A DNA stretch of 64,000 nt. It comes from Helicobacter monodelphidis. GTDB taxonomy: Bacteria > Campylobacterota > Campylobacteria > Campylobacterales > Helicobacteraceae. The notes under the pieces were generated by a model, which had not been told where the DNA came from, did no database searches, and saw only the letters and a list, made by a program, of their open reading frames with translations. The stretch spans positions 1 to 64,000 of the forward strand of contig NZ_NHYN01000009.1 of assembly GCF_003288845.1 (NCBI RefSeq). The letters are read 5' to 3'. Of this stretch, positions 1 through 64,000 are shown piece by piece; position 1 is the stretch's first letter; each line of letters starts with the position of its first letter. Position numbers and translations under genes: made by a program.

Positions 1-279
1 GTAATTAAAGGTAATTGACCAAAATAGCCTTTACTCTTGCTTAGTTGTCAAAGATCATAAAAACCGAAAAATATCGTTTGGTTTTTGAATAAAGAACAAA
101 GTCATCTTATTTAAAACACAAAAGAATTAAAATATTGTTTATCGAAAACCATACTTAACTTTTCGTGGATAAAAGATGGCAGAATTATAACCTCAAATTT
201 CTTAAATATTTCTTAAATAAAAGATGTTTTCATATTTTTTGTTATTCTCTCTCAAATGCCCTTCTTTCAATCTCTCCAC
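1..279. other. Gene-free left edge
   Basis: I see no convincing gene here. The stretch is AT-rich and lies downstream of the minus-strand metF-like reading frame. The only open frame on the plus strand at its right end is antisense to that pseudogene and has no family signature. Confidence 0.5.
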
Positions 280-1193
280 TCAAACATCAAAGTCGCAAAG
301 AATCTCCTTTGCTATCTTCAAATGCCCAGAACTCATAAAATGGATGCTTGAATGCAAATTCCAAAGACTACTGAACAATACCCTACTCATCGCAACTCCA
401 ACCTCCCTTTCGTATTCTTTTCCTTGTGCTTGTGCTTCTTGAAGCCTATGCAACCATTCCTCTGGAATAAAAAGACCCGGTAATTTGGAATAAAAAAATA
501 AGCACTTTTATAGCTTATTACGGGATAAAAGCCTATAATCAAAATGGTTTTACTCCCTAACTGATGATTAATCTTATGCAAACATTCAAGCAATTGCTCA
601 GCAACTTGTATATCGTAAATAGGTTGTGTAACAATAGCATTCACCCCACTTTCAACTTTTTTATACATTTTGCGTTTAAGTTTTTCCCAGTCAGTGGCAT
701 AAGAGTTCATCACACATAGCGGGTAGATGGGTTTTAATTTTCCACTCAATTCATTGCCTTGTAAATCCCGACCCAAATTAAGTGCATGTATAATCTGAAT
801 CAGCAAAGAGCTATTTGACTCAAAAACATCTTTAGCTTGAGGCTGATTACCATATCTAATGGCATCTCCCGTAAGTGCCAAAAATATTCGTAATTCAAAT
901 TCATTAGCGGCGATTATATCCGCCTGCAAAGCAAGAGAATTTCTATCACGCATACTAAGTGTGCAAATTGATGGTTTACCCAAAGCATTCTGCAATTTTA
1001 TACTCGTGAGTATTGATGAGGGCTTCAAGCAAGCTCTAGGCGAGTCTGTACAAATAAAAGCATTAATTTTCTCAACAATTCCGCTCACTTTCAAGGTTTG
1101 AATTTGAGCAGAAAGACTTCCGGATAACGATGGCACAAATTCAAAACTTAAGAAAGATCCTTGCTCAATACTTTTAATTACTGATTCAATCAT
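280..1193 (-). pseudogene. metF: MetF-type methylenetetrahydrofolate reductase, frameshifted near the C-terminus
   Basis: The product resembles 5,10-methylenetetrahydrofolate reductases, the FAD-dependent TIM-barrel enzymes that supply methyl groups for methionine synthesis. Visible signatures are the N-terminal FEFVPS segment, the ALTGDAIRYGNQP loop, and the AIVTQPIYD strand near residue 195. The frame read from the ATG at 1193 (RBS AGGAG) departs from the family after the GFYPVISYKSAYFF segment and stops at 387. One extra T in the T7 run at about 491-497 (coding strand) would restore a family-like tail, KLPGLFIPEEWLHRLQEAQ, running to a TGA at 280-282 and giving about 304 residues. The single-base loss in a homopolymer may be a real inactivating mutation, a phase-variable state, or a sequencing error. 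No other methionine genes are adjacent. Confidence 0.75.
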
Positions 1194-1244
1194 TTCATGC
1201 TCCTATCCAAACGCCTTATTAACCACATTCTCTATCCTCCAACA

Positions 1245-1997
1245 TTAGCAAGGTTTTAAAAATGCTACCAAACAAAAACGACCGCAATTTCTCTCACGTC
1301 TATAAGAATAAAAATCTGTGCAACAAGAAGAACAAATAGGACAAATATGCAAAGCAGATTCTAACCCACCTACCCTACACCATTCCATCTGCAACAATCG
1401 CACTAAATCTAAAAAATATTTTTCACCTTGCTGAACAACACCCATAGCAAGATATTCATTCTGCAAAAAAACAGAATAAACATCTTCTTGAACCTCATAA
1501 CAACAGACACGAATACTTGCTCCAATATAACCATAAAGGTCGCTTGGTTGACTTCCAAATAAATTGCACATTTTTTGAATTGTTTTTGTAAGAATTTGTA
1601 ATTCCACGCCTCTTCTGCCTGCATGCACAACACCCAAAATCCGACACTTTGTGTCATAGATGACGATTGGATTACAATCTGCAACCATTACCATCAGTGC
1701 TAATTCAGGACAATTTGTTATCAAAGCATCGCCTTGAACTTCTACCTCTTGTCTCCCTTGCAATATCGTTTTATCCACACAAATCACTTCGTTGCTATGA
1801 ATCTGATTCATAAATACAAGAGGTAATTTCTCTGACTCAAGCTTGCTTAAAAGAATCTGACGATTGTAATAAACATTCTCCTTCGAATCACCCACATGAT
1901 AAGCAACATTCAAAGAATCAAACTCGCCAACACTCACTCCACCAAAGCGGTTACTTAAAATAAACTTTAGCTCTGCGTAAGGATTCTCTATAAGCAT
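1245..1997 (-). CDS. pgeF: Peptidoglycan editing factor PgeF (YfiH/laccase-domain family)
   Basis: This 250-residue protein belongs to the YfiH/DUF152 family, formerly called polyphenol oxidases, whose E. coli member hydrolyses wrongly built UDP-MurNAc-peptides and so keeps L-Ser out of the wall. The metal-site residues of the family are visible as His67 (MNQIHS), Cys108 (VADCNP) and His125 (VVHAGRRG). The HAGRRG motif replaces the more usual HAGWRG. The C-terminus is cysteine-rich (CPICSSCC). It lies 9 nt downstream of the mreB-like gene on the same strand and is probably co-transcribed with it, which suits a cell-wall role. Start ATG at 1997 has only a weak upstream RBS. Confidence 0.85.
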   Translation of the reverse strand: MLIENPYAELKFILSNRFGGVSVGEFDSLNVAYHVGDSKENVYYNRQILLSKLESEKLPLVFMNQIHSNEVICVDKTILQGRQEVEVQGDALITNCPELALMVMVADCNPIVIYDTKCRILGVVHAGRRGVELQILTKTIQKMCNLFGSQPSDLYGYIGASIRVCCYEVQEDVYSVFLQNEYLAMGVVQQGEKYFLDLVRLLQMEWCRVGGLESALHICPICSSCCTDFYSYRRERNCGRFCLVAFLKPC

Positions 1998-2006
1998 TTA
2001 TAAAAC

Positions 2007-3035
2007 CTATTTTATGGAGAATCGATTAAAAGGCTGTAAGCCCCTTAAGATTTCTGTTGCACCTCTGGAAATATCTTGCAAAGGATCAGGGGAAAGATGA
2101 ACTAGCAACTTTAATTCTTGTTCTAAATATTCCTTAAACCCTCTTGTTAATGCTCCGCCACCCGTAATAATCACACCATCTTCTACAATATCAGGAACTA
2201 TTTGCGGTGGAATGTTAGCGATTGTTTCTACAATAGTTTTTTTGATTTTTTCGATTGCTGGCATAATCGCTGTATATACTTCAGCTGCCGTAATTTCAAA
2301 ACTCACAGGAAGTCCATTCAATAAATGTTTAGCATTTGCACGATAACTGCCTCCCGTATCAGGATTAATCAGATTTGCCATTTTAATTTTGATTTGTTCT
2401 GCAGTATCTTTTGAAATAAGTAAATTTTTTTCGTGTTTAATATATTCAAGTATCACATTATCCAATGTATCACCAGCAGTTTTACTGCAAGAGGAAGTCA
2501 CAAGCCCACTTAAAGAAATAATGCTCACTTCAGTTAAACCACTTCCGCAATCAACAATCATTCTTCCCCTTGAACTATTAATGTCTACGCCCGCACCGAC
2601 AGCAGCACTAAAGGGGTCTTCAATCAAAATAACCTCACGTGCACCCGCAAGCATCGTCGCTTCATATAAAGAATTACGTTCCACCTGTGTAAGATTTTGC
2701 GGAATGGAAATTCCTACACGCGGACGCGACGAAATATGGGCAGAAAGAATATTAATTAAAGTGCTCATAAAAGCTTTTGTCATTTCAAAATCGCTAATCG
2801 CTCCGTTGGCAAGGGGGCTAATTACCTCCAAACTACTATGAGTTTTTCCCCTCATTGCCTTCGCTTTTTTTCCTATCGCAACAACACGGCTCGCACCATA
2901 CCTTCTTTCAACAGCAATACAAGATGGCTCATTAAAAATAACACCCTCATCCTCAATAGCCACAATCGTATTCGTAGTTCCCAAATCTACAGCAATATTA
3001 CTACTTTTCTTAAAATGATTTAGATAATTGAACAT
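2007..3035 (-). CDS. MreB-like actin-family protein (divergent paralogue)
   Basis: This 342-residue protein has the actin/MreB fold: phosphate-1 motif DLGTTN at residues 17-22, a phosphate-2 region at 162-170, and the adenosine motif GGGAL near residue 300. It resembles MreB, which forms membrane-bound filaments that direct cell-wall elongation. The phosphate-2 loop reads DCGSGLTEV rather than the usual DIGGGTTEV, and overall similarity to the canonical H. pylori MreB as I recall it is moderate. It may therefore be a second, specialised MreB rather than the main one. The usual partners mreC and mreD are not adjacent; pgeF follows. An AAGGAG RBS precedes the ATG at 3035. Confidence 0.75.
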   Translation of the reverse strand: MFNYLNHFKKSSNIAVDLGTTNTIVAIEDEGVIFNEPSCIAVERRYGASRVVAIGKKAKAMRGKTHSSLEVISPLANGAISDFEMTKAFMSTLINILSAHISSRPRVGISIPQNLTQVERNSLYEATMLAGAREVILIEDPFSAAVGAGVDINSSRGRMIVDCGSGLTEVSIISLSGLVTSSCSKTAGDTLDNVILEYIKHEKNLLISKDTAEQIKIKMANLINPDTGGSYRANAKHLLNGLPVSFEITAAEVYTAIMPAIEKIKKTIVETIANIPPQIVPDIVEDGVIITGGGALTRGFKEYLEQELKLLVHLSPDPLQDISRGATEILRGLQPFNRFSIK

Positions 3036-3193
3036 TTTATAAACTCCTTATTTTAATACATAATCACTAAATTCTAACAAACATCAATTGTCCATTTTTT
3101 GGATATAATTCTAACAAAAAAAAATAAAAAAATCTACTCTATTTGTATTTCACAATAACGATTCTCTATCCTCAAACAAGAACAACATTATTC

Positions 3194-3207
3194 TTGACAT
3201 AAATCAA
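3194..3207 (+). promoter_or_regulatory. CRP/FNR-type operator upstream of nrfH
   Basis: The sequence TTGAC-ATAA-ATCAA differs by one base from the FNR consensus TTGAT-N4-ATCAA. A TATTAT -10-like element lies at 3225-3230, which places the operator near -40, the usual position for activation by FNR/CRP-family proteins. This fits anaerobic or nitrosative induction of the nitrite reductase. Which family member binds is not shown. Confidence 0.55.
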
Positions 3208-3313
3208 GGATTTTGTTGGAGGATTATTATATCATTACTTCCATCGAGTGCGGTTTTATTGTCAGTTTTTTTATAAAACTAAAATCAGCAAATCGAAAAA
3301 AGAGGGGGTCAGA

Positions 3314-3853
3314 TTGAAACAAAGTAAAATTCTTGTTTATCTTTCCTTATTGAGTTTTATTGTTGCCATTGGAATGTTTGCTTATTTAGTGAATGCCTCA
3401 AAAGCACTTTCTTATCTTTCAGACAATCCGAAAGCCTGCATTAATTGCCATGTAATGTTCACGCAATATCAGACATGGCAGCACAGCTCACATCAAGGAG
3501 TTGCAACTTGTGTTGAATGCCATCTTCCAACAGATGGTTTTTTTGCAAAATATCTTGCAAAAGCCAAAGATGGATTCAATCATTCTGTTGCTTTTACAAT
3601 GGGAAGTTATCAACAAAGTATCGCCATCAGTCAAGATGGTGCAAATAGGGTACAAGCAAACTGCATTTCTTGTCATAGCAACCTTGCAGCTACACTTGTA
3701 GATAACGCACAAAATTATCATAATTTCAAGAATCCCACAGAATACAACGACAGGTGGTGTTGGGATTGCCATAAGGAAGTTCCTCATGGTCGTGTGCGTT
3801 CTTTATCAGCAACACCTAATGCAATTGGCATTAGAGAGTGGCATCAAAAATAA
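3314..3853 (+). CDS. nrfH: NrfH, membrane quinol dehydrogenase subunit of cytochrome c nitrite reductase
   Basis: NrfH is a NapC/NirT-family tetraheme cytochrome that takes electrons from menaquinol and passes them to NrfA on the periplasmic face. From the chosen start there are 179 residues: an N-terminal membrane anchor at about 6-26 and four c-type heme motifs, CINCH (42-46), CVECH (66-70), CISCH (117-121) and CWDCH (149-153). The segment after the anchor (YLVNASKALSYLS) matches Wolinella NrfH as I recall it. A longer frame opens at 3248, but the TTG at 3314 sits behind a strong RBS (GAGGGGG) and gives the family's N-terminus, so I prefer it. nrfA follows after 18 nt. Confidence 0.9.
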   Translation: MKQSKILVYLSLLSFIVAIGMFAYLVNASKALSYLSDNPKACINCHVMFTQYQTWQHSSHQGVATCVECHLPTDGFFAKYLAKAKDGFNHSVAFTMGSYQQSIAISQDGANRVQANCISCHSNLAATLVDNAQNYHNFKNPTEYNDRWCWDCHKEVPHGRVRSLSATPNAIGIREWHQK

Positions 3854-3871
3854 ATTAGGGGAGGAAAGTCA

Positions 3872-5389
3872 ATGAAATACAAAACTTTATTAATTGGGTC
3901 TTTATCAGCTATTGTTGTGATGGGGTTACTTGTTGGCAACATCAATGCACGGGAAAATGAACGGGAATCGTTACTTAAAAAACCAACAGAAGAAACAGGA
4001 ATTCCTAATAAGGAAAAGAGCGATGAATGGGCGAAATATTACCCGCGTGAATTTGATTCTTGGAGACGAACAAAAGAAAGCGAAACAATTGAAGATATGC
4101 TAGAAAAAAATCCAGCACTTGTTGTCGCTTGGGCAGGTTATGCATTCTCAAGAGATTATAATGCACCACGAGGACATTATTATGCGGTGCAGGATAATAT
4201 TAATACTCTAAGGACAGGGGCACCTACTGATGATAAAACAGGACCTCAACCAACCGCTTGTTGGACTTGTAAATCTACAGATGTACCGCGTCTTATGGAA
4301 GAGGAAGGAGAATTAGAATTCTTTACGGGTAAATGGGCAAGGCTAGGAAGTGAAGTTGTGAATCCTGTAGGTTGTTCTAATTGCCATGATGACAAAACTG
4401 CTGAATTAAAAATTAGCGTTCCTTATTTTGATAGAGGATTACAAGCAGCAGGTATGCCTACTTTTGCAGAATCAACACATCAGCAAAAACGTAGCCTGGT
4501 TTGTGCACAATGCCATGTGGAATATTATTTTAAGAAAACTGAGTACATAGACAAGAACAACCAACCTCAAACTGCGATGGTTGTCACATTACCTTGGGCA
4601 AAAGGCACAACGGTGGAAGAAATTGAAAAATATTATGATGAGATAAACTTTGTAGACTTTACACATAGCATTTCTAAAACCCCAATGCTTAAGGCCCAAC
4701 ACCCTGATTTTGAATTATTCCAAATTGGCATTCATGGTAAAAAGGGCGTTTCATGTGCAGATTGTCATATGCCTTACACACAAGAAGGGAGCGTAAAATA
4801 TTCAGACCACCGCATCGCAAGCCCGTTAGAGAATATCGATAAAACTTGTCTAAATTGTCATCGTGATAGCGAGAAGAATTTAATGACAATCGTTGGTGAA
4901 AAACGCGAACGTAAAGATATACTCCAAACAATCGCTTTTGACAATATTGCTAAAGCCCATCTTGAAACAGGGAAAGCACTTGAAGCAGGTGCGAGTTTAG
5001 ATGAATTAAAAGAAGTGCATACATTAATCCGCCACGCACAATGGAGAGGGGATATGGCAATTGCAGGACATGGATCGTTCTTCCACGCACCAGAAGAAGT
5101 CTTGAAACTTTTGGCTTCTGCAAACGAAGAGGCACAAAAAGCAAGAATCAAGCTTGTTGGGATTCTTGCAAAGCATGGCATAACGAATTATATTGCACCT
5201 GATTTTTCAACAAAGCAAGCGGCTCAAAATGCCATTGGCTTGAATTTGCAACCTTTTATTGATGAAAAGCTAAAATTCAAGGAAACTCTTGAAAAAGAAT
5301 GGAAAAAACAAGCTATTGAAAAAGGGAGAATTAATGCGAAAGCAGCGGAGGACATTCCTGATAATGCGACTTCCTATTTCAAAAAATAA
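3872..5389 (+). CDS. nrfA: NrfA, ammonia-forming pentaheme cytochrome c nitrite reductase
   Basis: NrfA reduces nitrite to ammonium with six electrons in the periplasm. The 505-residue protein has a signal peptide ending near NINA (about residues 1-26), the diagnostic catalytic heme motif CWTCK (130-134) in which Lys replaces His as proximal ligand, and four normal motifs CSNCH (168-172), CAQCH, CADCH and CLNCH. Length is as expected for the family. A strong RBS (GGGGAGG) precedes the ATG. It forms the nrfHAI operon with its electron donor and its cytochrome c synthase. Confidence 0.95.
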   Translation: MKYKTLLIGSLSAIVVMGLLVGNINARENERESLLKKPTEETGIPNKEKSDEWAKYYPREFDSWRRTKESETIEDMLEKNPALVVAWAGYAFSRDYNAPRGHYYAVQDNINTLRTGAPTDDKTGPQPTACWTCKSTDVPRLMEEEGELEFFTGKWARLGSEVVNPVGCSNCHDDKTAELKISVPYFDRGLQAAGMPTFAESTHQQKRSLVCAQCHVEYYFKKTEYIDKNNQPQTAMVVTLPWAKGTTVEEIEKYYDEINFVDFTHSISKTPMLKAQHPDFELFQIGIHGKKGVSCADCHMPYTQEGSVKYSDHRIASPLENIDKTCLNCHRDSEKNLMTIVGEKRERKDILQTIAFDNIAKAHLETGKALEAGASLDELKEVHTLIRHAQWRGDMAIAGHGSFFHAPEEVLKLLASANEEAQKARIKLVGILAKHGITNYIAPDFSTKQAAQNAIGLNLQPFIDEKLKFKETLEKEWKKQAIEKGRINAKAAEDIPDNATSYFKK

Positions 5390-5396
5390 ATTTTGA

Positions 5397-8045
5397 ATGC
5401 GTGTTTTACATTCCTACATTTTAAGTCTGTCTCTATTTCTGCTTTTGGCAGGGATAGTGGCAGTGGCGACTTTTATCGAGAATGATTTTGGTACGGAGAG
5501 TGCCTATCATCTTGTTTACCAATCATTCTTTTTTGAAATTCTTTTTTTTATTCTCAGTATTCATTATCTCTATCTACTTTTTGCAAAAAAGCTTTACAGA
5601 CACCTTTTGCGTACAATTTTTCACCTTGCCTTTATTGTCATTCTTATAGGTGCCTTAATTACGCGTTATTATGGCATAGAAGGAAGTATGTACTTAAACC
5701 CTCACGAAAAAACTTCCCATTTTTTCACACAACAATATTTCATTCAAATCAATACCCAACAACAATCTTTTTCTGTCCCATTTTTTCTCAACGCATTTAG
5801 TCAACCATCTACAATCATTCTTGACCCAGAGGAACATTTAATCCTTCAGGTCATTGATTCCTTCTTTCAAAAAAATGGATTACAGACAAGCGGTTATATC
5901 GATGTTAACCTATTGTATCGCCATCAAACCCTAAACCAAAAGCCATTACGGTTTTTTTATCCTCTTTCATTGCAACAATATTCAGAATCGCAAACATTAC
6001 AAAGCCCTATCGGAGAAATTAAAATAAACTTTATGCCTCAAAAAATTCAACTCCCTTTTTCCCTCAAACTTGATTCTTTCGTTCTTAGTCTTTATGCTGG
6101 TAGCCAATCACCTTCAATGTATGAAAGTTTTCTAACCCTCATAGATTCACAACAAAAAGAGCATAAAATTCATCTCTATATGAATCATACTTTTAGCCAA
6201 GAAGGTTATAAATTTTTTCAAACTTCTTATGATTCAACCGGAGGTAGCATTCTTAGCGTAAATTACGATCCAGGAACACTCCCCACATACATAGGTTATT
6301 TTCTCCTCTTTAGCGGTATGCTCTTGACTCTCTCACATAAACAATCTCGCTTCCAAACTCTTTTAAGACAAATCAAAAAAGGGCAGACACTTCTTTTGTG
6401 GCTTCTGTGTCCCATATTACTCTTAACTCCACTCAAAGCCTCACTAAATACGGAATATAAACAATTTCTTATGCAAGATTTAAAAACAGCTAAGCAGGAT
6501 TTTAAACGTTTAAATACACAAGGCAGAAGCGGAAGAATGCAACCACTTAATACCCTGAATATCGATATTTTACATAAGATTTCCTTGCAAAATCACATAG
6601 AAGGACTCGATGCAGATTCAGTTATTTTTGGAATAATCACACATCCTCGCTTATGGCGAAATGTTCCATTAATTGCCGTTAAGAATCCTATGCTACGTGA
6701 TGAGATTAGCAAAAATAATAAAAATAAATTATTTACATTTCATCAATTTTTTGACTCTCAAGGATACAAACTATCAAAAAATTTACAAAAGGCAAGAATG
6801 GTTCCCGCCGCAAAACGCAATATTTATGAGAATGAACTGATTAAGGTTGATGAACGATTACAGATTTTTGCAATGGTTGCTAAGGGTGAATTATTGCGCA
6901 TCCTTCCACCATCAAAAAACCCTCACAATAGTCGCTGGTTAACGCTCAAGGATTTTGCCAAAGAAGATTATTTACCCCTACAAAAGCAGATAAGCGAACT
7001 TTTTTCTGCTTCCTTTGCAAGAGATATTATAAAAATTGAACAAATTATGAAAGAGTGGAGAACATACAATCAACAAAATAGCCCCCTTAGCCAATTTGAC
7101 ATTGAGATAGAAATATTTTATAACCAAATTGATATTTTTCCAAAACTCACCTTTGCTTATTTTTTCCTTTCTATCTGTGCATTGATTTTTGCTTTTTACA
7201 CCACATTTTATCAAAACAAATCAAGTACTATCACAAGAATACAAACAGGAATACAGATATTCGCATTCCTACTATGGATACTCCACACAATAGGTTTAAT
7301 ACTTAGAAGCTACATCAGTGGGCATGCACCCTTTAGTGATACATACGAATCTTTACTGTATATCTCCTATAGTAATTTGTTTATTCTTTTCTTTTTTCGC
7401 AAATATCCCTTTGTTATTGCAGCGGGTAGTCTGCTTGGAGGTATTTTTCTCTTTGTTGCACACCTAAACCATATTGACCCTGAAATTACCAATCTTGTAC
7501 CTGTTTTAAAATCTTTTTGGTTAAGTATACATGTTTCCATTATCACTGCAAGTTACGGATTCTTTGGAACAGGTGCCCTACTTGGACTACTTACGCTTAT
7601 TTTATTTTTTCTACATTCCACCCAACACCCCCTCAAAAAAACTATTTTGCAATTATCCTACATTAATGAAGTAGCACTAATTTTAGGACTTTTTTTATTG
7701 ACGACTGGAAATTTCTTGGGGGGAATCTGGGCAAATGAAAGTTGGGGAAGATATTGGGGCTGGGATCCAAAAGAATCTTGGGCGTTTGTTTGTATGATGA
7801 TTTATGCTGCTATTTTACATTTTAGATTGCTAAAGCCCCGCCATTATCCTTACTATTTCTCTCTACTATCTTTATTAGCTTTTAGCTCCATTCTGATGAC
7901 CTATTTTGGTGTAAATTTCTATCTTGCAGGTAAACACTCTTACGCAAAAGGCGACCCAATTCCACTACCATCATGGATATATCTGGTGGCATTTAGCTTT
8001 ATCTTGTTATGGGCGTTTAGCTTTAAAAAGCGACACTTGCAATGA
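5397..8045 (+). CDS. nrfI: NrfI, fused CcsBA-type (ResB-CcsA) cytochrome c synthase
   Basis: This 882-residue membrane protein joins an N-terminal ResB/CcsB half (membrane segments at the start and near residue 300, with a large periplasmic domain) to a C-terminal CcsA half carrying the heme-handling tryptophan-rich motif WGWDPKESW near residue 786. Such system II fusions attach heme to apocytochromes in the periplasm. In Wolinella, the homologue NrfI is reported to be needed for heme attachment to the CXXCK motif of NrfA, and the position 7 nt behind nrfA argues for the same job. The RBS is poor, so translation may be coupled to nrfA. No nrfJ follows. Confidence 0.88.
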   Translation: MRVLHSYILSLSLFLLLAGIVAVATFIENDFGTESAYHLVYQSFFFEILFFILSIHYLYLLFAKKLYRHLLRTIFHLAFIVILIGALITRYYGIEGSMYLNPHEKTSHFFTQQYFIQINTQQQSFSVPFFLNAFSQPSTIILDPEEHLILQVIDSFFQKNGLQTSGYIDVNLLYRHQTLNQKPLRFFYPLSLQQYSESQTLQSPIGEIKINFMPQKIQLPFSLKLDSFVLSLYAGSQSPSMYESFLTLIDSQQKEHKIHLYMNHTFSQEGYKFFQTSYDSTGGSILSVNYDPGTLPTYIGYFLLFSGMLLTLSHKQSRFQTLLRQIKKGQTLLLWLLCPILLLTPLKASLNTEYKQFLMQDLKTAKQDFKRLNTQGRSGRMQPLNTLNIDILHKISLQNHIEGLDADSVIFGIITHPRLWRNVPLIAVKNPMLRDEISKNNKNKLFTFHQFFDSQGYKLSKNLQKARMVPAAKRNIYENELIKVDERLQIFAMVAKGELLRILPPSKNPHNSRWLTLKDFAKEDYLPLQKQISELFSASFARDIIKIEQIMKEWRTYNQQNSPLSQFDIEIEIFYNQIDIFPKLTFAYFFLSICALIFAFYTTFYQNKSSTITRIQTGIQIFAFLLWILHTIGLILRSYISGHAPFSDTYESLLYISYSNLFILFFFRKYPFVIAAGSLLGGIFLFVAHLNHIDPEITNLVPVLKSFWLSIHVSIITASYGFFGTGALLGLLTLILFFLHSTQHPLKKTILQLSYINEVALILGLFLLTTGNFLGGIWANESWGRYWGWDPKESWAFVCMMIYAAILHFRLLKPRHYPYYFSLLSLLAFSSILMTYFGVNFYLAGKHSYAKGDPIPLPSWIYLVAFSFILLWAFSFKKRHLQ

Positions 8046-8137
8046 GGCAGTATCTATCAATCCACCCACCCCGCAACAAAATGGTAAAATACTAAATATA
8101 TCCATCCGATAAACCACCGCTACCTTTAAACCTAAAA

Positions 8138-9670
8138 TTACTGCAGTAATCTTAAAATATTTTGTTGCGTTGAAGTAGACTGTGCAATTGCATAATTTCC
8201 TGCTTGCGCAAGAATATTTAACTTGCTATAAGTTGAACTTTCTTCAGCAAAATCTGTTTCACGAATATTAGATTCAGCGGCTTTCACATTAACTTGCGTA
8301 ATTGTAATATTATTCAACGTGCTTTGCACCTGTTGTTGTGCAGAACCTAAATCTGCACGAATAGCATTTAAACGACTCATCGCTGATTCAGCAATATCCA
8401 TTACCGCCATCGCCCCATGAAGTGTCGTTACTGGAATACCCAAAGGAGACATATCATCATCTAAAATTGCACCCACAGCCGAACGCACATCGATACTAAA
8501 TTCTCCCAAAACATCACGTAAGTTAATCGTTGCCTCAGCAAGATTATTCGTTCCAGAAAAAAGAGGAGAATCTGCCCCAGCACCAAGATTAGCAATCTTA
8601 ATATCTGAAGGATCATGTCGATTCAAAGTAAGCATACCAATGCGTGAAATATAATTTGTTACATTTGGATCAACATCACCCATACTTAAAAATTCAGTCA
8701 AATTTGTTACATTAGGGTCAACAGCAGTAATACCATCCGCACCAATATAAAACCCACGTCCATCAGGTGAATTTAAACGCAACGCTCCAGATGCATCAAT
8801 AGAAGCCTCCACACCGGTTTCAATTTTCCTCGCATTAATTGCCTGAACTAATTTACCATCAGAATCATTAGCTTTAATGTCCGTAACATCTCCAATATAC
8901 ACCCCATTAATTGTTAAGCCTTGAATACTACCCGCTTGCACTGCCTCAAAACCCACAGCTTGAACTGTATAAGTCGCCCTTACACCGCCTAATAAATCAG
9001 AATTTTTATTAATTACTTCAGCTAAAGCCCCCAAACCCGTTCCTGCACTTGTAGAAAGCACAACAGATTCAAGCGTTACATCTTTACCGCCATTAATCTG
9101 TAAAAACTGCAGTTTTACATCTCCCATTGCTGTTACGCTTGTTGTCTCAAAACGAACATGCCCAATTTTGGAAGAATTTGTCGCCCCGATAGTAAGATTC
9201 ACTGTTTGATTAGAATATGCTCCAATCTGAAACTTTTTATTTGTAAAAGATCCAGCAAGTAAAGATAACCCATTATAGCTTGTTGTATTTGCAATATTAT
9301 CCAAAGAATTGATAAGACGATTAATATCTGCTTGAATTGCTATTCTTGTTTTTGTTGTTTGCCCATCTTGTGCAGCTTGAACTGATTTTGTCTTAATGGT
9401 ATCTAAAATTTTAACCTGTTCGTCCATTGCTTTATCTGCAATCTGAATAATACCTATTGTATCGTTAGCATTACGCATCGCCTGCCCTAAAGAATTTGCT
9501 TGAGAACGTAAAGAGTCTGCAATAGCCATTCCAGATGCATCATCTGCCGCTTTATTAATTCTTAACCCAGAACTCAAACGTTCTAAAGAATTCTGCAAAG
9601 ATGCCTGCACAAAAGTGCCTTGTGCATGAGAATTGATTGCGTGAATATTTGTATTAATATTAAATGCCAT
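8138..9670 (-). CDS. flaA: Flagellin FlaA
   Basis: The 510-residue product is the major flagellin subunit, secreted through the flagellar type III system and polymerised into the filament. Conserved terminal D0/D1 domains are clear: MAFNINTNI at the N-terminus, LSSGLRINKAADDASGMAIADSLRSQ-type sequence soon after, and TQVNVKAAESNIRETDFAEES through LRLLQ at the C-terminus. Length equals that of H. pylori FlaA. An upstream in-frame extension to 9832 exists, but ATG 9670 has an excellent RBS (AAGGAGGTTAT) and the invariant N-terminus. It stands alone, convergent with nrfI and divergent from ispG. Confidence 0.95.
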   Translation of the reverse strand: MAFNINTNIHAINSHAQGTFVQASLQNSLERLSSGLRINKAADDASGMAIADSLRSQANSLGQAMRNANDTIGIIQIADKAMDEQVKILDTIKTKSVQAAQDGQTTKTRIAIQADINRLINSLDNIANTTSYNGLSLLAGSFTNKKFQIGAYSNQTVNLTIGATNSSKIGHVRFETTSVTAMGDVKLQFLQINGGKDVTLESVVLSTSAGTGLGALAEVINKNSDLLGGVRATYTVQAVGFEAVQAGSIQGLTINGVYIGDVTDIKANDSDGKLVQAINARKIETGVEASIDASGALRLNSPDGRGFYIGADGITAVDPNVTNLTEFLSMGDVDPNVTNYISRIGMLTLNRHDPSDIKIANLGAGADSPLFSGTNNLAEATINLRDVLGEFSIDVRSAVGAILDDDMSPLGIPVTTLHGAMAVMDIAESAMSRLNAIRADLGSAQQQVQSTLNNITITQVNVKAAESNIRETDFAEESSTYSKLNILAQAGNYAIAQSTSTQQNILRLLQ

Positions 9671-9698
9671 ATAACCTCCTTGTTGCTCACTCCAAATC

Positions 9699-9725
9699 AT
9701 ATCGGAATAAAACCACATTATATTA
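9699..9725 (-). promoter_or_regulatory. Sigma28 (FliA)-type promoter of flaA
   Basis: On the minus strand TAAT (9722-9725), a 15-nt spacer and TCCGATAT (9699-9706) closely match the flagellar sigma28 pattern TAAA-N15-GCCGATAA. It lies about 30 nt upstream of the flaA start, as expected for a late flagellar gene. Confidence 0.7.
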
Positions 9726-9860
9726 GAGTTTTGCAAACAAAAAGCAACTTTTTTGCACTCTAAAAATTTTAAACTTAATCCAAAATAACCATTTTTAAGC
9801 ATAAAGTTAGAAAACACAAGGTAAATTAGCATTCTGGATTAGATTTTATTATTGGAAACG

Positions 9861-10943
9861 ATGATGCAACGATACAAGACAAAGAAAATTTATGTAGGGA
9901 ATGTAGCTGTTGGTGGCGATAGCCCCATATCTATACAATCAATGACTTATAGCAAAACTGCAAATATTCCGACAACAATAGAGCAAATTGAAGCTTTAAT
10001 GCTTGCAGGTTGCGATATTGTACGCGTAGCTATTAGTGATGAAGAGGACGCACTTGCTCTTAGAGCTTTGCGTCCTGCTGTCAATATTCCGCTTGTTGCT
10101 GATATTCATTTTCGCCATAAACTCGCCATTTTAGCTACCCCTTATGTGGACTGTATTCGCATTAATCCTGGTAATATTGGTTCTAAAGAAAAAATAAAAG
10201 AGGTTACTCATATCTGTCAAGAATACAAAATTCCTATTCGCATCGGCGTTAATAGCGGAAGCCTTGAATCACAATTTGAACAAAAGTATGGTCAATCATC
10301 AAGAGGTATGGTTGAATCTGCACTTTACCATATTAGCCTTTTAGAGGATTTAGGATTCACAGAAATTAAAGTCTCATTGAAAGCAAGCGATGTAGAACGC
10401 ACATTAGAGGCTTATCGTCTTTTGCGTCCACTCACTCCCTACCCCTTTCATTTAGGCGTTACAGAGGCTGGAACATTATTTGACTCAACAATTAAAAGTG
10501 CAATGGCATTAGGTGGGCTTTTGCTGGAGGGTATCGGCGATACAATACGGGTTTCCATTACTGGTGAATTAGAAAAAGAAGTTGAAGTTGCTCGTGCTAT
10601 TTTAAAATTTTCAGGAAGAACTAAAGAGGGCATCTATTATATTTCATGTCCAACTTGTGGACGCATTGAAGTTGATTTAGTTGAGGCTTTAGAGAAGGTA
10701 AAGAGTCGGTTAACTCATATTAAAGCACCATTAGTTTTATCAATTATGGGTTGTGCAGTCAATGCATTAGGTGAAGCAAAAAGTGCTGATTTAGCTATTG
10801 CATTTGGGCATGGCGATGGTTTAATTATCAAAAAGGGAGAAATTGTTTGCAAGCTAAAAGGTGATGACCTGATTGAACGTTTTATTTTAGAGGTTGAGCA
10901 AGCAAATCAAGACTATTTTAAAAATAAGGAACTAGGACAATGA
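9861..10943 (+). CDS. ispG: IspG (GcpE), 4-hydroxy-3-methylbut-2-enyl diphosphate synthase
   Basis: IspG is a cytoplasmic 4Fe-4S enzyme that converts MEcPP to HMBPP, the penultimate step of the MEP isoprenoid pathway. About 360 residues show a TIM barrel with the INPGNIG and [10 protein letters not shown] segments, then the cluster-binding cysteines in SCPTCGR and MGCAVN. A TTG at 9852 could extend the frame by three codons, but GGAAA at 9854-9858 is a reasonable RBS for the ATG at 9861 (or 9864), so I start there. The stop overlaps proA by four bases. Confidence 0.93.
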
Positions 10944-12178
10944 ATTTGCACAATTCTATACTTAAAACAAAACAAAGCACACAAAAACTTCTAGCTTTAA
11001 ATTCAAAGCAACGCACTCAACTATTGGAATGTATGGCTGAAAATCTAATCAAGGCAGAAAGTGATATTTTGCAAGCTAACCAAAAAGATATAGAGATAGC
11101 ACAAAAAAACCAAATGAAGGACTCCATGCTAGAACGATTAAGCTTAGATTCCAAAAAAATTCAAGCAATGTGCAAAAGTGTGCAGGAAATTGCATCTTTA
11201 AGAGAACCTTTAGGGCGTGTGCTTGATGGTTTTATTGCACCGAGTGGCATTGCCATTTCTAAGATCTCTGTGCCATTGGGTGTCGTTGCTGTGATTTACG
11301 AATCACGTCCAAACGTAACAAGCGATACCGCTGCATTATGCCTAAAAAGCGGAAATGCCATCATACTAAAGGGAGGAAAAGAATCTCACCATAGCAATGT
11401 TGCCATCACCAAACCCTTACATAAAGCCTTAGATTCATGGAATCTTCCTCAAGAATTAATCTTTATGTTACCAAATTCTAGTCGCGAGGAAGTCACAGAA
11501 TTGCTAACATTTAAAGATTTGATTGATGTTGTTATTCCGCGTGGTGGAGAAGGATTAGTTCGCTATGTTAGTGAACATTCTTCAATTCCTGTTATTAAAC
11601 ACGATAAAGGTATTTGTCACGCTTATGTGCATACACAAGCCGATTTCAAAAAAGCAGTCGATATTATCATTAATGCAAAAACATCTCGACCTAGCGTTTG
11701 TAATAGTATTGAGACACTACTTGTCGATAGGCTAATATTTCAAGAATTCTTGAGCTTTCTTAAACCTTCACTAATTGCCCATAAGGTGCAATGCTATTGT
11801 TGCCCTGCAAGTTTAGGCATCTTAGAAGGAAATGCGGTTTGCGAAGAAAGTTACCATACAGAATATGGAGAAAAAATCCTTAATGTACGCGTTGTGGAGG
11901 ATATTGATGAAGCTATTGAGCATATCAACCATTATGGTTCACAACATTCAGATGTCATCATTACAGATGAAATTCTTCCTGCTGAAAAATTCCTCAATGA
12001 GGTCAATTCAGCTTGCGTTTACTTAAATGCCTCAACACGTTTCAGTGATGGAGGAGAATTTGGCTTTGGAGCAGAAATTGGAATTTCAACCAACAAGCTT
12101 CATGCAAGGGGTCCTGTTGGTATTCAAGAATTAACGAGCTACAAATTTATTATTCGTGGTAATGGGGAAGTTCGCTAA
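10940..12178 (+). CDS. proA: ProA, gamma-glutamyl phosphate reductase
   Basis: This 412-residue aldehyde-dehydrogenase-superfamily enzyme reduces gamma-glutamyl phosphate to glutamate semialdehyde with NADPH in proline synthesis. The [29 protein letters not shown] segment and the catalytic cysteine in [13 protein letters not shown] are clear, as is the C-terminal [19 protein letters not shown] motif. The ATG overlaps the ispG stop (ATGA), so the two are probably co-translated. proB is not next to it. Confidence 0.95.
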
Positions 12179-12662
12179 CAAGATATTCTTTAGCCATTTC
12201 CACAAATCTCTGATAAAGGGCGTTAAAATCTGTGCTATACACACGCGTATCAGCTATCGTCGTCATAAAATTAGTATCTCCATGCCATCTTGGCACAAAA
12301 TGGAGATGTAAATGATCGGGAATTCCTGCCCCTGCACTTTTTCGCACATTAATGCCCATATTCACACCCTGTGCCCCCATTCCTTCGAGCAACATTGTAA
12401 TACCTCTTTGTGCAAGTGTTTGGATATGCAACCATTGTTCCAAACTCATTGCAGCTGGACAATCAATATGCCGATGTGGAATTAACATAAAATGTCCTGG
12501 AGTATAAGGATATTTATTCATTACCCCAAAACAAATTGCATCACGATAAAAAACTTGATGAACACCATCATTTTGTGTTTGTTGCGAAATATGACAAAAA
12601 ACACAACCCTCAATCTTTTCAGACAGATACACGCTCCGCCAAGGAGCATAAATATTATCCAT
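12150..12662 (-). CDS. HIT-family nucleotide hydrolase/phosphorylase (Ap4A-type)
   Basis: The 170-residue product has the histidine-triad motif HLHLHFVPR preceded by AGAGIPDH, and an N-terminal CVFC pair that may bind zinc, as in many HIT proteins of the Ap4A phosphorylase-like group. Such enzymes cleave dinucleoside polyphosphates or nucleoside phosphoramidates in the cytoplasm; the exact substrate is unknown. I place the start at ATG 12662, behind the RBS AAGGAG, rather than at the longer frame from 12722. Its 3' end overlaps that of convergent proA by 29 bp. Confidence 0.85.
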   Translation of the reverse strand: MDNIYAPWRSVYLSEKIEGCVFCHISQQTQNDGVHQVFYRDAICFGVMNKYPYTPGHFMLIPHRHIDCPAAMSLEQWLHIQTLAQRGITMLLEGMGAQGVNMGINVRKSAGAGIPDHLHLHFVPRWHGDTNFMTTIADTRVYSTDFNALYQRFVEMAKEYLVSELPHYHE

Positions 12663-12672
12663 TATGTTCTCC

Positions 12673-14148
12673 TTAAATATAACTTGGTGCATCATTTGCA
12701 AACAAGATAATATCACCTGCATGCGTACTTGCTTTTAAAATAGACTCCATAGCTCTCTTTTCCTTGAGTAAAATTTTTTGTGCCTTGGTGATATGTTTAG
12801 TCAAAATTTCACTATTGAGTTCACCTGTAATAATGACAATTTGGAAGACAGAATCAATCGCCTCAGCCAATCGAACATTATCCTCCTCACAACTTTCTAC
12901 AAGTCCTGGCGTCACAATGATTCTTCGCCCATTACAATAAAGTGAAGTGAGTCGAATCGCCTCTAGCATTCCTTCAATATTTCCATTAAAGCTATCATCA
13001 ATCAGAATTTTTTGATTCACTTCTAACTTATTGAGCCGATGAGGTACGGGCATTAACTTTTCTACTTCTTTTTGAATGCGCTCAATACTGATACCCAATT
13101 TATATGCAAGCGTAATGGCTGCTGAAATATTATGGGCATTAAAAGCACCTAAAATAGAAGTTTTAAAGGGATAAAATTGCCCATTAATTTTTAACTCAAA
13201 GAGTGTTCCATCTAGTGTTGCGTGAATATTTCGAACCTCTTCTGGGAAAAAAGTTGCCTGCACACCTTCTGGAATTTCATTATCGCTATGTGTGTATAAA
13301 GTCTTGAGGCGGGAACTTTGTGCAAGTTCATATTTTGTCTTTTGGATTGTATATACATCCTTAAAATATTCAATATGTGCTGAGCCAATTTTACCAATAA
13401 TACCATAATGTGGAGAAACTAAGTTTGTGATTTCCAAAATATCGCCCTCTCCTCTCGCTCCAGCTTCCACAATATAAATATCACAAAAAGTAGGTAAATT
13501 GTTATTAATATCATTCACCACACCAATAAAAGTGTTTACACTTCTAGGTGTCGCATAAACCTGAAATTTATCGCTAAGAATTTGGGCTAAAAAATTCTTT
13601 AAGCTTGTTTTTCCAAAACTTCCAGTAACCGCTATAATAGTTAAATCTTGCAAAGATTCGATTTTCTCCTTTGCTACTTTTGCATAACGATTGAGTAAAA
13701 TACTTTCCATTAAATTACTAATAATAACAGCCAGGATAATTGATGGGAGATAAAGATAATTATGTACACCTTCACTATCAGAACGATAGTATAATACTTC
13801 ACCAAAAAGAATAAATGCAATATAAACAAACAAAAATCGTTCTACACGATTTGTAAATACAAGAGGCTTATCTAAATTCTTTGCCCAATAAATCAAAAAT
13901 GGAAGATAGACCAAATAGAGGTAAAAATAAAAATAATCTCCAAGTAATAGCATCAATGTGATGGGTACAATAAAGTAAAAAATATGCCACCGCCACTTAT
14001 GATGCTTAAATAATACACGTGAAATTTTATAACTATACCACTGCAAATTTGTTAACAAATAATAAGCTAATCCAAGCATAAATATCCAGTTAGATGCAAT
14101 CCGAATAACATTAAATTCTACATTTAAAAAAGCTATTTCCAATGTCAT
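12673..14148 (-). CDS. murF: MurF, UDP-MurNAc-tripeptide--D-Ala-D-Ala ligase with membrane N-terminus
   Basis: MurF adds D-Ala-D-Ala to UDP-MurNAc-tripeptide, the last cytoplasmic step of the wall precursor. About 491 residues: an N-terminal region of several hydrophobic segments (to about residue 150), then the Mur ligase core with ATP loop TGSFGKTS, the central domain, and the substrate motif IDDSFNGN. The membrane extension is shared by epsilonproteobacterial MurF proteins. An ATG at 14154 overlaps the upstream stop but lies directly on the AAAGG RBS; ATG 14148 has normal spacing and is preferred. It is followed by the HIT gene and preceded by the hydrolase fusion and ddl. Confidence 0.9.
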   Translation of the reverse strand: MTLEIAFLNVEFNVIRIASNWIFMLGLAYYLLTNLQWYSYKISRVLFKHHKWRWHIFYFIVPITLMLLLGDYFYFYLYLVYLPFLIYWAKNLDKPLVFTNRVERFLFVYIAFILFGEVLYYRSDSEGVHNYLYLPSIILAVIISNLMESILLNRYAKVAKEKIESLQDLTIIAVTGSFGKTSLKNFLAQILSDKFQVYATPRSVNTFIGVVNDINNNLPTFCDIYIVEAGARGEGDILEITNLVSPHYGIIGKIGSAHIEYFKDVYTIQKTKYELAQSSRLKTLYTHSDNEIPEGVQATFFPEEVRNIHATLDGTLFELKINGQFYPFKTSILGAFNAHNISAAITLAYKLGISIERIQKEVEKLMPVPHRLNKLEVNQKILIDDSFNGNIEGMLEAIRLTSLYCNGRRIIVTPGLVESCEEDNVRLAEAIDSVFQIVIITGELNSEILTKHITKAQKILLKEKRAMESILKASTHAGDIILFANDAPSYI

Positions 14149-14150
14149 TA

Positions 14151-15209
14151 TCATCCTTTCAATGATTTATAGCGAATCTCAAATGAGCTAAATGGACTAA
14201 AACTAGATTCTTGAATATCACACTCTTGAATCACTAAACGCCCATTGCCCTCTTTAAGACGATTAATAAATTTTTCCATATCCTCCTGCTTAGCATAAAT
14301 CTCACCCACCACGCTCCCATCATTCTCATTCATCACCCAACCCCCAATTTCAAATTCTTGACTAATCTGTGCAGCATATTTCCTAAAACCAACCCCCTGC
14401 ACCTTTCCTTTGCAACAAAAACGCCAATTCTGCTTGTGTAAAATAACTTCTTGTTCAACTTGTGCGACACTACTAGATGGCAAACAACAAATCCAATTTA
14501 AAATCTCGGCGTGAACCGCTTTTTTTTGTTGCAAAAAAAAGAAATGATCACCCTTAAATGCCTGAAAAGAAGAATGTGGCATATATTCAGCAATTTTGTA
14601 TCCGGAAGAAATGGGCGTAGTGTAATCCTGTTCACCCCACAAAACCAACGCATTAGAAGGGGAACACTTGAATATCTCACTAAAATCTTCATTTACAACG
14701 AGCTTAAATGTTTCATACATGTGGGGTGGCATTGCCTTTACATCTGAAGAACGAAACAGATTGGAAAAAAAAGAAATGCCCAGACGGCGAAAAAACTTAC
14801 TCACCATAATTTTTAAACGAACGCTTAAAGATTTTGTTGGCACAATTCCTGCACTGCTTAAAAGCACAATTCTAGTAGGTTTTAATAAAACAGCGATTTT
14901 TCCGCCAAAACTATGCCCAACAAGAATGGCTGAATGGTCAACACCAATAGAATCTAAAAAAAGTTGTATAATTTCAGCATATTGACTACTTTTTAATACC
15001 ATTTCATTACGACTTGCACCAAAGCCGGGCAAATCCACATAAATATGTCGGTAATCGGTCAGAGCGTCCTTAAACGCCTGCTTCATTACCTCTTTAGAAC
15101 TTCCCCAACCATGCAGAAATACAATATCACCTTTTGTTGATGAAAGATTTAAAATTTCATAAGAAATTGAAAAATTATATCCCTGATAAAGTACTTCACG
15201 CACAGCCAT
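14151..15209 (-). CDS. Alpha/beta hydrolase fused to an acylphosphatase domain
   Basis: Residues 1 to about 255 form an alpha/beta hydrolase with HGWGSS oxyanion loop, nucleophile elbow GHSFGG, an acidic residue in LWGEQD and a catalytic His in GDHFFF. The last 90 or so residues form an acylphosphatase domain with the signatures GKVQGVGFRKYA (catalytic Arg) and GWVMNENDGSV (catalytic Asn). Acylphosphatase is normally a separate protein of about 90 residues. From memory, related genomes have separate small genes between murF and ddl, so a gene fusion is plausible. ATG 15209 overlaps the ddl stop by one base and has an AAAGGG RBS. The substrates are unknown; the position in the murF-ddl operon suggests co-regulation rather than proving a wall role. 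Confidence 0.85.
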   Translation of the reverse strand: MAVREVLYQGYNFSISYEILNLSSTKGDIVFLHGWGSSKEVMKQAFKDALTDYRHIYVDLPGFGASRNEMVLKSSQYAEIIQLFLDSIGVDHSAILVGHSFGGKIAVLLKPTRIVLLSSAGIVPTKSLSVRLKIMVSKFFRRLGISFFSNLFRSSDVKAMPPHMYETFKLVVNEDFSEIFKCSPSNALVLWGEQDYTTPISSGYKIAEYMPHSSFQAFKGDHFFFLQQKKAVHAEILNWICCLPSSSVAQVEQEVILHKQNWRFCCKGKVQGVGFRKYAAQISQEFEIGGWVMNENDGSVVGEIYAKQEDMEKFINRLKEGNGRLVIQECDIQESSFSPFSSFEIRYKSLKG

Positions 15210-16270
15210 CACTTACCCTTTGCGTATTGAATTTCACTCAAAAATAAATAACGAACTTGTGGAGAATGGGCAATAGGAAGCCTCTGGGCCAACGCGTCTA
15301 AAACAGAAACAAACGAATCCGAAAAAAGATAATGTGCAAGACTTCCTGGAATTGGATTAATTTCATTCAAATATATTGCATCTTTGTGAATAAAAAAATC
15401 GCAACGAATCAACGCCCCCTCAAAACAATGATGATACAATGCTTTGAAAGCCATTTGCATTCTTTCTGTCCATTTAGTATCAATCTCTGCTTGAGTCGTT
15501 TTCTCCGTCCTTGAAAAATCCAAATATTTTTTATTAAAATCAAGCAATTCACCCTTTTTAGGTTCTTCAATCATCGAAAAAATCCAATGCTCTTCCCCTT
15601 GCTTTTTAACCTTACAACCTGCCAAATTATATTCCTTAATTCCACCAATGAAAGGTTCTATTAAGACTTTATTATCAAATTCAAAGGCAACATCTAAGTT
15701 ATAATTCATTTCTTTTTTATCACGAATAATTTGAATACCGATAGAACTACCTAAATGTAAAGGCTTAACAATAAAAGGGAATTCAAATGGGATAGAATCA
15801 ATATTGCGTGTTTGCTTATCCAAAATATGGTAAGGGAGCATTTTTACACCCCTTGATTGTGCATACAATTTTGTTAACTCTTTACTAAAACTCATCACGC
15901 TTGCTTCTATACGCGGACCAATATAAGGGATATGATAAAATTCACACAAAGAAGAAATAATGCCCTCTTCACCCTCTGAGCCATGAATAAGGTTCAACAT
16001 TACCTCAACACCTAAAAATTGTTCTTTCAAAAAACTCTTTTGCAAAAAACCACCCTTTGTCATTTGCAATTTTGGATATTTCTCATAACCTCCCGTCGAA
16101 AAGGTTTTTGCATTCATTTTATCTTGCGGAATAAGATAAAAATCACCCTTAGAGTCAATAAAAATAAAATATTGAATCCTTTCTTTCAATATATCTTTTA
16201 AAACAACTGCACTCACAATACTAATTTCGTGCTCATAACTTCTTGCACCAAACAAAATTGTATATTTCAT
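15209..16270 (-). CDS. ddl: Ddl, D-alanine--D-alanine ligase
   Basis: This 353-residue ATP-grasp enzyme makes D-Ala-D-Ala for MurF. The N-terminal HGSEGEEG motif, the FIVKPLHLGSSIGI nucleotide-binding segment and the C-terminal metal site LNEINPIPGS are intact. The RBS AAGGGGA precedes ATG 16270, which follows directly on the ruvA stop. It is encoded just upstream of the hydrolase fusion and murF, so substrate supply and use share one operon. Confidence 0.95.
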   Translation of the reverse strand: MKYTILFGARSYEHEISIVSAVVLKDILKERIQYFIFIDSKGDFYLIPQDKMNAKTFSTGGYEKYPKLQMTKGGFLQKSFLKEQFLGVEVMLNLIHGSEGEEGIISSLCEFYHIPYIGPRIEASVMSFSKELTKLYAQSRGVKMLPYHILDKQTRNIDSIPFEFPFIVKPLHLGSSIGIQIIRDKKEMNYNLDVAFEFDNKVLIEPFIGGIKEYNLAGCKVKKQGEEHWIFSMIEEPKKGELLDFNKKYLDFSRTEKTTQAEIDTKWTERMQMAFKALYHHCFEGALIRCDFFIHKDAIYLNEINPIPGSLAHYLFSDSFVSVLDALAQRLPIAHSPQVRYLFLSEIQYAKGK

Positions 16271-16819
16271 TTATTCCCCTTGTAATTGCTTTAACGCCTC
16301 TTTAATAATTGTCTGTACATCCGATTCTTGGAGTGTTGCAAGAACTTTTGTTACTTGTTCACTCCTAAATCCCAACGCCTCCAATGCCATTCTTGCTTGA
16401 ATTTTTTCCTCACTACTCCCTGTTTGTAAAATAAAGCCGGCCAATTCTACCATAATTCTTCCAGCACTCTTTGCCCCAACACCCGGTACTTTTTGGAGGG
16501 ATTTAGTGTCCTTAGAAGCAAGTAAATTTGTAAATTCACTTGGAGAAAAGCTAGAAAGAATCGCTAGGCTTACCTTAGGTCCTATACCATTAACGCGTAT
16601 CAATCGTTCAAAAGTATATTTTTCTTCTTTATGCAAAAATCCATACAAAAAATTTCCGTCGTCGCGAATAATCTGTGTAATAAATAAATTTACCTGACCT
16701 TTTTGAATTTGGGAGGAAGTCTGCAAAGAAATATGCACTTCATAAGTGATTCCTGCACATTGTATCCAAACAAGCATAGGCTCTTTATGGACAACTTCCC
16801 CTTCTAAGCCAACAATCAC
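16271..16819 (-). CDS. ruvA: RuvA, Holliday junction DNA-binding protein
   Basis: RuvA binds four-way junctions and recruits the RuvB helicase for branch migration. The 182-residue protein shows the N-terminal OB-fold, the two HhH motifs (VNGIGPKVSLAILS and VPGVGAKSAGRIMVEL) and a C-terminal three-helix domain that contacts RuvB. The start is a GTG overlapping the fapA TGA (GTGA), so translation is probably coupled. Confidence 0.95.
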   Translation of the reverse strand: MIVGLEGEVVHKEPMLVWIQCAGITYEVHISLQTSSQIQKGQVNLFITQIIRDDGNFLYGFLHKEEKYTFERLIRVNGIGPKVSLAILSSFSPSEFTNLLASKDTKSLQKVPGVGAKSAGRIMVELAGFILQTGSSEEKIQARMALEALGFRSEQVTKVLATLQESDVQTIIKEALKQLQGE

Positions 16820-18600
16820 AAACGATCCTTTTTTGCAACCAAACTTCCACTCTCACAAGAAATACGATTGCCATCTTTTCCCATTTTAGGATATAAGAAG
16901 AATTCCTGACCACTCGCCAATTTTTTCAGCTTAACTTCATTATAGCCATGCCAACCACTCTTCACTAAAATATAAGATTCTGTTATGATTTCCTCGAGTT
17001 GTGCGATACCTTTATCAATTTTTTCAAGCCTCTTTTCAAGAGTATCAATTTCACCTTTTAATTGTTCTGTATAATGTAAAATATTCCGATAGGTATGAGC
17101 TTGCTCCCGAATCAATTGTAATTTTTGAGGATTTTGATTTTGATTTTTGTAATCTTCCTTAAACTGCTTAACCATCGGCTGCAATTGCTTTAATTCCGCA
17201 ATTTCATTAGCATATTTTCGTTGTTTTTCTGTCAATTCATGCGAAAATTGCTTTTTGCCAGCTACAAGTGCTTGATAAGTCGCATTCTTCTTATGCCCAG
17301 AGTTTGCTCTCAATGTGAATCGATTATCCTCCCCCTTAAGACTGTCCACAATAATAGATGTAGAAGCATGTGCATGATGATTTGAATGCATCACCACAAT
17401 ACGCAATTCTTCGCCATAGCTCCTGCCACCGTATGCATGGTCAATTTTTACTTTATCAGCACTCACAACACCTGCTTCCAAACGCCCAATATGGGCAACA
17501 TCGCTTTCTATAAATCCTTTATGAACAGCAACATCAACATTTTTTGCATAAATTTTAGAATTTTTGTGTGTCTGCCCCTTGATGATCACCTGATTAGCAC
17601 GAATAATTGCATTATTTCCAACATTCCCTAAAACTTCAACAGTCCCTGCTTCAATAACTACTCCCTCACCCAATGCATCTTCCAAAGAATCTGTACTGCT
17701 AATATAGATATGCGTCGTTGTACCTGCCCCACCTAAAATCGAACCCGTTGTCGACAAAGAAGCGTTCTTAAGTTTAATTTTTGATGCAATCATTAGCTGA
17801 TTGCCATCAAAAACAATATAGCCTGCTTCTCTTGCAAAATATTTTACCTCACCTTCAACTTCCTCTGTAATATACAAAGAATCATTAGCAATTAAAGGAG
17901 CACTTTCGCCTTGTTCAGGTTCTTGTTCTGGAACAAAACGTCCCAAACAATCTCTAGCATTACCACCCTTTCGCCCCTTATAAAAAGTAGCAACATATTG
18001 GTCCTTATGGATAAGTAAAAATTTTATCTTCAAATTCACAGCAAATTCTAAATGTTGATTAACACATGGCTCTCCCCCAACAGCCCTTGAGAGAACAAAT
18101 TCGTGTGATTTACTCAAAAATTTCTCATCGGGCAAAGATTGCACAAAAATTTTCAAACGTTCATATTCAGTTTTTTCATCACGCATTAAAATATGCATTT
18201 CCGCCTTTTGTACACGTATACGCTCAAAAAATACCTTGATATTTGCCTCATCTTTTTCAATCCGGCTTCCCTGCATAATACGACAACAAAGCTCCCTTGC
18301 ATCAGAGCTAAGATACAAAGAAAAATGATAGGTATAACGCAACGCTAAGTCAACAATAATGGAATAACGTTGTGTAATAATTAAATCACGTTGTAATAAA
18401 AAATCTTCGTCATCGATTAAGTGTAATTCTTCTGGTATTAATTCTCTTGTCTGTTGATTTATTGTTACGATATAGTAAACACCCCTAATTCTTGCTTCAA
18501 GCATTTTCTCATCAATGTCCTTTGATAAGGCAACCTTAAGAACTTCTTGTGATGGTGAAATACAATCTGGGATGAGAACGGGACTAAAAGTTTCTGGCAT
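16816..18600 (-). CDS. FapA (DUF342) family protein
   Basis: This 594-residue protein contains the FapA/DUF342 beta-helical region (repeated short strands around residues 200-410, with VVIEAGTVEVLGNVGNNAIIR-like turns), followed by a coiled coil at about 440-540 and a short tail. Members are annotated as flagellar assembly protein A or polymer-forming proteins; the molecular role is not settled. It heads the fapA-ruvA-ddl-hydrolase-murF run, an order I recall from Campylobacter. RBS AAAGGA precedes ATG 18600. Confidence 0.75.
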   Translation of the reverse strand: MPETFSPVLIPDCISPSQEVLKVALSKDIDEKMLEARIRGVYYIVTINQQTRELIPEELHLIDDEDFLLQRDLIITQRYSIIVDLALRYTYHFSLYLSSDARELCCRIMQGSRIEKDEANIKVFFERIRVQKAEMHILMRDEKTEYERLKIFVQSLPDEKFLSKSHEFVLSRAVGGEPCVNQHLEFAVNLKIKFLLIHKDQYVATFYKGRKGGNARDCLGRFVPEQEPEQGESAPLIANDSLYITEEVEGEVKYFAREAGYIVFDGNQLMIASKIKLKNASLSTTGSILGGAGTTTHIYISSTDSLEDALGEGVVIEAGTVEVLGNVGNNAIIRANQVIIKGQTHKNSKIYAKNVDVAVHKGFIESDVAHIGRLEAGVVSADKVKIDHAYGGRSYGEELRIVVMHSNHHAHASTSIIVDSLKGEDNRFTLRANSGHKKNATYQALVAGKKQFSHELTEKQRKYANEIAELKQLQPMVKQFKEDYKNQNQNPQKLQLIREQAHTYRNILHYTEQLKGEIDTLEKRLEKIDKGIAQLEEIITESYILVKSGWHGYNEVKLKKLASGQEFFLYPKMGKDGNRISCESGSLVAKKDRL

Positions 18601-18736
18601 TAAACAATCCTTTCTTTACGCTTTATAGAGATTCAACCTATTTTCTATGTTAGAATACTCCATTCATAATTTTATCAAAATTTTTAGGGTTTTACCTTAA
18701 AGACATAAATTCAAAATTATTGGAGTTAAGACTTTA

Positions 18737-20161
18737 ATGTTTTTTCGTTCGTTTTTTTCTAATAGTAGCGGGATTTTATTCTCCCGCATTACCGGTTTTT
18801 TAAGGGATATGATGATGAGCCATATTCTTGGGGTAAGTATTTATAGCGATCTCTTTTTGATTGCATTCAAAATTCCCAATGTTTTTCGTCGCATTTTTGC
18901 CGAAGGGGCATTCAATCAAGCGTTTTTACCTAGTTTTGTTGCAGCAAAATTCAAAGGGGCATTCACACTAAGAATTGCTTTTATTTTTCTTAGTATTATC
19001 ATCGCTTTATCCATTATGGTTTCTTGTTTTGCACCCTCTGTATCAAAAATTCTAGCCTTAGGACTCAAAGAGGAAGAAATAGCTATTGTTGCACCCTTAG
19101 TGATGATTAATTTTTGGTATTTACCTCTTATCTTTATTGTAGCCCTCTTAGGAGCAATTTTGCAATATAAAAATAATTTTATCGCTGCGGCATATTCAAC
19201 AATTTTTCTAAATCTCTCTATGGTTGTTGCATTATGGCTTACGCGCAATCACGATGCTTTTGAAATTGTGCTTTGGTTAAGCTATTCTACGCTAATTGGA
19301 GGGGTTTTACAAATTCTCCTGCATTTCTATCCGCTAAAAAAATTGGGTTTTTGTGCAATGTTTATGGCTGGTTTTACACATTTGCGTCGCAAAAAAAATG
19401 AAGTCAAAAAAGATATAAAGCATTTTTCTTCTCAATTTTTTCCTGCAATGGTAGGTGGGTCTACCGTACAAATTGCTTCAATTATCGATATACAACTTGC
19501 TTCATTCTTAGCTGAAGGGAGCATTTCATACCTACACTACGCTAATCGTATTTTTCAACTCCCCTTAGCACTATTTGCTATTGCTACTTCTATTGCCCTT
19601 TACCCCATGGTTGTAAAAGCCATTAATCAAAATGATGAACAACGGGCTATCATACAACTTAAAAAAGCATTTTGGTTTTTGCTCTACACTCTTTGTGGTT
19701 GCTGTATTGCAGGAATAATGCTTTCACACGAAATTGTATGGATTCTTTTTGAGAGGGGAAGCTTTAATGCACAAGATAGCCTCCAAACAGGTATTGTTTT
19801 ATCAGCATACCTCATTGGACTCATTCCCTTTGGTATTGCACGTATATTTTCATTGTGGCTTTATTCACACCATCAGCAACTCTTAGCGGCAAAAATTTCT
19901 ATCAAATCTTTGCTGATAGGCACAATTAGCTCTGTAGTATTGATGTGGGAATTTGGAGCATTTGGACTTGCATTAGCAGGTTCTATTAGTGGATTTGCAT
20001 TACTGTATTGGAGTATTCAATCTTTTGGTTTTAGAAAGTTTTGGGCTATAATTGCGTCCAGAAAACAATGGCTTTTTTTAGGATTACTGATTCTTGTTGA
20101 AATTCCAACCATTTGGTTTGTAAAACAGGGATTGAATTGGATTTATCAAACATATTATTAA
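18737..20161 (+). CDS. murJ: MurJ, lipid II flippase
   Basis: MurJ (MviN) moves lipid II across the inner membrane for peptidoglycan synthesis. The 474-residue protein is almost wholly hydrophobic, with about 14 segments, and has the MOP-superfamily N-terminus SRITGFLRDMMMSHILG and the IPNVFRRIFAEGAFNQAFLP motif typical of MurJ. It is divergent from fapA and sits 14 nt ahead of cysS. Confidence 0.93.
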   Translation: MFFRSFFSNSSGILFSRITGFLRDMMMSHILGVSIYSDLFLIAFKIPNVFRRIFAEGAFNQAFLPSFVAAKFKGAFTLRIAFIFLSIIIALSIMVSCFAPSVSKILALGLKEEEIAIVAPLVMINFWYLPLIFIVALLGAILQYKNNFIAAAYSTIFLNLSMVVALWLTRNHDAFEIVLWLSYSTLIGGVLQILLHFYPLKKLGFCAMFMAGFTHLRRKKNEVKKDIKHFSSQFFPAMVGGSTVQIASIIDIQLASFLAEGSISYLHYANRIFQLPLALFAIATSIALYPMVVKAINQNDEQRAIIQLKKAFWFLLYTLCGCCIAGIMLSHEIVWILFERGSFNAQDSLQTGIVLSAYLIGLIPFGIARIFSLWLYSHHQQLLAAKISIKSLLIGTISSVVLMWEFGAFGLALAGSISGFALLYWSIQSFGFRKFWAIIASRKQWLFLGLLILVEIPTIWFVKQGLNWIYQTYY

Positions 20162-20175
20162 GGTGAGGAAGAATA

Positions 20176-21600
20176 ATGAAAAAAACTCTCTATCTCTTTG
20201 ATAGCTCAAAGGGTAAAAAAATAGAATTTGTCCCTATTAAAAGGGGTGAAGTTAGTGTTTATGTCTGTGGACCAACAGTTTATGATCATGCACATTTAGG
20301 ACACGCAAGAAGTGCGATTGTATTTGATATTTTAAGAAGGTTTTTAGAGTCAGAGGGCTATCGCGTTTGCTTTGTAAAAAATTTTACGGATATTGATGAT
20401 AAAATTATCAAAAAGAGCTATGAAAGTGGGGATACAATTAGTGAGATTACTCATCGCTATATTGATTCTTACCTTAATGATATGGACGCTTTAGGTGTCA
20501 AACGTGCAGATATTGAACCTAAAGCTACAGAATCCTTGAATGAAATTTTTGATATGATACAATTTTTAATTCAAAAAGGTTTCGCTTACCAAACTTCACA
20601 TGGTGATGTATATTTTAGCGTCAATCAAGATTCTAAATATGGCGACATCAGCCATTTTCATGAGAATCCAAAAGACCTATTAGGGAGAATCGAGAATGAT
20701 GAGGAAAAAAAGGACCCACGTGATTTTGCACTCTGGAAAAGCTACAAAGGAAAGACAGACATTGGCTATGAATCTCCATTTGGTAGGGGAAGGCCGGGTT
20801 GGCATATCGAATGTTCAGCAATGATTGAAAAATATTTTGAAGCTACACAAGATTACAGTATCGACATTCATGCAGGAGGTAGTGATTTATTATTTCCTCA
20901 TCACGAGAATGAAGCAGCACAAACAAGATGTGCGATGAATAGAGAAATTGCAAAATATTGGATTCATAATGGTTTTGTTACAATTAATGGTGAAAAAATG
21001 GCAAAATCTTTAGGTAATAGCTTTTTTGTGCGCGATGCATTGAAAGAATACAGTGGTGAAGTGTTGCGTTTTTATCTTTTAGCAACACATTATAGGGCAT
21101 CTCTTAGTTTTTCAACGGAAGATTTGCTGATGACAAAAAAGCGTCTTGACCGCATTTATCGCCTCAAAAAACGCATTGCAGGAACGCAAACTACATCACA
21201 AACAACAAGCTTTTTTTCACATTTTCAAGAAAGCTTTAAAAATGCCTTGAGAGATGATTTGAATATTTCGGTTGCTTTGAGCGTAATAGATGACTTCATC
21301 GCTACAAGCAATGAAAAACTAGATACAAATCCTAAAGATAGAAGCCTTAAAAGTGATATTTTATATGCCATCACAGAAATCACAAGCTTACTTGGAGTTG
21401 GCGATAGGGATAGCATAGAATACTTTCAGCAAGGGGTAAACGAAGAGACAAAAAAAGAAATTCAAAACAAGATTGCACAAAGAACAGAGGCAAAAAAAAA
21501 TAAAGATTATGAGAAAGCTGATTGCATTCGTCAAGAATTACAAACTTTAGGTATTGCGTTGCTGGATACGCCACAAGGCACACTTTGGGAGAAAATTTAA
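20176..21600 (+). CDS. cysS: CysS, cysteinyl-tRNA synthetase
   Basis: This class I aminoacyl-tRNA synthetase charges tRNA-Cys. The 474 residues show the CGPTVYDHAHLGHARSA segment (HIGH-type motif and first zinc Cys), the GWHIECSAM zinc motif, FPHHENE, and the KMAKS version of KMSKS. A GTGAGGAAG RBS precedes the ATG. Its TAA overlaps the ATG of the next gene. Confidence 0.96.
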   Translation: MKKTLYLFDSSKGKKIEFVPIKRGEVSVYVCGPTVYDHAHLGHARSAIVFDILRRFLESEGYRVCFVKNFTDIDDKIIKKSYESGDTISEITHRYIDSYLNDMDALGVKRADIEPKATESLNEIFDMIQFLIQKGFAYQTSHGDVYFSVNQDSKYGDISHFHENPKDLLGRIENDEEKKDPRDFALWKSYKGKTDIGYESPFGRGRPGWHIECSAMIEKYFEATQDYSIDIHAGGSDLLFPHHENEAAQTRCAMNREIAKYWIHNGFVTINGEKMAKSLGNSFFVRDALKEYSGEVLRFYLLATHYRASLSFSTEDLLMTKKRLDRIYRLKKRIAGTQTTSQTTSFFSHFQESFKNALRDDLNISVALSVIDDFIATSNEKLDTNPKDRSLKSDILYAITEITSLLGVGDRDSIEYFQQGVNEETKKEIQNKIAQRTEAKKNKDYEKADCIRQELQTLGIALLDTPQGTLWEKI

Positions 21601-22523
21601 TGTTTGAAAAAATTATCAGAATAAATCAAACCAAAACATTTTTTGTCCTTGCTGTTTATATTTGCCTATTTATTTTTATTGGATTAATTGGTGATATTAT
21701 CCGTATTAATGCCATCTCTTTTTCATCAGCTTTCTATGCACTCATAAGTTTTAAGATTTTTCCCCTCATTACAGTACTTATGGCTGGAATTGCGTGTGCT
21801 ATCATTTTTTATAGCATTTCACGATTTCAAGGTATTATGCTAAGCGGTAATGAATATAAAGAACTCACAAAAAAATCAGCAATAACACCCAAAGAAAAAG
21901 AAATTGTAAGTATCTTAGAAGAATTACTCGTAAAATCAAACACCCCATTTACACCTCGTTTATACCTCTTACAAGCACCCTATATGAACGCATTTGCAAG
22001 TGGCTGGGATAGTCATAATTCTCTCATTGCTCTCACAACGACACTTACTCAATCCCTAAATCGTGATGAGATTAAAGCTGTTATGGCACACGAATTAAGC
22101 CATATTCGGCATGGAGATATTCGTCTAACCCTTATTGTTGGTATTTTAACAAATATTTTAACTCTAGCGATTAACTTTATCTCTATAGCATTTTTTGGAG
22201 GCAATCGTAACGAAGGGGCAAATCTTGCACGCACGATTTTACTTATCCTCACCTTTGTTGTGCCACTGCTCACACTTATTTTACAACTTTTTTTAAGTCG
22301 CTCCAGAGAATATATGGCAGACAGCGGAGCGGCATTTATTATGCAAACCAATATGCCAATGATTTCTGCCTTACGAAAAATTAGTGGGCATTATGCACAA
22401 TATGACTTTAAAGAAGTTGATTCTAATCCAACAAGAAAGGCAGCCTATATTTTCAGTGTAAGTGAGGTTTTCAGCACCCACCCAAGCATAGAAAATCGCA
22501 TACGAGCCTTAAGGAATCGATAG
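21600..22523 (+). CDS. htpX: HtpX-like M48 membrane zinc metalloprotease
   Basis: The 307-residue protein has two N-terminal membrane segments, the zinc-protease motif HELSH within [13 protein letters not shown], two further hydrophobic segments, and the [11 protein letters not shown] motif holding the third zinc ligand. HtpX-type proteases degrade damaged membrane proteins with the active site in the cytoplasm. The frame opens earlier, inside cysS, but the ATG at 21600 overlapping the cysS stop (TAATG) gives the proper N-terminus. Confidence 0.88.
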
Positions 22524-22534
22524 AAAGGATAATA

Positions 22535-23101
22535 ATGAAAAAAGCACAAGATATGGAAAAACTCATTCAAGATATTTTTGAATTTATCGGGGAAGATAAG
22601 CATAGAGAGGGACTTTTAGAAACACCAAAACGAGTTATTAAATCTTGGGAAACATTATTTAAAGGCTATAATGAGGATCCTAAGGAAGTTTTAGGGACCG
22701 TATTTGAGCAAGGAGCATGCGATGAGATGGTTGTTTTAAAAGAGATTGAATTTTATTCAATGTGCGAACATCATCTTTTGCCTTTTTTTGGAGTTGTGCA
22801 TATTGGCTATATTCCAGATTCTAAGGTGCTTGGAATTTCTAAACTTGCAAGGCTTACAGAAGTTTTTGCACGTCGCTTACAAATTCAAGAACAAATGACT
22901 GCACAAATTGCCGATACACTTATGGAAGTTTTAGCCCCGAAAGGCGTTATGGTTGTAGCTGAAGCAAAACATATGTGTATGTTAATGCGAGGAGTAGAAA
23001 AGCAAAATAGCTTGATGATAACAAGTGCGATTCGTGGAAGATTTAAGAGTGATGCGAAAACAAGAGAAGAATTTATGGCTCACATTCGTGGAAGATTCTA
23101 G
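22535..23101 (+). CDS. folE: FolE, GTP cyclohydrolase I
   Basis: FolE converts GTP to 7,8-dihydroneopterin triphosphate, the first step of folate synthesis (and a possible queuosine precursor). The 188-residue protein has the zinc and active-site motif [10 protein letters not shown] and the C-terminal [21 protein letters not shown] signature. RBS GAAAGGA lies ahead of the ATG. It ends the murJ-cysS-htpX-folE run. Confidence 0.96.
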
Positions 23102-23157
23102 CATTTAACTAATCTTTCTAAAAATAAAACAATTTAAACGAAATTAAGATAGAAAAA

Positions 23158-23166
23158 TGCTAGAAT
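23158..23166 (+). promoter_or_regulatory. Extended -10 promoter ahead of the coiled-coil gene
   Basis: TGC-TAGAAT is a good extended -10 element, about 45 nt before the ATG at 23209. Epsilonproteobacterial sigma70 promoters rely mostly on the -10, and no clear -35 is seen. Confidence 0.45.
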
Positions 23167-23208
23167 GCCAGCACCGTTTACGAACACAAATACTAAGGAG
23201 ATAACATT

Positions 23209-23520
23209 ATGGAAGGACACGCACCTATCTTAGAAAAATTAACAAGCCAGATTAATTCACTTTTAGAACGTCTTAATCAATATGAGCAAGGATTCAGAAA
23301 AGAGCAAGAACAAAGACAAATGCTTATTCAGGCTCTTGAGCAAAAAAATCAAGAATTAGAGTCTAAAAACAAAGAAATAGTAAGCCTTTATGAAGAAATT
23401 GAACGTCTTGAGGGTAGAGAAAAAGAAAAAGAGTTAGAATTAGAAAATCTAGCTAATCAGATTCAGCTACGTTTAGGTGGCACACAAAATGAGCAATCCG
23501 TGCAACAACAATCCTACTAA
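23209..23520 (+). CDS. Small coiled-coil protein of unknown function
   Basis: The 103-residue protein is acidic and glutamine-rich, with heptad-like helices from about residue 5 to 90 (LEKLTSQINSLLERLN through LELENLANQIQLRL), and has no membrane segment. It looks like a cytoplasmic coiled coil, in the style of ZapB or YlqD-like proteins, but I cannot assign a family. It has its own promoter-like element and an AAGGAG RBS. It is followed 15 nt later by a second small gene and then priA. Confidence 0.65.
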   Translation: MEGHAPILEKLTSQINSLLERLNQYEQGFRKEQEQRQMLIQALEQKNQELESKNKEIVSLYEEIERLEGREKEKELELENLANQIQLRLGGTQNEQSVQQQSY

Positions 23521-23535
23521 AACTTAGGAAACCCT

Positions 23536-23748
23536 ATGGCACAAAAGCTTTCTATTACTCTCATGGGAAGACATTACGACATTTCCTTACTTCAGGCTCA
23601 TCCAAAGGTTCAAGAAGAGTGCGGATGGTTGAATACAAATATTGATCCGAAGGATTTGCTTAGGGCATATATTGCTAAATGTCAAGAATGTGCAGAATTA
23701 CAATCCGCAATTGAGGATTTGAGTGATAATCTTGAAGAATGGCTTTAA
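23536..23748 (+). CDS. Small protein with ZapA-like N-terminus
   Basis: The 70-residue product begins KLSITLMGRHYDISL, which resembles the first strand-turn-strand of ZapA-type cell-division proteins, and ends in an acidic helix. The resemblance covers only about 15 residues and the protein is shorter than ZapA, so this is a suggestion only. Three cysteines are present with no clear metal motif. It lies between the coiled-coil gene and priA with short gaps. Confidence 0.6.
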   Translation: MAQKLSITLMGRHYDISLLQAHPKVQEECGWLNTNIDPKDLLRAYIAKCQECAELQSAIEDLSDNLEEWL

Positions 23749-23751
23749 TTT

Positions 23752-25656
23752 ATGTTTTTTTACAAGGTCGCAATTTTAGGACGCAAAAGCCCACCATTAA
23801 TCTATTGCTCTGAACAAAGCATTCAGCCTTTAGAGTTAGTTTCAGCCCCATTAAAGACGGGTCAATCTCGTGGCGTTGTCCTTGAAGAAACCCAAAAACC
23901 CATCTTTAATTGCAAGGAAATTAAACCTCTAAGGCAATATTTTACACCTCTGCAAGGGAAATTAGCCTATTTTATTGCACCCTATTATTTTTCAACACTA
24001 GGAGAAAGTTTTGGACTTTTTACACCATTGGAGGTAGAGTATACCGAAAACAATGATGGGAATATGGGTTTGCAATCCACAGATACTTTTGTTTCCAATA
24101 TCTGCCTCAAGAATCTTTCCTCAATACAAGCTAAATTTTACACACAAATTTTACCTCTCAAAAATGCCTTACTTTTTGGTGATACCGGTAGCGGAAAAAG
24201 TGAAATTTATTTTCATCTTATCGCTCATACACTCAAACATGGTGGTGATGCAATTTTGCTTATGCCAGAAATTAGCCTTACGCCACAAATGGAATTTCGC
24301 TTAAGAGAAAGTTTTGGGGAAATTTGTGCCATCTGGCATTCAAAAATCAGCAAGAAAAAAAAACAAGAGATTATTCGAGGCTTACAAGACAGAACAATTC
24401 GTATCATTGCTGGGGCAAGGTCGGCACTATTTTTACCCTACAAGAATTTGCAACGCATCATTGTTGATGAAGAACATGATGATGCCTACAAATCCCAACA
24501 AACGCCTTTTTATAATGCAAAAGATTTGGCATTATGGCTTTCAGCACACTATCCCATCTCCACACTTTTGGGGAGTGCAACACCTAGTGTCAGTAGTTAC
24601 CACAAACTCCATGAGCGTCTATTTCGCCTTAAGGGTGGATATTTTAAGGAGAGTGGTAAAAATGTACGGTTTATTATTGGTGGTGATGAACCCAAAGAAG
24701 AAACTTTACAAAAAATTCAAGAAACATTAGATAAAAACAAACAAGTTATTATATTTCTACCCACGCGTGCGAATTTTAAGTATATCACCTGCCCAGAATG
24801 TGCAAAAACTCTTCAATGCGATGCTTGTGCAATCACAATGAGCTATTACGAAAAGGAGCAAAAAATTTGTTGTCATCATTGCAATAGCACTGCTCCAGCA
24901 CCCAAATACTGCCCCTATTGCAAGGGTGATTTAATCCTAAGAAGAATCGGTACAACAGAGCTTTGCAAACGTCTTAAAGAAATATTTAAACAAACAAAAA
25001 TTGAACGACTAGACCGCGATTGTATTCAGTCCACAAATCATCTCAAACAAATTTTAGATGATTTCAATCAACAAAAAATTCAGATTCTTATTGGAACACA
25101 GATGATTTCAAAAGGTCATGATTATCATGCAGTTGGGCTTGTTGTGATTCTTGGAATTGATTATGTGTTGAGAGCAGGCTCTGATTATCGTAGCAGAGAA
25201 AAGGTAATGGCGCTAACAATGCAACTTTGCGGGAGAAGTGGACGCAAAGAAAGGGGAGAAGTGTGGATTCAAAGTGCAGAATCACAATTTTTTATGCCTT
25301 ATTTAGGAAAATACGACATATTTTTAGATGATGAAATTAACTTAAGGGGTGAAGATTATCCTCCATTAAGCAAAATAGCCCTTTTTCACATTAAACACAA
25401 AAACCATCATCGAGCAAAAGAAATCATGGAGTTTTTGCTTTTTTTATCAAAAAAAGAATCCTGTAAAATATTAAGTGCTGGGCCATGTGAAATTGAAAAA
25501 TTACAAAATTATTATCGTTTTTTTATTCTAATTACCTCAAAGAGTGCGAAAACTTTACACCAACAGATAAGTTCTATCCTAGCATCTGCAACCAAACAAG
25601 GCTTAGAGCAAGGAAAGTGGATTAATGTTGATATTGACCCCTTACATTTTCTCTAA
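23752..25656 (+). CDS. priA: PriA, primosomal replication-restart helicase
   Basis: PriA reloads the replisome at stalled forks. The 634 residues show the Walker A motif GDTGSGKSE, DEEH motif II, a zinc-binding cysteine array within the helicase (CPECAKTLQCDAC, then CCHHC and CPYC), and helicase motifs V-VI (GTQMISKGHD, QLCGRSGR). The ATG at 23752 lies 3 nt after the preceding stop. Confidence 0.94.
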   Translation: MFFYKVAILGRKSPPLIYCSEQSIQPLELVSAPLKTGQSRGVVLEETQKPIFNCKEIKPLRQYFTPLQGKLAYFIAPYYFSTLGESFGLFTPLEVEYTENNDGNMGLQSTDTFVSNICLKNLSSIQAKFYTQILPLKNALLFGDTGSGKSEIYFHLIAHTLKHGGDAILLMPEISLTPQMEFRLRESFGEICAIWHSKISKKKKQEIIRGLQDRTIRIIAGARSALFLPYKNLQRIIVDEEHDDAYKSQQTPFYNAKDLALWLSAHYPISTLLGSATPSVSSYHKLHERLFRLKGGYFKESGKNVRFIIGGDEPKEETLQKIQETLDKNKQVIIFLPTRANFKYITCPECAKTLQCDACAITMSYYEKEQKICCHHCNSTAPAPKYCPYCKGDLILRRIGTTELCKRLKEIFKQTKIERLDRDCIQSTNHLKQILDDFNQQKIQILIGTQMISKGHDYHAVGLVVILGIDYVLRAGSDYRSREKVMALTMQLCGRSGRKERGEVWIQSAESQFFMPYLGKYDIFLDDEINLRGEDYPPLSKIALFHIKHKNHHRAKEIMEFLLFLSKKESCKILSAGPCEIEKLQNYYRFFILITSKSAKTLHQQISSILASATKQGLEQGKWINVDIDPLHFL

Positions 25657-25711
25657 TTTTTAGGTTTTTTTCTGTATATTATCACTCAAATTTCAACAAA
25701 GGATTATTTTT

Positions 25712-26074
25712 ATGAAAATTGCGGTTATGTGCGATTCGCCCCTGCTCCAGAAATGTCTTGAGTATTACCTTAAAGATTTTATTGTTAGCTATCGCCAATG
25801 CGATTTTGTTATTGCGGATAAAAAAGTAGAAACAACCAAACCAACCTGTCTTGTAAGTTCAACTGATGAAGCAAATATTAAAAAACCTTTTAATCGAACA
25901 GATTTAAAACTTGGTATTGAGGCATTTTTTAAATCCTTGCGCCTCAAGCCAAGCCTGAAAGAAATTGACATTCACCATAAAGATTATGCCCTCAAATGTA
26001 AAATTCAAAATATTGTTGACACATTTGCTGATGAATTATACTGGGCAATTAGTGAGCATTATGAAGAACAATAA
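25712..26074 (+). CDS. Hypothetical protein upstream of rsmD
   Basis: I do not recognise this 120-residue protein. It begins with a compact strand-rich segment (MKIAVMCDSPLLQKCLEYYL) reminiscent of a receiver-like or Rossmann half, and has a lysine-rich middle and an acidic C-terminus. It has no signal peptide or membrane segment. Its last 14 bp overlap rsmD, and an AAAGGA RBS precedes the ATG, so it is very likely a real, co-translated gene. Confidence 0.65.
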   Translation: MKIAVMCDSPLLQKCLEYYLKDFIVSYRQCDFVIADKKVETTKPTCLVSSTDEANIKKPFNRTDLKLGIEAFFKSLRLKPSLKEIDIHHKDYALKCKIQNIVDTFADELYWAISEHYEEQ

Positions 26075-26654
26075 TTATGCTAAATTGCGTATAAATGGGG
26101 GATATTTAAAAGGTAGGAGCATTCCATTGCCTGACACAAAGTTTACACGTCCAACGAAGTCTATTATTAGAGAATCTTTATTTAACCACTTGGGAGCAAA
26201 TGTTCTACAAATGATTTTTATTGAGGCTTTTGCGGGTAGTGGTTCTGTGGGTATTGAAGCCTTAAGTAGAGGTGCAAAACAAGCGATTTTTATCGAGGCA
26301 GAATCTTGTATTTATCAGCAACTTAAAGAAAATCTGGTGCATTTACAACTTGATTCTCTTGCAAATACTCATCTAGCTGATAGCCTAGAAATCCTCCCTT
26401 CCATACTTCTCAACCTCAATGCTCCAGCCATCTTGTATCTTGACCCACCATTCCCTATTCGCATCGGAAAAGAATCTCTATATGAAAGTTTACTTTTACT
26501 ACTTCCGACACTTTGCCTACAACATATTGAGTATATTATTTTTGAAGTAATGAGTGGACTCAATATTCCTGAATCACTAGGCCATCTCACCCACTCTAAA
26601 GAAAGAAAATTTGGTAAAACTTCTATACACTATTATACAAAACGAGAATCTTAA
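26061..26654 (+). CDS. rsmD: RsmD, 16S rRNA (guanine-966 N2) methyltransferase
   Basis: The 197-residue protein has the RsmD pattern: RINGGYLKGRSI at the N-terminus, TRPTKSIIRESLFN, the SAM-binding segment EAFAGSGSVGIEALSRGA and the catalytic motif DPPF. It methylates G966 of 16S rRNA during ribosome assembly. The frame is open further upstream, but ATG 26061 gives the normal family N-terminus, overlapping the previous gene. Confidence 0.92.
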   Translation: MKNNNYAKLRINGGYLKGRSIPLPDTKFTRPTKSIIRESLFNHLGANVLQMIFIEAFAGSGSVGIEALSRGAKQAIFIEAESCIYQQLKENLVHLQLDSLANTHLADSLEILPSILLNLNAPAILYLDPPFPIRIGKESLYESLLLLLPTLCLQHIEYIIFEVMSGLNIPESLGHLTHSKERKFGKTSIHYYTKRES

Positions 26655-26786
26655 AATGCAAGTAGATTTTTTTATTTTTATACTTTACCAAGAAATAATC
26701 TCCAAGCAGTGGAACTATATTGCAATATTGCATCAACACAAAAACTATTCAAAAATTAGAACACTCACAAATAAAAGAAGTTAACA

Positions 26787-29036
26787 ATGAAGCAAAATAA
26801 TAAAATACCATATTATTATATTTTAGCAAAAAAGTTGGATCTTACCGGCTACTTAGAGAATTTTTCCCATTTTCTTGCACGTATAAAACCACCACATATT
26901 GAAGGTGACACGCAACGTCATATTACTATACTAGAGTCTTTAGAATCTATAGAATTCACTCCTCCACCGCCAATTCTCCCCCTACAACACCATCTTACTC
27001 ATCTGAAAAAAAAGGGTTTTTTGCATAAAATAGATATTTTTGAATGGGTAAAACTATGGCGTTATTTCCTCTACTTAAAAGAATTAAAATGCGAGGGAGC
27101 ATTTAAAATATGGCTTGATAAAATTATATTCCCTGATTCTATATTAGAGATTGAAAAGCAGTTTTCTGATAATGGAGATTTTAAACAAGGTATTTATCCA
27201 GAATTAGATAGTTATAAAGCAATTTTAGAAAATGCAAAAAAAGACAAACAAAAAAGCCTATATGTCGCCTTACATCAGGAATCTTTACGCCCTTTTTTAG
27301 TGGATTCACAATTACATTTTATTGATGATGAAGAAACACTCTTATTGCGAGCAGGCTTTAATGCTGTCCTCTCAGGCGAAATATGTTCGCGTAGCAATAG
27401 CGGATTTTTTTATGTTATCCCCAATTCATTAAGTAAGCAAAGGCACAAAATTCAAGAAATACAACAACATATTGCCCACTTAGAATACCGAATTCTAAGT
27501 AATCTTTCAAGCACTCTCAATAAGCATCTCCCTTTTTTAGGTTTTATTGACCGTGCATTTGATTATTTTGACCAACTTCAAGCAAGAATACATTTCGCAA
27601 AGAACAAAAACTATGAATTTCTAGCACCCAGCCAAACACAACAAATTATTTTGCATTCTTTTTCCCACCCAGCCCTAAACAATCCGCGTCCAATTAGTAT
27701 CGATTTCTCCAAATCGATCCTTCTTATTACGGGTGTGAATGCGGGTGGAAAAACAATGCTTTTAAAATCCATTCTTTCAGCCGCATTTCTCGCACGTTAT
27801 CTGCTCCCCCTACCCTTAAATGCAACAAAATCAACCATTGGGCATTTTAAGAATATTGAAGCTATTTTAGATGACCCGCAAGATGTAAAAAATGATATTT
27901 CAACTTTTGCTGGAAGAATGCTACATTTCAGTCAGCTTTTTGGAGCAAAAAATCAATATATGCTGATTGGTGTTGATGAAATTGAATTAGGGACAGATAG
28001 TGATGAAGCTGCAAGTTTATTTAAAGTAATTTTGGAACGTCTCCTAAAACATAAAAATAAAATAATTTTAACAACTCATCATAAGCGACTTGCAGCCTTG
28101 ATGAGTAAAAACCCCTCTTTGGAGCTCATTGCCGCCTTATATGATGAAAAAAATCGTATGCCAACTTTTAGTTTTTTGCAAGGTACAATTGGTAAATCTT
28201 ACGCATTTGAAACCGCCCTGCGTTATAATATTCCCGCAGACATTGTACAAGAAGCACGAAAAATCTATGGTGAGGATAAAGAAAAATTGGGAGAATTGAT
28301 TGAAAAAAGTGCGAAACTTGAACTTATTTTACATCAAAAAGAACAACAGCTGAATGAGGAAATCCACAAAGTACAAAAACAAAGAGAATTATTAAAAAAT
28401 GAAATAGAACAACAGCATTTAGACTATAAAAAAAGGATTTTTGATTTAGAAAAACAATATTTTGAAGCCATCAATCTCGCTAAAAAGGCAGCCAAAGAAA
28501 CAGAAATTGCAAATATTCATCAAGGTATCAATAATGCAAATAAAATTTTACAAAAACTTAAATATGATGAGCAAAATCAACAGGTGGAACAAAATTTGCA
28601 GTGGAATGTAGGAGAAAATGTAAAAACACAAAAACACAAAGGCACTATTCTCGCTATCAAGGGTAATAATGCGGTTGTGGAGCTAGAAAGTGGCTTAAAA
28701 ATGCATATTCCGCTAGTTGATCTAAAGAAAAACCAGATTCAAAAACCCAAATCAACAGCAAGAGTTTCGTTAGAGCTACAAAAAAAGCATAGAGTGGGTG
28801 GAGTGAGTCTTGATTTACATGGCTTAAGGCATGATGAAGCAATTGAAAAGCTTGATGAATTTTTATCAAATGCTCTTGTTGCAGGATTTGATGAGGTTTT
28901 AGTCTATCATGGAATTGGAACTGGGCGTTTGTCTTTTATTGTTAAAGAATTTCTAAAAACTCACCCAAAAGTGCAGTCTTTTAGCGATGCACCGCCACAA
29001 ATGGGTGGCTTTGGTGCAAAAATTGTTAAACTTTAA
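26787..29036 (+). CDS. mutS2: MutS2 with C-terminal Smr domain
   Basis: MutS2 lacks the mismatch-recognition domains of MutS and acts in suppression of recombination or, in some bacteria, in rescue of collided ribosomes. The 749 residues show the core helices, Walker A GVNAGGKTM, Walker B region GVDEIELGTD, a long coiled coil at about 510-600, a KOW-like patch, and the C-terminal Smr nuclease domain (SLDLHGLRHDEA, YHGIGTGRL). In H. pylori MutS2 limits homologous and homeologous exchange. The 132 bp before it has no gene. Confidence 0.93.
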   Translation: MKQNNKIPYYYILAKKLDLTGYLENFSHFLARIKPPHIEGDTQRHITILESLESIEFTPPPPILPLQHHLTHLKKKGFLHKIDIFEWVKLWRYFLYLKELKCEGAFKIWLDKIIFPDSILEIEKQFSDNGDFKQGIYPELDSYKAILENAKKDKQKSLYVALHQESLRPFLVDSQLHFIDDEETLLLRAGFNAVLSGEICSRSNSGFFYVIPNSLSKQRHKIQEIQQHIAHLEYRILSNLSSTLNKHLPFLGFIDRAFDYFDQLQARIHFAKNKNYEFLAPSQTQQIILHSFSHPALNNPRPISIDFSKSILLITGVNAGGKTMLLKSILSAAFLARYLLPLPLNATKSTIGHFKNIEAILDDPQDVKNDISTFAGRMLHFSQLFGAKNQYMLIGVDEIELGTDSDEAASLFKVILERLLKHKNKIILTTHHKRLAALMSKNPSLELIAALYDEKNRMPTFSFLQGTIGKSYAFETALRYNIPADIVQEARKIYGEDKEKLGELIEKSAKLELILHQKEQQLNEEIHKVQKQRELLKNEIEQQHLDYKKRIFDLEKQYFEAINLAKKAAKETEIANIHQGINNANKILQKLKYDEQNQQVEQNLQWNVGENVKTQKHKGTILAIKGNNAVVELESGLKMHIPLVDLKKNQIQKPKSTARVSLELQKKHRVGGVSLDLHGLRHDEAIEKLDEFLSNALVAGFDEVLVYHGIGTGRLSFIVKEFLKTHPKVQSFSDAPPQMGGFGAKIVKL

Positions 29037-29049
29037 TTAGGAGGAAAAA

Positions 29050-29331
29050 ATGTTAAATTTTGATATGAGTACAATGAGTGAGCAATCACTTATTAATTGT
29101 GATATCGCGACTGACCTTTTAGATAATGTGAGTGTTATTGCAAAACGTATGAGCATTTCAGGAAAAATTAGCGATAAAATGGAAAATGATATCTTAATGG
29201 AATGTGCTGCCTTACGCGGGGAACTACAAGCACACATCACAAAAGGTGAAATCAAAACCTCTTTTTTAGATAAAGTCAGAAGAGAGACAAAACGTCTAAT
29301 TGAAGAAATGCAACCCAAAGAAGAGGAATAA
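29050..29331 (+). CDS. Hypothetical small helical protein
   Basis: The 93-residue protein is predicted mostly helical and soluble, with an acidic tail (EEMQPKEEE). I recognise no family. A strong RBS (AGGAGG) sits ahead of its ATG, 13 nt after mutS2, so it is likely translated. It is convergent with aroA, whose stop is 5 nt away. Confidence 0.6.
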   Translation: MLNFDMSTMSEQSLINCDIATDLLDNVSVIAKRMSISGKISDKMENDILMECAALRGELQAHITKGEIKTSFLDKVRRETKRLIEEMQPKEEE

Positions 29332-29336
29332 ATCTC

Positions 29337-30629
29337 CTACCGTGAATGAAAGGGCTGTATTATTGCAGATTGGCTTAAAAGCTCCGCAAAATGTGGAAAA
29401 GAGACATTCATCGCTTCACTAGAATGCATCACGATAGGGCAGATTAAGCCTACCAATGCAAAACTCATTGCTATGCGGTGGTCACCAAAACTATCCAATT
29501 CTGCTGATTTGAATTCTCCGCCAACAATCCTAAAACCATCCGGGTATTCTTCCGCCTGAATACCACAAGCAGAGAGATTCTGCACAACCGCCTTAATTCT
29601 ATCGCATTCTTTCACACGCAATTCAGTTGCATTAGAAATACGACTTTCTCCTTGTGCCTGTGCCATTGCTATAGCCAAAGCTGGAATTTCATCAATTAGG
29701 CTAGGAATAAAATCGCAAACCTCGATACCATGCAAAGGAGCATATTTCACATAAATATCACCCACCATATCATAAGGATTATCGCGATAAGTATACGATA
29801 CATTTGCTCCCATTCTTCGCAAAACCTCAAAACCTTCAATACGCGTTGGATTCAATAAAACATTCTTCAATAAAATTTCTGAATGGGGCGTAATAGCTGC
29901 TGCCACCGCAAAGAAAAAAGCACTGGAAGGATCGCTTGGAATATCAATTTCAAGGGGTAACAAAGATCGACTAGGGGAAATACGGATGCCCTTTTCAATC
30001 TCTTGAATATTCGCCCCCATTCCACGCAATATACGTTCAGAATGGTCGCGACTCTTTTCAGGCTCATAATATTCGCATTCCTCATTGCCTTGTAAAGCTG
30101 CAAGTATCATAGCAGATTTTACTTGTGCTGAAGCAATGGGACTCCTATAAGAAAAACCCTTTAATGGCATTCCAAGAATACTCAGGGGTGCAAAATTTCC
30201 ATCTTCGCGTCCTTGAATTCTTGCCCCAATATCACGCAAAGGAGTCACGACTCTTTTCATTGGACGCATATTTAAATATCGGTCTCCATTCAATACAAAA
30301 TGCCCATTCACGGCACTCAAAAGCCCACAGTAAAGCCTCATTGCTGTTCCTGCATTACCACAATCTAAAACATTACTCGGTTCAACAATACCCTTTTTAG
30401 GTGGGCTAAAATACCATTCATCTGCATTCTTTTCAACAGATAAACCCAACGACTGTGCAATTTTAAGCGTATTCAATGTATCTTCTGCTTCCAAATAACC
30501 ACGTACTACAGAACGTTCTTTGGCTAAAAGAGAGAAGATAGCACAACGATGAGAAATTGATTTATCCGTTGCAATACGCGTGAATTCACCTTGAATCGAC
30601 ACTTTTGGGGAAATTTTTAAAGAACTCAT
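29337..30629 (-). CDS. aroA: AroA, EPSP synthase
   Basis: AroA joins shikimate-3-phosphate and PEP in aromatic amino acid synthesis. The 430 residues show the early DKSISHR motif, the LDCGNAGTAMRL substrate loop, RPMKRVVTPL, and LRVKECDRIKA near the C-terminus. It overlaps pheT by four bases (ATGA), completing the pheS-pheT-aroA operon known in epsilonproteobacteria. Confidence 0.96.
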   Translation of the reverse strand: MSSLKISPKVSIQGEFTRIATDKSISHRCAIFSLLAKERSVVRGYLEAEDTLNTLKIAQSLGLSVEKNADEWYFSPPKKGIVEPSNVLDCGNAGTAMRLYCGLLSAVNGHFVLNGDRYLNMRPMKRVVTPLRDIGARIQGREDGNFAPLSILGMPLKGFSYRSPIASAQVKSAMILAALQGNEECEYYEPEKSRDHSERILRGMGANIQEIEKGIRISPSRSLLPLEIDIPSDPSSAFFFAVAAAITPHSEILLKNVLLNPTRIEGFEVLRRMGANVSYTYRDNPYDMVGDIYVKYAPLHGIEVCDFIPSLIDEIPALAIAMAQAQGESRISNATELRVKECDRIKAVVQNLSACGIQAEEYPDGFRIVGGEFKSAELDSFGDHRIAMSFALVGLICPIVMHSSEAMNVSFPHFAELLSQSAIIQPFHSR

Positions 30630-32980
30630 CGCAAGACTGCTCCAAAACAGCGATTTAGCTGTTGCAAAATTTGATTCATAATTTCACTGATTTCAGATTC
30701 TTCTAGCGTCTTAGTGTCACTTTGAATCTCAAAACGCAACGTTAAACTTATCTGCCCTTTTTGCAATTGAGAATCTTCATAAATATCCAAAGGATAAATA
30801 CGTTTAACTTCAGCAATATTCAATGACTCTACCTCTCTTTTAATATCCCTAAATAAAATATCCTTTGAAATAAGAAGCGTTAAATCGCGTTGATTGCGTT
30901 GAAATTTGGAAAAAGACTTAGCAATAATGGGTGATTCAGAAAATAGGGCAACCAAATTAATTTCAGCAACAAAACAATCATCAATATCAAATTCTGTATG
31001 TAAGGCTGGGTGAATCTTTGCAAGGATACCAATAACTCTACCCCCCTTCATAATATGTGCAGCCTGCATAGGGTGATATAAAACATTCACCTGCACATCA
31101 TCAGTATTTAGCTCAAAACGTCCAATTACTTGAGAAATTTTCTCAGCAAAATCAAAAAGTGTTATCTCTTGGTCTTTTGCATAAGGATAAGCAGCTTCAC
31201 GACTGACTTTTGTCATCGCAAAAGCAATAGAACGCATTTCCTCACGTTGATGGTTAAAAATAGACCCAACCTCAAACAAAGCGATATGGCGACGATTATT
31301 GCGACGATTTGTTGCGATTGACTGCAACAAAGAGATAAGCAATGATGGACGCAATGTATCTAATTCTTGTGTGATTGGGTTTTTTATATCCAAGGATTCA
31401 TCAACCGAAGGAAAACCTAAACGCACCAAACGTTCTTTTTGTGCAAAAACAAAATGGATTGTTTCATGAAAACCCACACTAATTGCCCTTTTTGCTAATT
31501 CTCTTTCAAATTTATAGTGCATATAGAAGGCATCAATGTGTCTTTCTTCCGAAAACTGCAATGGAACAGACGGTAGAGAATCGATACCCATAATGCGTAA
31601 AATTTCCTCAGCAACATCTTGCACATTATGAATATCATGGCGAAATGCTGGAATATTTAAGGCTAACACTTTTTCATCAGACACCATCTCAATACTAAAG
31701 CCTAAATTCTTCAAAATTGTTGCAATGGTATTTGCATTCAAATTTACACCAATGATTTCATTAATTTGTTGCACATCAACCGTAATTGTAGGTTGGATAT
31801 AATTCTGAACAATCTCTTGCGTTCCTAAATAAATTAAAACATCCATTTCTCGTAGCAAAGAACATAAAATCTTGATGCTTTCTGATAAATTTGGGTTACT
31901 CCCTCTTGATGTGCGATAATAAAGCTGCATATCCTTCTGGATATGGGGATTATCCATTACTCTCTTAGCAAGAATATCTGGTGGAATATAACTCGCTTCA
32001 ATAATCCACACACCGTCTTCTTGAGTGTCATCTGCAATCTGCTTTACGCCAATTTGAGAGAGAATACGATCATTCGCATACACAGATTCAAAGCCATTTT
32101 CATCAGTTTTTACAGAAAGCGTAATTTTATCACCATCAGCATTCTTGCACATTTGACTTGAATAAATCTGAAAGACTGTCCCTGTTAACCACGACACATA
32201 TTGCACAAAGGATAATAAAGGTTTGTTTTGCACAAGAATATTATTATAAGCAAGAATAAGACTGACTTTTAAAGGAATATGAAAATTCTCACATTGAATC
32301 ATCTTATATACCAAAGAAGATTTTAAGTCCCTATCATATTGAAGTTGCAATAATCGCCCAATACCTAAGACATTATCCTCTTTATTATGGTGGGCTTTAT
32401 TTTCTAACTCAAAAGGTATTTCAAAAGTAGTCGCAATATCCCTTGCCACACCATATAAACTCAAACAATCTCCACGATTAGGGGTTACATTTATCTCAAA
32501 ACATGTATCATTAAACAAAGGATATTCATTTAAAGCTTTTCCACATTCCAAAATGCCTATTGAATCATCAAGCACCATAATTCCATCGTTTATTTTTGGT
32601 AACCCCAGCTCTGTCGCGGAACAAATCATTCCCTCGCTGGTTTCGTTACGAATCTTGCTTTTCTTAATCGTTAATGTATCACTGATTTTCGTTCCTTCAA
32701 GTGCAACGGCAACAAATTGTTCAGCCGCTACATTCCTTGCCCCACAGACAATCTGCAAAACCCTATCATCACCAATCTTAACCTGACAAACTTGCAGTTT
32801 ATCTGCATTCTCATGTGGGTTCACAGCTTGCACAAAACCAACAACGACACCATCTGGTACTTTTATTTTTTCAATGCGATCAACTTCCAACCCGATACGA
32901 TTTAATCTTGTATAGATATCCTCAACGGAAATTCCTTCAATAGGAATCAATGTTTGCAACAAATAATAAGTAAATATCAT
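30626..32980 (-). CDS. pheT: PheT, phenylalanyl-tRNA synthetase beta subunit
   Basis: The 784-residue beta subunit forms the alpha2-beta2 enzyme with PheS. Visible are the N-terminal EMAP-like tRNA-binding domain ([20 protein letters not shown]), the B3/B4 editing region ([19 protein letters not shown]), the B5 domain, and the C-terminal anticodon-binding fold ([16 protein letters not shown]). It overlaps pheS and aroA by four bases on either side. Confidence 0.96.
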
Positions 32981-33975
32981 GAAAACTGCTCCAAAATGCG
33001 TAAATCACTTTCAAAAAAGGACCGCAAATCACTCACTGCATGAATCAACATTGCAAATCTCTCCACCCCCATTCCAAAGGCATAACCACTAACATTCTCA
33101 TAATGAACGGCAGCAAAAACATTCCTATCTACAATGCCACACCCCAACACTTCAAGCCAGCCTGTATGCGAACAAACACGACAACCATTTCCTTTACAAA
33201 AAATACAACTAATATCCACTTCCGCACTTGGCTCTGTAAAAGGAAAAAAACTGGAACGAAATCTCACGGAAATATCCCCACCAAACATATAATGTAAAAA
33301 ATCCTCCAAAATAAATTTCAAATGACTGAAAGAAATTTTACCTTTTTCTTCTACGACCAATCCCTCCACCTGATGAAACATCGGTGTGTGTGTTAAATCA
33401 TAATCACGACGAAAAACTGCACCTGGACAAATCATACGAATAGGGAAACTTTCCTGCTCCATTGTTCTAATCTGCACTGGGGAAGTGTGAGTTCTTAAAA
33501 CCTTTCCATCGTTAAAATAAAAAGTGTCCTGCATATCCCTTGCAGGGTGATATTCTGGAATATTCAAGGCTTGAAAATTATGGAAATCATCTTCAACCAA
33601 AGGACCACTGCGTAAAGAAAAATTCATTGCAACAAAATAATCAATAATCTTTTCTAAAGTTATAGATACCGGATGCATAGAACCATAATTGCTAGAAGTA
33701 TTAAACAAGGTCATATCAATACGTTCTTTTTTAAGCTGATCAGCTAATTCCTGTGCTTTTAGTATCTCCTTTTTTGTTGCCAATGCTGATTCAATTTGAC
33801 TCTTTAAGGCATTCAACTCACGTGCCTTTATTTTTTTTGTATCACCTTCTAATTCCTTTAAAAGCACGAATAATTCTGTAATGTTGCCTTTTTTTCCAAA
33901 AGCCTTAATACGAATATCCTCTAATTCCTGCAAACTTGTTGCTAATTCTATCGCCTTAAGTGTGTTATTTTCCAT
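32977..33975 (-). CDS. pheS: PheS, phenylalanyl-tRNA synthetase alpha subunit
   Basis: The 332-residue catalytic subunit is a class II synthetase with an N-terminal coiled-coil tRNA arm (residues about 15-90), motif 2 region ([25 protein letters not shown]) and motif 3 ([10 protein letters not shown]). It heads the pheST-aroA operon. The RBS AAAGGAG is about 13 nt from the ATG, which is rather far. Confidence 0.96.
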
Positions 33976-34049
33976 AGCAGTAAAGAGTCTCCTTTAAATC
34001 GATTGGGCTTAAATCAACTTTTAGTAATCCTGAAGCCACAACTCTAGAG

Positions 34050-34055
34050 ATTATA
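34050..34055 (-). promoter_or_regulatory. -10 element of the pheS-pheT-aroA operon
   Basis: A perfect TATAAT occurs on the minus strand about 75 nt upstream of pheS, within the 207-bp gap to the hydrolase gene. I see no T-box or attenuator-like leader peptide in the short leader. Confidence 0.45.
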
Positions 34056-34182
34056 ATACGAGATAGCTTAAAAAGTAAGAAAGCCATTGTCTACAACGAC
34101 TAACAGTCTGTTTTCTAAGAAAATTGATAATATCACTCCCCTAAACTTATTATCGCCTTAATTTCAAAGAAAGAGAAATATT

Positions 34183-34731
34183 CTACTTAACTAAAGCACT
34201 AATCGCTTTAAAGGCATCGTCCTTGCAAGTACGAATCGAGGCAAACAAAAAACTTTCCGTAGGAATGATTTGCACATTCTCTTGACTCAAAGTCCATAAG
34301 GCGAGATGATGGTTATTAAGATTTCTTGAGCTACAGGCATCGCCAATTAAAACAACTTCCAGGTCAAGCATTCTTGCATGCTGAATGCTTTGAAAAATAC
34401 AAACATGCGTCTCAATACCAAAAAATATAATTTTTTTGTAAGATTTTTGGATAATTTTATTATAAATCTGTTCTTCACCAAAAACACTGAAACTTAGTTT
34501 TTCAAAACACTCAAAACCCTCAATATTTAATACACTCTTTCCTAAACCTTTTGTGTATTGTTCTGTAATTAATGTAGGAATAGATAAAATCCTAGCCGCA
34601 TCCAAAAGAATGTTGCCATTTTTCAATACTCTCTCTTTTTCAGACATTACAGGAACAAGCCTCTCCTGTACATCAACACAAATCAGCAAAGAATCTGCCG
34701 GCTCAAAAATTGCTTGTTGAATTTGTCTCAT
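34183..34731 (-). CDS. Isochorismatase-family cysteine hydrolase
   Basis: The 182-residue protein belongs to the isochorismatase-like hydrolases (nicotinamidase/ycaC group). The catalytic triad is visible as Asp in CVDVQERL, Lys in the middle region and Cys in IETHVCIFQS. The substrate is not predictable. A TTG at 34761 would add ten residues, but ATG 34731 has the AAGGGA RBS. It is encoded 49 nt downstream of the ABC importer genes on the same strand and could be co-transcribed. Confidence 0.8.
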   Translation of the reverse strand: MRQIQQAIFEPADSLLICVDVQERLVPVMSEKERVLKNGNILLDAARILSIPTLITEQYTKGLGKSVLNIEGFECFEKLSFSVFGEEQIYNKIIQKSYKKIIFFGIETHVCIFQSIQHARMLDLEVVLIGDACSSRNLNNHHLALWTLSQENVQIIPTESFLFASIRTCKDDAFKAISALVK

Positions 34732-34780
34732 ACTTAATCCCTTATAAATTGATTTCCTCAAAAGTATAACTTTTAATCCT

Positions 34781-35599
34781 TTAAATTTTCTTTTTAATTT
34801 CTTCTTTTAGTTGCTTAATTTCATCAATAATATTTGGACTACCTCTAAGCAAAGAATGTAATTGCATGTAAAATAATCTTTTATGCGTGAACGCTTCTGT
34901 GTTTTTGAGTAGAGGTAAAGAATTCAATAAGCCGGATTCACTATCAACCCTAACTCCATAAAACAGGATTTGTGGAGGATTTTTCAATAAAAATTCTTGC
35001 TCAATAATAGGACGTTTTCCATGTACTTCCTTTGCAATATTCTGAATCCCTAATAATTCTAAGATATCGCTAGGAAGGGTATCTCCTCCAAATAACATTA
35101 AAGGTGCTGTTGAATAAATAAATGCACCTTGAAGTCCTAAAGAATCTTTTTTTAATTCTTGAATATCTGTTTCAAATTTACCCACTATTTTCTGTGCTTC
35201 TTGATTTTTCCCAACAATTTTTCCAATTTCAAGAATATTGTTTTTGATTTGCTCTAAAGAATGTGCTTCAAATGATAAATTTTTTATATTGAAATTATCT
35301 AATTGTGGTTTGATACCCATTGCATAAGAATTTAAAATCACATAATCAGGCTTTAATCGTAAAATATCTTCAATTGAAGGATGGGAAAATGTCCCAACTA
35401 CAGGTAGCTTTGATGTCTTATCAGCAGGTTTAATGGGAGCTTGCATTTTAGCAATGGCTAAAATTCTATCTTCTGCCTTTAAAGCATAGAGAATCTCCAC
35501 AATAGCTGGGTCTAGCACAATCATTTTAGGTGCTTGTGCAAACGCAAATGAAAACAATCCCATACACACACAAAGTATTTTTAATAACTTCTCTAACAT
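34781..35599 (-). CDS. Periplasmic binding protein of a FecB/BtuF-type ABC importer
   Basis: The 272-residue protein starts with a signal peptide (cleavage near AFAQA, residue 22) and has the two-lobed class III binding-protein pattern (VLDPAIVEILYALKAEDRILAI; PSIEDILRLKPDYVILNS). Such proteins bind ferric siderophores, heme, cobalamin or chelated nickel; the ligand cannot be told from sequence. It has no lipobox at the cleavage site. The ATP-binding gene ends 20 nt upstream. Confidence 0.85.
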   Translation of the reverse strand: MLEKLLKILCVCMGLFSFAFAQAPKMIVLDPAIVEILYALKAEDRILAIAKMQAPIKPADKTSKLPVVGTFSHPSIEDILRLKPDYVILNSYAMGIKPQLDNFNIKNLSFEAHSLEQIKNNILEIGKIVGKNQEAQKIVGKFETDIQELKKDSLGLQGAFIYSTAPLMLFGGDTLPSDILELLGIQNIAKEVHGKRPIIEQEFLLKNPPQILFYGVRVDSESGLLNSLPLLKNTEAFTHKRLFYMQLHSLLRGSPNIIDEIKQLKEEIKKKI

Positions 35600-35619
35600 A
35601 AATATTCCTTTATTTGATT

Positions 35620-36429
35620 TTATGACGCCATCGACTGAAATTTGTTTCCTTTTTTAGGAACAATGATGTGGCGATTACTATGCCGAATAACTTCTGATTC
35701 TAATCCATACACTGCTTGAATATTTTGGGTTGTTAAAATTTCACTCATTTTTCCCTGAACGAATACTTTTCCATCCCTCATTAAAACACCTTGACCACAA
35801 AATAAACTTGCCAGATTCAAATCATGAATTACAATAAGCATTGCCAAATGCATATCTTTAACCAAATGTTCACAAATCTCTAAAATTTCAATTGCATAAC
35901 GCAAATCCAATGCACTTGTTGGTTCATCAAGCAATAATATCTGCGGTTCACTAATCAATGCCCTTGCAAGTAAAGTTCGCTGTAATTCTCCACCCGATAG
36001 AGTTTGTGTGTTTTGATGACGCATTTCCCACACATTTAAAAGTTTTGCAACTTCATAAACTTTTTGGTGATCTTTCTCGTTATGCGAAGCCCATAAGTTT
36101 GATTTATGTGGATACCTCCCCATATACAATAAATCTTCAACCCTCAAAGACATAGACAAGGAGGAATGCTGAGGAATGTATGCGATAGTTTGTGCAATTT
36201 TTTTTGGATTCATTTGCTGAATTGGTGTCCCAAAAAGATTTAAAATCCCTTTTGATGGCTGAATGCTTCCTAAAATTGTCTTCAATAAAGAGCTTTTTCC
36301 GCAACCATTTGCCCCCAAAACTCCTAACATCTCACCCCTGTGTAAGGTGATATTTAATCCATTCAAAACCTTCTTATCCCCATACTGTACATACAAATCT
36401 TGAATATTTAAGCACTCTTGCTGATTCAT
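35620..36429 (-). CDS. ATP-binding subunit of a FecE/BtuD-type ABC importer
   Basis: The 269-residue ATPase shows Walker A GANGCGKSS, signature LSGGELQRTLLARAL, Walker B ILLLDEPTSALD and the switch His in VIHDLN. It energises the adjacent permease. The frame is open to 36543, but ATG 36429 overlaps the permease stop by one base and gives the standard N-terminus. Confidence 0.92.
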   Translation of the reverse strand: MNQQECLNIQDLYVQYGDKKVLNGLNITLHRGEMLGVLGANGCGKSSLLKTILGSIQPSKGILNLFGTPIQQMNPKKIAQTIAYIPQHSSLSMSLRVEDLLYMGRYPHKSNLWASHNEKDHQKVYEVAKLLNVWEMRHQNTQTLSGGELQRTLLARALISEPQILLLDEPTSALDLRYAIEILEICEHLVKDMHLAMLIVIHDLNLASLFCGQGVLMRDGKVFVQGKMSEILTTQNIQAVYGLESEVIRHSNRHIIVPKKGNKFQSMAS

Positions 36430-37370
36430 TAATGACCCCTTTTCAAAGCTAGATATAAAAATATTGGTGAACCAATAAATGCAGTAATAACGCCGATTGG
36501 AATTTGCGTAGGAGCAATTATCGTTCGACCTAAAGTATCGCAAATCAGCAAAAACAAACCACCCACAAGAAAACTTAAAGGTAGCAAAAATTGATGGTTG
36601 CTACTTCCAAGTGCTATACGAATGATATGTGGCACAATCAATCCAACAAAACCGATAATTCCGCTAAATCCTACACAAAATCCTACAGATAAAGACGCAA
36701 CAATCAAGAGTTGTTTTTTTATTTTAAGTGTATCCACCCCTAAACTTCTTGCTTCATCATCACCACTCAACAAGATATTGAGCGTTTCGCGATGGTAATA
36801 AAAAAGTGCAATAGATAAAACCAATGGTATGCAGAGCAAAAAAATACGATTCCAATTTGATCCACCCAAATCACCCATTAGCCAAGCAACAATACGAAAA
36901 GAATCTTCACCAATCAAGTAAATATAGAATGTACTAAACGAGCCAATAAATGCTGACAATGCAATACCAATGATCAACAATGTTGTAATTCCTATCCCTT
37001 TAGAAATACTAAAAATAAGTAAGGTAAATACTGCACAAAAGATAAAACCCATCACACCAAAAAAAGCATCATTCAACCCTAGCATATAAGCAATAACTGC
37101 CCCCAAAGTTGCACTGGATGCAATACCAATAATATACGGGTCGGCAATAGGGTTTGCAAAAACACTTTGAATAACAACACCTGAACTTGCAAGCAAAGAT
37201 CCGATAAGAATCGCCATAAGAATGCGAGGTGCACGGGCTTCTAATAAAATTTGTAAATCGTTTTGTGTGAATGAAAACAACGAAATTGAAACACTCCCCA
37301 AATTCAATGCAATAAGGGATATTAGACATAACGCCATAAAGCTAAAAATGTAGAACCGGGTAACCATCAT
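36429..37370 (-). CDS. FecCD/BtuC-type permease
   Basis: The 313-residue inner-membrane protein has about nine to ten hydrophobic helices and the FecCD motifs RAPRILMAILIGSLLASSGVVIQSVFANPIADPYIIG and FVGLIVPHIIRIALG. It is the first gene of the permease-ATPase-binding protein operon, with RBS AAGGGG. A Fur-box-like palindrome lies about 75 nt upstream. Confidence 0.92.
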   Translation of the reverse strand: MMVTRFYIFSFMALCLISLIALNLGSVSISLFSFTQNDLQILLEARAPRILMAILIGSLLASSGVVIQSVFANPIADPYIIGIASSATLGAVIAYMLGLNDAFFGVMGFIFCAVFTLLIFSISKGIGITTLLIIGIALSAFIGSFSTFYIYLIGEDSFRIVAWLMGDLGGSNWNRIFLLCIPLVLSIALFYYHRETLNILLSGDDEARSLGVDTLKIKKQLLIVASLSVGFCVGFSGIIGFVGLIVPHIIRIALGSSNHQFLLPLSFLVGGLFLLICDTLGRTIIAPTQIPIGVITAFIGSPIFLYLALKRGH

Positions 37371-37645
37371 TATAAACCCCTTAATGTATTTTTATAGTAA
37401 AAATTGTCCGCAATTATAGACATTGAAAGCTTAATATAATTTTAATAATGTGTATTATTTTTGAAATAAGCTTACTTTAAATGTTGTTAATACATTCGTC
37501 TATTAATAATAAATTCTAAAAAATTAATTTTAATATTTTTTTAAGAAAATAAATGATATAAACGCCTCCATAAAGACTCTCAAATCCCTTAAATAGGGAT
37601 AAAAGACTCTTTAAATCCTTAAAAATTCAAGAATCGAGAAGAAAT
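37371..37645. other. Divergent regulatory region between ABC importer and nifU
   Basis: This 275-bp AT-rich interval separates divergent genes and must hold both promoters. Apart from the palindrome at 37444-37459 it contains short direct repeats around 37570-37625 (two copies of AAAGACTCT followed by AAATCCCTTAAA or AAATCCTTAAA), upstream of nifU. No gene is seen. Confidence 0.5.
37444..37459. promoter_or_regulatory. Fur-box-like palindrome
   Basis: AATAAT-GTGT-ATTATT is a perfect 6-bp inverted repeat with a 4-nt spacer, in the style of epsilonproteobacterial Fur sites. It lies between the metal importer operon and nifU, both plausible iron-responsive genes. The AT-rich background weakens the case. 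Confidence 0.4.
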
Positions 37646-38629
37646 ATGGCAAAAAATGATCTCTTAGGTGGTGCATTGTGGGACGCCTATTCAAATAAGG
37701 TAGCAGAAAGAATGGATAATCCAACTTTTTTGGGAGTAATTACTCAAGCGGATGCAGATGCAAAGGGTTATCAATTAGTTGTTGCTGACTATGGTGCTGA
37801 ATCTTGTGGTGATGCCGTGCGTTTGTATTGGCTAGTTAACCCTAAAGATGATCGTATCATGGAAGCGAAATTTAAAAGTTTTGGGTGTGGAACAGCCATT
37901 GCAAGTTCAGACATGATGGCGGAGCTGACAATCGGTAAAACAGTCGATGAGGCAGTCAAAATTACTAATATTGATGTTGAGAAAGCACTTAGAGATGATC
38001 CCGATACACCTGCTGTACCGGGTCAAAAAATGCACTGTTCCGTGATGGCATATGATGTAATTAAAAAAGCGGCTTCTATCTACAAAGGTGTGGATATGGA
38101 AAGTTTTGAAGATGAAATTATTGTTTGTGAATGTGCACGTGTTTCTCTAGGAACACTGAAAGAAGTTATCAAACTCAATAAACTCACAACAATTGAACAG
38201 ATTACGGATTACACGAAAGCAGGTGCTTTCTGTAAAAGCTGTATTCGTCCTGGTGGGCATGAGGAACGAGAATATTACCTCGTTGATATTCTTGCAGAAT
38301 GCCAACAAGAAATGTTGGAGGAAGAATTAAAAACAAGAGCGGATATGGCAGACAACAATAATCTTGCTTTCTCTCAAATGACAATGGTGCAAAAAATAAA
38401 AGCGGTGGATTCCGTAATTGATATGCACATTCGACAAATGTTAATGATGGATGGTGGAAATATGGAGATTGTCGATTTGCGTGACTCAAGCGATGGGCAT
38501 ACAGATATTTATATTCGCTATCTCGGTGCTTGCTCTGGCTGTGCCGCAAGTTCTACTGGGACATTATTTGCGATTGAATCAATCTTGCAAGAAAAGCTTG
38601 ATTCTTCTATTCGTGTTTTTCCAGTCTAA
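37646..38629 (+). CDS. nifU: NifU, Fe-S cluster assembly scaffold (three-domain type)
   Basis: The 327-residue protein has the full NifU layout: an IscU-like N-terminal scaffold with cysteines in AESCGD, SFGCGTA and KMHCSV, a central [2Fe-2S] domain (CECARVS, then CKSC), and a C-terminal NifU domain with CSGCA. In Helicobacter NifU/NifS is the main Fe-S assembly system. The cysteine desulfurase gene nifS, usually next door, is not in this window. Confidence 0.94.
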   Translation: MAKNDLLGGALWDAYSNKVAERMDNPTFLGVITQADADAKGYQLVVADYGAESCGDAVRLYWLVNPKDDRIMEAKFKSFGCGTAIASSDMMAELTIGKTVDEAVKITNIDVEKALRDDPDTPAVPGQKMHCSVMAYDVIKKAASIYKGVDMESFEDEIIVCECARVSLGTLKEVIKLNKLTTIEQITDYTKAGAFCKSCIRPGGHEEREYYLVDILAECQQEMLEEELKTRADMADNNNLAFSQMTMVQKIKAVDSVIDMHIRQMLMMDGGNMEIVDLRDSSDGHTDIYIRYLGACSGCAASSTGTLFAIESILQEKLDSSIRVFPV

Positions 38630-38677
38630 TTACTTTTGATGATTGGGCTATAAATTGCTTAATCAGTTAATTGCATT

Positions 38678-38725
38678 CAGGTAAAAAACTGGATATTCAC
38701 ATATGTTATTCAGTCGTTTTACCTG
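38678..38725. repeat. Imperfect palindrome downstream of nifU
   Basis: CAGGTAAAA (38678-38686) pairs with TTTTACCTG (38717-38725), and inside it ACTG pairs with CAGT, leaving a 19-nt loop. It may act as a transcription end for nifU, but no T-tract follows on the plus strand. Confidence 0.45.
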
Positions 38726-38802
38726 ATGTTTGCTAAGGTAATTGGTTTATTCACACTGAAGTAACCATTCAAGGCTTTTGTAGCCAACTTTAGGTCGATA
38801 AA

Positions 38803-39858
38803 ATGAGAGATTTGAAAAATACACAACGGCGTATACAAAATTCACCCTCCTTTAAAAATGGCATTGCACAAAATCGTGAACCTATTCCAAGGTTTCGTCA
38901 AATTGAAAGTGCCTACAAAAAGCCATCTATAGCAAAAACCCTCTTTGAGCTTTTTGTCTTACCCAACCACCCCAAGAATATTCCTAGTATCAAGAGTTGT
39001 TTAAAAAATATTCAAGGGGATTATTTTGTATGGCTTGGGCATTCCTCTTGCCTATTACATATCAAAAATTTATTTTTTTTGATTGATCCCCTTTTTAAAG
39101 AAAATGGGTCACCTTTTGCATGGATTAATGTGCCTTTCAAAGGTAGCACACCCTTTTCCCTATCAGATTTACCGCCCATTACACATCTTATTATTACCCA
39201 CAATCATTACGACCACTTAAGTAAATATACAATTAAAGCTTTAAGTCAACAGCAAATTCAGCAAGCCATTGTACCGCTTGGTATCGGAAAATATCTCAAA
39301 TCTTGGGGAATCCCTGAAAAAAATATTATAGAATTAGATTGGGAAGAGAGTATCTGCATTGCAGAGAATATAGAATTATTTTGTTTGACGGCACGCCATT
39401 TTAGTGGACGAAAATTGGTCGATATGAATAAAACCTTATGGGCTTCCTTTCTACTGCAGACCAACAAAAGAAAAATCTATTTTAGTGGTGATGGTGGATA
39501 TGGAGTACATTTTAAATCTATCGGAGAACGATTTAAACACATTGATTTGGCTTTCATTGAAAATGGGCAATATAGCAAGGATTGGCCTTTTGCACATATG
39601 TTTCCACATCAAACCTTTCAAGCTGCAAAAGACTTGAATGCAAAATTCCTTATGCCCATTCACAATTCTAAATATAAGCTTTCACTGCACAACCCCAATG
39701 AACCATTATCAGAACTTTATAAACTTTTACACAAAGAACAATCTTTAAAACTTATTACTCCAATAATTGGGCAGGTTGTGCCTTTATGGGATTCTCAATC
39801 AGCAGAAAATATAGAATCAATGCAATTTGATACTTGGTGGGAACAATTAGGAGGTTAA
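38803..39858 (+). CDS. MBL-fold metallo-hydrolase (NAPE-PLD/UlaG-like)
   Basis: The 351-residue protein has the metallo-beta-lactamase motif THNHYDHL near residue 130, the further zinc ligands in ARHFSG and YFSGDGGYG, and the late His in MPIHNSKY. The WLGHSSCLLHI entry and overall layout match the NAPE-PLD-like group, which hydrolyses phospholipid- or phosphodiester-type substrates; the substrate here is unknown. No signal peptide is evident. The start ATG has a weak RBS. Confidence 0.82.
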   Translation: MRDLKNTQRRIQNSPSFKNGIAQNREPIPRFRQIESAYKKPSIAKTLFELFVLPNHPKNIPSIKSCLKNIQGDYFVWLGHSSCLLHIKNLFFLIDPLFKENGSPFAWINVPFKGSTPFSLSDLPPITHLIITHNHYDHLSKYTIKALSQQQIQQAIVPLGIGKYLKSWGIPEKNIIELDWEESICIAENIELFCLTARHFSGRKLVDMNKTLWASFLLQTNKRKIYFSGDGGYGVHFKSIGERFKHIDLAFIENGQYSKDWPFAHMFPHQTFQAAKDLNAKFLMPIHNSKYKLSLHNPNEPLSELYKLLHKEQSLKLITPIIGQVVPLWDSQSAENIESMQFDTWWEQLGG

Positions 39859-39894
39859 TGCTAAATTTGCTTTGTTTTTACTGCCAATAATTTA

Positions 39895-39903
39895 TGCTAT
39901 AAT
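39895..39903 (+). promoter_or_regulatory. Extended -10 promoter of the uvrA leader
   Basis: TGC-TATAAT is a near-ideal extended -10 element 235 nt upstream of the uvrA ATG. It directs transcription through the structured leader. Confidence 0.6.
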
Positions 39904-39909
39904 ACCCGC

Positions 39910-40125
39910 TTATTTTTAAAACTTCCTAGCAAAAACCCCAAAGTTCTTTAGTCTTTGGGATGAATGCTTATCGCTTTGTGCGATAAATTTAGGGTAGGAA
40001 TTACCCGAAGTTACGCTTATAAAGATAGCACTAGTGGGGTATCAAAATATGGTAACATGCTTGATACTAACTATCTATCGATGAGGCAAGAAGCTCAGCC
40101 ATCTTCAGTGGTTGGGTAATTCACG
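39910..40125 (+). ncRNA. Structured leader RNA of uvrA, with IS200/IS605 right-end-like hairpins
   Basis: Between the promoter and uvrA lie several perfect stems: CCCAAAG/CTTTGGG (39937-39943 with 39953-39959), TTATCGC/GCGATAA (39968-39974 with 39980-39986), GGGTA/TACCC (39992-39996 with 40002-40006), AGATAG/CTATCT (40023-40028 with 40071-40076) enclosing GTATCAA/TTGATAC (40039-40045 with 40061-40067), and CAGCCA/TGGTTG (40096-40101 with 40109-40114). In addition ATTACCC (40000-40006) can pair with GGGTAAT (40114-40120). The last part (AAGAAGCTC, a CTTCAG loop, GGGTAATTCAC) resembles the 3' end of TnpB omega RNAs at IS605 right ends. No tnpB is adjacent. I match it to no riboswitch class I know. 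Confidence 0.5.
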
Positions 40126-40138
40126 AAAGGAGTGTATC

Positions 40139-42955
40139 ATGGGTCACAACATAAATGAAATAGAGATTATTGGTGCAAAAGAAAATAATCTTAAAAATAT
40201 TCACCTCACTATTCCTAAAAATAAGTTGGTTGTTTTTACAGGATTGAGTGGTAGTGGCAAATCCACCCTCGCTTTTGACACTCTTTATGCCGAGGGACAA
40301 AGACGTTATATTGAATCTCTAAGTAGCTATGCTAGACAATTTTTAGATAAGATGGGCAAGCCTAATGTGGACAAAATCAATGGGCTAACTCCGGCTATCG
40401 CCATTGATCAAAAAAGTACAAGCAAGAATCCTCGTTCCACCGTTGGCACAATCACAGAAATTTATGACTATTTTCGTCTTCTTTATGCACGCATTGGAAT
40501 GCAACACTGCCATCTTTGCGGGCAACCCATCTCAAAGATGAGTGCAAGCGATATCATTCAACAAGTTTTATTGATTCCTGAAAATTCTAAAATACTCATT
40601 CTTGCTCCAATTATTAAAGAAAAAAAAGGTTCTTTTGCAGATAAATTAGAATCTCTTCGGCATAAAGGTTATGTTCGTATGCAAATTGATGGCGTAATGG
40701 TTAGGCTTGATGAAGAAATTGAACTATCCAAAACTAAAAAGCATACATTGAAAGTTGTTATCGACCGCTTAAGCCGCACAGAAGAAAATAAAGAAAGGAT
40801 TGCACAGGCTATCGAACATGCCCTTAAAGAATCCTATGGAGAAGTTGAAATTGAAATTTTATCTGAAGATCCTAAAAAACCCCAAATTCTACATTATAGC
40901 GAACATTTAGCTTGCTTTAATTGCAAGGTTAGTTTTGAACCATTAGAACCCCTTAGTTTTTCATTCAACTCTCCTAAAGGAGCTTGCCCTGAATGTGATG
41001 GTTTAGGTATTCGCTATGCTATTGATATGAAAAAGGTAATTGATGTCCATATCCCCTTAAATGAGGGTGGAATCAAGGTAATTTTCGGATTCAACAAAAG
41101 CTATTATTCAGAACTTTTTCATGCTTTTTGCCGGACAGAAAATATTGCCCCCTCCTCTACCTTTGAAGAGTTGCAAGCCCATCAACAAAAAGCTATTTTA
41201 CATGGAAATGGGCAGGAAGTTGTGTTTGAATGGAAAGGTTCTTCTATTAAACGTGTCTGGAATGGCATTTTACAAATCGCTTATGATAGCTTCAAAGATA
41301 ATAAAGAAATTAATGATTTTATGAGTGAAAAAATCTGTGATATGTGTTCCTCTCATCGGCTAAAAGCCTCTTCCTTGAGTGTAAAAGTCGCTTCCAAAGG
41401 AATTGGGGAGCTACTTGATTATTCAATTGAAAATTGTTATCGCTTTTTTGCTGAAGATTCACATTTTGGCTATTTAAGTCCACAACAAAAAATCATTGCT
41501 GAACCGATTTTAAAAGAAATCAAGGAAAGACTCTTTTTTTTGTATGATGTCGGGTTAGGTTATTTAAGCTTAGGACGAGATGCAAGAAGTATTAGTGGTG
41601 GAGAATCACAGAGAATTCGTATTGCAAGTCAAATCGGCAGTGGCTTAACGGGTGTGATGTATGTCCTTGATGAACCAAGCATTGGATTACATGAACGAGA
41701 TACTTTAAGATTAATTAAAACTTTAAGAAATTTACAGGAAAAGGGAAATAGTGTTATTGTGGTCGAGCATGACAAAGAAACGATACTTGCAGCAGATTTT
41801 ATTGTTGATATTGGGCCTGGTGCAGGTAAATTTGGTGGTGAAGTTGTTTTTGCAGGAGATAAAAAATCTTTACTAAAATCTCACACACAAACCGCTGACT
41901 ATCTAACAGGCAGGAAAGAAATTAAATATTTTTACCGTCGTCCCCAAAAAAAATGGCTAACCATCGATCATGTCCACATTAACAATATTGAGGATTTAAG
42001 CGTAAATATTCCATTATCTAATTTTGTGTGTGTAACGGGCGTTAGTGGCAGCGGAAAGAGTTCCTTGATTCTACAAACCCTTTTACCTGTTGCACAAGAA
42101 ATTCTCAATAATGCAAGAAAGGTGAAAAAAGTGGATGGCGTAAGTATTGAAGGCTTAGAACATTTGGATAAAGTAATTTATCTTGACCAAAGTCCAATAG
42201 GACGCACTCCAAGAAGTAATCCGGCTACCTACACAGGAGCGATGGACGATATTCGTTTAATTTTTGCAGAAACCAAAGAATCAAAAATTCGTGGATACAA
42301 TGTGAGTCGCTTTAGCTTCAATGTTAAAGGAGGTCGGTGCGAAAAATGTCAAGGAGAAGGTGAGATTAAGATTGAAATGCACTTTCTGCCTGATATTTCC
42401 GTAAAATGTGATAGCTGTCAAGGAAAACGTTATAATCCCCAAACACTTGAAATAACCTACAAAGGGAAAAATATTGCTGATGTTTTAAATATGAGCGTAA
42501 ATGAGGCTTTGGAATTTTTCAGTAGCATTCCAAAAATCGCTCAAAAACTTCAGACTTTGCAAGATGTCGGCTTAGGTTATATCACATTAGGGCAGAATGC
42601 AATTACACTAAGTGGCGGTGAAGCCCAAAGAATCAAGCTCGCAAAAGAATTGAGCAAGAAAGACACAGGTGCAACGCTCTACATTCTTGATGAACCCACG
42701 ACAGGATTGCATTTTGCGGATATTGATCGCCTCACAAAAGTTTTGCATCATTTGAGTAGTTTAGGGAATAGTATTATCGTCATTGAACATAATCTCGATA
42801 TGATTAAAAATGCAGACTATATCATTGATATTGGCCCTGAAGGTGGCGTTGGCGGAGGAAGAATTGTTGATTGTGGAACACCAGAAGAAATCATTGACAG
42901 ACATCAACAAAGTGGGAGTTATACAGGCAAATTTTTGCATGAAGAGCTAAAATGA
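40139..42955 (+). CDS. uvrA: UvrA, excinuclease ABC subunit A
   Basis: UvrA recognises DNA damage in nucleotide excision repair. The 938 residues have two ABC ATPase units: Walker A GLSGSGKST near the start and GVSGSGKSS near residue 640, with two signature motifs (SISGGESQRIRIASQIG, TLSGGEAQRIKLAKEL). CXXC pairs mark the zinc modules (CHLCG, CFNC/CPEC, CEKC/CDSC). A longer frame opens at 40112, but ATG 40139 has a strong RBS (AAAGGAG, 40126-40132) and the family N-terminus. Confidence 0.96.
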   Translation: MGHNINEIEIIGAKENNLKNIHLTIPKNKLVVFTGLSGSGKSTLAFDTLYAEGQRRYIESLSSYARQFLDKMGKPNVDKINGLTPAIAIDQKSTSKNPRSTVGTITEIYDYFRLLYARIGMQHCHLCGQPISKMSASDIIQQVLLIPENSKILILAPIIKEKKGSFADKLESLRHKGYVRMQIDGVMVRLDEEIELSKTKKHTLKVVIDRLSRTEENKERIAQAIEHALKESYGEVEIEILSEDPKKPQILHYSEHLACFNCKVSFEPLEPLSFSFNSPKGACPECDGLGIRYAIDMKKVIDVHIPLNEGGIKVIFGFNKSYYSELFHAFCRTENIAPSSTFEELQAHQQKAILHGNGQEVVFEWKGSSIKRVWNGILQIAYDSFKDNKEINDFMSEKICDMCSSHRLKASSLSVKVASKGIGELLDYSIENCYRFFAEDSHFGYLSPQQKIIAEPILKEIKERLFFLYDVGLGYLSLGRDARSISGGESQRIRIASQIGSGLTGVMYVLDEPSIGLHERDTLRLIKTLRNLQEKGNSVIVVEHDKETILAADFIVDIGPGAGKFGGEVVFAGDKKSLLKSHTQTADYLTGRKEIKYFYRRPQKKWLTIDHVHINNIEDLSVNIPLSNFVCVTGVSGSGKSSLILQTLLPVAQEILNNARKVKKVDGVSIEGLEHLDKVIYLDQSPIGRTPRSNPATYTGAMDDIRLIFAETKESKIRGYNVSRFSFNVKGGRCEKCQGEGEIKIEMHFLPDISVKCDSCQGKRYNPQTLEITYKGKNIADVLNMSVNEALEFFSSIPKIAQKLQTLQDVGLGYITLGQNAITLSGGEAQRIKLAKELSKKDTGATLYILDEPTTGLHFADIDRLTKVLHHLSSLGNSIIVIEHNLDMIKNADYIIDIGPEGGVGGGRIVDCGTPEEIIDRHQQSGSYTGKFLHEELK

Positions 42956-43070
42956 TAAAATTTTTTAACTTCTTACTTGAAATTTTAGGTAATAAAGGAG
43001 TATAATAACCCTTGATGTTACTTTAAGGATTCTGCTTAAGGTAAGGAATTGAGTTGCTTTCTTTGTATTT

Positions 43071-43079
43071 TGGTAGAAT
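43071..43079 (+). promoter_or_regulatory. Promoter element upstream of frdCAB
   Basis: TGG-TAGAAT forms an extended -10 about 72 nt before frdC. A second TATAAT lies at 43001-43006, so there may be two start sites. A short hairpin AAGGG/CCCTT (43081-43100) follows the first element. Confidence 0.45.
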
Positions 43080-43150
43080 TAAGGGTACATAAAAGCCCTT
43101 AAAAAATAAAGAAAGTTAGTTATCGTCACACACGATTGGGAGGGTTTTTT

Positions 43151-43924
43151 ATGCGAAATGAAGAGATTGTTGAAGGATATCTCGGGATAACCACTGAACG
43201 CAAGAAAAGTCGGTTACCTGCGAAATTGGACTTCTGGCAGAGTGCAACAGGTGCTTTTTTAGGGTTGTTTATGATTGCTCATATGTTTTTTGTCTCTAGT
43301 ATTTTACTAGGTGGCAATGCGATGTATGCCATTACAAAATTTTTTGAAGGAAGTTTTATTTTTGGTGCAGCGGGGCAACCTCTTGTTGTTAGTGGTGTTG
43401 CAGTTATCGTAATTCTTGCATTTGTAACACATGCATTTTTAGCATTGCGTAAGTTTCCTATCAACTATAGACAATTTATGCTTTTTCGAACGCACAAGAA
43501 TATGATGCGTCACAGTGACACAAGTTTATGGTGGATTCAGGCATTGAGTGGTTTTGCACTTTTCTTTTTAGCAAGTGTGCATCTTTATACTGTTCTTGTC
43601 CAACCTCATACAATTGGACCTGAGGCATCTGGCTTTAGATTTGTTCACCAACATTATTGGTTACTTTACATTGTTCTTTTGTTCTGTGTTGAACTCCATG
43701 CTTCTATTGGCTTGTATCGGTTATGTGTTAAATGGGGCTGGTTTGAGAACTTTGGACTTCAGACTTTAAGAACGATAAAAAAAGCAATGAGTGCTTTTTT
43801 TATTATCTTGGGGCTTTGCACATTCGCTGCTTACGTTGTGCAAGGTATGAATTCTACTGCAACAAACATTGAAGAAGCACGTCAAAATGACTGGAATAAT
43901 TATGGTCCTAAAGGAGTCAACTAA
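43151..43924 (+). CDS. frdC: FrdC, diheme cytochrome b subunit of quinol:fumarate reductase
   Basis: FrdC anchors the complex in the membrane, oxidises menaquinol and carries two b hemes. The 257-residue protein has five hydrophobic helices and histidines at the expected places (IAHMFF, TRHAF-like [22 protein letters not shown]). Length matches Wolinella FrdC. ATG 43151 follows the RBS GGGAGGG; the ORF opens five codons earlier without support. It overlaps frdA (TAATG). Confidence 0.94.
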
Positions 43925-45900
43925 TGAATATTACTTATTGTGATGCACTGATTATTGGTGGTGGTTTGGCTGGGCTTCGTGCTGGAGTAGCTGCAAGAGA
44001 TAAAGGCTTAAGCACGATTATTCTTAGCCTTATTCCCGTAAAACGTTCTCACTCTGCAGCCGCACAAGGTGGAATGCAAGCAAGTCTAGGAAACTCTAAA
44101 ATGAGTGATGGGGATAATGAAGACTTGCATTTTATGGATACTGTTAAAGGAAGTGACTGGGGTTGCGATCAACAGGTTGCAAGAATGTTTGTGACTACTG
44201 CACCAAAAGCGATTCGTGAACTTGCTGCATGGGGGGTTCCATGGACGAGAGTACAGAAAGGCACAAGGACTGCCGTAATTAATGGTGAAAAGAAACCAAT
44301 TGTTGAAGAAGACTTTCGTCATGGCTTGATTCATTCAAGGGATTTTGGTGGAACAAAAAAGTGGAGAACCTGCTATACCTCTGATGCAACTGGACACACA
44401 ATGCTTTTTGCGGTTGCAAACGAGTGCTTAAAGCGCGATGTAGACATTCGTGACAGAAAAGAAGCAATCGCACTCATCCACCAAAATAATCGTTGCTTTG
44501 GTGCAGTCGTACGCGATTTAGTTACGGGTGAAATTTCAGCCTATGTTGCGAAAGGGACGCTTATTGCAACAGGTGGTTATGGGAGAATTTATAAAAATAC
44601 AACAAATGCTGTGGTTTGCGAAGGAACAGGTGCAGCCATTGCTCTTGAAACGGGTATTGCAAAACTCGGAAATATGGAAGCTGTGCAATTTCACCCTACA
44701 CCATTATTTCCATCAGGTATCCTACTTACGGAAGGCTGTCGTGGTGACGGTGGTTTATTGCGCGATGTTGATGGTTATCGCTTTATGCCTGACTATGAAC
44801 CAGAAAAAAAAGAATTGGCAAGCCGTGATGTGGTTTCACGTCGCATGATTGAACATATTCGTAAAGGTAAGGGAATTGATACTCCTTACGGAAAACACTT
44901 ATGGCTTGATATTACAATTCTTGGCCGTGAACATATTGAAAGAAATTTACGCGATGTGCAAGAAATCTGTATGACATTTGCAGGAAAAGATCCCGCTGAT
45001 GTATGGGTGCCTGTTCTTCCTATGCAACATTATTCGATGGGCGGAATCCGAACAGATAAGACGGGTGAAGCACAAGGGCTTAAGGGCTTATTTGTGGCTG
45101 GAGAAGCAGCTTGTTGGGATTTACACGGATTCAATCGCTTAGGCGGTAACTCTGTAAGCGAAGCTGTTGTTGCAGGCATGATTATTGGAGCATACTTTGC
45201 TGAATCATGTGCTGCCGCACAAACAGAAATCAAGACAGAAATTGTTGAAAAGTTTATAGAAGACCAAGTGGCTTACATTCAAGGTATTATTGACTCTAAG
45301 GGCGGTGAAGATGTTTATGTTATCAAGAATGCAATGAAGCAGATTATGGACGATAATGTGGGGATATTCAGAGATGGACCTCATCTTGAAAAAGCTGTTA
45401 AAGAACTTGAACAGCTCTATATTCGTTCTAAAAATATCAGTATTAAGAATAAACGCAAACATGCAAATCCAGAGCTAGAGGATGCATATCGTGTACCAAA
45501 GATGCTTAAAGTTGCACTTTGCGTTGCAAAAGGTGCTTATGATCGCACAGAGTCAAGAGGAGCACATAGCCGTGAGGATTATCCAAAACGAGATGATGTA
45601 AATTGGTGTAAGCGAACATTAACCTCATGGAAGGATCCGAATCAAACATTACCGGGTGTAGAATATGAGGAATTGGATATTATGTCGATGGAAAGTGCAC
45701 CTGGCTATCGTGGATATGGTGCAAAAGGAAACTATATCGAAAATCCCAAGAGCGTGGAAAGGCAAGAACAAATTGATAGAATCCGTAGCGAAATGGAAGC
45801 ACAGGGCAAAGATAGACATGAAATTCAACATGCCCTTATGCCATTTGAATTACCTTTGAACTACAAAGAGAGAAATGAACGAATAGGAGATAAAAAATAA
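43924..45900 (+). CDS. frdA: FrdA, flavoprotein catalytic subunit of fumarate reductase
   Basis: FrdA carries covalent FAD and reduces fumarate to succinate on the cytoplasmic side. The 658 residues show the dinucleotide-binding N-terminus ([15 protein letters not shown]), the flavinylation His in [12 protein letters not shown], the active-site segment [24 protein letters not shown], and [16 protein letters not shown]. Length is close to the Wolinella and Campylobacter enzymes rather than the longer H. pylori one. Confidence 0.96.
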
Positions 45901-46622
45901 TGGGTAGAAAGCTAACACTTAAAATCTTCAAATACGATCCCGCTAATGTTGCATCAAAGCCTCATTTCAAGGAATACACTATTGAGGAAACGGATTCAAT
46001 GACAGTGTTCATTGTATTAAATCTCATTCGCGAACAACATGACCCTGATTTGAATTTTGACTTTGTTTGTCGGGCAGGTATCTGTGGGAGTTGTGCGATG
46101 ATGATTAATGGACAACCGCGTCTTGCGTGTAGAACATTGACTAAAGATATTACTGATGGCATCATTACCATTATGCCTCTTCCGGCGTTTAAACTCATTA
46201 AAGACCTTTCTGTAGATACTGGAAATTGGTTTAATGGCATGAGTAAAAGAGTAGAAAGCTGGATTCACTCGCAAGAGCAAGTTGATATTTCTAAGCTTGA
46301 AAAACGTATTGAACCTGATGTTGCTGATGAAGTTTTTGACCTTGATCGTTGTATTGAGTGTGGTTGCTGTATTGCCGGCTGTGGAACAAAGCTTATGCGT
46401 GAAGAGTTTGTTGGCGGTGCTGGAATGAATCGTGTTGTACGGTTTATGCTTGACCCACATGATAATCGCACCGATGAAGACTGGTTTGAGATTGTAGGAG
46501 ATGATAATGGCGTATTTGCTTGTATGTCTTTACTTGCATGCCATGACTATTGCCCTAAACATTTGCCTCTCCAGAGTAAGATAGCTTACCTAAGGCGTAA
46601 AATGGTTGCAATTGGTAAATAA
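45900..46622 (+). CDS. frdB: FrdB, iron-sulfur subunit of fumarate reductase
   Basis: FrdB carries [2Fe-2S], [4Fe-4S] and [3Fe-4S] clusters linking FrdC to FrdA. The 240-residue protein has [21 protein letters not shown] for the plant-type cluster, [11 protein letters not shown] for the second, and [16 protein letters not shown] for the third. Its ATG overlaps the frdA stop. Confidence 0.96.
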
Positions 46623-47391
46623 AATGTATTTTTGCATTCCCTCCAGTATGGAGGGAATCGCCACAAATCTTTACCTCCTCTAAGATTGAAGCTTTTGTCA
46701 ACTACCCCACTTTATCTTTTATCACATAAGATTCTCTAATTGTTTCTCTCTAATCCAATTTATAAAGAATTCAGACTCAAGCAAATCTTACTTAACTCAT
46801 CACTCCGAATCTTTACTAAATAGCTAATAAATTATTTTAAACATTTTTTAGATATTCAAAAGGATGGCTTTAAGCTCAAAAATAAAAACAATAAACAATT
46901 CTAGATAGAGAAAAGATTTAAAGCTTTGTGAGTTTTAAATAGTCATTAAAGGACTATAGAAGCTGATAAAATTTTATCAAAACTTCTAACCTATTTTTAA
47001 AAACTCCATGAAAGAATGTATCAATGAGAAATACAGATTCTCAATAAATGACAACAGACATTAATGCTAATTATAACATATACAAACAAGTAAGTAGATT
47101 TAACTCAAGCCAAATTTACACCCAAAGACTTGATAGCTCTGCAAAAAGTAGTAAAATTATTCTAGGGTTTTATCAGCTTATGAGAACGGTTATATTAGCC
47201 TTCAAATTAAGATAAGCATTGAACTTTTATAAAATAATCACACAATCCAAAAACATCAACACCGACAAAGAGTTAGAAAACTACAGAACACTTAGAAAAT
47301 TTTGTAAGAGTTCACAAAACAGCTATAAAAATATTTCAAAAACTTACAGAATACAACTAAAAAAACCTTCAATAATATAAAACTAAAATAT
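46623..47391. other. Gene-free AT-rich interval between frdB and nrdA
   Basis: Over 769 bp I find no tRNA and no convincing gene on either strand; only short frames interrupted by stops. It holds the frdB hairpin at its left end and an IS605-like tail on the minus strand at 46697-46710. A short frame around 47250-47380 (KELENYRTLRKF...) has no RBS or family. The stretch looks like decayed accessory DNA. Confidence 0.55.
46636..46658 (+). terminator. Hairpin after frdB
   Basis: ATTCCCTCC and GGAGGGAAT form a perfect 9-bp stem with a 5-nt loop 13 nt after the frdB stop. This is the expected place for a terminator, but no T-tract follows, so it could instead protect the 3' end of the mRNA. Confidence 0.5.
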
Positions 47392-49821
47392 TTATTGACA
47401 ACCCTCACATTCAATAGAACGATCAATCGCCTCTTCCTCTAAACTTTGGATAGCCTCTGGACTCTGGCTACGAAGATAATAAGTTGACTTTAATCCTAAC
47501 TTCCACGCATTAAAATAAATATCATTTAAATATTTTCCACTTGCCTTATCAAGAGTGATAAAAATATTTGTACTTTGTCCTTGATCTATCCATTTTTGAC
47601 GAATTGCTGCTGCCTTGATCAACAAATTTTGATCCAATTCATACGCAGACTGATAGAATTTCCAATTATCCAAATTCAAATTTGGGACAACAACAGGAAT
47701 AATTCCACTCAAATTCTCTTCAAACCATTTTCGTTTATAAATGGGTTCAATCGTTTGGGTTGTACCCACAAGAATGCTGATAGAACTTGTCGGTGCAATA
47801 GCCATTAAATAACCATTACGAATACCATTTTTTTTCACCTTTTCTTTCAGGGCTAACCAATCACAATTCTCTTCAAATAATCCACCACGATCTACAAGCT
47901 TTTTTGCTTCCGTCCGTGCAAGATCAATAGGGAATATCCCTTTACTCCAATTAGAACCCTCAAAAAGACTATAGCTACCTTTCTCGATAGCCAAATCACA
48001 ACTTGCAGAAATTGCATTAAAACTGATATGCTCCATTAGAATATCAATTTTCTTAAAATGTTCTTCACTGCCCCAAATAATGCGATTTTCAGCAAGCATC
48101 TGTGCTTCACCCATGATCCCAAGCCCAATAGAACGCGTTTGCATATTTGTTATTTTCACTTTGCGTGTAGGATAAAAATTAAGATTAATCACATTGTCAA
48201 GCATTCTAATTGCTGTTGGAACAATACGTTTAATATCCGCTATAGTATTAATTTTTGATAAATTGATACTGGCTAAATTACACACCGCACTGCATCCATC
48301 AATCCCCTCCCTCCTTGCAATAAAAATCTTTTCACCATTTAGAGAATCTATTGATGTCAGCTTATTTGCTTTTTTAGTAATACCACTATCCACTTGAACT
48401 TGATCATTTTCTTGAAAATATCGAATCTCTCCACTTTCAAACTCAACACAAATACGATAATGATTTGGTTCTGTATTTTGAAAAATTTCTGTGCATAGAT
48501 TACTTGAACGGATAATACCACTATGCGCATTTGGATTTGCACGGTTTGCATTATCCTTAAAACACAAAAAAGGTGCTCCCACTTCAAAATAGTTTGTTAA
48601 AATTTTTTTCCACAATTCTTTTGCACTTATACTCTCCTTGATAATGCCATCCATCATCTCATACTCTAAGTAACGTTTCTCAAATTCTTCACCATACAAA
48701 TCCGTTAAATCACTGCATTCATAAGGGTCAAGAAGTGTCCAATAAGAATTTTCCTCTACGCGTTTCATAAAGAGGTCGCAAATCCACAATGCCGGAAATA
48801 GATCATGTGCTCTTCGCCTCTCCTCACCACTATTTTTCTTCAAATCAATAAAATCAAAAATATCTGTATGCCAAACTTCCAAATAAACACTAATTGCACC
48901 CTTGCGTGTCCCTAGCTGATCAACTGCCACAGCAACATCGTTGGTAATTTTTAAAAAAGGGACAACACCTCCAGCTGCATTCCTATGCCCATCAATAAAA
49001 CTTCCAAGCCCCCTAACTTTAGAATAATCCCAACCAATTCCACCACCATATTTAGAGAGCAGAGCCATTTCCTTGTAGGAATCAAAAATACCCTCAATAT
49101 TATCTGGCGTACTACCCACATAGCAAGAACTCAACTGATGACGTGGAGTTCTTGCATTGCTCAATGTCGGCGTTGCTGCCATTACTTCAAACTTAGAAAG
49201 CATATCATAAAATTTAATTGCCCATTCATTGGGAGATTGTTCGTTTTGAGAGAGAAACATCGCAATTGCCATAAACATATGTTGGGGGAGTTCTATAGGC
49301 TTTCCTTGTTCATCTTTTAACAAATAGCGATCATAAAGTGTCTTAATACCTAAGTAGTTAAACTGCAAATCTCGTTCAGGGCGAATATGAGAATCCAAAA
49401 GATCTAAATCAAATTTTTCCTTTACACCTCGCACAATTCTACCGCATTCTTCCCCTTTGTTGAAATAATCTTGCAGACGCCCATAACCCGTATTTTCACC
49501 CTTAATAACATAGTCTTTCGGTTTTGTTTGATTTATGTTATGCATAACTTTATGGTATAAATCATATAAAAAAAGCCGTGCTGCAACAAATGTCCAATCA
49601 GGACGATCAATATCAATCTTGCTGACGGCTGTTTGAATCAATGTTTGCTGAATCTCCTCTGTAGTAATTCCATCACGAAATTGGATTCTTGCATCAACCT
49701 CTAATTCACTCTGGCTGACTTCTAAACCATCAACCGCCTGATAGGTAAATTTTTGAATTTTACCCACATCTAAAAGTTCAATACGTCCACTTCTTTTAAT
49801 AACTTTTAGCCCTGTCATCAT
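47392..49821 (-). CDS. nrdA: NrdA, class Ia ribonucleotide reductase alpha subunit
   Basis: NrdA reduces ribonucleoside diphosphates using the radical from NrdB. The 809 residues show an N-terminal ATP-cone (VIKRSGRIELLDVGKIQKF), the active-site cysteines in LSSCYVG and SSNLCTEI with the CNLASINL segment, radical-path tyrosines near the end, and the C-terminal thiol pair CEGC used for re-reduction. RBS AAGGAGG is well spaced for the first of two ATG codons. nrdB is not adjacent. Confidence 0.95.
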   Translation of the reverse strand: MMTGLKVIKRSGRIELLDVGKIQKFTYQAVDGLEVSQSELEVDARIQFRDGITTEEIQQTLIQTAVSKIDIDRPDWTFVAARLFLYDLYHKVMHNINQTKPKDYVIKGENTGYGRLQDYFNKGEECGRIVRGVKEKFDLDLLDSHIRPERDLQFNYLGIKTLYDRYLLKDEQGKPIELPQHMFMAIAMFLSQNEQSPNEWAIKFYDMLSKFEVMAATPTLSNARTPRHQLSSCYVGSTPDNIEGIFDSYKEMALLSKYGGGIGWDYSKVRGLGSFIDGHRNAAGGVVPFLKITNDVAVAVDQLGTRKGAISVYLEVWHTDIFDFIDLKKNSGEERRRAHDLFPALWICDLFMKRVEENSYWTLLDPYECSDLTDLYGEEFEKRYLEYEMMDGIIKESISAKELWKKILTNYFEVGAPFLCFKDNANRANPNAHSGIIRSSNLCTEIFQNTEPNHYRICVEFESGEIRYFQENDQVQVDSGITKKANKLTSIDSLNGEKIFIARREGIDGCSAVCNLASINLSKINTIADIKRIVPTAIRMLDNVINLNFYPTRKVKITNMQTRSIGLGIMGEAQMLAENRIIWGSEEHFKKIDILMEHISFNAISASCDLAIEKGSYSLFEGSNWSKGIFPIDLARTEAKKLVDRGGLFEENCDWLALKEKVKKNGIRNGYLMAIAPTSSISILVGTTQTIEPIYKRKWFEENLSGIIPVVVPNLNLDNWKFYQSAYELDQNLLIKAAAIRQKWIDQGQSTNIFITLDKASGKYLNDIYFNAWKLGLKSTYYLRSQSPEAIQSLEEEAIDRSIECEGCQ

Positions 49822-49862
49822 TTCATAACCTCCTTAAGAAAAACCTATTCTATATAATCTAC

Positions 49863-51665
49863 TTATTTTCTAGCATTCCTACGACGTTGTGTAGGGTCTA
49901 AGAATTTTTTTCGGATTCTTAAGTTTTGTGGCGTAACTTCTAAAATTTCATCATCCATAATCCATTCTAAAGCTCTTTCTAAGCTGAGAGCACGCGGGGG
50001 AGTGAGTTTAATTGCCTCTTCTGCCCCACTAGAACGCATATTAGTAAGATTTTTTGTTTTAATTGGATTCACATCCAAATCATTTTCACGGCTATGCTCC
50101 CCAACAATCATACCTACATAAACCTTTGTTTGGGGGCAGATAAACAATACCCCCCTATCTTGCAAGTTAAACAAGGCAAATCCACTTGCTTCACCATTCT
50201 CCATAGACACTAAAGCACCATTACTACGTCCTTCAAAACTACCACTATATTCTCTAAATTCTAAAAAAGAATGGTTCATAACGCCTTCACCCTTTGTATC
50301 AGTTAAAAATTCACCCCGATAGCCAATCAAAGAACGTGCTGGAATCTCAAATTCAAGCCTTGTATAGCCATCACCCATCGGATTCATTGCTTTTAATTCC
50401 GCCTTTCGTTTGCCCAATTTCTCAATCACTGCACCGCTATAATCCTGAGGAGTATCAATCACTAAATGCTCAAAAGGTTCTAGCTTTTTACCTCCATCTT
50501 CCTTAATGATAACTTCAGGACGCGAAATAGAAAATTCAAACCCCTCCCTCCTTAAGTTCTCTGCTAAAATCGTAATTTGCAATTCTCCACGTCCACTAAT
50601 CTTAAATTTTCCTTCACCAATCTCATCACACTTCATTGCAATATTAACCTGCATTTCTTTTGTAAATCGATCTTTGAGCTTATTTGCTGTAACATGTTTT
50701 CCTTCCTGTCCAGCAAAAGGACTATCATTTACCGCAAAATAGACACTCATTGTAGGCTCTTCAAGGTGCATGGGGTCAAGCGGCATAGGATTTTCTGGAT
50801 CTACAATAGAATCTCCTACATCAATTGCATTGAATCCCGCAATCGCAACAATATCCCCTGCTTGTGCGGATTCTATCTCCGTACGTGCAAGCCCTAAGAA
50901 TCCGATTAATTTTGTAATCCTTCCAACCTCTTTTTCACCATCACCCTTTGCCAAAAGTACAGTATCACCTTTTTTAATAATGCCATTAAAAACTCTTGCA
51001 ATTCCAATTTTTCCTACATAATTATCATAATCTAAAGTAAAAACTTGCATCTGTAAAGCATTTTCGCTGTTTCCACTCGGGCAAGGAACAGATTCTAAAA
51101 TTGTTTCAAATAAAGGCTTTAAATCCTTCTTTTCATCTTCCAGATTTTTCATAGCATAGCCATCGCGTGCGGCAGCATAAACAATAGGAAACTCAAGTTG
51201 TTCATCGCTTGCACCCATTGCAACAAATAAATCAAATACTTCATCAACAACACGGTCTGGCTCTGCGGCGGGCTTATCGATTTTATTCACAACAACAATT
51301 GGACGAATCCCAAAACTTAATGCTTTTTTAACAACAAATTTTGTTTGAGGCATCACCCCTTCTTGTGCATCAACCAACAACAACACACCATCAACCATCT
51401 TTAAAACTCGTTCCACTTCTCCACCAAAATCAGCATGGCCGGGTGTATCAATAATATTAATTTTCGTTCCTTGATAGTTGATTGCTGTATTCTTGGAAAG
51501 AATCGTAATTCCGCGTTCTTTTTCAAGATCATTGCTATCCATAACCCTTTCACTAACTTGTTCATGACTTGAAAAAATTCCTGACTGACGCAATAGCCCA
51601 TCAACTAAAGTTGTTTTTCCATGATCCACATGGGCGATAACTGCAATATTTCTGATACTCTGCAT
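49863..51665 (-). CDS. typA: TypA/BipA, translational GTPase
   Basis: This ribosome-associated GTPase acts in 50S assembly and stress adaptation. From ATG 51665 there are 600 residues with the G1 motif AHVDHGKTT, the RGITI switch, [14 protein letters not shown], followed by EF-G-like domains and the BipA-specific C-terminus. A longer frame from 51740 is open, but the added residues have no family support and the chosen ATG gives the standard start. Confidence 0.95.
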
Positions 51666-51838
51666 ATTTTTTTGCCTAATTTCTATAAGATTATTTTTGT
51701 TACTTTTTAACACAGATAGCAACAAAAAAAGAAAACGCATTCTATCTAATTCTTTAAAAAAACATTCTTAAAAAAAGGATTCAAAAATAGGCATCATTAT
51801 GCAAATTCAATTTTATATAACTTTAAAAATTGTTGCTA

Positions 51839-51844
51839 TATAAT
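51839..51844 (+). promoter_or_regulatory. -10 element upstream of atpB
   Basis: TATAAT, within TTGCTATATAAT, lies about 28 nt before the atpB ATG in a 206-bp divergent gap with typA. Confidence 0.45.
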
Positions 51845-51871
51845 TGAGCCAATTTTACATGGGAGAGTCAA

Positions 51872-52549
51872 ATGCTAGATAGGGTTTTTAGTATCGCTGG
51901 TTTAATCAGCCACGATAAAGCTTTTGAGATTGGTTTTTATACGGTTTTGGTTGCAGTGATTGCTTTGGTTTTGGCGAAGATGGCAACGCGTTCTTTGCAA
52001 ATTGTTCCCGGAACAACGCAGAATGTATTTGAAGCACTCTTGGGGGGTATTTTAGACTTGGCAAAGGAAGTAATAGGGGAAGAAAAAGCAAGAAAGTATC
52101 TACCTTTAACCGCAACATTAGCCATATTCATCTGCTTGGCAAATCTGATTGGTATCGTGCCAGGCTTTGAAGCTCCTACCTCAAACTTAAATTTTACATT
52201 GACGCTCGCTATAGTGGTTTTTGTGTACTATAACTTTGAGGGAATCCGCACATTTGGAGTTGTTAAATATTTTGCACATTTTGCTGGACATATCATTTGG
52301 CTTGCACCCATTATGTTTGTTATTGAAATTATCTCTCATTGTTCTCGTATAGTTTCCTTATCTTTCCGTCTCTTTGGAAATATTAAAGGTGATGATATGT
52401 TTTTAATCGTGATGCTTTTCCTTGCTCCATGGTTTGCACCACTTCCTGCATTCCTAATTCTTACCTTTATGGCATTCTTGCAAGCATTTATCTTTATGAT
52501 TTTAACTTATGTGTTCCTATCTGCTGCCGTTTTAGAGCAGGAACACTAA
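51872..52549 (+). CDS. atpB: AtpB, F0 subunit a of ATP synthase
   Basis: Subunit a provides the proton half-channels. The 225-residue membrane protein has the [13 protein letters not shown] motif with the essential Arg, and the C-terminal [23 protein letters not shown]. In epsilonproteobacteria atpB lies apart from the main atp operon, as here. Confidence 0.95.
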
Positions 52550-52560
52550 AAATTTTACTG

Positions 52561-52578
52561 CTTCCTAAAAAAGAAGGA
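52561..52578 (+). terminator. Short hairpin between atpB and the thiE-like gene
   Basis: CTTCCT and AGGAAG form a 6-bp stem just after atpB. It lacks a T-tract and is close to the RBS of the next gene, so its effect may be on translation or partial termination. Confidence 0.3.
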
Positions 52579-52594
52579 AGGGAAGGGTGGTGCG

Positions 52595-53143
52595 ATGAAA
52601 AAGTATCTCATCACGGATCCCACTCTCTATCCTCCTTCACATTTCTTTTCTCTACTAGAATCTGCATTTCAAAGGCATTCTCCTAATATTGCCTTATTAA
52701 GAGGTTATGATGCTCAAGAATTTGCATCTAGTTTTATCTCTTTATGTCATCGCTATAATGTTTTAGCTTTCATAAGTGGAAATTTAAAAATCGCCATACA
52801 AAAGGGGTTTGATGGTGTTCACTTTAAAAGTACACAAATTCAGCAACTTAAAGAAAAACCAGATAATATCCTTTCGTTTTATAGTGCCCATTCTTTACAA
52901 GATATATTGTCTGCACAACAATATTGTGCAGACGCCGTTACACTTAGCCCCATCTTTAAAACCCCAAACAAAGGAGAGCCATTGGGCATACAATATCTTG
53001 TAAGGATATTACATGACTCACGCATCAACATTGATATTTTTGCTTTAGGCGGAATCTTAAGCCACCATATTCATCAATTGCAGAATCTACCTCTTGCTGG
53101 GTTTGCTGCCATTCGTTATTTTGCTGATTTAAATAATACTTAA
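52595..53143 (+). CDS. ThiE/TenI-like thiamine phosphate synthase family protein
   Basis: The 182-residue product is a small TIM-barrel protein of the ThiE/TenI family: MKKYLITDP start, FDGVHFKS, VTLSPIFKTPNKGEPLG (phosphate-binding loop) and FALGGI. True ThiE joins HMP-PP and HET-P; TenI-type proteins isomerise the thiazole. It is shorter than typical ThiE (about 210), so either is possible. It is encoded 45 nt after atpB. Confidence 0.7.
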   Translation: MKKYLITDPTLYPPSHFFSLLESAFQRHSPNIALLRGYDAQEFASSFISLCHRYNVLAFISGNLKIAIQKGFDGVHFKSTQIQQLKEKPDNILSFYSAHSLQDILSAQQYCADAVTLSPIFKTPNKGEPLGIQYLVRILHDSRINIDIFALGGILSHHIHQLQNLPLAGFAAIRYFADLNNT

Positions 53144-53215
53144 CTTATATAAGAACACTAAAAAAACCCTAATTAACAGGGGGCAAACTTTAAGGTATTC
53201 CTCTATAAGAATAGG

Positions 53216-53587
53216 CTAGATTCTGAAAGTTACTTGTTTATCTTTTGTGCCAAAAGTGTCTCCTTGCCTCAAAAAAGATTTTAAATATCGTTTATCAATT
53301 TGATTAAAACCTTGTGGATTTGATACAAGCTTCACTTGAATATTTTGGACATCTTGAAGCTTCTTAAGTTTTACAGCTACATTCACTACAACTTGTATAT
53401 CTGCTTTGAAACTTCCTTTTATTTTTTCTGCTTTTACACTCTCAATTTCTTTTAAATTATAGCCCATAGATTCTAGCCATTCTTTTGCTAAATTATTATT
53501 TTCCCAATCATTAAAAGTATTGATTACAAAATTTTCATTTCTAAAACCATCTTTAGCGGTTTTTGAACCAAGTTCTACCTTATCCAT
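53216..53587 (-). pseudogene. Truncated type II restriction endonuclease
   Basis: The 123-residue product starts like a type II restriction enzyme family (DGFRNENFVINTFNDW, LESMGYNLKEIESVKAEKIKGSFKADIQV, IQVKLVSNPQGFNQIDKRYLKS), where the D, Q and K in the KADIQV and IQVKLVS strands look like a nuclease core. Family members are, from memory, some 300-plus residues long, so the C-terminal two thirds are missing; the frame ends soon after KRYLKS in unrelated sequence. The ATG overlaps the methyltransferase stop by 8 bp, as in paired restriction-modification genes. Confidence 0.65.
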
Positions 53588-54578
53588 TAGGCACATCTTT
53601 TTTAGTTATCATTTTTAAAATATTACTCGCAATATCTTCTATCACATTTACACTCATAGCATTTCCGGCTTGTCTTAAAATATCACTTGTTTTAAGATTT
53701 TTAATTTTATTTTGTAAATTTGGTAATTTATTAAATCCCTGCAATGCTAAAGCCTCTAAAGCACTTAACTTATAAAGAACCCCATTAAACACATAAAGCA
53801 AACCTTGCCTATCTCTTCTTAGCGTTGGAATTTTATTTTTATAGATTCTTAAATCACTTTGCCTCGTATCAATGATTAAAAAATCATATTTTAAGAGTTC
53901 ATCTAAATTAATTCGATTAATATTATATTTATTATTAATATATTTTAAAAAAGTCTTATAAGATTCTACATTATTATCAAATATATTTTCATTGCTTGGA
54001 TTTAAAAAATCTTTTATTTGTATCTTAGAATCTTGAAAAATTTTTGTTTCGAAAGAGAATTTAATTCCCAAATCTTTTCTTATTCCAACAAAATATACTC
54101 TTTCTCTACTCTGTGGTAAATCAAAATCTAAAGTATTTAAGAGTTGATGGGAGACATTATAACCGCAAGATTCTAATAATTCTAATATTATTTTAAGCGT
54201 TTCGCCCTTGTTATGACTCATTAAACCTTTAACATTTTCAAGGATAAAATAACTTGGTTGCTTGATTGCTAGGATCTTGCTTAAATAAAAAATTATTTGT
54301 CCTTTATCCAAATTCTCTAGCCCCTCTCTTTTACCCACAATACTAAAAGTTTGACAAGGGAATCCAGAAATAAGCAAATCAAAATCAGGTAAATTATATG
54401 GATTAATATTTGTCAAGTCCCCTAATTCTAGCTCATTGGTTGTGTCAAAAAAGCTTTTATAAGTCTTAATTGCTTCTTTGTCAATCTCGCTAAACCCAAG
54501 ACATTGAAAGCCATTGAGTTCTAATCCTAGTCGCCCACCACCAATGCCACTACAAAAATCTATAAAAGTCAAACCCAT
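53580..54578 (-). CDS. DNA cytosine-C5 methyltransferase
   Basis: The 332-residue enzyme shows the C5-methyltransferase motifs in order: I (FCSGIGGGRLGLE), IV with catalytic Cys (SGFPCQTFS), VI (ENVKG), VIII (QSRERVYFVG) and X (RQAGNAMSVNV). It modifies cytosine in a specific site, not deducible here. A strong RBS (AAGGAGGAGG) precedes the ATG. Its partner nuclease is truncated, so it may now be an orphan methylase. Lysine- and isoleucine-rich, AT-heavy codon use suggests acquired DNA. Confidence 0.92.
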   Translation of the reverse strand: MGLTFIDFCSGIGGGRLGLELNGFQCLGFSEIDKEAIKTYKSFFDTTNELELGDLTNINPYNLPDFDLLISGFPCQTFSIVGKREGLENLDKGQIIFYLSKILAIKQPSYFILENVKGLMSHNKGETLKIILELLESCGYNVSHQLLNTLDFDLPQSRERVYFVGIRKDLGIKFSFETKIFQDSKIQIKDFLNPSNENIFDNNVESYKTFLKYINNKYNINRINLDELLKYDFLIIDTRQSDLRIYKNKIPTLRRDRQGLLYVFNGVLYKLSALEALALQGFNKLPNLQNKIKNLKTSDILRQAGNAMSVNVIEDIASNILKMITKKDVPNG

Positions 54579-54936
54579 TTACCTCCTCCTTAACCTTGTA
54601 GTCTAGCATATAATTCTCCTGATAATATCTTCGCTGAAAATATTATATCTTCTATCTTCCAAGTTATGTCATTAAATATTATGCCACTATCGCTAGAATC
54701 TTTGTATATAGAGGCAATTTAAGAGAAAATATTTTTGGTATTTATTGGTAAAGAACAATTTGTACCCCGCCCCTATAAAAAGCTCATGTCATCTGTATTT
54801 ATACTAAAATTATATCTCTTAATATTATCAAATGAAGATTATTTTACAAAACATAAACCAGAAATTGTTCCTTTTAAATTTAAAAGACACTATTAATGCA
54901 AGATAGACCATACAAAAAATCCATCACTTCAGGTAA
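54579..54936. other. Gene-free interval beside the methyltransferase
   Basis: This 358-bp AT-rich stretch holds the methyltransferase promoter region and no recognisable gene or tRNA. An ATTAGTGATACC-like end overlaps the transporter stop. Confidence 0.45.
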
Positions 54937-55791
54937 TTAGTGATACCGCTTCATTAGCTTTAAATGTAAAAGTAACGAAGTTGCAATAAAAACGGAGCCA
55001 ATCGCAAATTGAATGGAATTTTCAATATCCCGCCCAAAGAAAAGAAAATTAATAAGAATCGCCAAAGGAATAAGAACATTATTCATAATAGCCAAAATAC
55101 CGCTATCAACAAGACAAGCTCCCCGATTCCATAAAAAATAAGAAAGACCCGAAGCAATAATTCCTAAATAAAATAAAATTCCCCACTGAATCGCTGTTGT
55201 AGGAAGATTTTCCCCATTCCCAAAAAAGAGAAAACTAAAAGCACCCACCATCAATGCCCCCAAATAAAAATACCCAAAACATTCACTTTGCTTAATATTG
55301 CTTTCATTTTCAATTACAAACTTATACAAACTCTGCCCCGCACCAAAACAGAGATTTGCAACCTGGATCAATAAAAAACCAATTAAGAAATGGCTATTGA
55401 TTGAGCCATACTTAATAATATATGCCCCCAACACTGCAATAAAAATACTCAATAGATACCAAGCACGAAAATGTTTAGAACAAATATCATAAATAAGAGT
55501 AACATAAAAGGGTGTAAAAATTGTAAACAACGCAACTTCAGACACACTTAAGTATAAAAAAGACTGGTAGTAGCAAATATACATTATTCCAATCTGAATT
55601 GCCCCAATTCCAATTAGTTTTAATTTTAAAGCTCCACAAATTTTCCAATTTATTAGTGGAGCAAACACAAGAAAAGCCAATCCAAAGCGAACAAGAATAG
55701 AAAAATAATTATCAACACTCCCAGCCAGATAATGTCCAATTAGTGGAAAAGAAAATGCCCAGATGATACTCACAATCACTAAATAAGCCAA
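54937..55791 (-). CDS. EamA-family (DMT) transporter
   Basis: The 284-residue protein has ten predicted hydrophobic helices in two EamA repeats (first: IIWAFSFPLIGHYLAGSVDNYFSILVRFG; second begins near residue 150). DMT proteins export or import small metabolites. The start is TTG with RBS AAGGAG eight bases upstream. It lies 24 nt downstream of tenA on the same strand, so a link to thiamine precursors is possible but unproven. Confidence 0.85.
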   Translation of the reverse strand: MAYLVIVSIIWAFSFPLIGHYLAGSVDNYFSILVRFGLAFLVFAPLINWKICGALKLKLIGIGAIQIGIMYICYYQSFLYLSVSEVALFTIFTPFYVTLIYDICSKHFRAWYLLSIFIAVLGAYIIKYGSINSHFLIGFLLIQVANLCFGAGQSLYKFVIENESNIKQSECFGYFYLGALMVGAFSFLFFGNGENLPTTAIQWGILFYLGIIASGLSYFLWNRGACLVDSGILAIMNNVLIPLAILINFLFFGRDIENSIQFAIGSVFIATSLLLHLKLMKRYH

Positions 55792-55815
55792 GTAAGTATC
55801 TCCTTAATAATAAAA

Positions 55816-56466
55816 CTATACTCTCATTTCTAAAGCATGTTGCCAAAACTCAGCTTCAAGTCTTACAACATTATGAAAGATATGACTTAACTTATTAAAT
55901 TTTTCATCACTAACATTATAGGTATTCAAAAATTCCTCAAACTCCTGCGTTTCCTTCTGAAATTCCTCGCCTGCATAAGTTAAAATCCATTCCCTGTATG
56001 GATGATTTTCAAGAGAATGTTGAGAATTTTTAAAAACCTCTTTCCCAATATACGCATAACCTATTGCACAAGCACTTAGTGCAACAAGCATATCAAGAAA
56101 ATCCCCGCTCTCCCCTACGCTAAGCATATAACGCGTATAAGCAATATTCGTGATACTTTCATCTTTTGCACACAAATTATCTACATCAATCCCAAGTTGC
56201 AAAATACTTTTATGTAGTTCGATTTCACCTTCAATAATGTATTGCTGAAACTTCATTGCAAAACGTAACTCCTTAGCATTATCTGCATTCAAGGCAAGTC
56301 TCGCATAACATTTTGCATAGTTAATAAGGTACATGTAATCCTGCTTAAGATAAAACAAGAATTTTTCCTTTTCTAAACTTCCATCTTCTAACCTTTTCAC
56401 AAAACAATGATGAAGGTAACTATCCCATATCGCTGCATTTTCTTTGATTAATCGCTGAAATAACAT
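55816..56466 (-). CDS. tenA: TenA, aminopyrimidine aminohydrolase (thiaminase II)
   Basis: TenA hydrolyses degraded thiamine products to the HMP pyrimidine for reuse. The 216-residue all-helical protein has the family segments FLFYLKQDYMYLINYAKCYARL, the CAIGYAYIGK motif with the catalytic Cys, and NHPYREWILTYAGEEF. RBS AAAGGAG precedes the ATG. I see no TPP riboswitch upstream. Confidence 0.92.
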   Translation of the reverse strand: MLFQRLIKENAAIWDSYLHHCFVKRLEDGSLEKEKFLFYLKQDYMYLINYAKCYARLALNADNAKELRFAMKFQQYIIEGEIELHKSILQLGIDVDNLCAKDESITNIAYTRYMLSVGESGDFLDMLVALSACAIGYAYIGKEVFKNSQHSLENHPYREWILTYAGEEFQKETQEFEEFLNTYNVSDEKFNKLSHIFHNVVRLEAEFWQHALEMRV

Positions 56467-56517
56467 TTATTCTCCTTTGTAATTATAATACGGATTATAG
56501 CTCAAGAGGGCTAAATT

Positions 56518-56776
56518 ATGCTAGATTATATTAATCATTATGGTGATTTATATACGCACATGTGTGAATTTTACACAAGAAGTGTCGCAAGATGGCTAGA
56601 CTTCTATCTTTCTTACGCTAAAAAAACACACAAAATCCTAGAACCGCTGTATGGCAATGGGGTTTTTAACCCCCTCTTTTCAAAGAAAATTCAATAATAT
56701 TGGTGTAGATTCTTCCCTAAAAATACTTAAGCAATCACAACACAAAACCCCTTATATACAAAATTCTACAGGCTAA
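56518..56776 (+). pseudogene. Remnant of a class I SAM methyltransferase gene
   Basis: An ATG at 56518 opens 59 codons ending at 56697 with the segment KILEPLYGNGVFNPLFSKK, which looks like a SAM-binding motif I region. A +1 shift at about 56690 continues as FNNIGVDSSLKILKQSQHK, matching the next part of such a fold (GVD...S), and stops at 56774-56776. The gene is therefore both frameshifted and cut short. The segment lies next to tenA in a decayed interval. Confidence 0.6.
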
Positions 56777-57221
56777 TATAATAAATAATTTATAATTAAT
56801 TAACTTTATTATATTTTATTAAACTAGGATATATTTCGTTACTTACAGACATAGAATTGTGCAAAAAATAAAAAAGAATGCAAGATTTCTATTTAAGTCA
56901 AGACAGATGAAAGATTTAATATAATTTAAAAAATAAATACCACCATAATCCACATTCACAAACGCAATTTTCGCCCAACATTTATGAATTATACCAAGAG
57001 AGGCAATTACTAAAAAGTGAATCAATGGCATTCTAAACACATCTTTATTAACTTGGAAACAGGTATTTATCCTTCCAAAAACTCCCTGCTAACAATGATT
57101 TTTATGTGAATACAATTATATAGATAATCCGCTTATACAATATTTGTTGACTTATCTTAAGATATTAATAAGAGTTATTATAATATACTTTCTCGTTTTT
57201 ATTACAACAATAAGGATTTTT
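56777..57221. other. Gene-free interval upstream of the porin operon
   Basis: This AT-rich interval carries the porin promoter region at its right end. A minus-strand frame at 56843-57040 (MPLIHFLVIASLGIIHKCW...) is hydrophobic but has no convincing RBS or family and may be a remnant. Confidence 0.45.
57153..57164. promoter_or_regulatory. Perfect 12-bp palindrome in the porin promoter
   Basis: TATCTTAAGATA is a perfect palindrome lying about 15 bp before a TATAAT -10 element at 57179-57184, so it overlaps the -35 position. This is a good place for a regulator of the whole downstream operon. Confidence 0.4.
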
Positions 57222-58535
57222 ATGATTAAAACCTCTTTAAAAACTTCCTATTTTTGCCTCTTTACACTTGGGTTATGTCTACCATCATCTATTCAAGCGA
57301 CACCTCTTGAGGAAATCATTTCTGGAATTAAAAGTGAAAGTTTCTTGCGATATCGTTACAACGATACTCGATGGAATAACCTTGATTTCATCAAAGGTAA
57401 TAACAAAACAGGTAGAACACAAATCAGCAGTGCAGGAAAAGGGGCTGCACATAATTTTAGGGCAGATTTTTCATTCACGACTCCAGATATACATGGTGTG
57501 AGCATGAATCTTGGTGCGGTCTATTTCAAGAATGCTTCAACAAACATTGGTGGAAACTATGGCGAAGGCTTAGGTGCTGGTGAAGATGGGGATTTTGGCG
57601 TGAGTACTTTTTATGCAAATATACAACCCTCAAACAACACACTCATTCAAATTGGAAAAATGCGCTTTGAAACACCCTTCAATGATCCATCAGATGACAG
57701 AGGAACAGGTGTTGTGCTTAAAAATAAGGACATTCAAGGCGTAAGCTTGTATGCAGCGGCCTATGACACTTGGTCGCTTGATGACAGTATGAATGCAATT
57801 CCATTTGGAACAAATGAAAATTCTCTTAACAAACCAATTTATCAATTTGCTATTGATGTTAGCCAAAATCAAATCGGTGCAAGTGCGTGGTATGTACACA
57901 TTCAAGATGTTTATGATTATCTTGCTTATGCGACATTGGGCTATAAAAATGACTTTTTGAATCTTAAGGCAGAATATGCACAAAGTCGACTGAATAATGG
58001 CTTATTTCAAACCATTTCTCCTCACACCCTTTTACAAAAAGATCACTCTTTAGCAACATTCAATATCGGCATAAACTACGCCTTTTTGAATGCTAGGCTG
58101 GGTTACATTGGCTCTTTTCAAGATGGTTATAAAGTCTCTATTGACAATCAAGGACAATTCATAAATGCAGGAAGAATCTGGAATGATAATAGCATAACAG
58201 ACATTAGTTATGCGGCAACAGGATCTATTGCAGATTCTAAACATCACCTTAATGTATTTTTTGCTTCTCTGGGCTTTTCTCCTTTGGAAAATAATACACT
58301 CGCATTCACGCTTGATTATGTTCAAGGTCAAGATAAAAATAAAACCCAAAATAGTACTTTAACATTCTATGAAATTACCCCAAATATTACCTATCGGTAT
58401 AATAAAAATCTTGATTTTCTGATTTACTATGCAATGCTTCATGCTTCAAAGGATCCAAAAAGGAATACGACGGGGGAAGAATATGCAGATGCACAAGAAA
58501 ATCGCTTACGATTCCAAACGATTTATCGTTTCTAA
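57222..58535 (+). CDS. Campylobacter-type major outer membrane porin (MOMP family)
   Basis: The 437-residue outer-membrane protein has a signal peptide (cleavage near SIQA, residue 26), the early SFLRYRYNDTRWNN strand, many alternating beta-strands such as GVSLYAAAYDTW and ASAWYVHIQDVYDYLAYATLGYK, and a terminal Phe for barrel assembly (RFQTIYRF). MOMP porins form trimeric general channels, but some are specialised for metal uptake. The frame opens at 57144; ATG 57222 with RBS TAAGGA gives the signal peptide. It is followed 19 nt later by an ABC importer operon, which suggests a dedicated uptake channel. Confidence 0.88.
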   Translation: MIKTSLKTSYFCLFTLGLCLPSSIQATPLEEIISGIKSESFLRYRYNDTRWNNLDFIKGNNKTGRTQISSAGKGAAHNFRADFSFTTPDIHGVSMNLGAVYFKNASTNIGGNYGEGLGAGEDGDFGVSTFYANIQPSNNTLIQIGKMRFETPFNDPSDDRGTGVVLKNKDIQGVSLYAAAYDTWSLDDSMNAIPFGTNENSLNKPIYQFAIDVSQNQIGASAWYVHIQDVYDYLAYATLGYKNDFLNLKAEYAQSRLNNGLFQTISPHTLLQKDHSLATFNIGINYAFLNARLGYIGSFQDGYKVSIDNQGQFINAGRIWNDNSITDISYAATGSIADSKHHLNVFFASLGFSPLENNTLAFTLDYVQGQDKNKTQNSTLTFYEITPNITYRYNKNLDFLIYYAMLHASKDPKRNTTGEEYADAQENRLRFQTIYRF

Positions 58536-58554
58536 CTTTATTGAAGGAGTTTTT

Positions 58555-59673
58555 ATGTTTTTCATTCTAAAAAAATCTCATACATTCTTGAGTTTATTAA
58601 TCTCTATGATTGCATTTTTAGGGATTATTCACGCAAAAGAGATCACTATTAAAGATGTGGCAGGGAGAGAGGTTAAGGTCAATTTACCTGCAAAACGTAT
58701 TGTTCTTGGCTTTTATTATACGGATTTTCTTGCTGTGGGCGGAACAAAAGCATTTGATAATGTTGTCGGCTTTTCAAAGGCAGTATGGACAGATTGGACG
58801 CCAACAAGCTGGGAAGTGTATAGTAAAGCAATTCCACGATTGCATCACATTGAAGACATTGGAGAAATTGAAGTTGGCACTTTTTCTGTCGAAAAAATCC
58901 TTAGTTTAAAGCCTGATCTCGTTATTTTAGCTGATTGGCAATGGCAGATGATGGAGCTAGAATTAGAACCTTTACAAAAAGCAAATATCCCCATCGTTGT
59001 TATTGATTATAATCGTGAAACTGTAGAGCGACATATCGCAAGTACACGCATTCTAGGGGAGATTACAGGACAAATTCAAAAGGCAAATGAATTAATTGCA
59101 TTCTATGAAAGTACAGTGAAAGAGGTGCAAACAAGAATTAAGAATGCAAATCGTCCAAAGCCAAAAATCTATATTGAATTTGGCAATAAAGGTCCAAACG
59201 AAAGTGGTTTTACTTATGGCAATGATATGTGGGGTGCTTTGATTGATTTAGCAGGGGGCGAAAATATTGCATCTCCTTTTGTAGAAAAATGGTCACCCAT
59301 TAATCCAGAACAAATCTTAATCTCCAAGCCAGAAGTTATCGTTATTACTGGGAGAGAAACGGAATTGAACAAAAATAAAGAATCTATGGTGATGGGTATT
59401 CTTATTGATGAAAAAGAAGCAAGAATGCGTCTGAACGCCTACAAAAATCGCCCCGGTTGGTCAAGTTTACCGGCCATTAAAAACAATCGTCTTTTTGGAC
59501 TTTATATGGGAGCATCAAGAACACTCGTTGATGCAACAATGGTACAATATCTTGCAAAGGCAATGTATCCGGATCTGTTTGCAGATATTGATCCAATCCA
59601 AAACTATATTGATTACCACAAAAAATATCTACCCATCGTTCCAACAGGAACATTTGGAATTCAGGCTGACTAA
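58555..59673 (+). CDS. Periplasmic binding protein of a FecB/BtuF-type importer
   Basis: The 372-residue protein has a signal peptide (to about IIHA, residue 25) and the TroA/FecB-like fold: EITIKDVAGREVKVNLPAKRIVLGF, then SVEKILSLKPDLVILADWQWQMMELELEPL and INPEQILISKPEVIVITG. The tryptophan- and methionine-rich stretch DWQWQMMELELEP is unusual and may be near the ligand. The ligand could be a ferric chelate, heme, nickel or another metal complex. ATG 58555 with RBS GAAGGAG is preferred over an upstream opening inside the porin gene. Confidence 0.85.
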   Translation: MFFILKKSHTFLSLLISMIAFLGIIHAKEITIKDVAGREVKVNLPAKRIVLGFYYTDFLAVGGTKAFDNVVGFSKAVWTDWTPTSWEVYSKAIPRLHHIEDIGEIEVGTFSVEKILSLKPDLVILADWQWQMMELELEPLQKANIPIVVIDYNRETVERHIASTRILGEITGQIQKANELIAFYESTVKEVQTRIKNANRPKPKIYIEFGNKGPNESGFTYGNDMWGALIDLAGGENIASPFVEKWSPINPEQILISKPEVIVITGRETELNKNKESMVMGILIDEKEARMRLNAYKNRPGWSSLPAIKNNRLFGLYMGASRTLVDATMVQYLAKAMYPDLFADIDPIQNYIDYHKKYLPIVPTGTFGIQAD

Positions 59674-60731
59674 TGCAAAATGAACAGATCATTCAAGAAG
59701 CTGTCCTAACGCATCGTAAACAGGAATGGCATCGGCTCTGCATTATTATGATCTTGATTGCAATTTGCTTGATTTCGCTTGTGCTTGATATTGCAACAGG
59801 CCCATCAATGATGAATCCCAAAGAAGTTATGAATGCACTTCTTGCAATATTTTTTGGAACAGAAGTGGAGCAATATCATCATATTATTATCTATGATATT
59901 CGCTTACCGCAAGCCTTGATGGCGATTGTTGTAGGAGCTGCTTTGGGAGCAGGTGGAGCAGAAATTCAAACTTTACTCAACAATCCTATGGCAAGTCCCT
60001 ATACGCTGGGATTAGCAGCCGCTTCAGGGCTTGGAGCATCTTTAGTCATTGCTTTTGGAACACTTGGGCTACCTTTAATGATTGCCGTCCCTATGGGTGC
60101 ATTCATAATGACAATGATTTCATCGGGTATCTTATTTAGTTTTGCCATGCTAAAGAATTTTAGCTCCTCTAGCCTTGTGCTTGTTGGAATTGCCTTACTC
60201 TTTTTGTTTCAATCTTTGCTCTCTTTGGTGCAATATCTTTCATCACCAGAGATTTCGCAACAGATTCTATTTTGGCTTTTTGGTTCCTTAGCGAAGGCAC
60301 AATGGGCAAATTTAGCCATTGTTTTTGTAACAACCACCATTTGTATGATCTTACTTTTCAAAGATTCTTGGGCATTAACGGCTTTACGATTAGGAGAAGA
60401 AAGAGCAAAAAGTATGGGCATCAATCTTTCTGCAGTGCGATTCAAAGCACTTGTTTTAGTTTCTATTATGACGGCAACAGCAATTAGTTTTGTTGGAGTA
60501 ATTGGCTTTATTGGCTTGGTTGCACCCCACATTGCTAGAATGATTGTAGGTGAAGATCAACGCTTTTTTCTACCTATGGCTAGCCTTACGGGTGCTGCAT
60601 TTTTATCAATAGCCTCTGTGCTTTCCAAAGTGATTGTGCCGGGTGCTTTATTTCCAGTTGGAATTGTAACTTCATTTATTGGAGTTCCATTCTTTTTTTG
60701 GATTATTCTTACAAGGAAAAATAGATGTTAG
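59673..60731 (+). CDS. FecCD/BtuC-type permease
   Basis: The 352-residue permease has about ten membrane helices and the FecCD motifs RLPQALMAIVVGAALGAGGAEIQTLLNNPMASPYTLG and GFIGLVAPHIARMIVGEDQRFFLP. The ATG overlaps the binding protein stop (TAATG). The N-terminus is about 25 residues longer and more charged than in the first importer of this window. Confidence 0.92.
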   Translation: MQNEQIIQEAVLTHRKQEWHRLCIIMILIAICLISLVLDIATGPSMMNPKEVMNALLAIFFGTEVEQYHHIIIYDIRLPQALMAIVVGAALGAGGAEIQTLLNNPMASPYTLGLAAASGLGASLVIAFGTLGLPLMIAVPMGAFIMTMISSGILFSFAMLKNFSSSSLVLVGIALLFLFQSLLSLVQYLSSPEISQQILFWLFGSLAKAQWANLAIVFVTTTICMILLFKDSWALTALRLGEERAKSMGINLSAVRFKALVLVSIMTATAISFVGVIGFIGLVAPHIARMIVGEDQRFFLPMASLTGAAFLSIASVLSKVIVPGALFPVGIVTSFIGVPFFFWIILTRKNRC

Positions 60732-61495
60732 ACATTCAAGATTTTACTTTACATCGTGGCAATTTATGTGTTGCTGATTCTTTAAATCTCTCTTTACAAC
60801 ATGGAAAAGTCTATGCTATATTAGGACCTAATGGTGCAGGAAAATCCTCTTTATTAGGTGCTATTTTTGGAGATCACAAATATAGTGGGCAAATTAGCCT
60901 AAAATCAAAAAACTTCCGTTCAATGCGCACTTCAGAATGGAAAAAACAGATTGGTTATATGCCACAAGATAATGTGGTTGATGCAAATTTAAGTGCAATT
61001 GAAGTTGTTCTCTTGGGACTAATCGATCATTTAGGTTACATTCTAAGTGACAAACAACTGCGTAAAGCAGCTGAAATTATGAATTCTTTAGGCATTCTCC
61101 ATCTTGCACAAAAAAATATTCTGAATCTTTCAGGTGGACAAAGACAAATGGTTATGTTTGCTTCTGTTCTTTTAAAATCCCCCCAAATTCTATTGCTTGA
61201 TGAACCAGTCAGTGCTCTTGATGTGCATCATCAATGTATTTTGTTAGAGGCTGTGCGAAAGCATACTTATGCGAAAGATCTCATTACACTTATGGTTTTG
61301 CATGATATTTCTCTTGCAGCACAATTTGCGGATGAGCTTATTATCTTGGCAGACACAAAGATTCAGGCTTTTGGCGAACCCAAAAAGGTTATCACAAAAG
61401 AATTAATTGAGCGCTTATATCGGGTTTGTGCTGATGTCTTTGAAGATCGCTCTGGATTGCCCATAGTTGCCATCAAATCAGCTTTAGTATCATAA
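60725..61495 (+). CDS. ATP-binding subunit of the second FecE-type importer
   Basis: The 256-residue ATPase shows Walker A GPNGAGKSS, the Q-loop MPQDN, signature LSGGQRQMVMFASVL, Walker B ILLLDEPVSALD and the switch His in VLHDIS. It overlaps the permease by 7 bp. Confidence 0.93.
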   Translation: MLDIQDFTLHRGNLCVADSLNLSLQHGKVYAILGPNGAGKSSLLGAIFGDHKYSGQISLKSKNFRSMRTSEWKKQIGYMPQDNVVDANLSAIEVVLLGLIDHLGYILSDKQLRKAAEIMNSLGILHLAQKNILNLSGGQRQMVMFASVLLKSPQILLLDEPVSALDVHHQCILLEAVRKHTYAKDLITLMVLHDISLAAQFADELIILADTKIQAFGEPKKVITKELIERLYRVCADVFEDRSGLPIVAIKSALVS

Positions 61496-61510
61496 TTGAA
61501 AGGAAAAAAA

Positions 61511-61954
61511 ATGCAAAAAATTCTTGGTTTATTCCTATTTGGAATAGTGTTACTCACAAACATAGAGGCAAAAGACTACGAAATCAAAATGCTCGATATG
61601 GACAAAAAAGGTCATACAATGGTGTTTGATCCGCCTTTTTTGCAGATTCAACCAGGCGACACAATCACTTTCATTCCCACCCACAAATCTCATTTTGCAC
61701 AAAGCAAAGTCATTCCAGATGGTGCAGAACATTTTTTGAGTCCCCTTGATCAAAAAACCACTTTTCAGCTGAATCAAGAAGGCGTGTATTTGTATGTCTG
61801 CCCACCCCATCAAATGATGAATATGGTGGGTATCATTCAGGTTGGTAAAGCAGTCAATATGCAAGAAATTCGCTCCGCCCTTCCTAAGCTAGAGCGAAAA
61901 GCAATGACAAATAAAGGGCGTTTTCTTGAGTATGCAAAGCAGATTCAAGAATGA
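61511..61954 (+). CDS. Pseudoazurin-like periplasmic cupredoxin
   Basis: The 147-residue protein has a signal peptide (cleavage near TNIEA, residue 20) and a single cupredoxin domain. The type 1 copper ligands are complete: His61 (THKSHFAQS), then Cys97, His100 and Met105 (VCPPHQMMNMVG). This is the pseudoazurin pattern, known elsewhere as a small electron carrier to nitrite or nitrous oxide reductase. Here it is encoded inside an ABC importer operon. A TTG at 61496 would extend it; ATG 61511 behind AAAGGA gives the signal peptide. A helical C-terminal tail of about 35 residues follows the barrel. Confidence 0.88.
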   Translation: MQKILGLFLFGIVLLTNIEAKDYEIKMLDMDKKGHTMVFDPPFLQIQPGDTITFIPTHKSHFAQSKVIPDGAEHFLSPLDQKTTFQLNQEGVYLYVCPPHQMMNMVGIIQVGKAVNMQEIRSALPKLERKAMTNKGRFLEYAKQIQE

Positions 61955-62808
61955 TGGAAACTATCACTATTTTAACTTGTAATGCCTACAAAGAGGGTAA
62001 TCAAGGCTTGAAACAATTCTGTGCTTATTTGCAAGCAAAAGGCTTGAATGCTAGGCTTCTTGCATGGCAGGAATGTCAATTTGAGTCTTTAAACTCATCG
62101 AGTATTCTTTTAGCTCTTGCAATGTGGGATTACAGTCTTGAGTTGGACTCCTTTTTGGAATTCTTAACGACTGTAAAAAAATCCCGAGCACAAATCCTAA
62201 ACCCCATTGTATTGCTTGAATGGAATCTTTCTAAGCAGTATCTCTTAGAATTACACTCTAAAAATATTCCGATTATTCCTTCTATATTGCTAATGCCCGG
62301 AGAAGAACAATGGGAAGATTCCATCTTAAGGCAACAACACATTTGGGGGGATTTAGTCATTAAGCCCCTCATTGGGCAAAGCGGTAAAAATGTGTGTCTT
62401 TTAACAAGTACAGATAACCCCACAAACCTAAAACGACAATATCCGCAAGGGGCAATCTTGCAACCCTTTATTCAAGAAATAAAACAAGGTGAAATGTGTC
62501 TAATTTTTTTTGAAAATCGCTTTCAGTATGCAATTTGCAGAAAACCTGCGGCAAAGGATTGGCGTGCAAATTCTGCCTATGGTGTTGATATTAGCCTCTG
62601 CCAGGCTCCAGAATCCGCTATCAAACAAGCTTTAAAAATCTTGGAAAATCTCCCTACCATTCCTCTTTATACGCGCGTTGATGTTATCGCATATCAGGAT
62701 AGATTCTTAGTAAACGAGGTTGAATTGATTGAACCATCATTATATTTCGATCTTCATTCATCGGCAATTGAACAATTCACACAAGTACTTTTAAAACGCT
62801 TACGCTAA
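61951..62808 (+). CDS. ATP-grasp ligase of unknown substrate (RimK/glutathione synthetase-like)
   Basis: The 285-residue protein has the ATP-grasp core: an N-terminal Rossmann-like domain, the nucleotide-binding DLVIKPLIGQSGKNV, the hinge ILQPFIQEI, the GEMCLIFFENRFQYAICRKPA strand, and the metal site RVDVIAYQDRFLVNEVELIEPSLYF. Such enzymes join a carboxylate to an amine or thiol with ATP; the substrates are not predictable. No signal peptide is seen, so it is cytoplasmic. The ATG overlaps the pseudoazurin stop (ATGA), which ties it to the importer operon. It is not Ddl, RimK or GshB proper. Confidence 0.8.
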   Translation: MMETITILTCNAYKEGNQGLKQFCAYLQAKGLNARLLAWQECQFESLNSSSILLALAMWDYSLELDSFLEFLTTVKKSRAQILNPIVLLEWNLSKQYLLELHSKNIPIIPSILLMPGEEQWEDSILRQQHIWGDLVIKPLIGQSGKNVCLLTSTDNPTNLKRQYPQGAILQPFIQEIKQGEMCLIFFENRFQYAICRKPAAKDWRANSAYGVDISLCQAPESAIKQALKILENLPTIPLYTRVDVIAYQDRFLVNEVELIEPSLYFDLHSSAIEQFTQVLLKRLR

Positions 62809-63070
62809 GTTTAGAATAGATACACACAAAACGGGAAACCAAAAATACTAACCTAGCACTTATTCCGCTATATCATTTCATGTGCTATATATCTTCTTCT
62901 TTAGACATAGCACGAGATTTCCCCTCCATTCTGTCCATCCCACTATAAATCCCTTCATAATCAATAAAAATCAATTTGCCTTACCCTGTAGATAAAATAC
63001 ACCATTTTTATAAAAAATATTTTTACTTAAGTGCAAAAAAGTAAACTTTTCCACAATCTCCACTTGAGAT
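62809..63070. other. Gene-free interval after the ATP-grasp gene
   Basis: I find no gene here. TAGCAC (62854-62859) and GTGCTA (62882-62887) are inverted with a 22-nt loop and could mark the operon end, but there is no T-tract. Confidence 0.4.
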
Positions 63071-63154
63071 TTATACTATACTTTTATTTAACACTTTGAA
63101 GCTCCTACCATTCTTCAAAACTTCAACCTTGAAAGTATCTGTGAAACTACTCAT
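63071..63154 (-). pseudogene. 27-codon remnant of an unknown gene
   Basis: A minus-strand ATG at 63154 behind a strong AAGGAG RBS opens the frame MSSFTDTFKVEVLKNGRSF and stops after 27 codons at 63071. The strong RBS and the position 10 nt after the cytochrome fragment suggest the first part of a gene whose remainder has been lost. The family is not recognised. Confidence 0.4.
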
Positions 63155-63164
63155 TTTTTTCTCC

Positions 63165-63475
63165 TTATTTATAGATAGCATTGAACAAAATCTCTAATTC
63201 TTTTTCACTAATTTGTTCTACACTATAACTGGGCATATTGCTTTCAATCGTCCAACGACCTGTCCCACGCACAAAACCTTTGAAAGAATCTAATGTGAGA
63301 TTGCTTTTAGGTAACTCTAAACCTTGATTCAAATGACAACTTCCACAATCACTCATTTTCATTGCATTTGCAATTCTTTCTTTTCTCTGCTCCTTCAATC
63401 CATCTTTCAAAGCAATTTCTAAGTTATTTAAGTTTTTGTTGATTAAGTCGACTTTCAATTCTGTCCTAACAAAAG
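63165..63475 (-). pseudogene. C-terminal fragment of a c-type cytochrome
   Basis: The minus-strand frame gives roughly 100 residues with one heme motif, SDCGSCH, and a later Met in ESNMPSYSVEQIS that could be the distal ligand, as in monoheme cytochrome c domains. The frame reads back as YETFVRTELKVDLINKNL to a TAA just beyond, inside tnpB sequence, so the natural N-terminus (and any signal peptide) is missing. A TTG at 63458 gives the listed short form. The junction with tnpB lies around 63465-63480. Confidence 0.6.
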
Positions 63476-64000
63476 TTTCATAAATTTACCCCAACTAGCA
63501 TTAGCAATAGATTTAGATAAGTGTTTGTTTCTTATCATTCCTTTTACATTGAGAGTTTCTACACCGATAAAATCATATTGATTAGTTATCTCGTTACTGA
63601 TTTTATGCAGATAGTCTTCTCTTGCTCTTGCTACTTGTAAATGGGCTTTGGCTACTTTTAGTTTAGCTTTTATTCTATTATTTGAACCCTTTTGTTTTTT
63701 GCTAAGTTGTCTTTGAAGTTTTATGAGTTTGCTTTCTTTATCTTGTAAGAATTTCTTATTAGGATAAATAATCCCATCACTTCTTATCAGTAAAGATTCT
63801 AAGCCCATATCTAAACCAACAGCATTTTCTACTATTTTTGGCTTAAGTAAAGATTTATTGTTTTCATAGCTAATTGCAATGTAGTATTCATCGGCTATTT
63901 TTGAAATAAAGGCTTGTTTTATTGTATGATCACTATCAAGTTTTCTATGGATTTTAGCTCTTATACCCTCTTTGAATTTAGGAATAATCACTTTCTTTTT
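63455..64000 (-). pseudogene. tnpB: Truncated TnpB (IS200/IS605 family), N-terminus beyond the window
   Basis: The minus-strand frame is open to the window edge and reads as the middle of TnpB, the RNA-guided nuclease of IS200/IS605 elements: IPKFKEGIRAKIHRKL, the RuvC-I motif GLDMGLESLLIRSDG with its Asp, a coiled stretch, and the RuvC-II segment VETLNVKGM with Glu. It stops at SWGKFMKLLLGQN, before the zinc ribbon and RuvC-III Asp, so it cannot be an active nuclease. The sequence then runs directly into the cytochrome fragment; no right end or omega RNA is visible there. Confidence 0.85.

Follow-up and report, generated by a model that had tools for sequence, protein, structure and literature searches.

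What is the purpose of an operon that places a porin, the three parts of a FecCD-type importer, a periplasmic copper protein and a cytoplasmic ligase one behind the other, and which metal, if any, does it serve? Such an operon lies in the 64,000-nucleotide stretch of Helicobacter monodelphidis DNA analysed here (the window), and its relatives in other bacteria offer a way to address both parts of the question.

Layout of the operon

Six ORFs on the plus strand were confirmed at positions 57222–62808 of the window, with intergenic gaps of 19, -1, -7, 15 and -4 nt (Table 1). The first of them, the porin ORF, is nested in a longer frame with a TTG start. No terminator-like sites beyond those expected by chance were seen on the plus strand between the operon genes. 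A previous sequence-only reading had described six genes, five gaps and four copper ligands, and each of these held when ORFs and residues were re-checked; its view that importer, copper protein and ligase belong to a single transcription unit is supported, as is its suggestion of a metal-handling system distinct in kind.

Table 1. Features of the six-gene operon and its upstream region (positions in the window)
Feature	Position	Strand	Evidence
Candidate promoter TTAAGA-16-TATAAT with possible Helicobacter-type Fur box TAATAAGAGTTATTA	57157..57184 (box 57166-57180)	+	Consensus scan
MOMP-family porin	57222..58535	+	PF05538 Campylo_MOMP 135 bits, 4e-39; lineage-specific first gene
Class III periplasmic binding protein of importer	58555..59673	+	PF01497 Peripla_BP_2 90 bits, 1e-25
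FecCD/BtuC-type permease	59673..60731	+	PF01032 FecCD 271 bits, 1e-80
ABC ATPase	60725..61495	+	PF00005 ABC_tran 112 bits, 3e-32
Pseudoazurin-like periplasmic cupredoxin, signal peptide	61511..61954	+	TIGR02375 103 bits, 8e-30; Copper-bind 47 bits
DcsG/RimK/GshB-like ATP-grasp ligase, cytoplasmic	61951..62808	+	GSH-S_ATP 35 bits; DcsG model match; fold match 6jil

Conservation and spread of the last five genes

Relatives were found by an alignment scan of genomes. One gene order, with the binding protein first and then the FecCD permease, the ATPase, the pseudoazurin-like protein and the ATP-grasp ligase, recurs in ~37 genomes (Helicobacter, Campylobacter, Haemophilus, Aggregatibacter, Actinobacillus, Neisseria, Pelistega, Vibrio and others), spanning Campylobacterota, Gamma- and Betaproteobacteria. 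Because the last five genes hold one order across phyla, their linkage is far beyond chance, and the neighbourhood search that had been named as the decisive check on the sequence-only reading links the copper protein and ligase genes to the importer strongly. Among 347 Campylobacterota genomes scanned, all 13 that carry the ATP-grasp gene have it beside the importer (in the 13th, the contig ends inside the permease gene); a binding protein scoring >600 bits occurs in 12 of the 347, every one of them within these 13, and the copper protein adjoins the ligase in 10 of the 13. Fisher p values for this co-occurrence are 2e-21 and 3e-15, and ignore kinship. The link to the importer is thus tighter for the ATP-grasp gene than for the pseudoazurin gene. 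Further to that, protein distances among the five genes correlate with one another (r 0.93–0.97). We conclude that the five-gene unit has passed whole between distantly related bacteria and moves as one cassette.

Standalone ATP-grasp genes were seen in Neisseria (L017), Cardiobacteriaceae (L030 and L038), Brachymonas (L027) and Ottowia (L033), none of them with a function-indicating neighbour. In Cardiobacterium valvarum and one relative, the copper protein and importer are located at another place in the genome. Nothing about the substrate could be learned from the Rhizobium and Rahnella relatives that have the transporter alone.

The importer and passage across the outer membrane

Permease, ATPase and Peripla_BP_2 binding protein all score above cut-off, which assigns the system to the type II (BtuCD/FecCD) ABC importers. 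As there is a single permease gene, its product presumably acts as a homodimer; its best NCBIfam match is BtuC, at a score under the BtuC cut-off. The nearest solved structures for the binding protein are 4mo9 and YiuA, the YiuA fold being matched with a TM of 0.85–0.89 by target length and a profile E of 1e-54, and the nearest ligand-bound structures are YiuA complexes that contain iron or an iron chelate. The basic triad of YiuA is absent from the binding protein, where Arg64, Arg165 and Arg223 align with a gap, Asn153 and Gly210, and the position of Tyr334 is occupied by Ser321.

A complete path from porin to ATPase had been proposed for this locus, but the porin turned out to be a lineage-specific extra and not part of the conserved core. 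MOMP-family porins adjoin 4 of ~14 Campylobacterota cassettes (that of the window, L011, L112 and L113), with the porin gene on one strand or the other, and these neighbouring porins do not form one orthologous group or clade; the porin was rejected as a core member on these grounds. A TonB receptor as a hidden partner was likewise rejected: one was detected among 40 mostly large neighbouring proteins scanned, and the two TonB receptors of the H. monodelphidis genome both lie away from the operon.

The ATP-grasp ligase

Fold and ATP/metal residues place the ligase within the ATP-grasp superfamily: K138 and E181, as well as the D244/E256/E258 metal set, are intact and invariant in 28 relatives. 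The predicted structure has a pLDDT of 95.5 (one plasmid-record row was left out of the alignments for structure prediction), and its best fold match is DcsG (6jil, TM 0.84). All 28 relatives match the DcsG model NF058666, with the window copy scoring 108 bits against an equivalog cut-off of 360. The GshB and RimK family NCBIfam cut-offs (272 and 143.4) are missed as well, at 33 and 31.7 bits, and it is only the Pfam superfamily cut-off that the ligase passes. DcsG, a D-cycloserine synthetase, is its nearest relative in both sequence and fold and has the ExE-x-x-EPxL end of the metal site in common with it, whereas the R-x-P...RANS motif of RimK and glutathione synthetase, present in the ligase, is missing from the aligned DcsG. 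No other cycloserine genes were noticed near the cassette.

The copper protein

The copper ligands His61, Cys97, His100 and Met105 are present in the window copy and invariant in 18 relatives, and the protein is a relative of 1bqk. Its TIGR02375 score misses the equivalog cut-off of 109.85, and we therefore refer to it as pseudoazurin-like. It resembles the pseudoazurin of denitrifiers in fold, size and the four copper ligands, but differs from it in remaining under that cut-off and in being linked to an importer instead of nirK or nosZ. A role in denitrification was rejected, the H. monodelphidis genome having no NirK over the cut-off. Three Campylobacterota cassettes are without the copper protein, and it is therefore not essential to import. 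In seven Haemophilus and Aggregatibacter loci, a di-haem peroxidase is encoded directly upstream of the cassette.

Regulation and the metal

Fur boxes were found upstream of 13 of 23 cassettes, compared to 13 of 200 control upstream regions, and precede the operon in relatives from Haemophilus, Aggregatibacter, Pelistega, Nitrincola and Actinobacillus. The box in Pelistega is perfect (TGATAATTATTATCA), and 14 of 15 Pasteurellaceae loci have one with 11–13 of 14 matches. At p≤0.01, Fur boxes occur in 10 of 25 loci, and boxes for Zur, CueR, NikR, MntR and FNR in none. The box in the window, with 12 of 14 matches to TAATAATNATTATTA, is weak, reaching only p=0.06 against shuffles because the upstream region is AT-rich; neither for the window nor for C. 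troglodytis and some Neisseria did upstream scans give a convincing Fur box.

In Actinobacillus pleuropneumoniae, the proteins encoded by APPSER1_09785-09810 rise under deferoxamine (PMC12507848). In gene order (binding protein, permease, ATPase, pseudoazurin, binding protein 2 and a 'glutathione synthetase'), their log2 changes are 2.98, 2.93, 1.49, 2.38, 2.38 and 0.91, with mRNA in the same data down or flat (log2 -1.64 to -0.14), and they were named only 'putative iron transport-associated proteins' (PMC12507848). Judged by gene order and annotation alone, this six-gene operon is evidently the same as the cassette: the annotated order equals that of our Actinobacillus relatives (L015, L141 and L142), the difference from the window being a second binding protein that precedes its ligase. 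As far as the text of an earlier A. pleuropneumoniae microarray study could be searched, no mention of pseudoazurin was found in it.

The Fur boxes and the iron-starvation proteome make iron the most likely metal. Copper, iron and nickel had all been left as candidates by the sequence-only reading, and the evidence now favours iron over the other two. Given whole-unit transfer and apparent iron control, the cassette is therefore probably an iron-uptake system.

Proposed role and its alternatives

We consider it reasonably probable that the cassette is a mobile iron-acquisition module, consisting of a chelate importer, a DcsG-like ligase and, usually, a pseudoazurin-like copper protein. A small iron chelate would cross the outer membrane via a general porin (here MOMP) and not a TonB receptor, and from the binding protein it would move on to the permease. 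An electron from Fe(II) might be taken up by the copper protein at capture, whereupon a ferric chelate would form; the next electron acceptor could be the respiratory chain or, for the Haemophilus and Aggregatibacter cassettes, the di-haem peroxidase encoded beside them. As for the ligase, it may make a small amide- or hydroxamate-type ligand, or modify the ligand after import; no exporter for a self-made chelator is found within the cassette. The fullest form of this proposal, TonB-independent iron acquisition in which the DcsG-like enzyme makes or tailors the ligand, a predicted blue copper ferroxidase helps periplasmic capture and a FecCD-type system performs the import, all in one cassette across phyla, is possible but doubtful.

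Pseudoazurins are known electron donors to peroxidases and nitrite reductase, and the copper protein could instead be an iron-sparing carrier that replaces cytochrome c (as with plastocyanin and cytochrome c6), merely co-transcribed with the importer and having no direct role in uptake. This would agree with the Fur boxes on the operon, with the pseudoazurin copies located away from the importer in three genomes (G030, G344 and G281), and with the absence of the protein from three cassettes. We nevertheless regard it as unlikely: the copper protein co-varies in sequence with the importer (r 0.93–0.95), at most 32 nt separate its gene from that of the ATPase in the majority of loci, the neighbour in Haemophilus is an enzyme whose haem costs iron, and the H. 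monodelphidis genome has no NirK over the cut-off.

Import of a copper (or nickel) chelate, with the pseudoazurin receiving or reducing periplasmic copper and the ligase making or modifying a copper ligand, appears very unlikely, as CueR- or NikR-like boxes precede none of the 25 operons against Fur boxes in 10, the proteins go up with an iron chelator (PMC12507848), and the recurring neighbours, among those identified, include no copper resistance or copper enzyme gene; this is despite cupredoxin ligands being intact in every aligned copy and the binding-protein fold also serving Ni-His in H. pylori CeuE. The substrate might also be an organic nutrient or a piece of a cofactor, trapped by amide ligation through the ATP-grasp enzyme in the manner of folate glutamylation. 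FecCD permeases carry cobalamin too, the best NCBIfam match of the permease here is the sub-cut-off one to BtuC, the ligase is bound to the importer more closely than the copper protein is, and the metal-chelate site of YiuA is missing, but the Fur boxes and reported iron-starvation induction, together with a redox copper protein that would have no obvious use, make an organic substrate quite unlikely.

Significance and comparison with known systems

Host-associated bacteria of interest to human or veterinary medicine carry the cassette (Haemophilus parainfluenzae, Aggregatibacter, Neisseria, Cardiobacterium, Actinobacillus, Helicobacter and Campylobacter), which is probably an iron-uptake system common to several commensals and pathogens of humans and animals. 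The literature searched contained no assigned function for it, nor did it describe a chelate importer combined with both a small-molecule ligase and a copper redox protein. Should the cassette be an iron system, it would unite these three components and suggest an uncharacterised low-molecular-weight iron ligand and a TonB-independent entry route.

A cupredoxin that oxidises Fe(II) is known in FtrB (PMC11966278). The cassette would resemble EfeUOB/FtrABCD, which pair a copper protein with an iron permease, except that an ATP-driven chelate importer takes the place of the latter. A cupredoxin of the periplasm is linked in both to an importer, of iron in those systems and probably in the cassette, and a haem peroxidase is also found beside the cassette in Haemophilus. 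Where those systems have an Ftr1/EfeU permease, however, the cassette has an ABC importer with a chelate-type binding protein (a domain search of the operon found no Ftr1 or M75 domain, the permease being FecCD); it is also without imelysin (M75), uses a pseudoazurin-type cupredoxin and adds an ATP-grasp ligase. YiuRABC of Yersinia and related class III Fe-chelate importers share with it the binding-protein fold and length, the FecCD permease, the ATPase and, in several lineages, Fur boxes; in contrast to them, the cassette lacks the basic triad and Tyr334 as well as an adjacent TonB receptor, and carries the copper protein and ligase. It would, in these terms, be an Fe-chelate ABC importer type with added parts.

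The five-gene cassette and its surroundings

The last five genes of the operon, encoding a binding protein, a FecCD permease, an ATPase, a pseudoazurin-like copper protein and an ATP-grasp ligase, form a conserved module that is inherited together and has Fur boxes in several lineages. ORF calling placed all six genes, porin included, where the sequence-only reading had them, with intergenic gaps of 19, -1, -7, 15 and -4 nt and every copper ligand (H61, C97, H100, M105) present in the copper protein. Pfam matches were, in gene order, Campylo_MOMP, Peripla_BP_2, FecCD, ABC_tran, Copper-bind and GSH-S_ATP. Terminator-like signals in the operon region showed no excess over chance, and the window has no tRNA.

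Coordinates of features in the window and in loci fetched from relatives
Location	Position	Strand	Feature
Window	52595-53143		Thiamine phosphate synthase-like gene
Window	53216-54578	-	C-5 cytosine methylase, R.HinP1I-type restriction enzyme
Window	55816-56466	-	TenA thiaminase II
Window	57157-57184		Promoter-like site, 5' of porin gene
Window	57222-62808	+	Six-gene operon
Window	63165-63458	-	CxxCH ORF
Window	63165-64000	-	CxxCH ORF and IS605 OrfB transposase gene
L022	3287-4438		Di-haem cytochrome c peroxidase, abuts binding protein, upstream
L035	3289-4446		Di-haem cytochrome c peroxidase, abuts binding protein, upstream
L039	3311-4447		Di-haem cytochrome c peroxidase, abuts binding protein, upstream
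L045	4908-8390		Importer and broken pseudoazurin gene

Upstream of the operon, on the other strand, lie an EamA transporter and TenA; the thiamine phosphate synthase-like gene is at most 3 kb from TenA, and the two adjoin the transporter, a neighbourhood that is possibly a thiamine salvage cluster. Behind the methylase gene, just the initial third of the restriction enzyme is present, and the nuclease of this system appears truncated. A short ORF that encodes a CxxCH haem motif and has no Pfam match abuts the transposase gene at the contig end and therefore looks like a cytochrome c interrupted by insertion.

Conservation and co-inheritance

The copper protein and ligase had been proposed to belong with the importer (binding protein, permease and ATPase), and a neighbourhood search, named beforehand as a possible refutation, found the same gene order in relatives. 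By tblastn, a Vibrio coralliilyticus plasmid carries the importer genes and pseudoazurin followed directly by the ATP-grasp gene, ordered as in the window. A genome-wide scan using a small alignment gave 36 loci. Among the loci fetched, 25 (two of them duplicate fetches) have all five genes close together, and in 23 of the 25 these are on a single strand, mostly with gaps <75 nt. The remainder include Neisseria with a divergent yet adjacent ligase; in Actinobacillus the ligase is preceded by a second binding protein. All 15 Pasteurellaceae regions fetched later, about half from genomes already in the set, kept the cluster, and by our count ~37 distinct genomes have all five genes. On an Aureimonas plasmid (L045), the importer accompanies a pseudoazurin gene broken into two ORFs, without ATP-grasp, suggesting either a decaying or an alternative form.

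Among 347 Campylobacterota genomes, 13 have the ATP-grasp protein and 12, all within these 13, the binding protein at >600 bits; in the thirteenth the contig stops inside the permease. In 10/13 the copper protein gene is adjacent to that of the ligase, three genomes have a four-gene cassette without it, and two carry a related copper protein at another site. L105, L106 and L107 hold related copper proteins (41-45% identical) away from any importer; they come from two Helicobacteraceae and, as an additional copy, from one genome belonging to a different family within their order. Across the five genes, pairwise distances between the proteins are correlated (0.93-0.97), as expected were the cassette inherited and transferred together, with shared ancestry adding to the correlation.

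Regulation and metal

A Fur box matching TGATAATNATTATCA at >=11/14 positions lies 5' of the first cassette gene in 13/23 loci, against 13/200 other genes of the same loci; it is perfect in Pelistega and 13/14 in Haemophilus. The same threshold is reached in 14/15 Pasteurellaceae loci, and the gene start is probably misplaced in the exception, because its binding-protein frame is broken. Against shuffles (p<=0.01), Fur was supported in 10/25 loci, and Zur, CueR, NikR, MntR and FNR boxes in 0/25. The window itself offers only a weak Fur match, of the Helicobacter type, that overlaps the -10 element.

Others have reported that iron starvation induces these proteins: products of A. pleuropneumoniae APPSER1_09785-09810, termed a putative iron transport-associated operon, rise under deferoxamine, with mRNA down or flat (PMC12507848). 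Its annotated order is exactly that of the Actinobacillus relatives, and on this order we identify it as the cassette. Actinobacillus has CRP sites too; in five Actinobacillus-type loci (L015, L141, L142, L145, L148) a near-perfect or perfect one lies ~110-125 nt upstream with a weaker Fur box alongside, which might explain the mRNA/protein mismatch.

Proposed outer-membrane entry and mechanism

Next to the cassette there is a MOMP-family porin in the window, in two further Helicobacteraceae (where it is divergent) and in Campylobacter troglodytis (same strand, ~500 nt off). Such adjacency in 4 of ~14 cassettes is unlikely to be chance (probability about 1e-6, a rough estimate), because genomes have just 1-5 MOMP genes. 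The adjacent porins are not a single clade, so they were probably recruited separately. Only one TonB receptor occurs among 40 neighbouring proteins. The substrate would cross the outer membrane via the porin, and would therefore be small. The binding-protein gene of Haemophilus and Aggregatibacter (for example in L022, L035 and L039) comes directly after a CCP_MauG di-haem peroxidase gene, which in Aggregatibacter is preceded by a GshF-type glutathione synthesis gene.

We propose that the importer would take up a small iron chelate, that the copper protein would oxidise Fe(II), by analogy with FtrB (PMC11966278), and that the ligase would make or modify the chelate ligand; the ligase substrate is the least secure step. 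The main rival explanation makes the copper protein an electron carrier that spares iron.

Comparison with known systems

In fold, the modelled ATP-grasp protein (pLDDT 95.5) comes closest to DcsG (TM 0.84), followed by ArgX, glutathione synthetase, PsnB and RimK; the protein falls under every NCBIfam cut-off. It shares an ExE-EPxL end with DcsG and carries the RANS motif, which belongs to RimK and glutathione synthetase. The binding protein is nearest to Veillonella 4mo9 and YiuA, including iron-loaded Y. ruckeri YiuA. However, a gap, Asn153 and Gly210 stand opposite the basic triad proposed for YiuA (PMC5683015), and Ser321 opposite Tyr334 of YiuA; the ligand is therefore probably different. 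Our literature search found no paper combining pseudoazurin, ATP-grasp and an ABC transporter. Importers, copper proteins and ligases of these types are each known already; within the searchable literature, neither the combination of the three nor its mobility is described.
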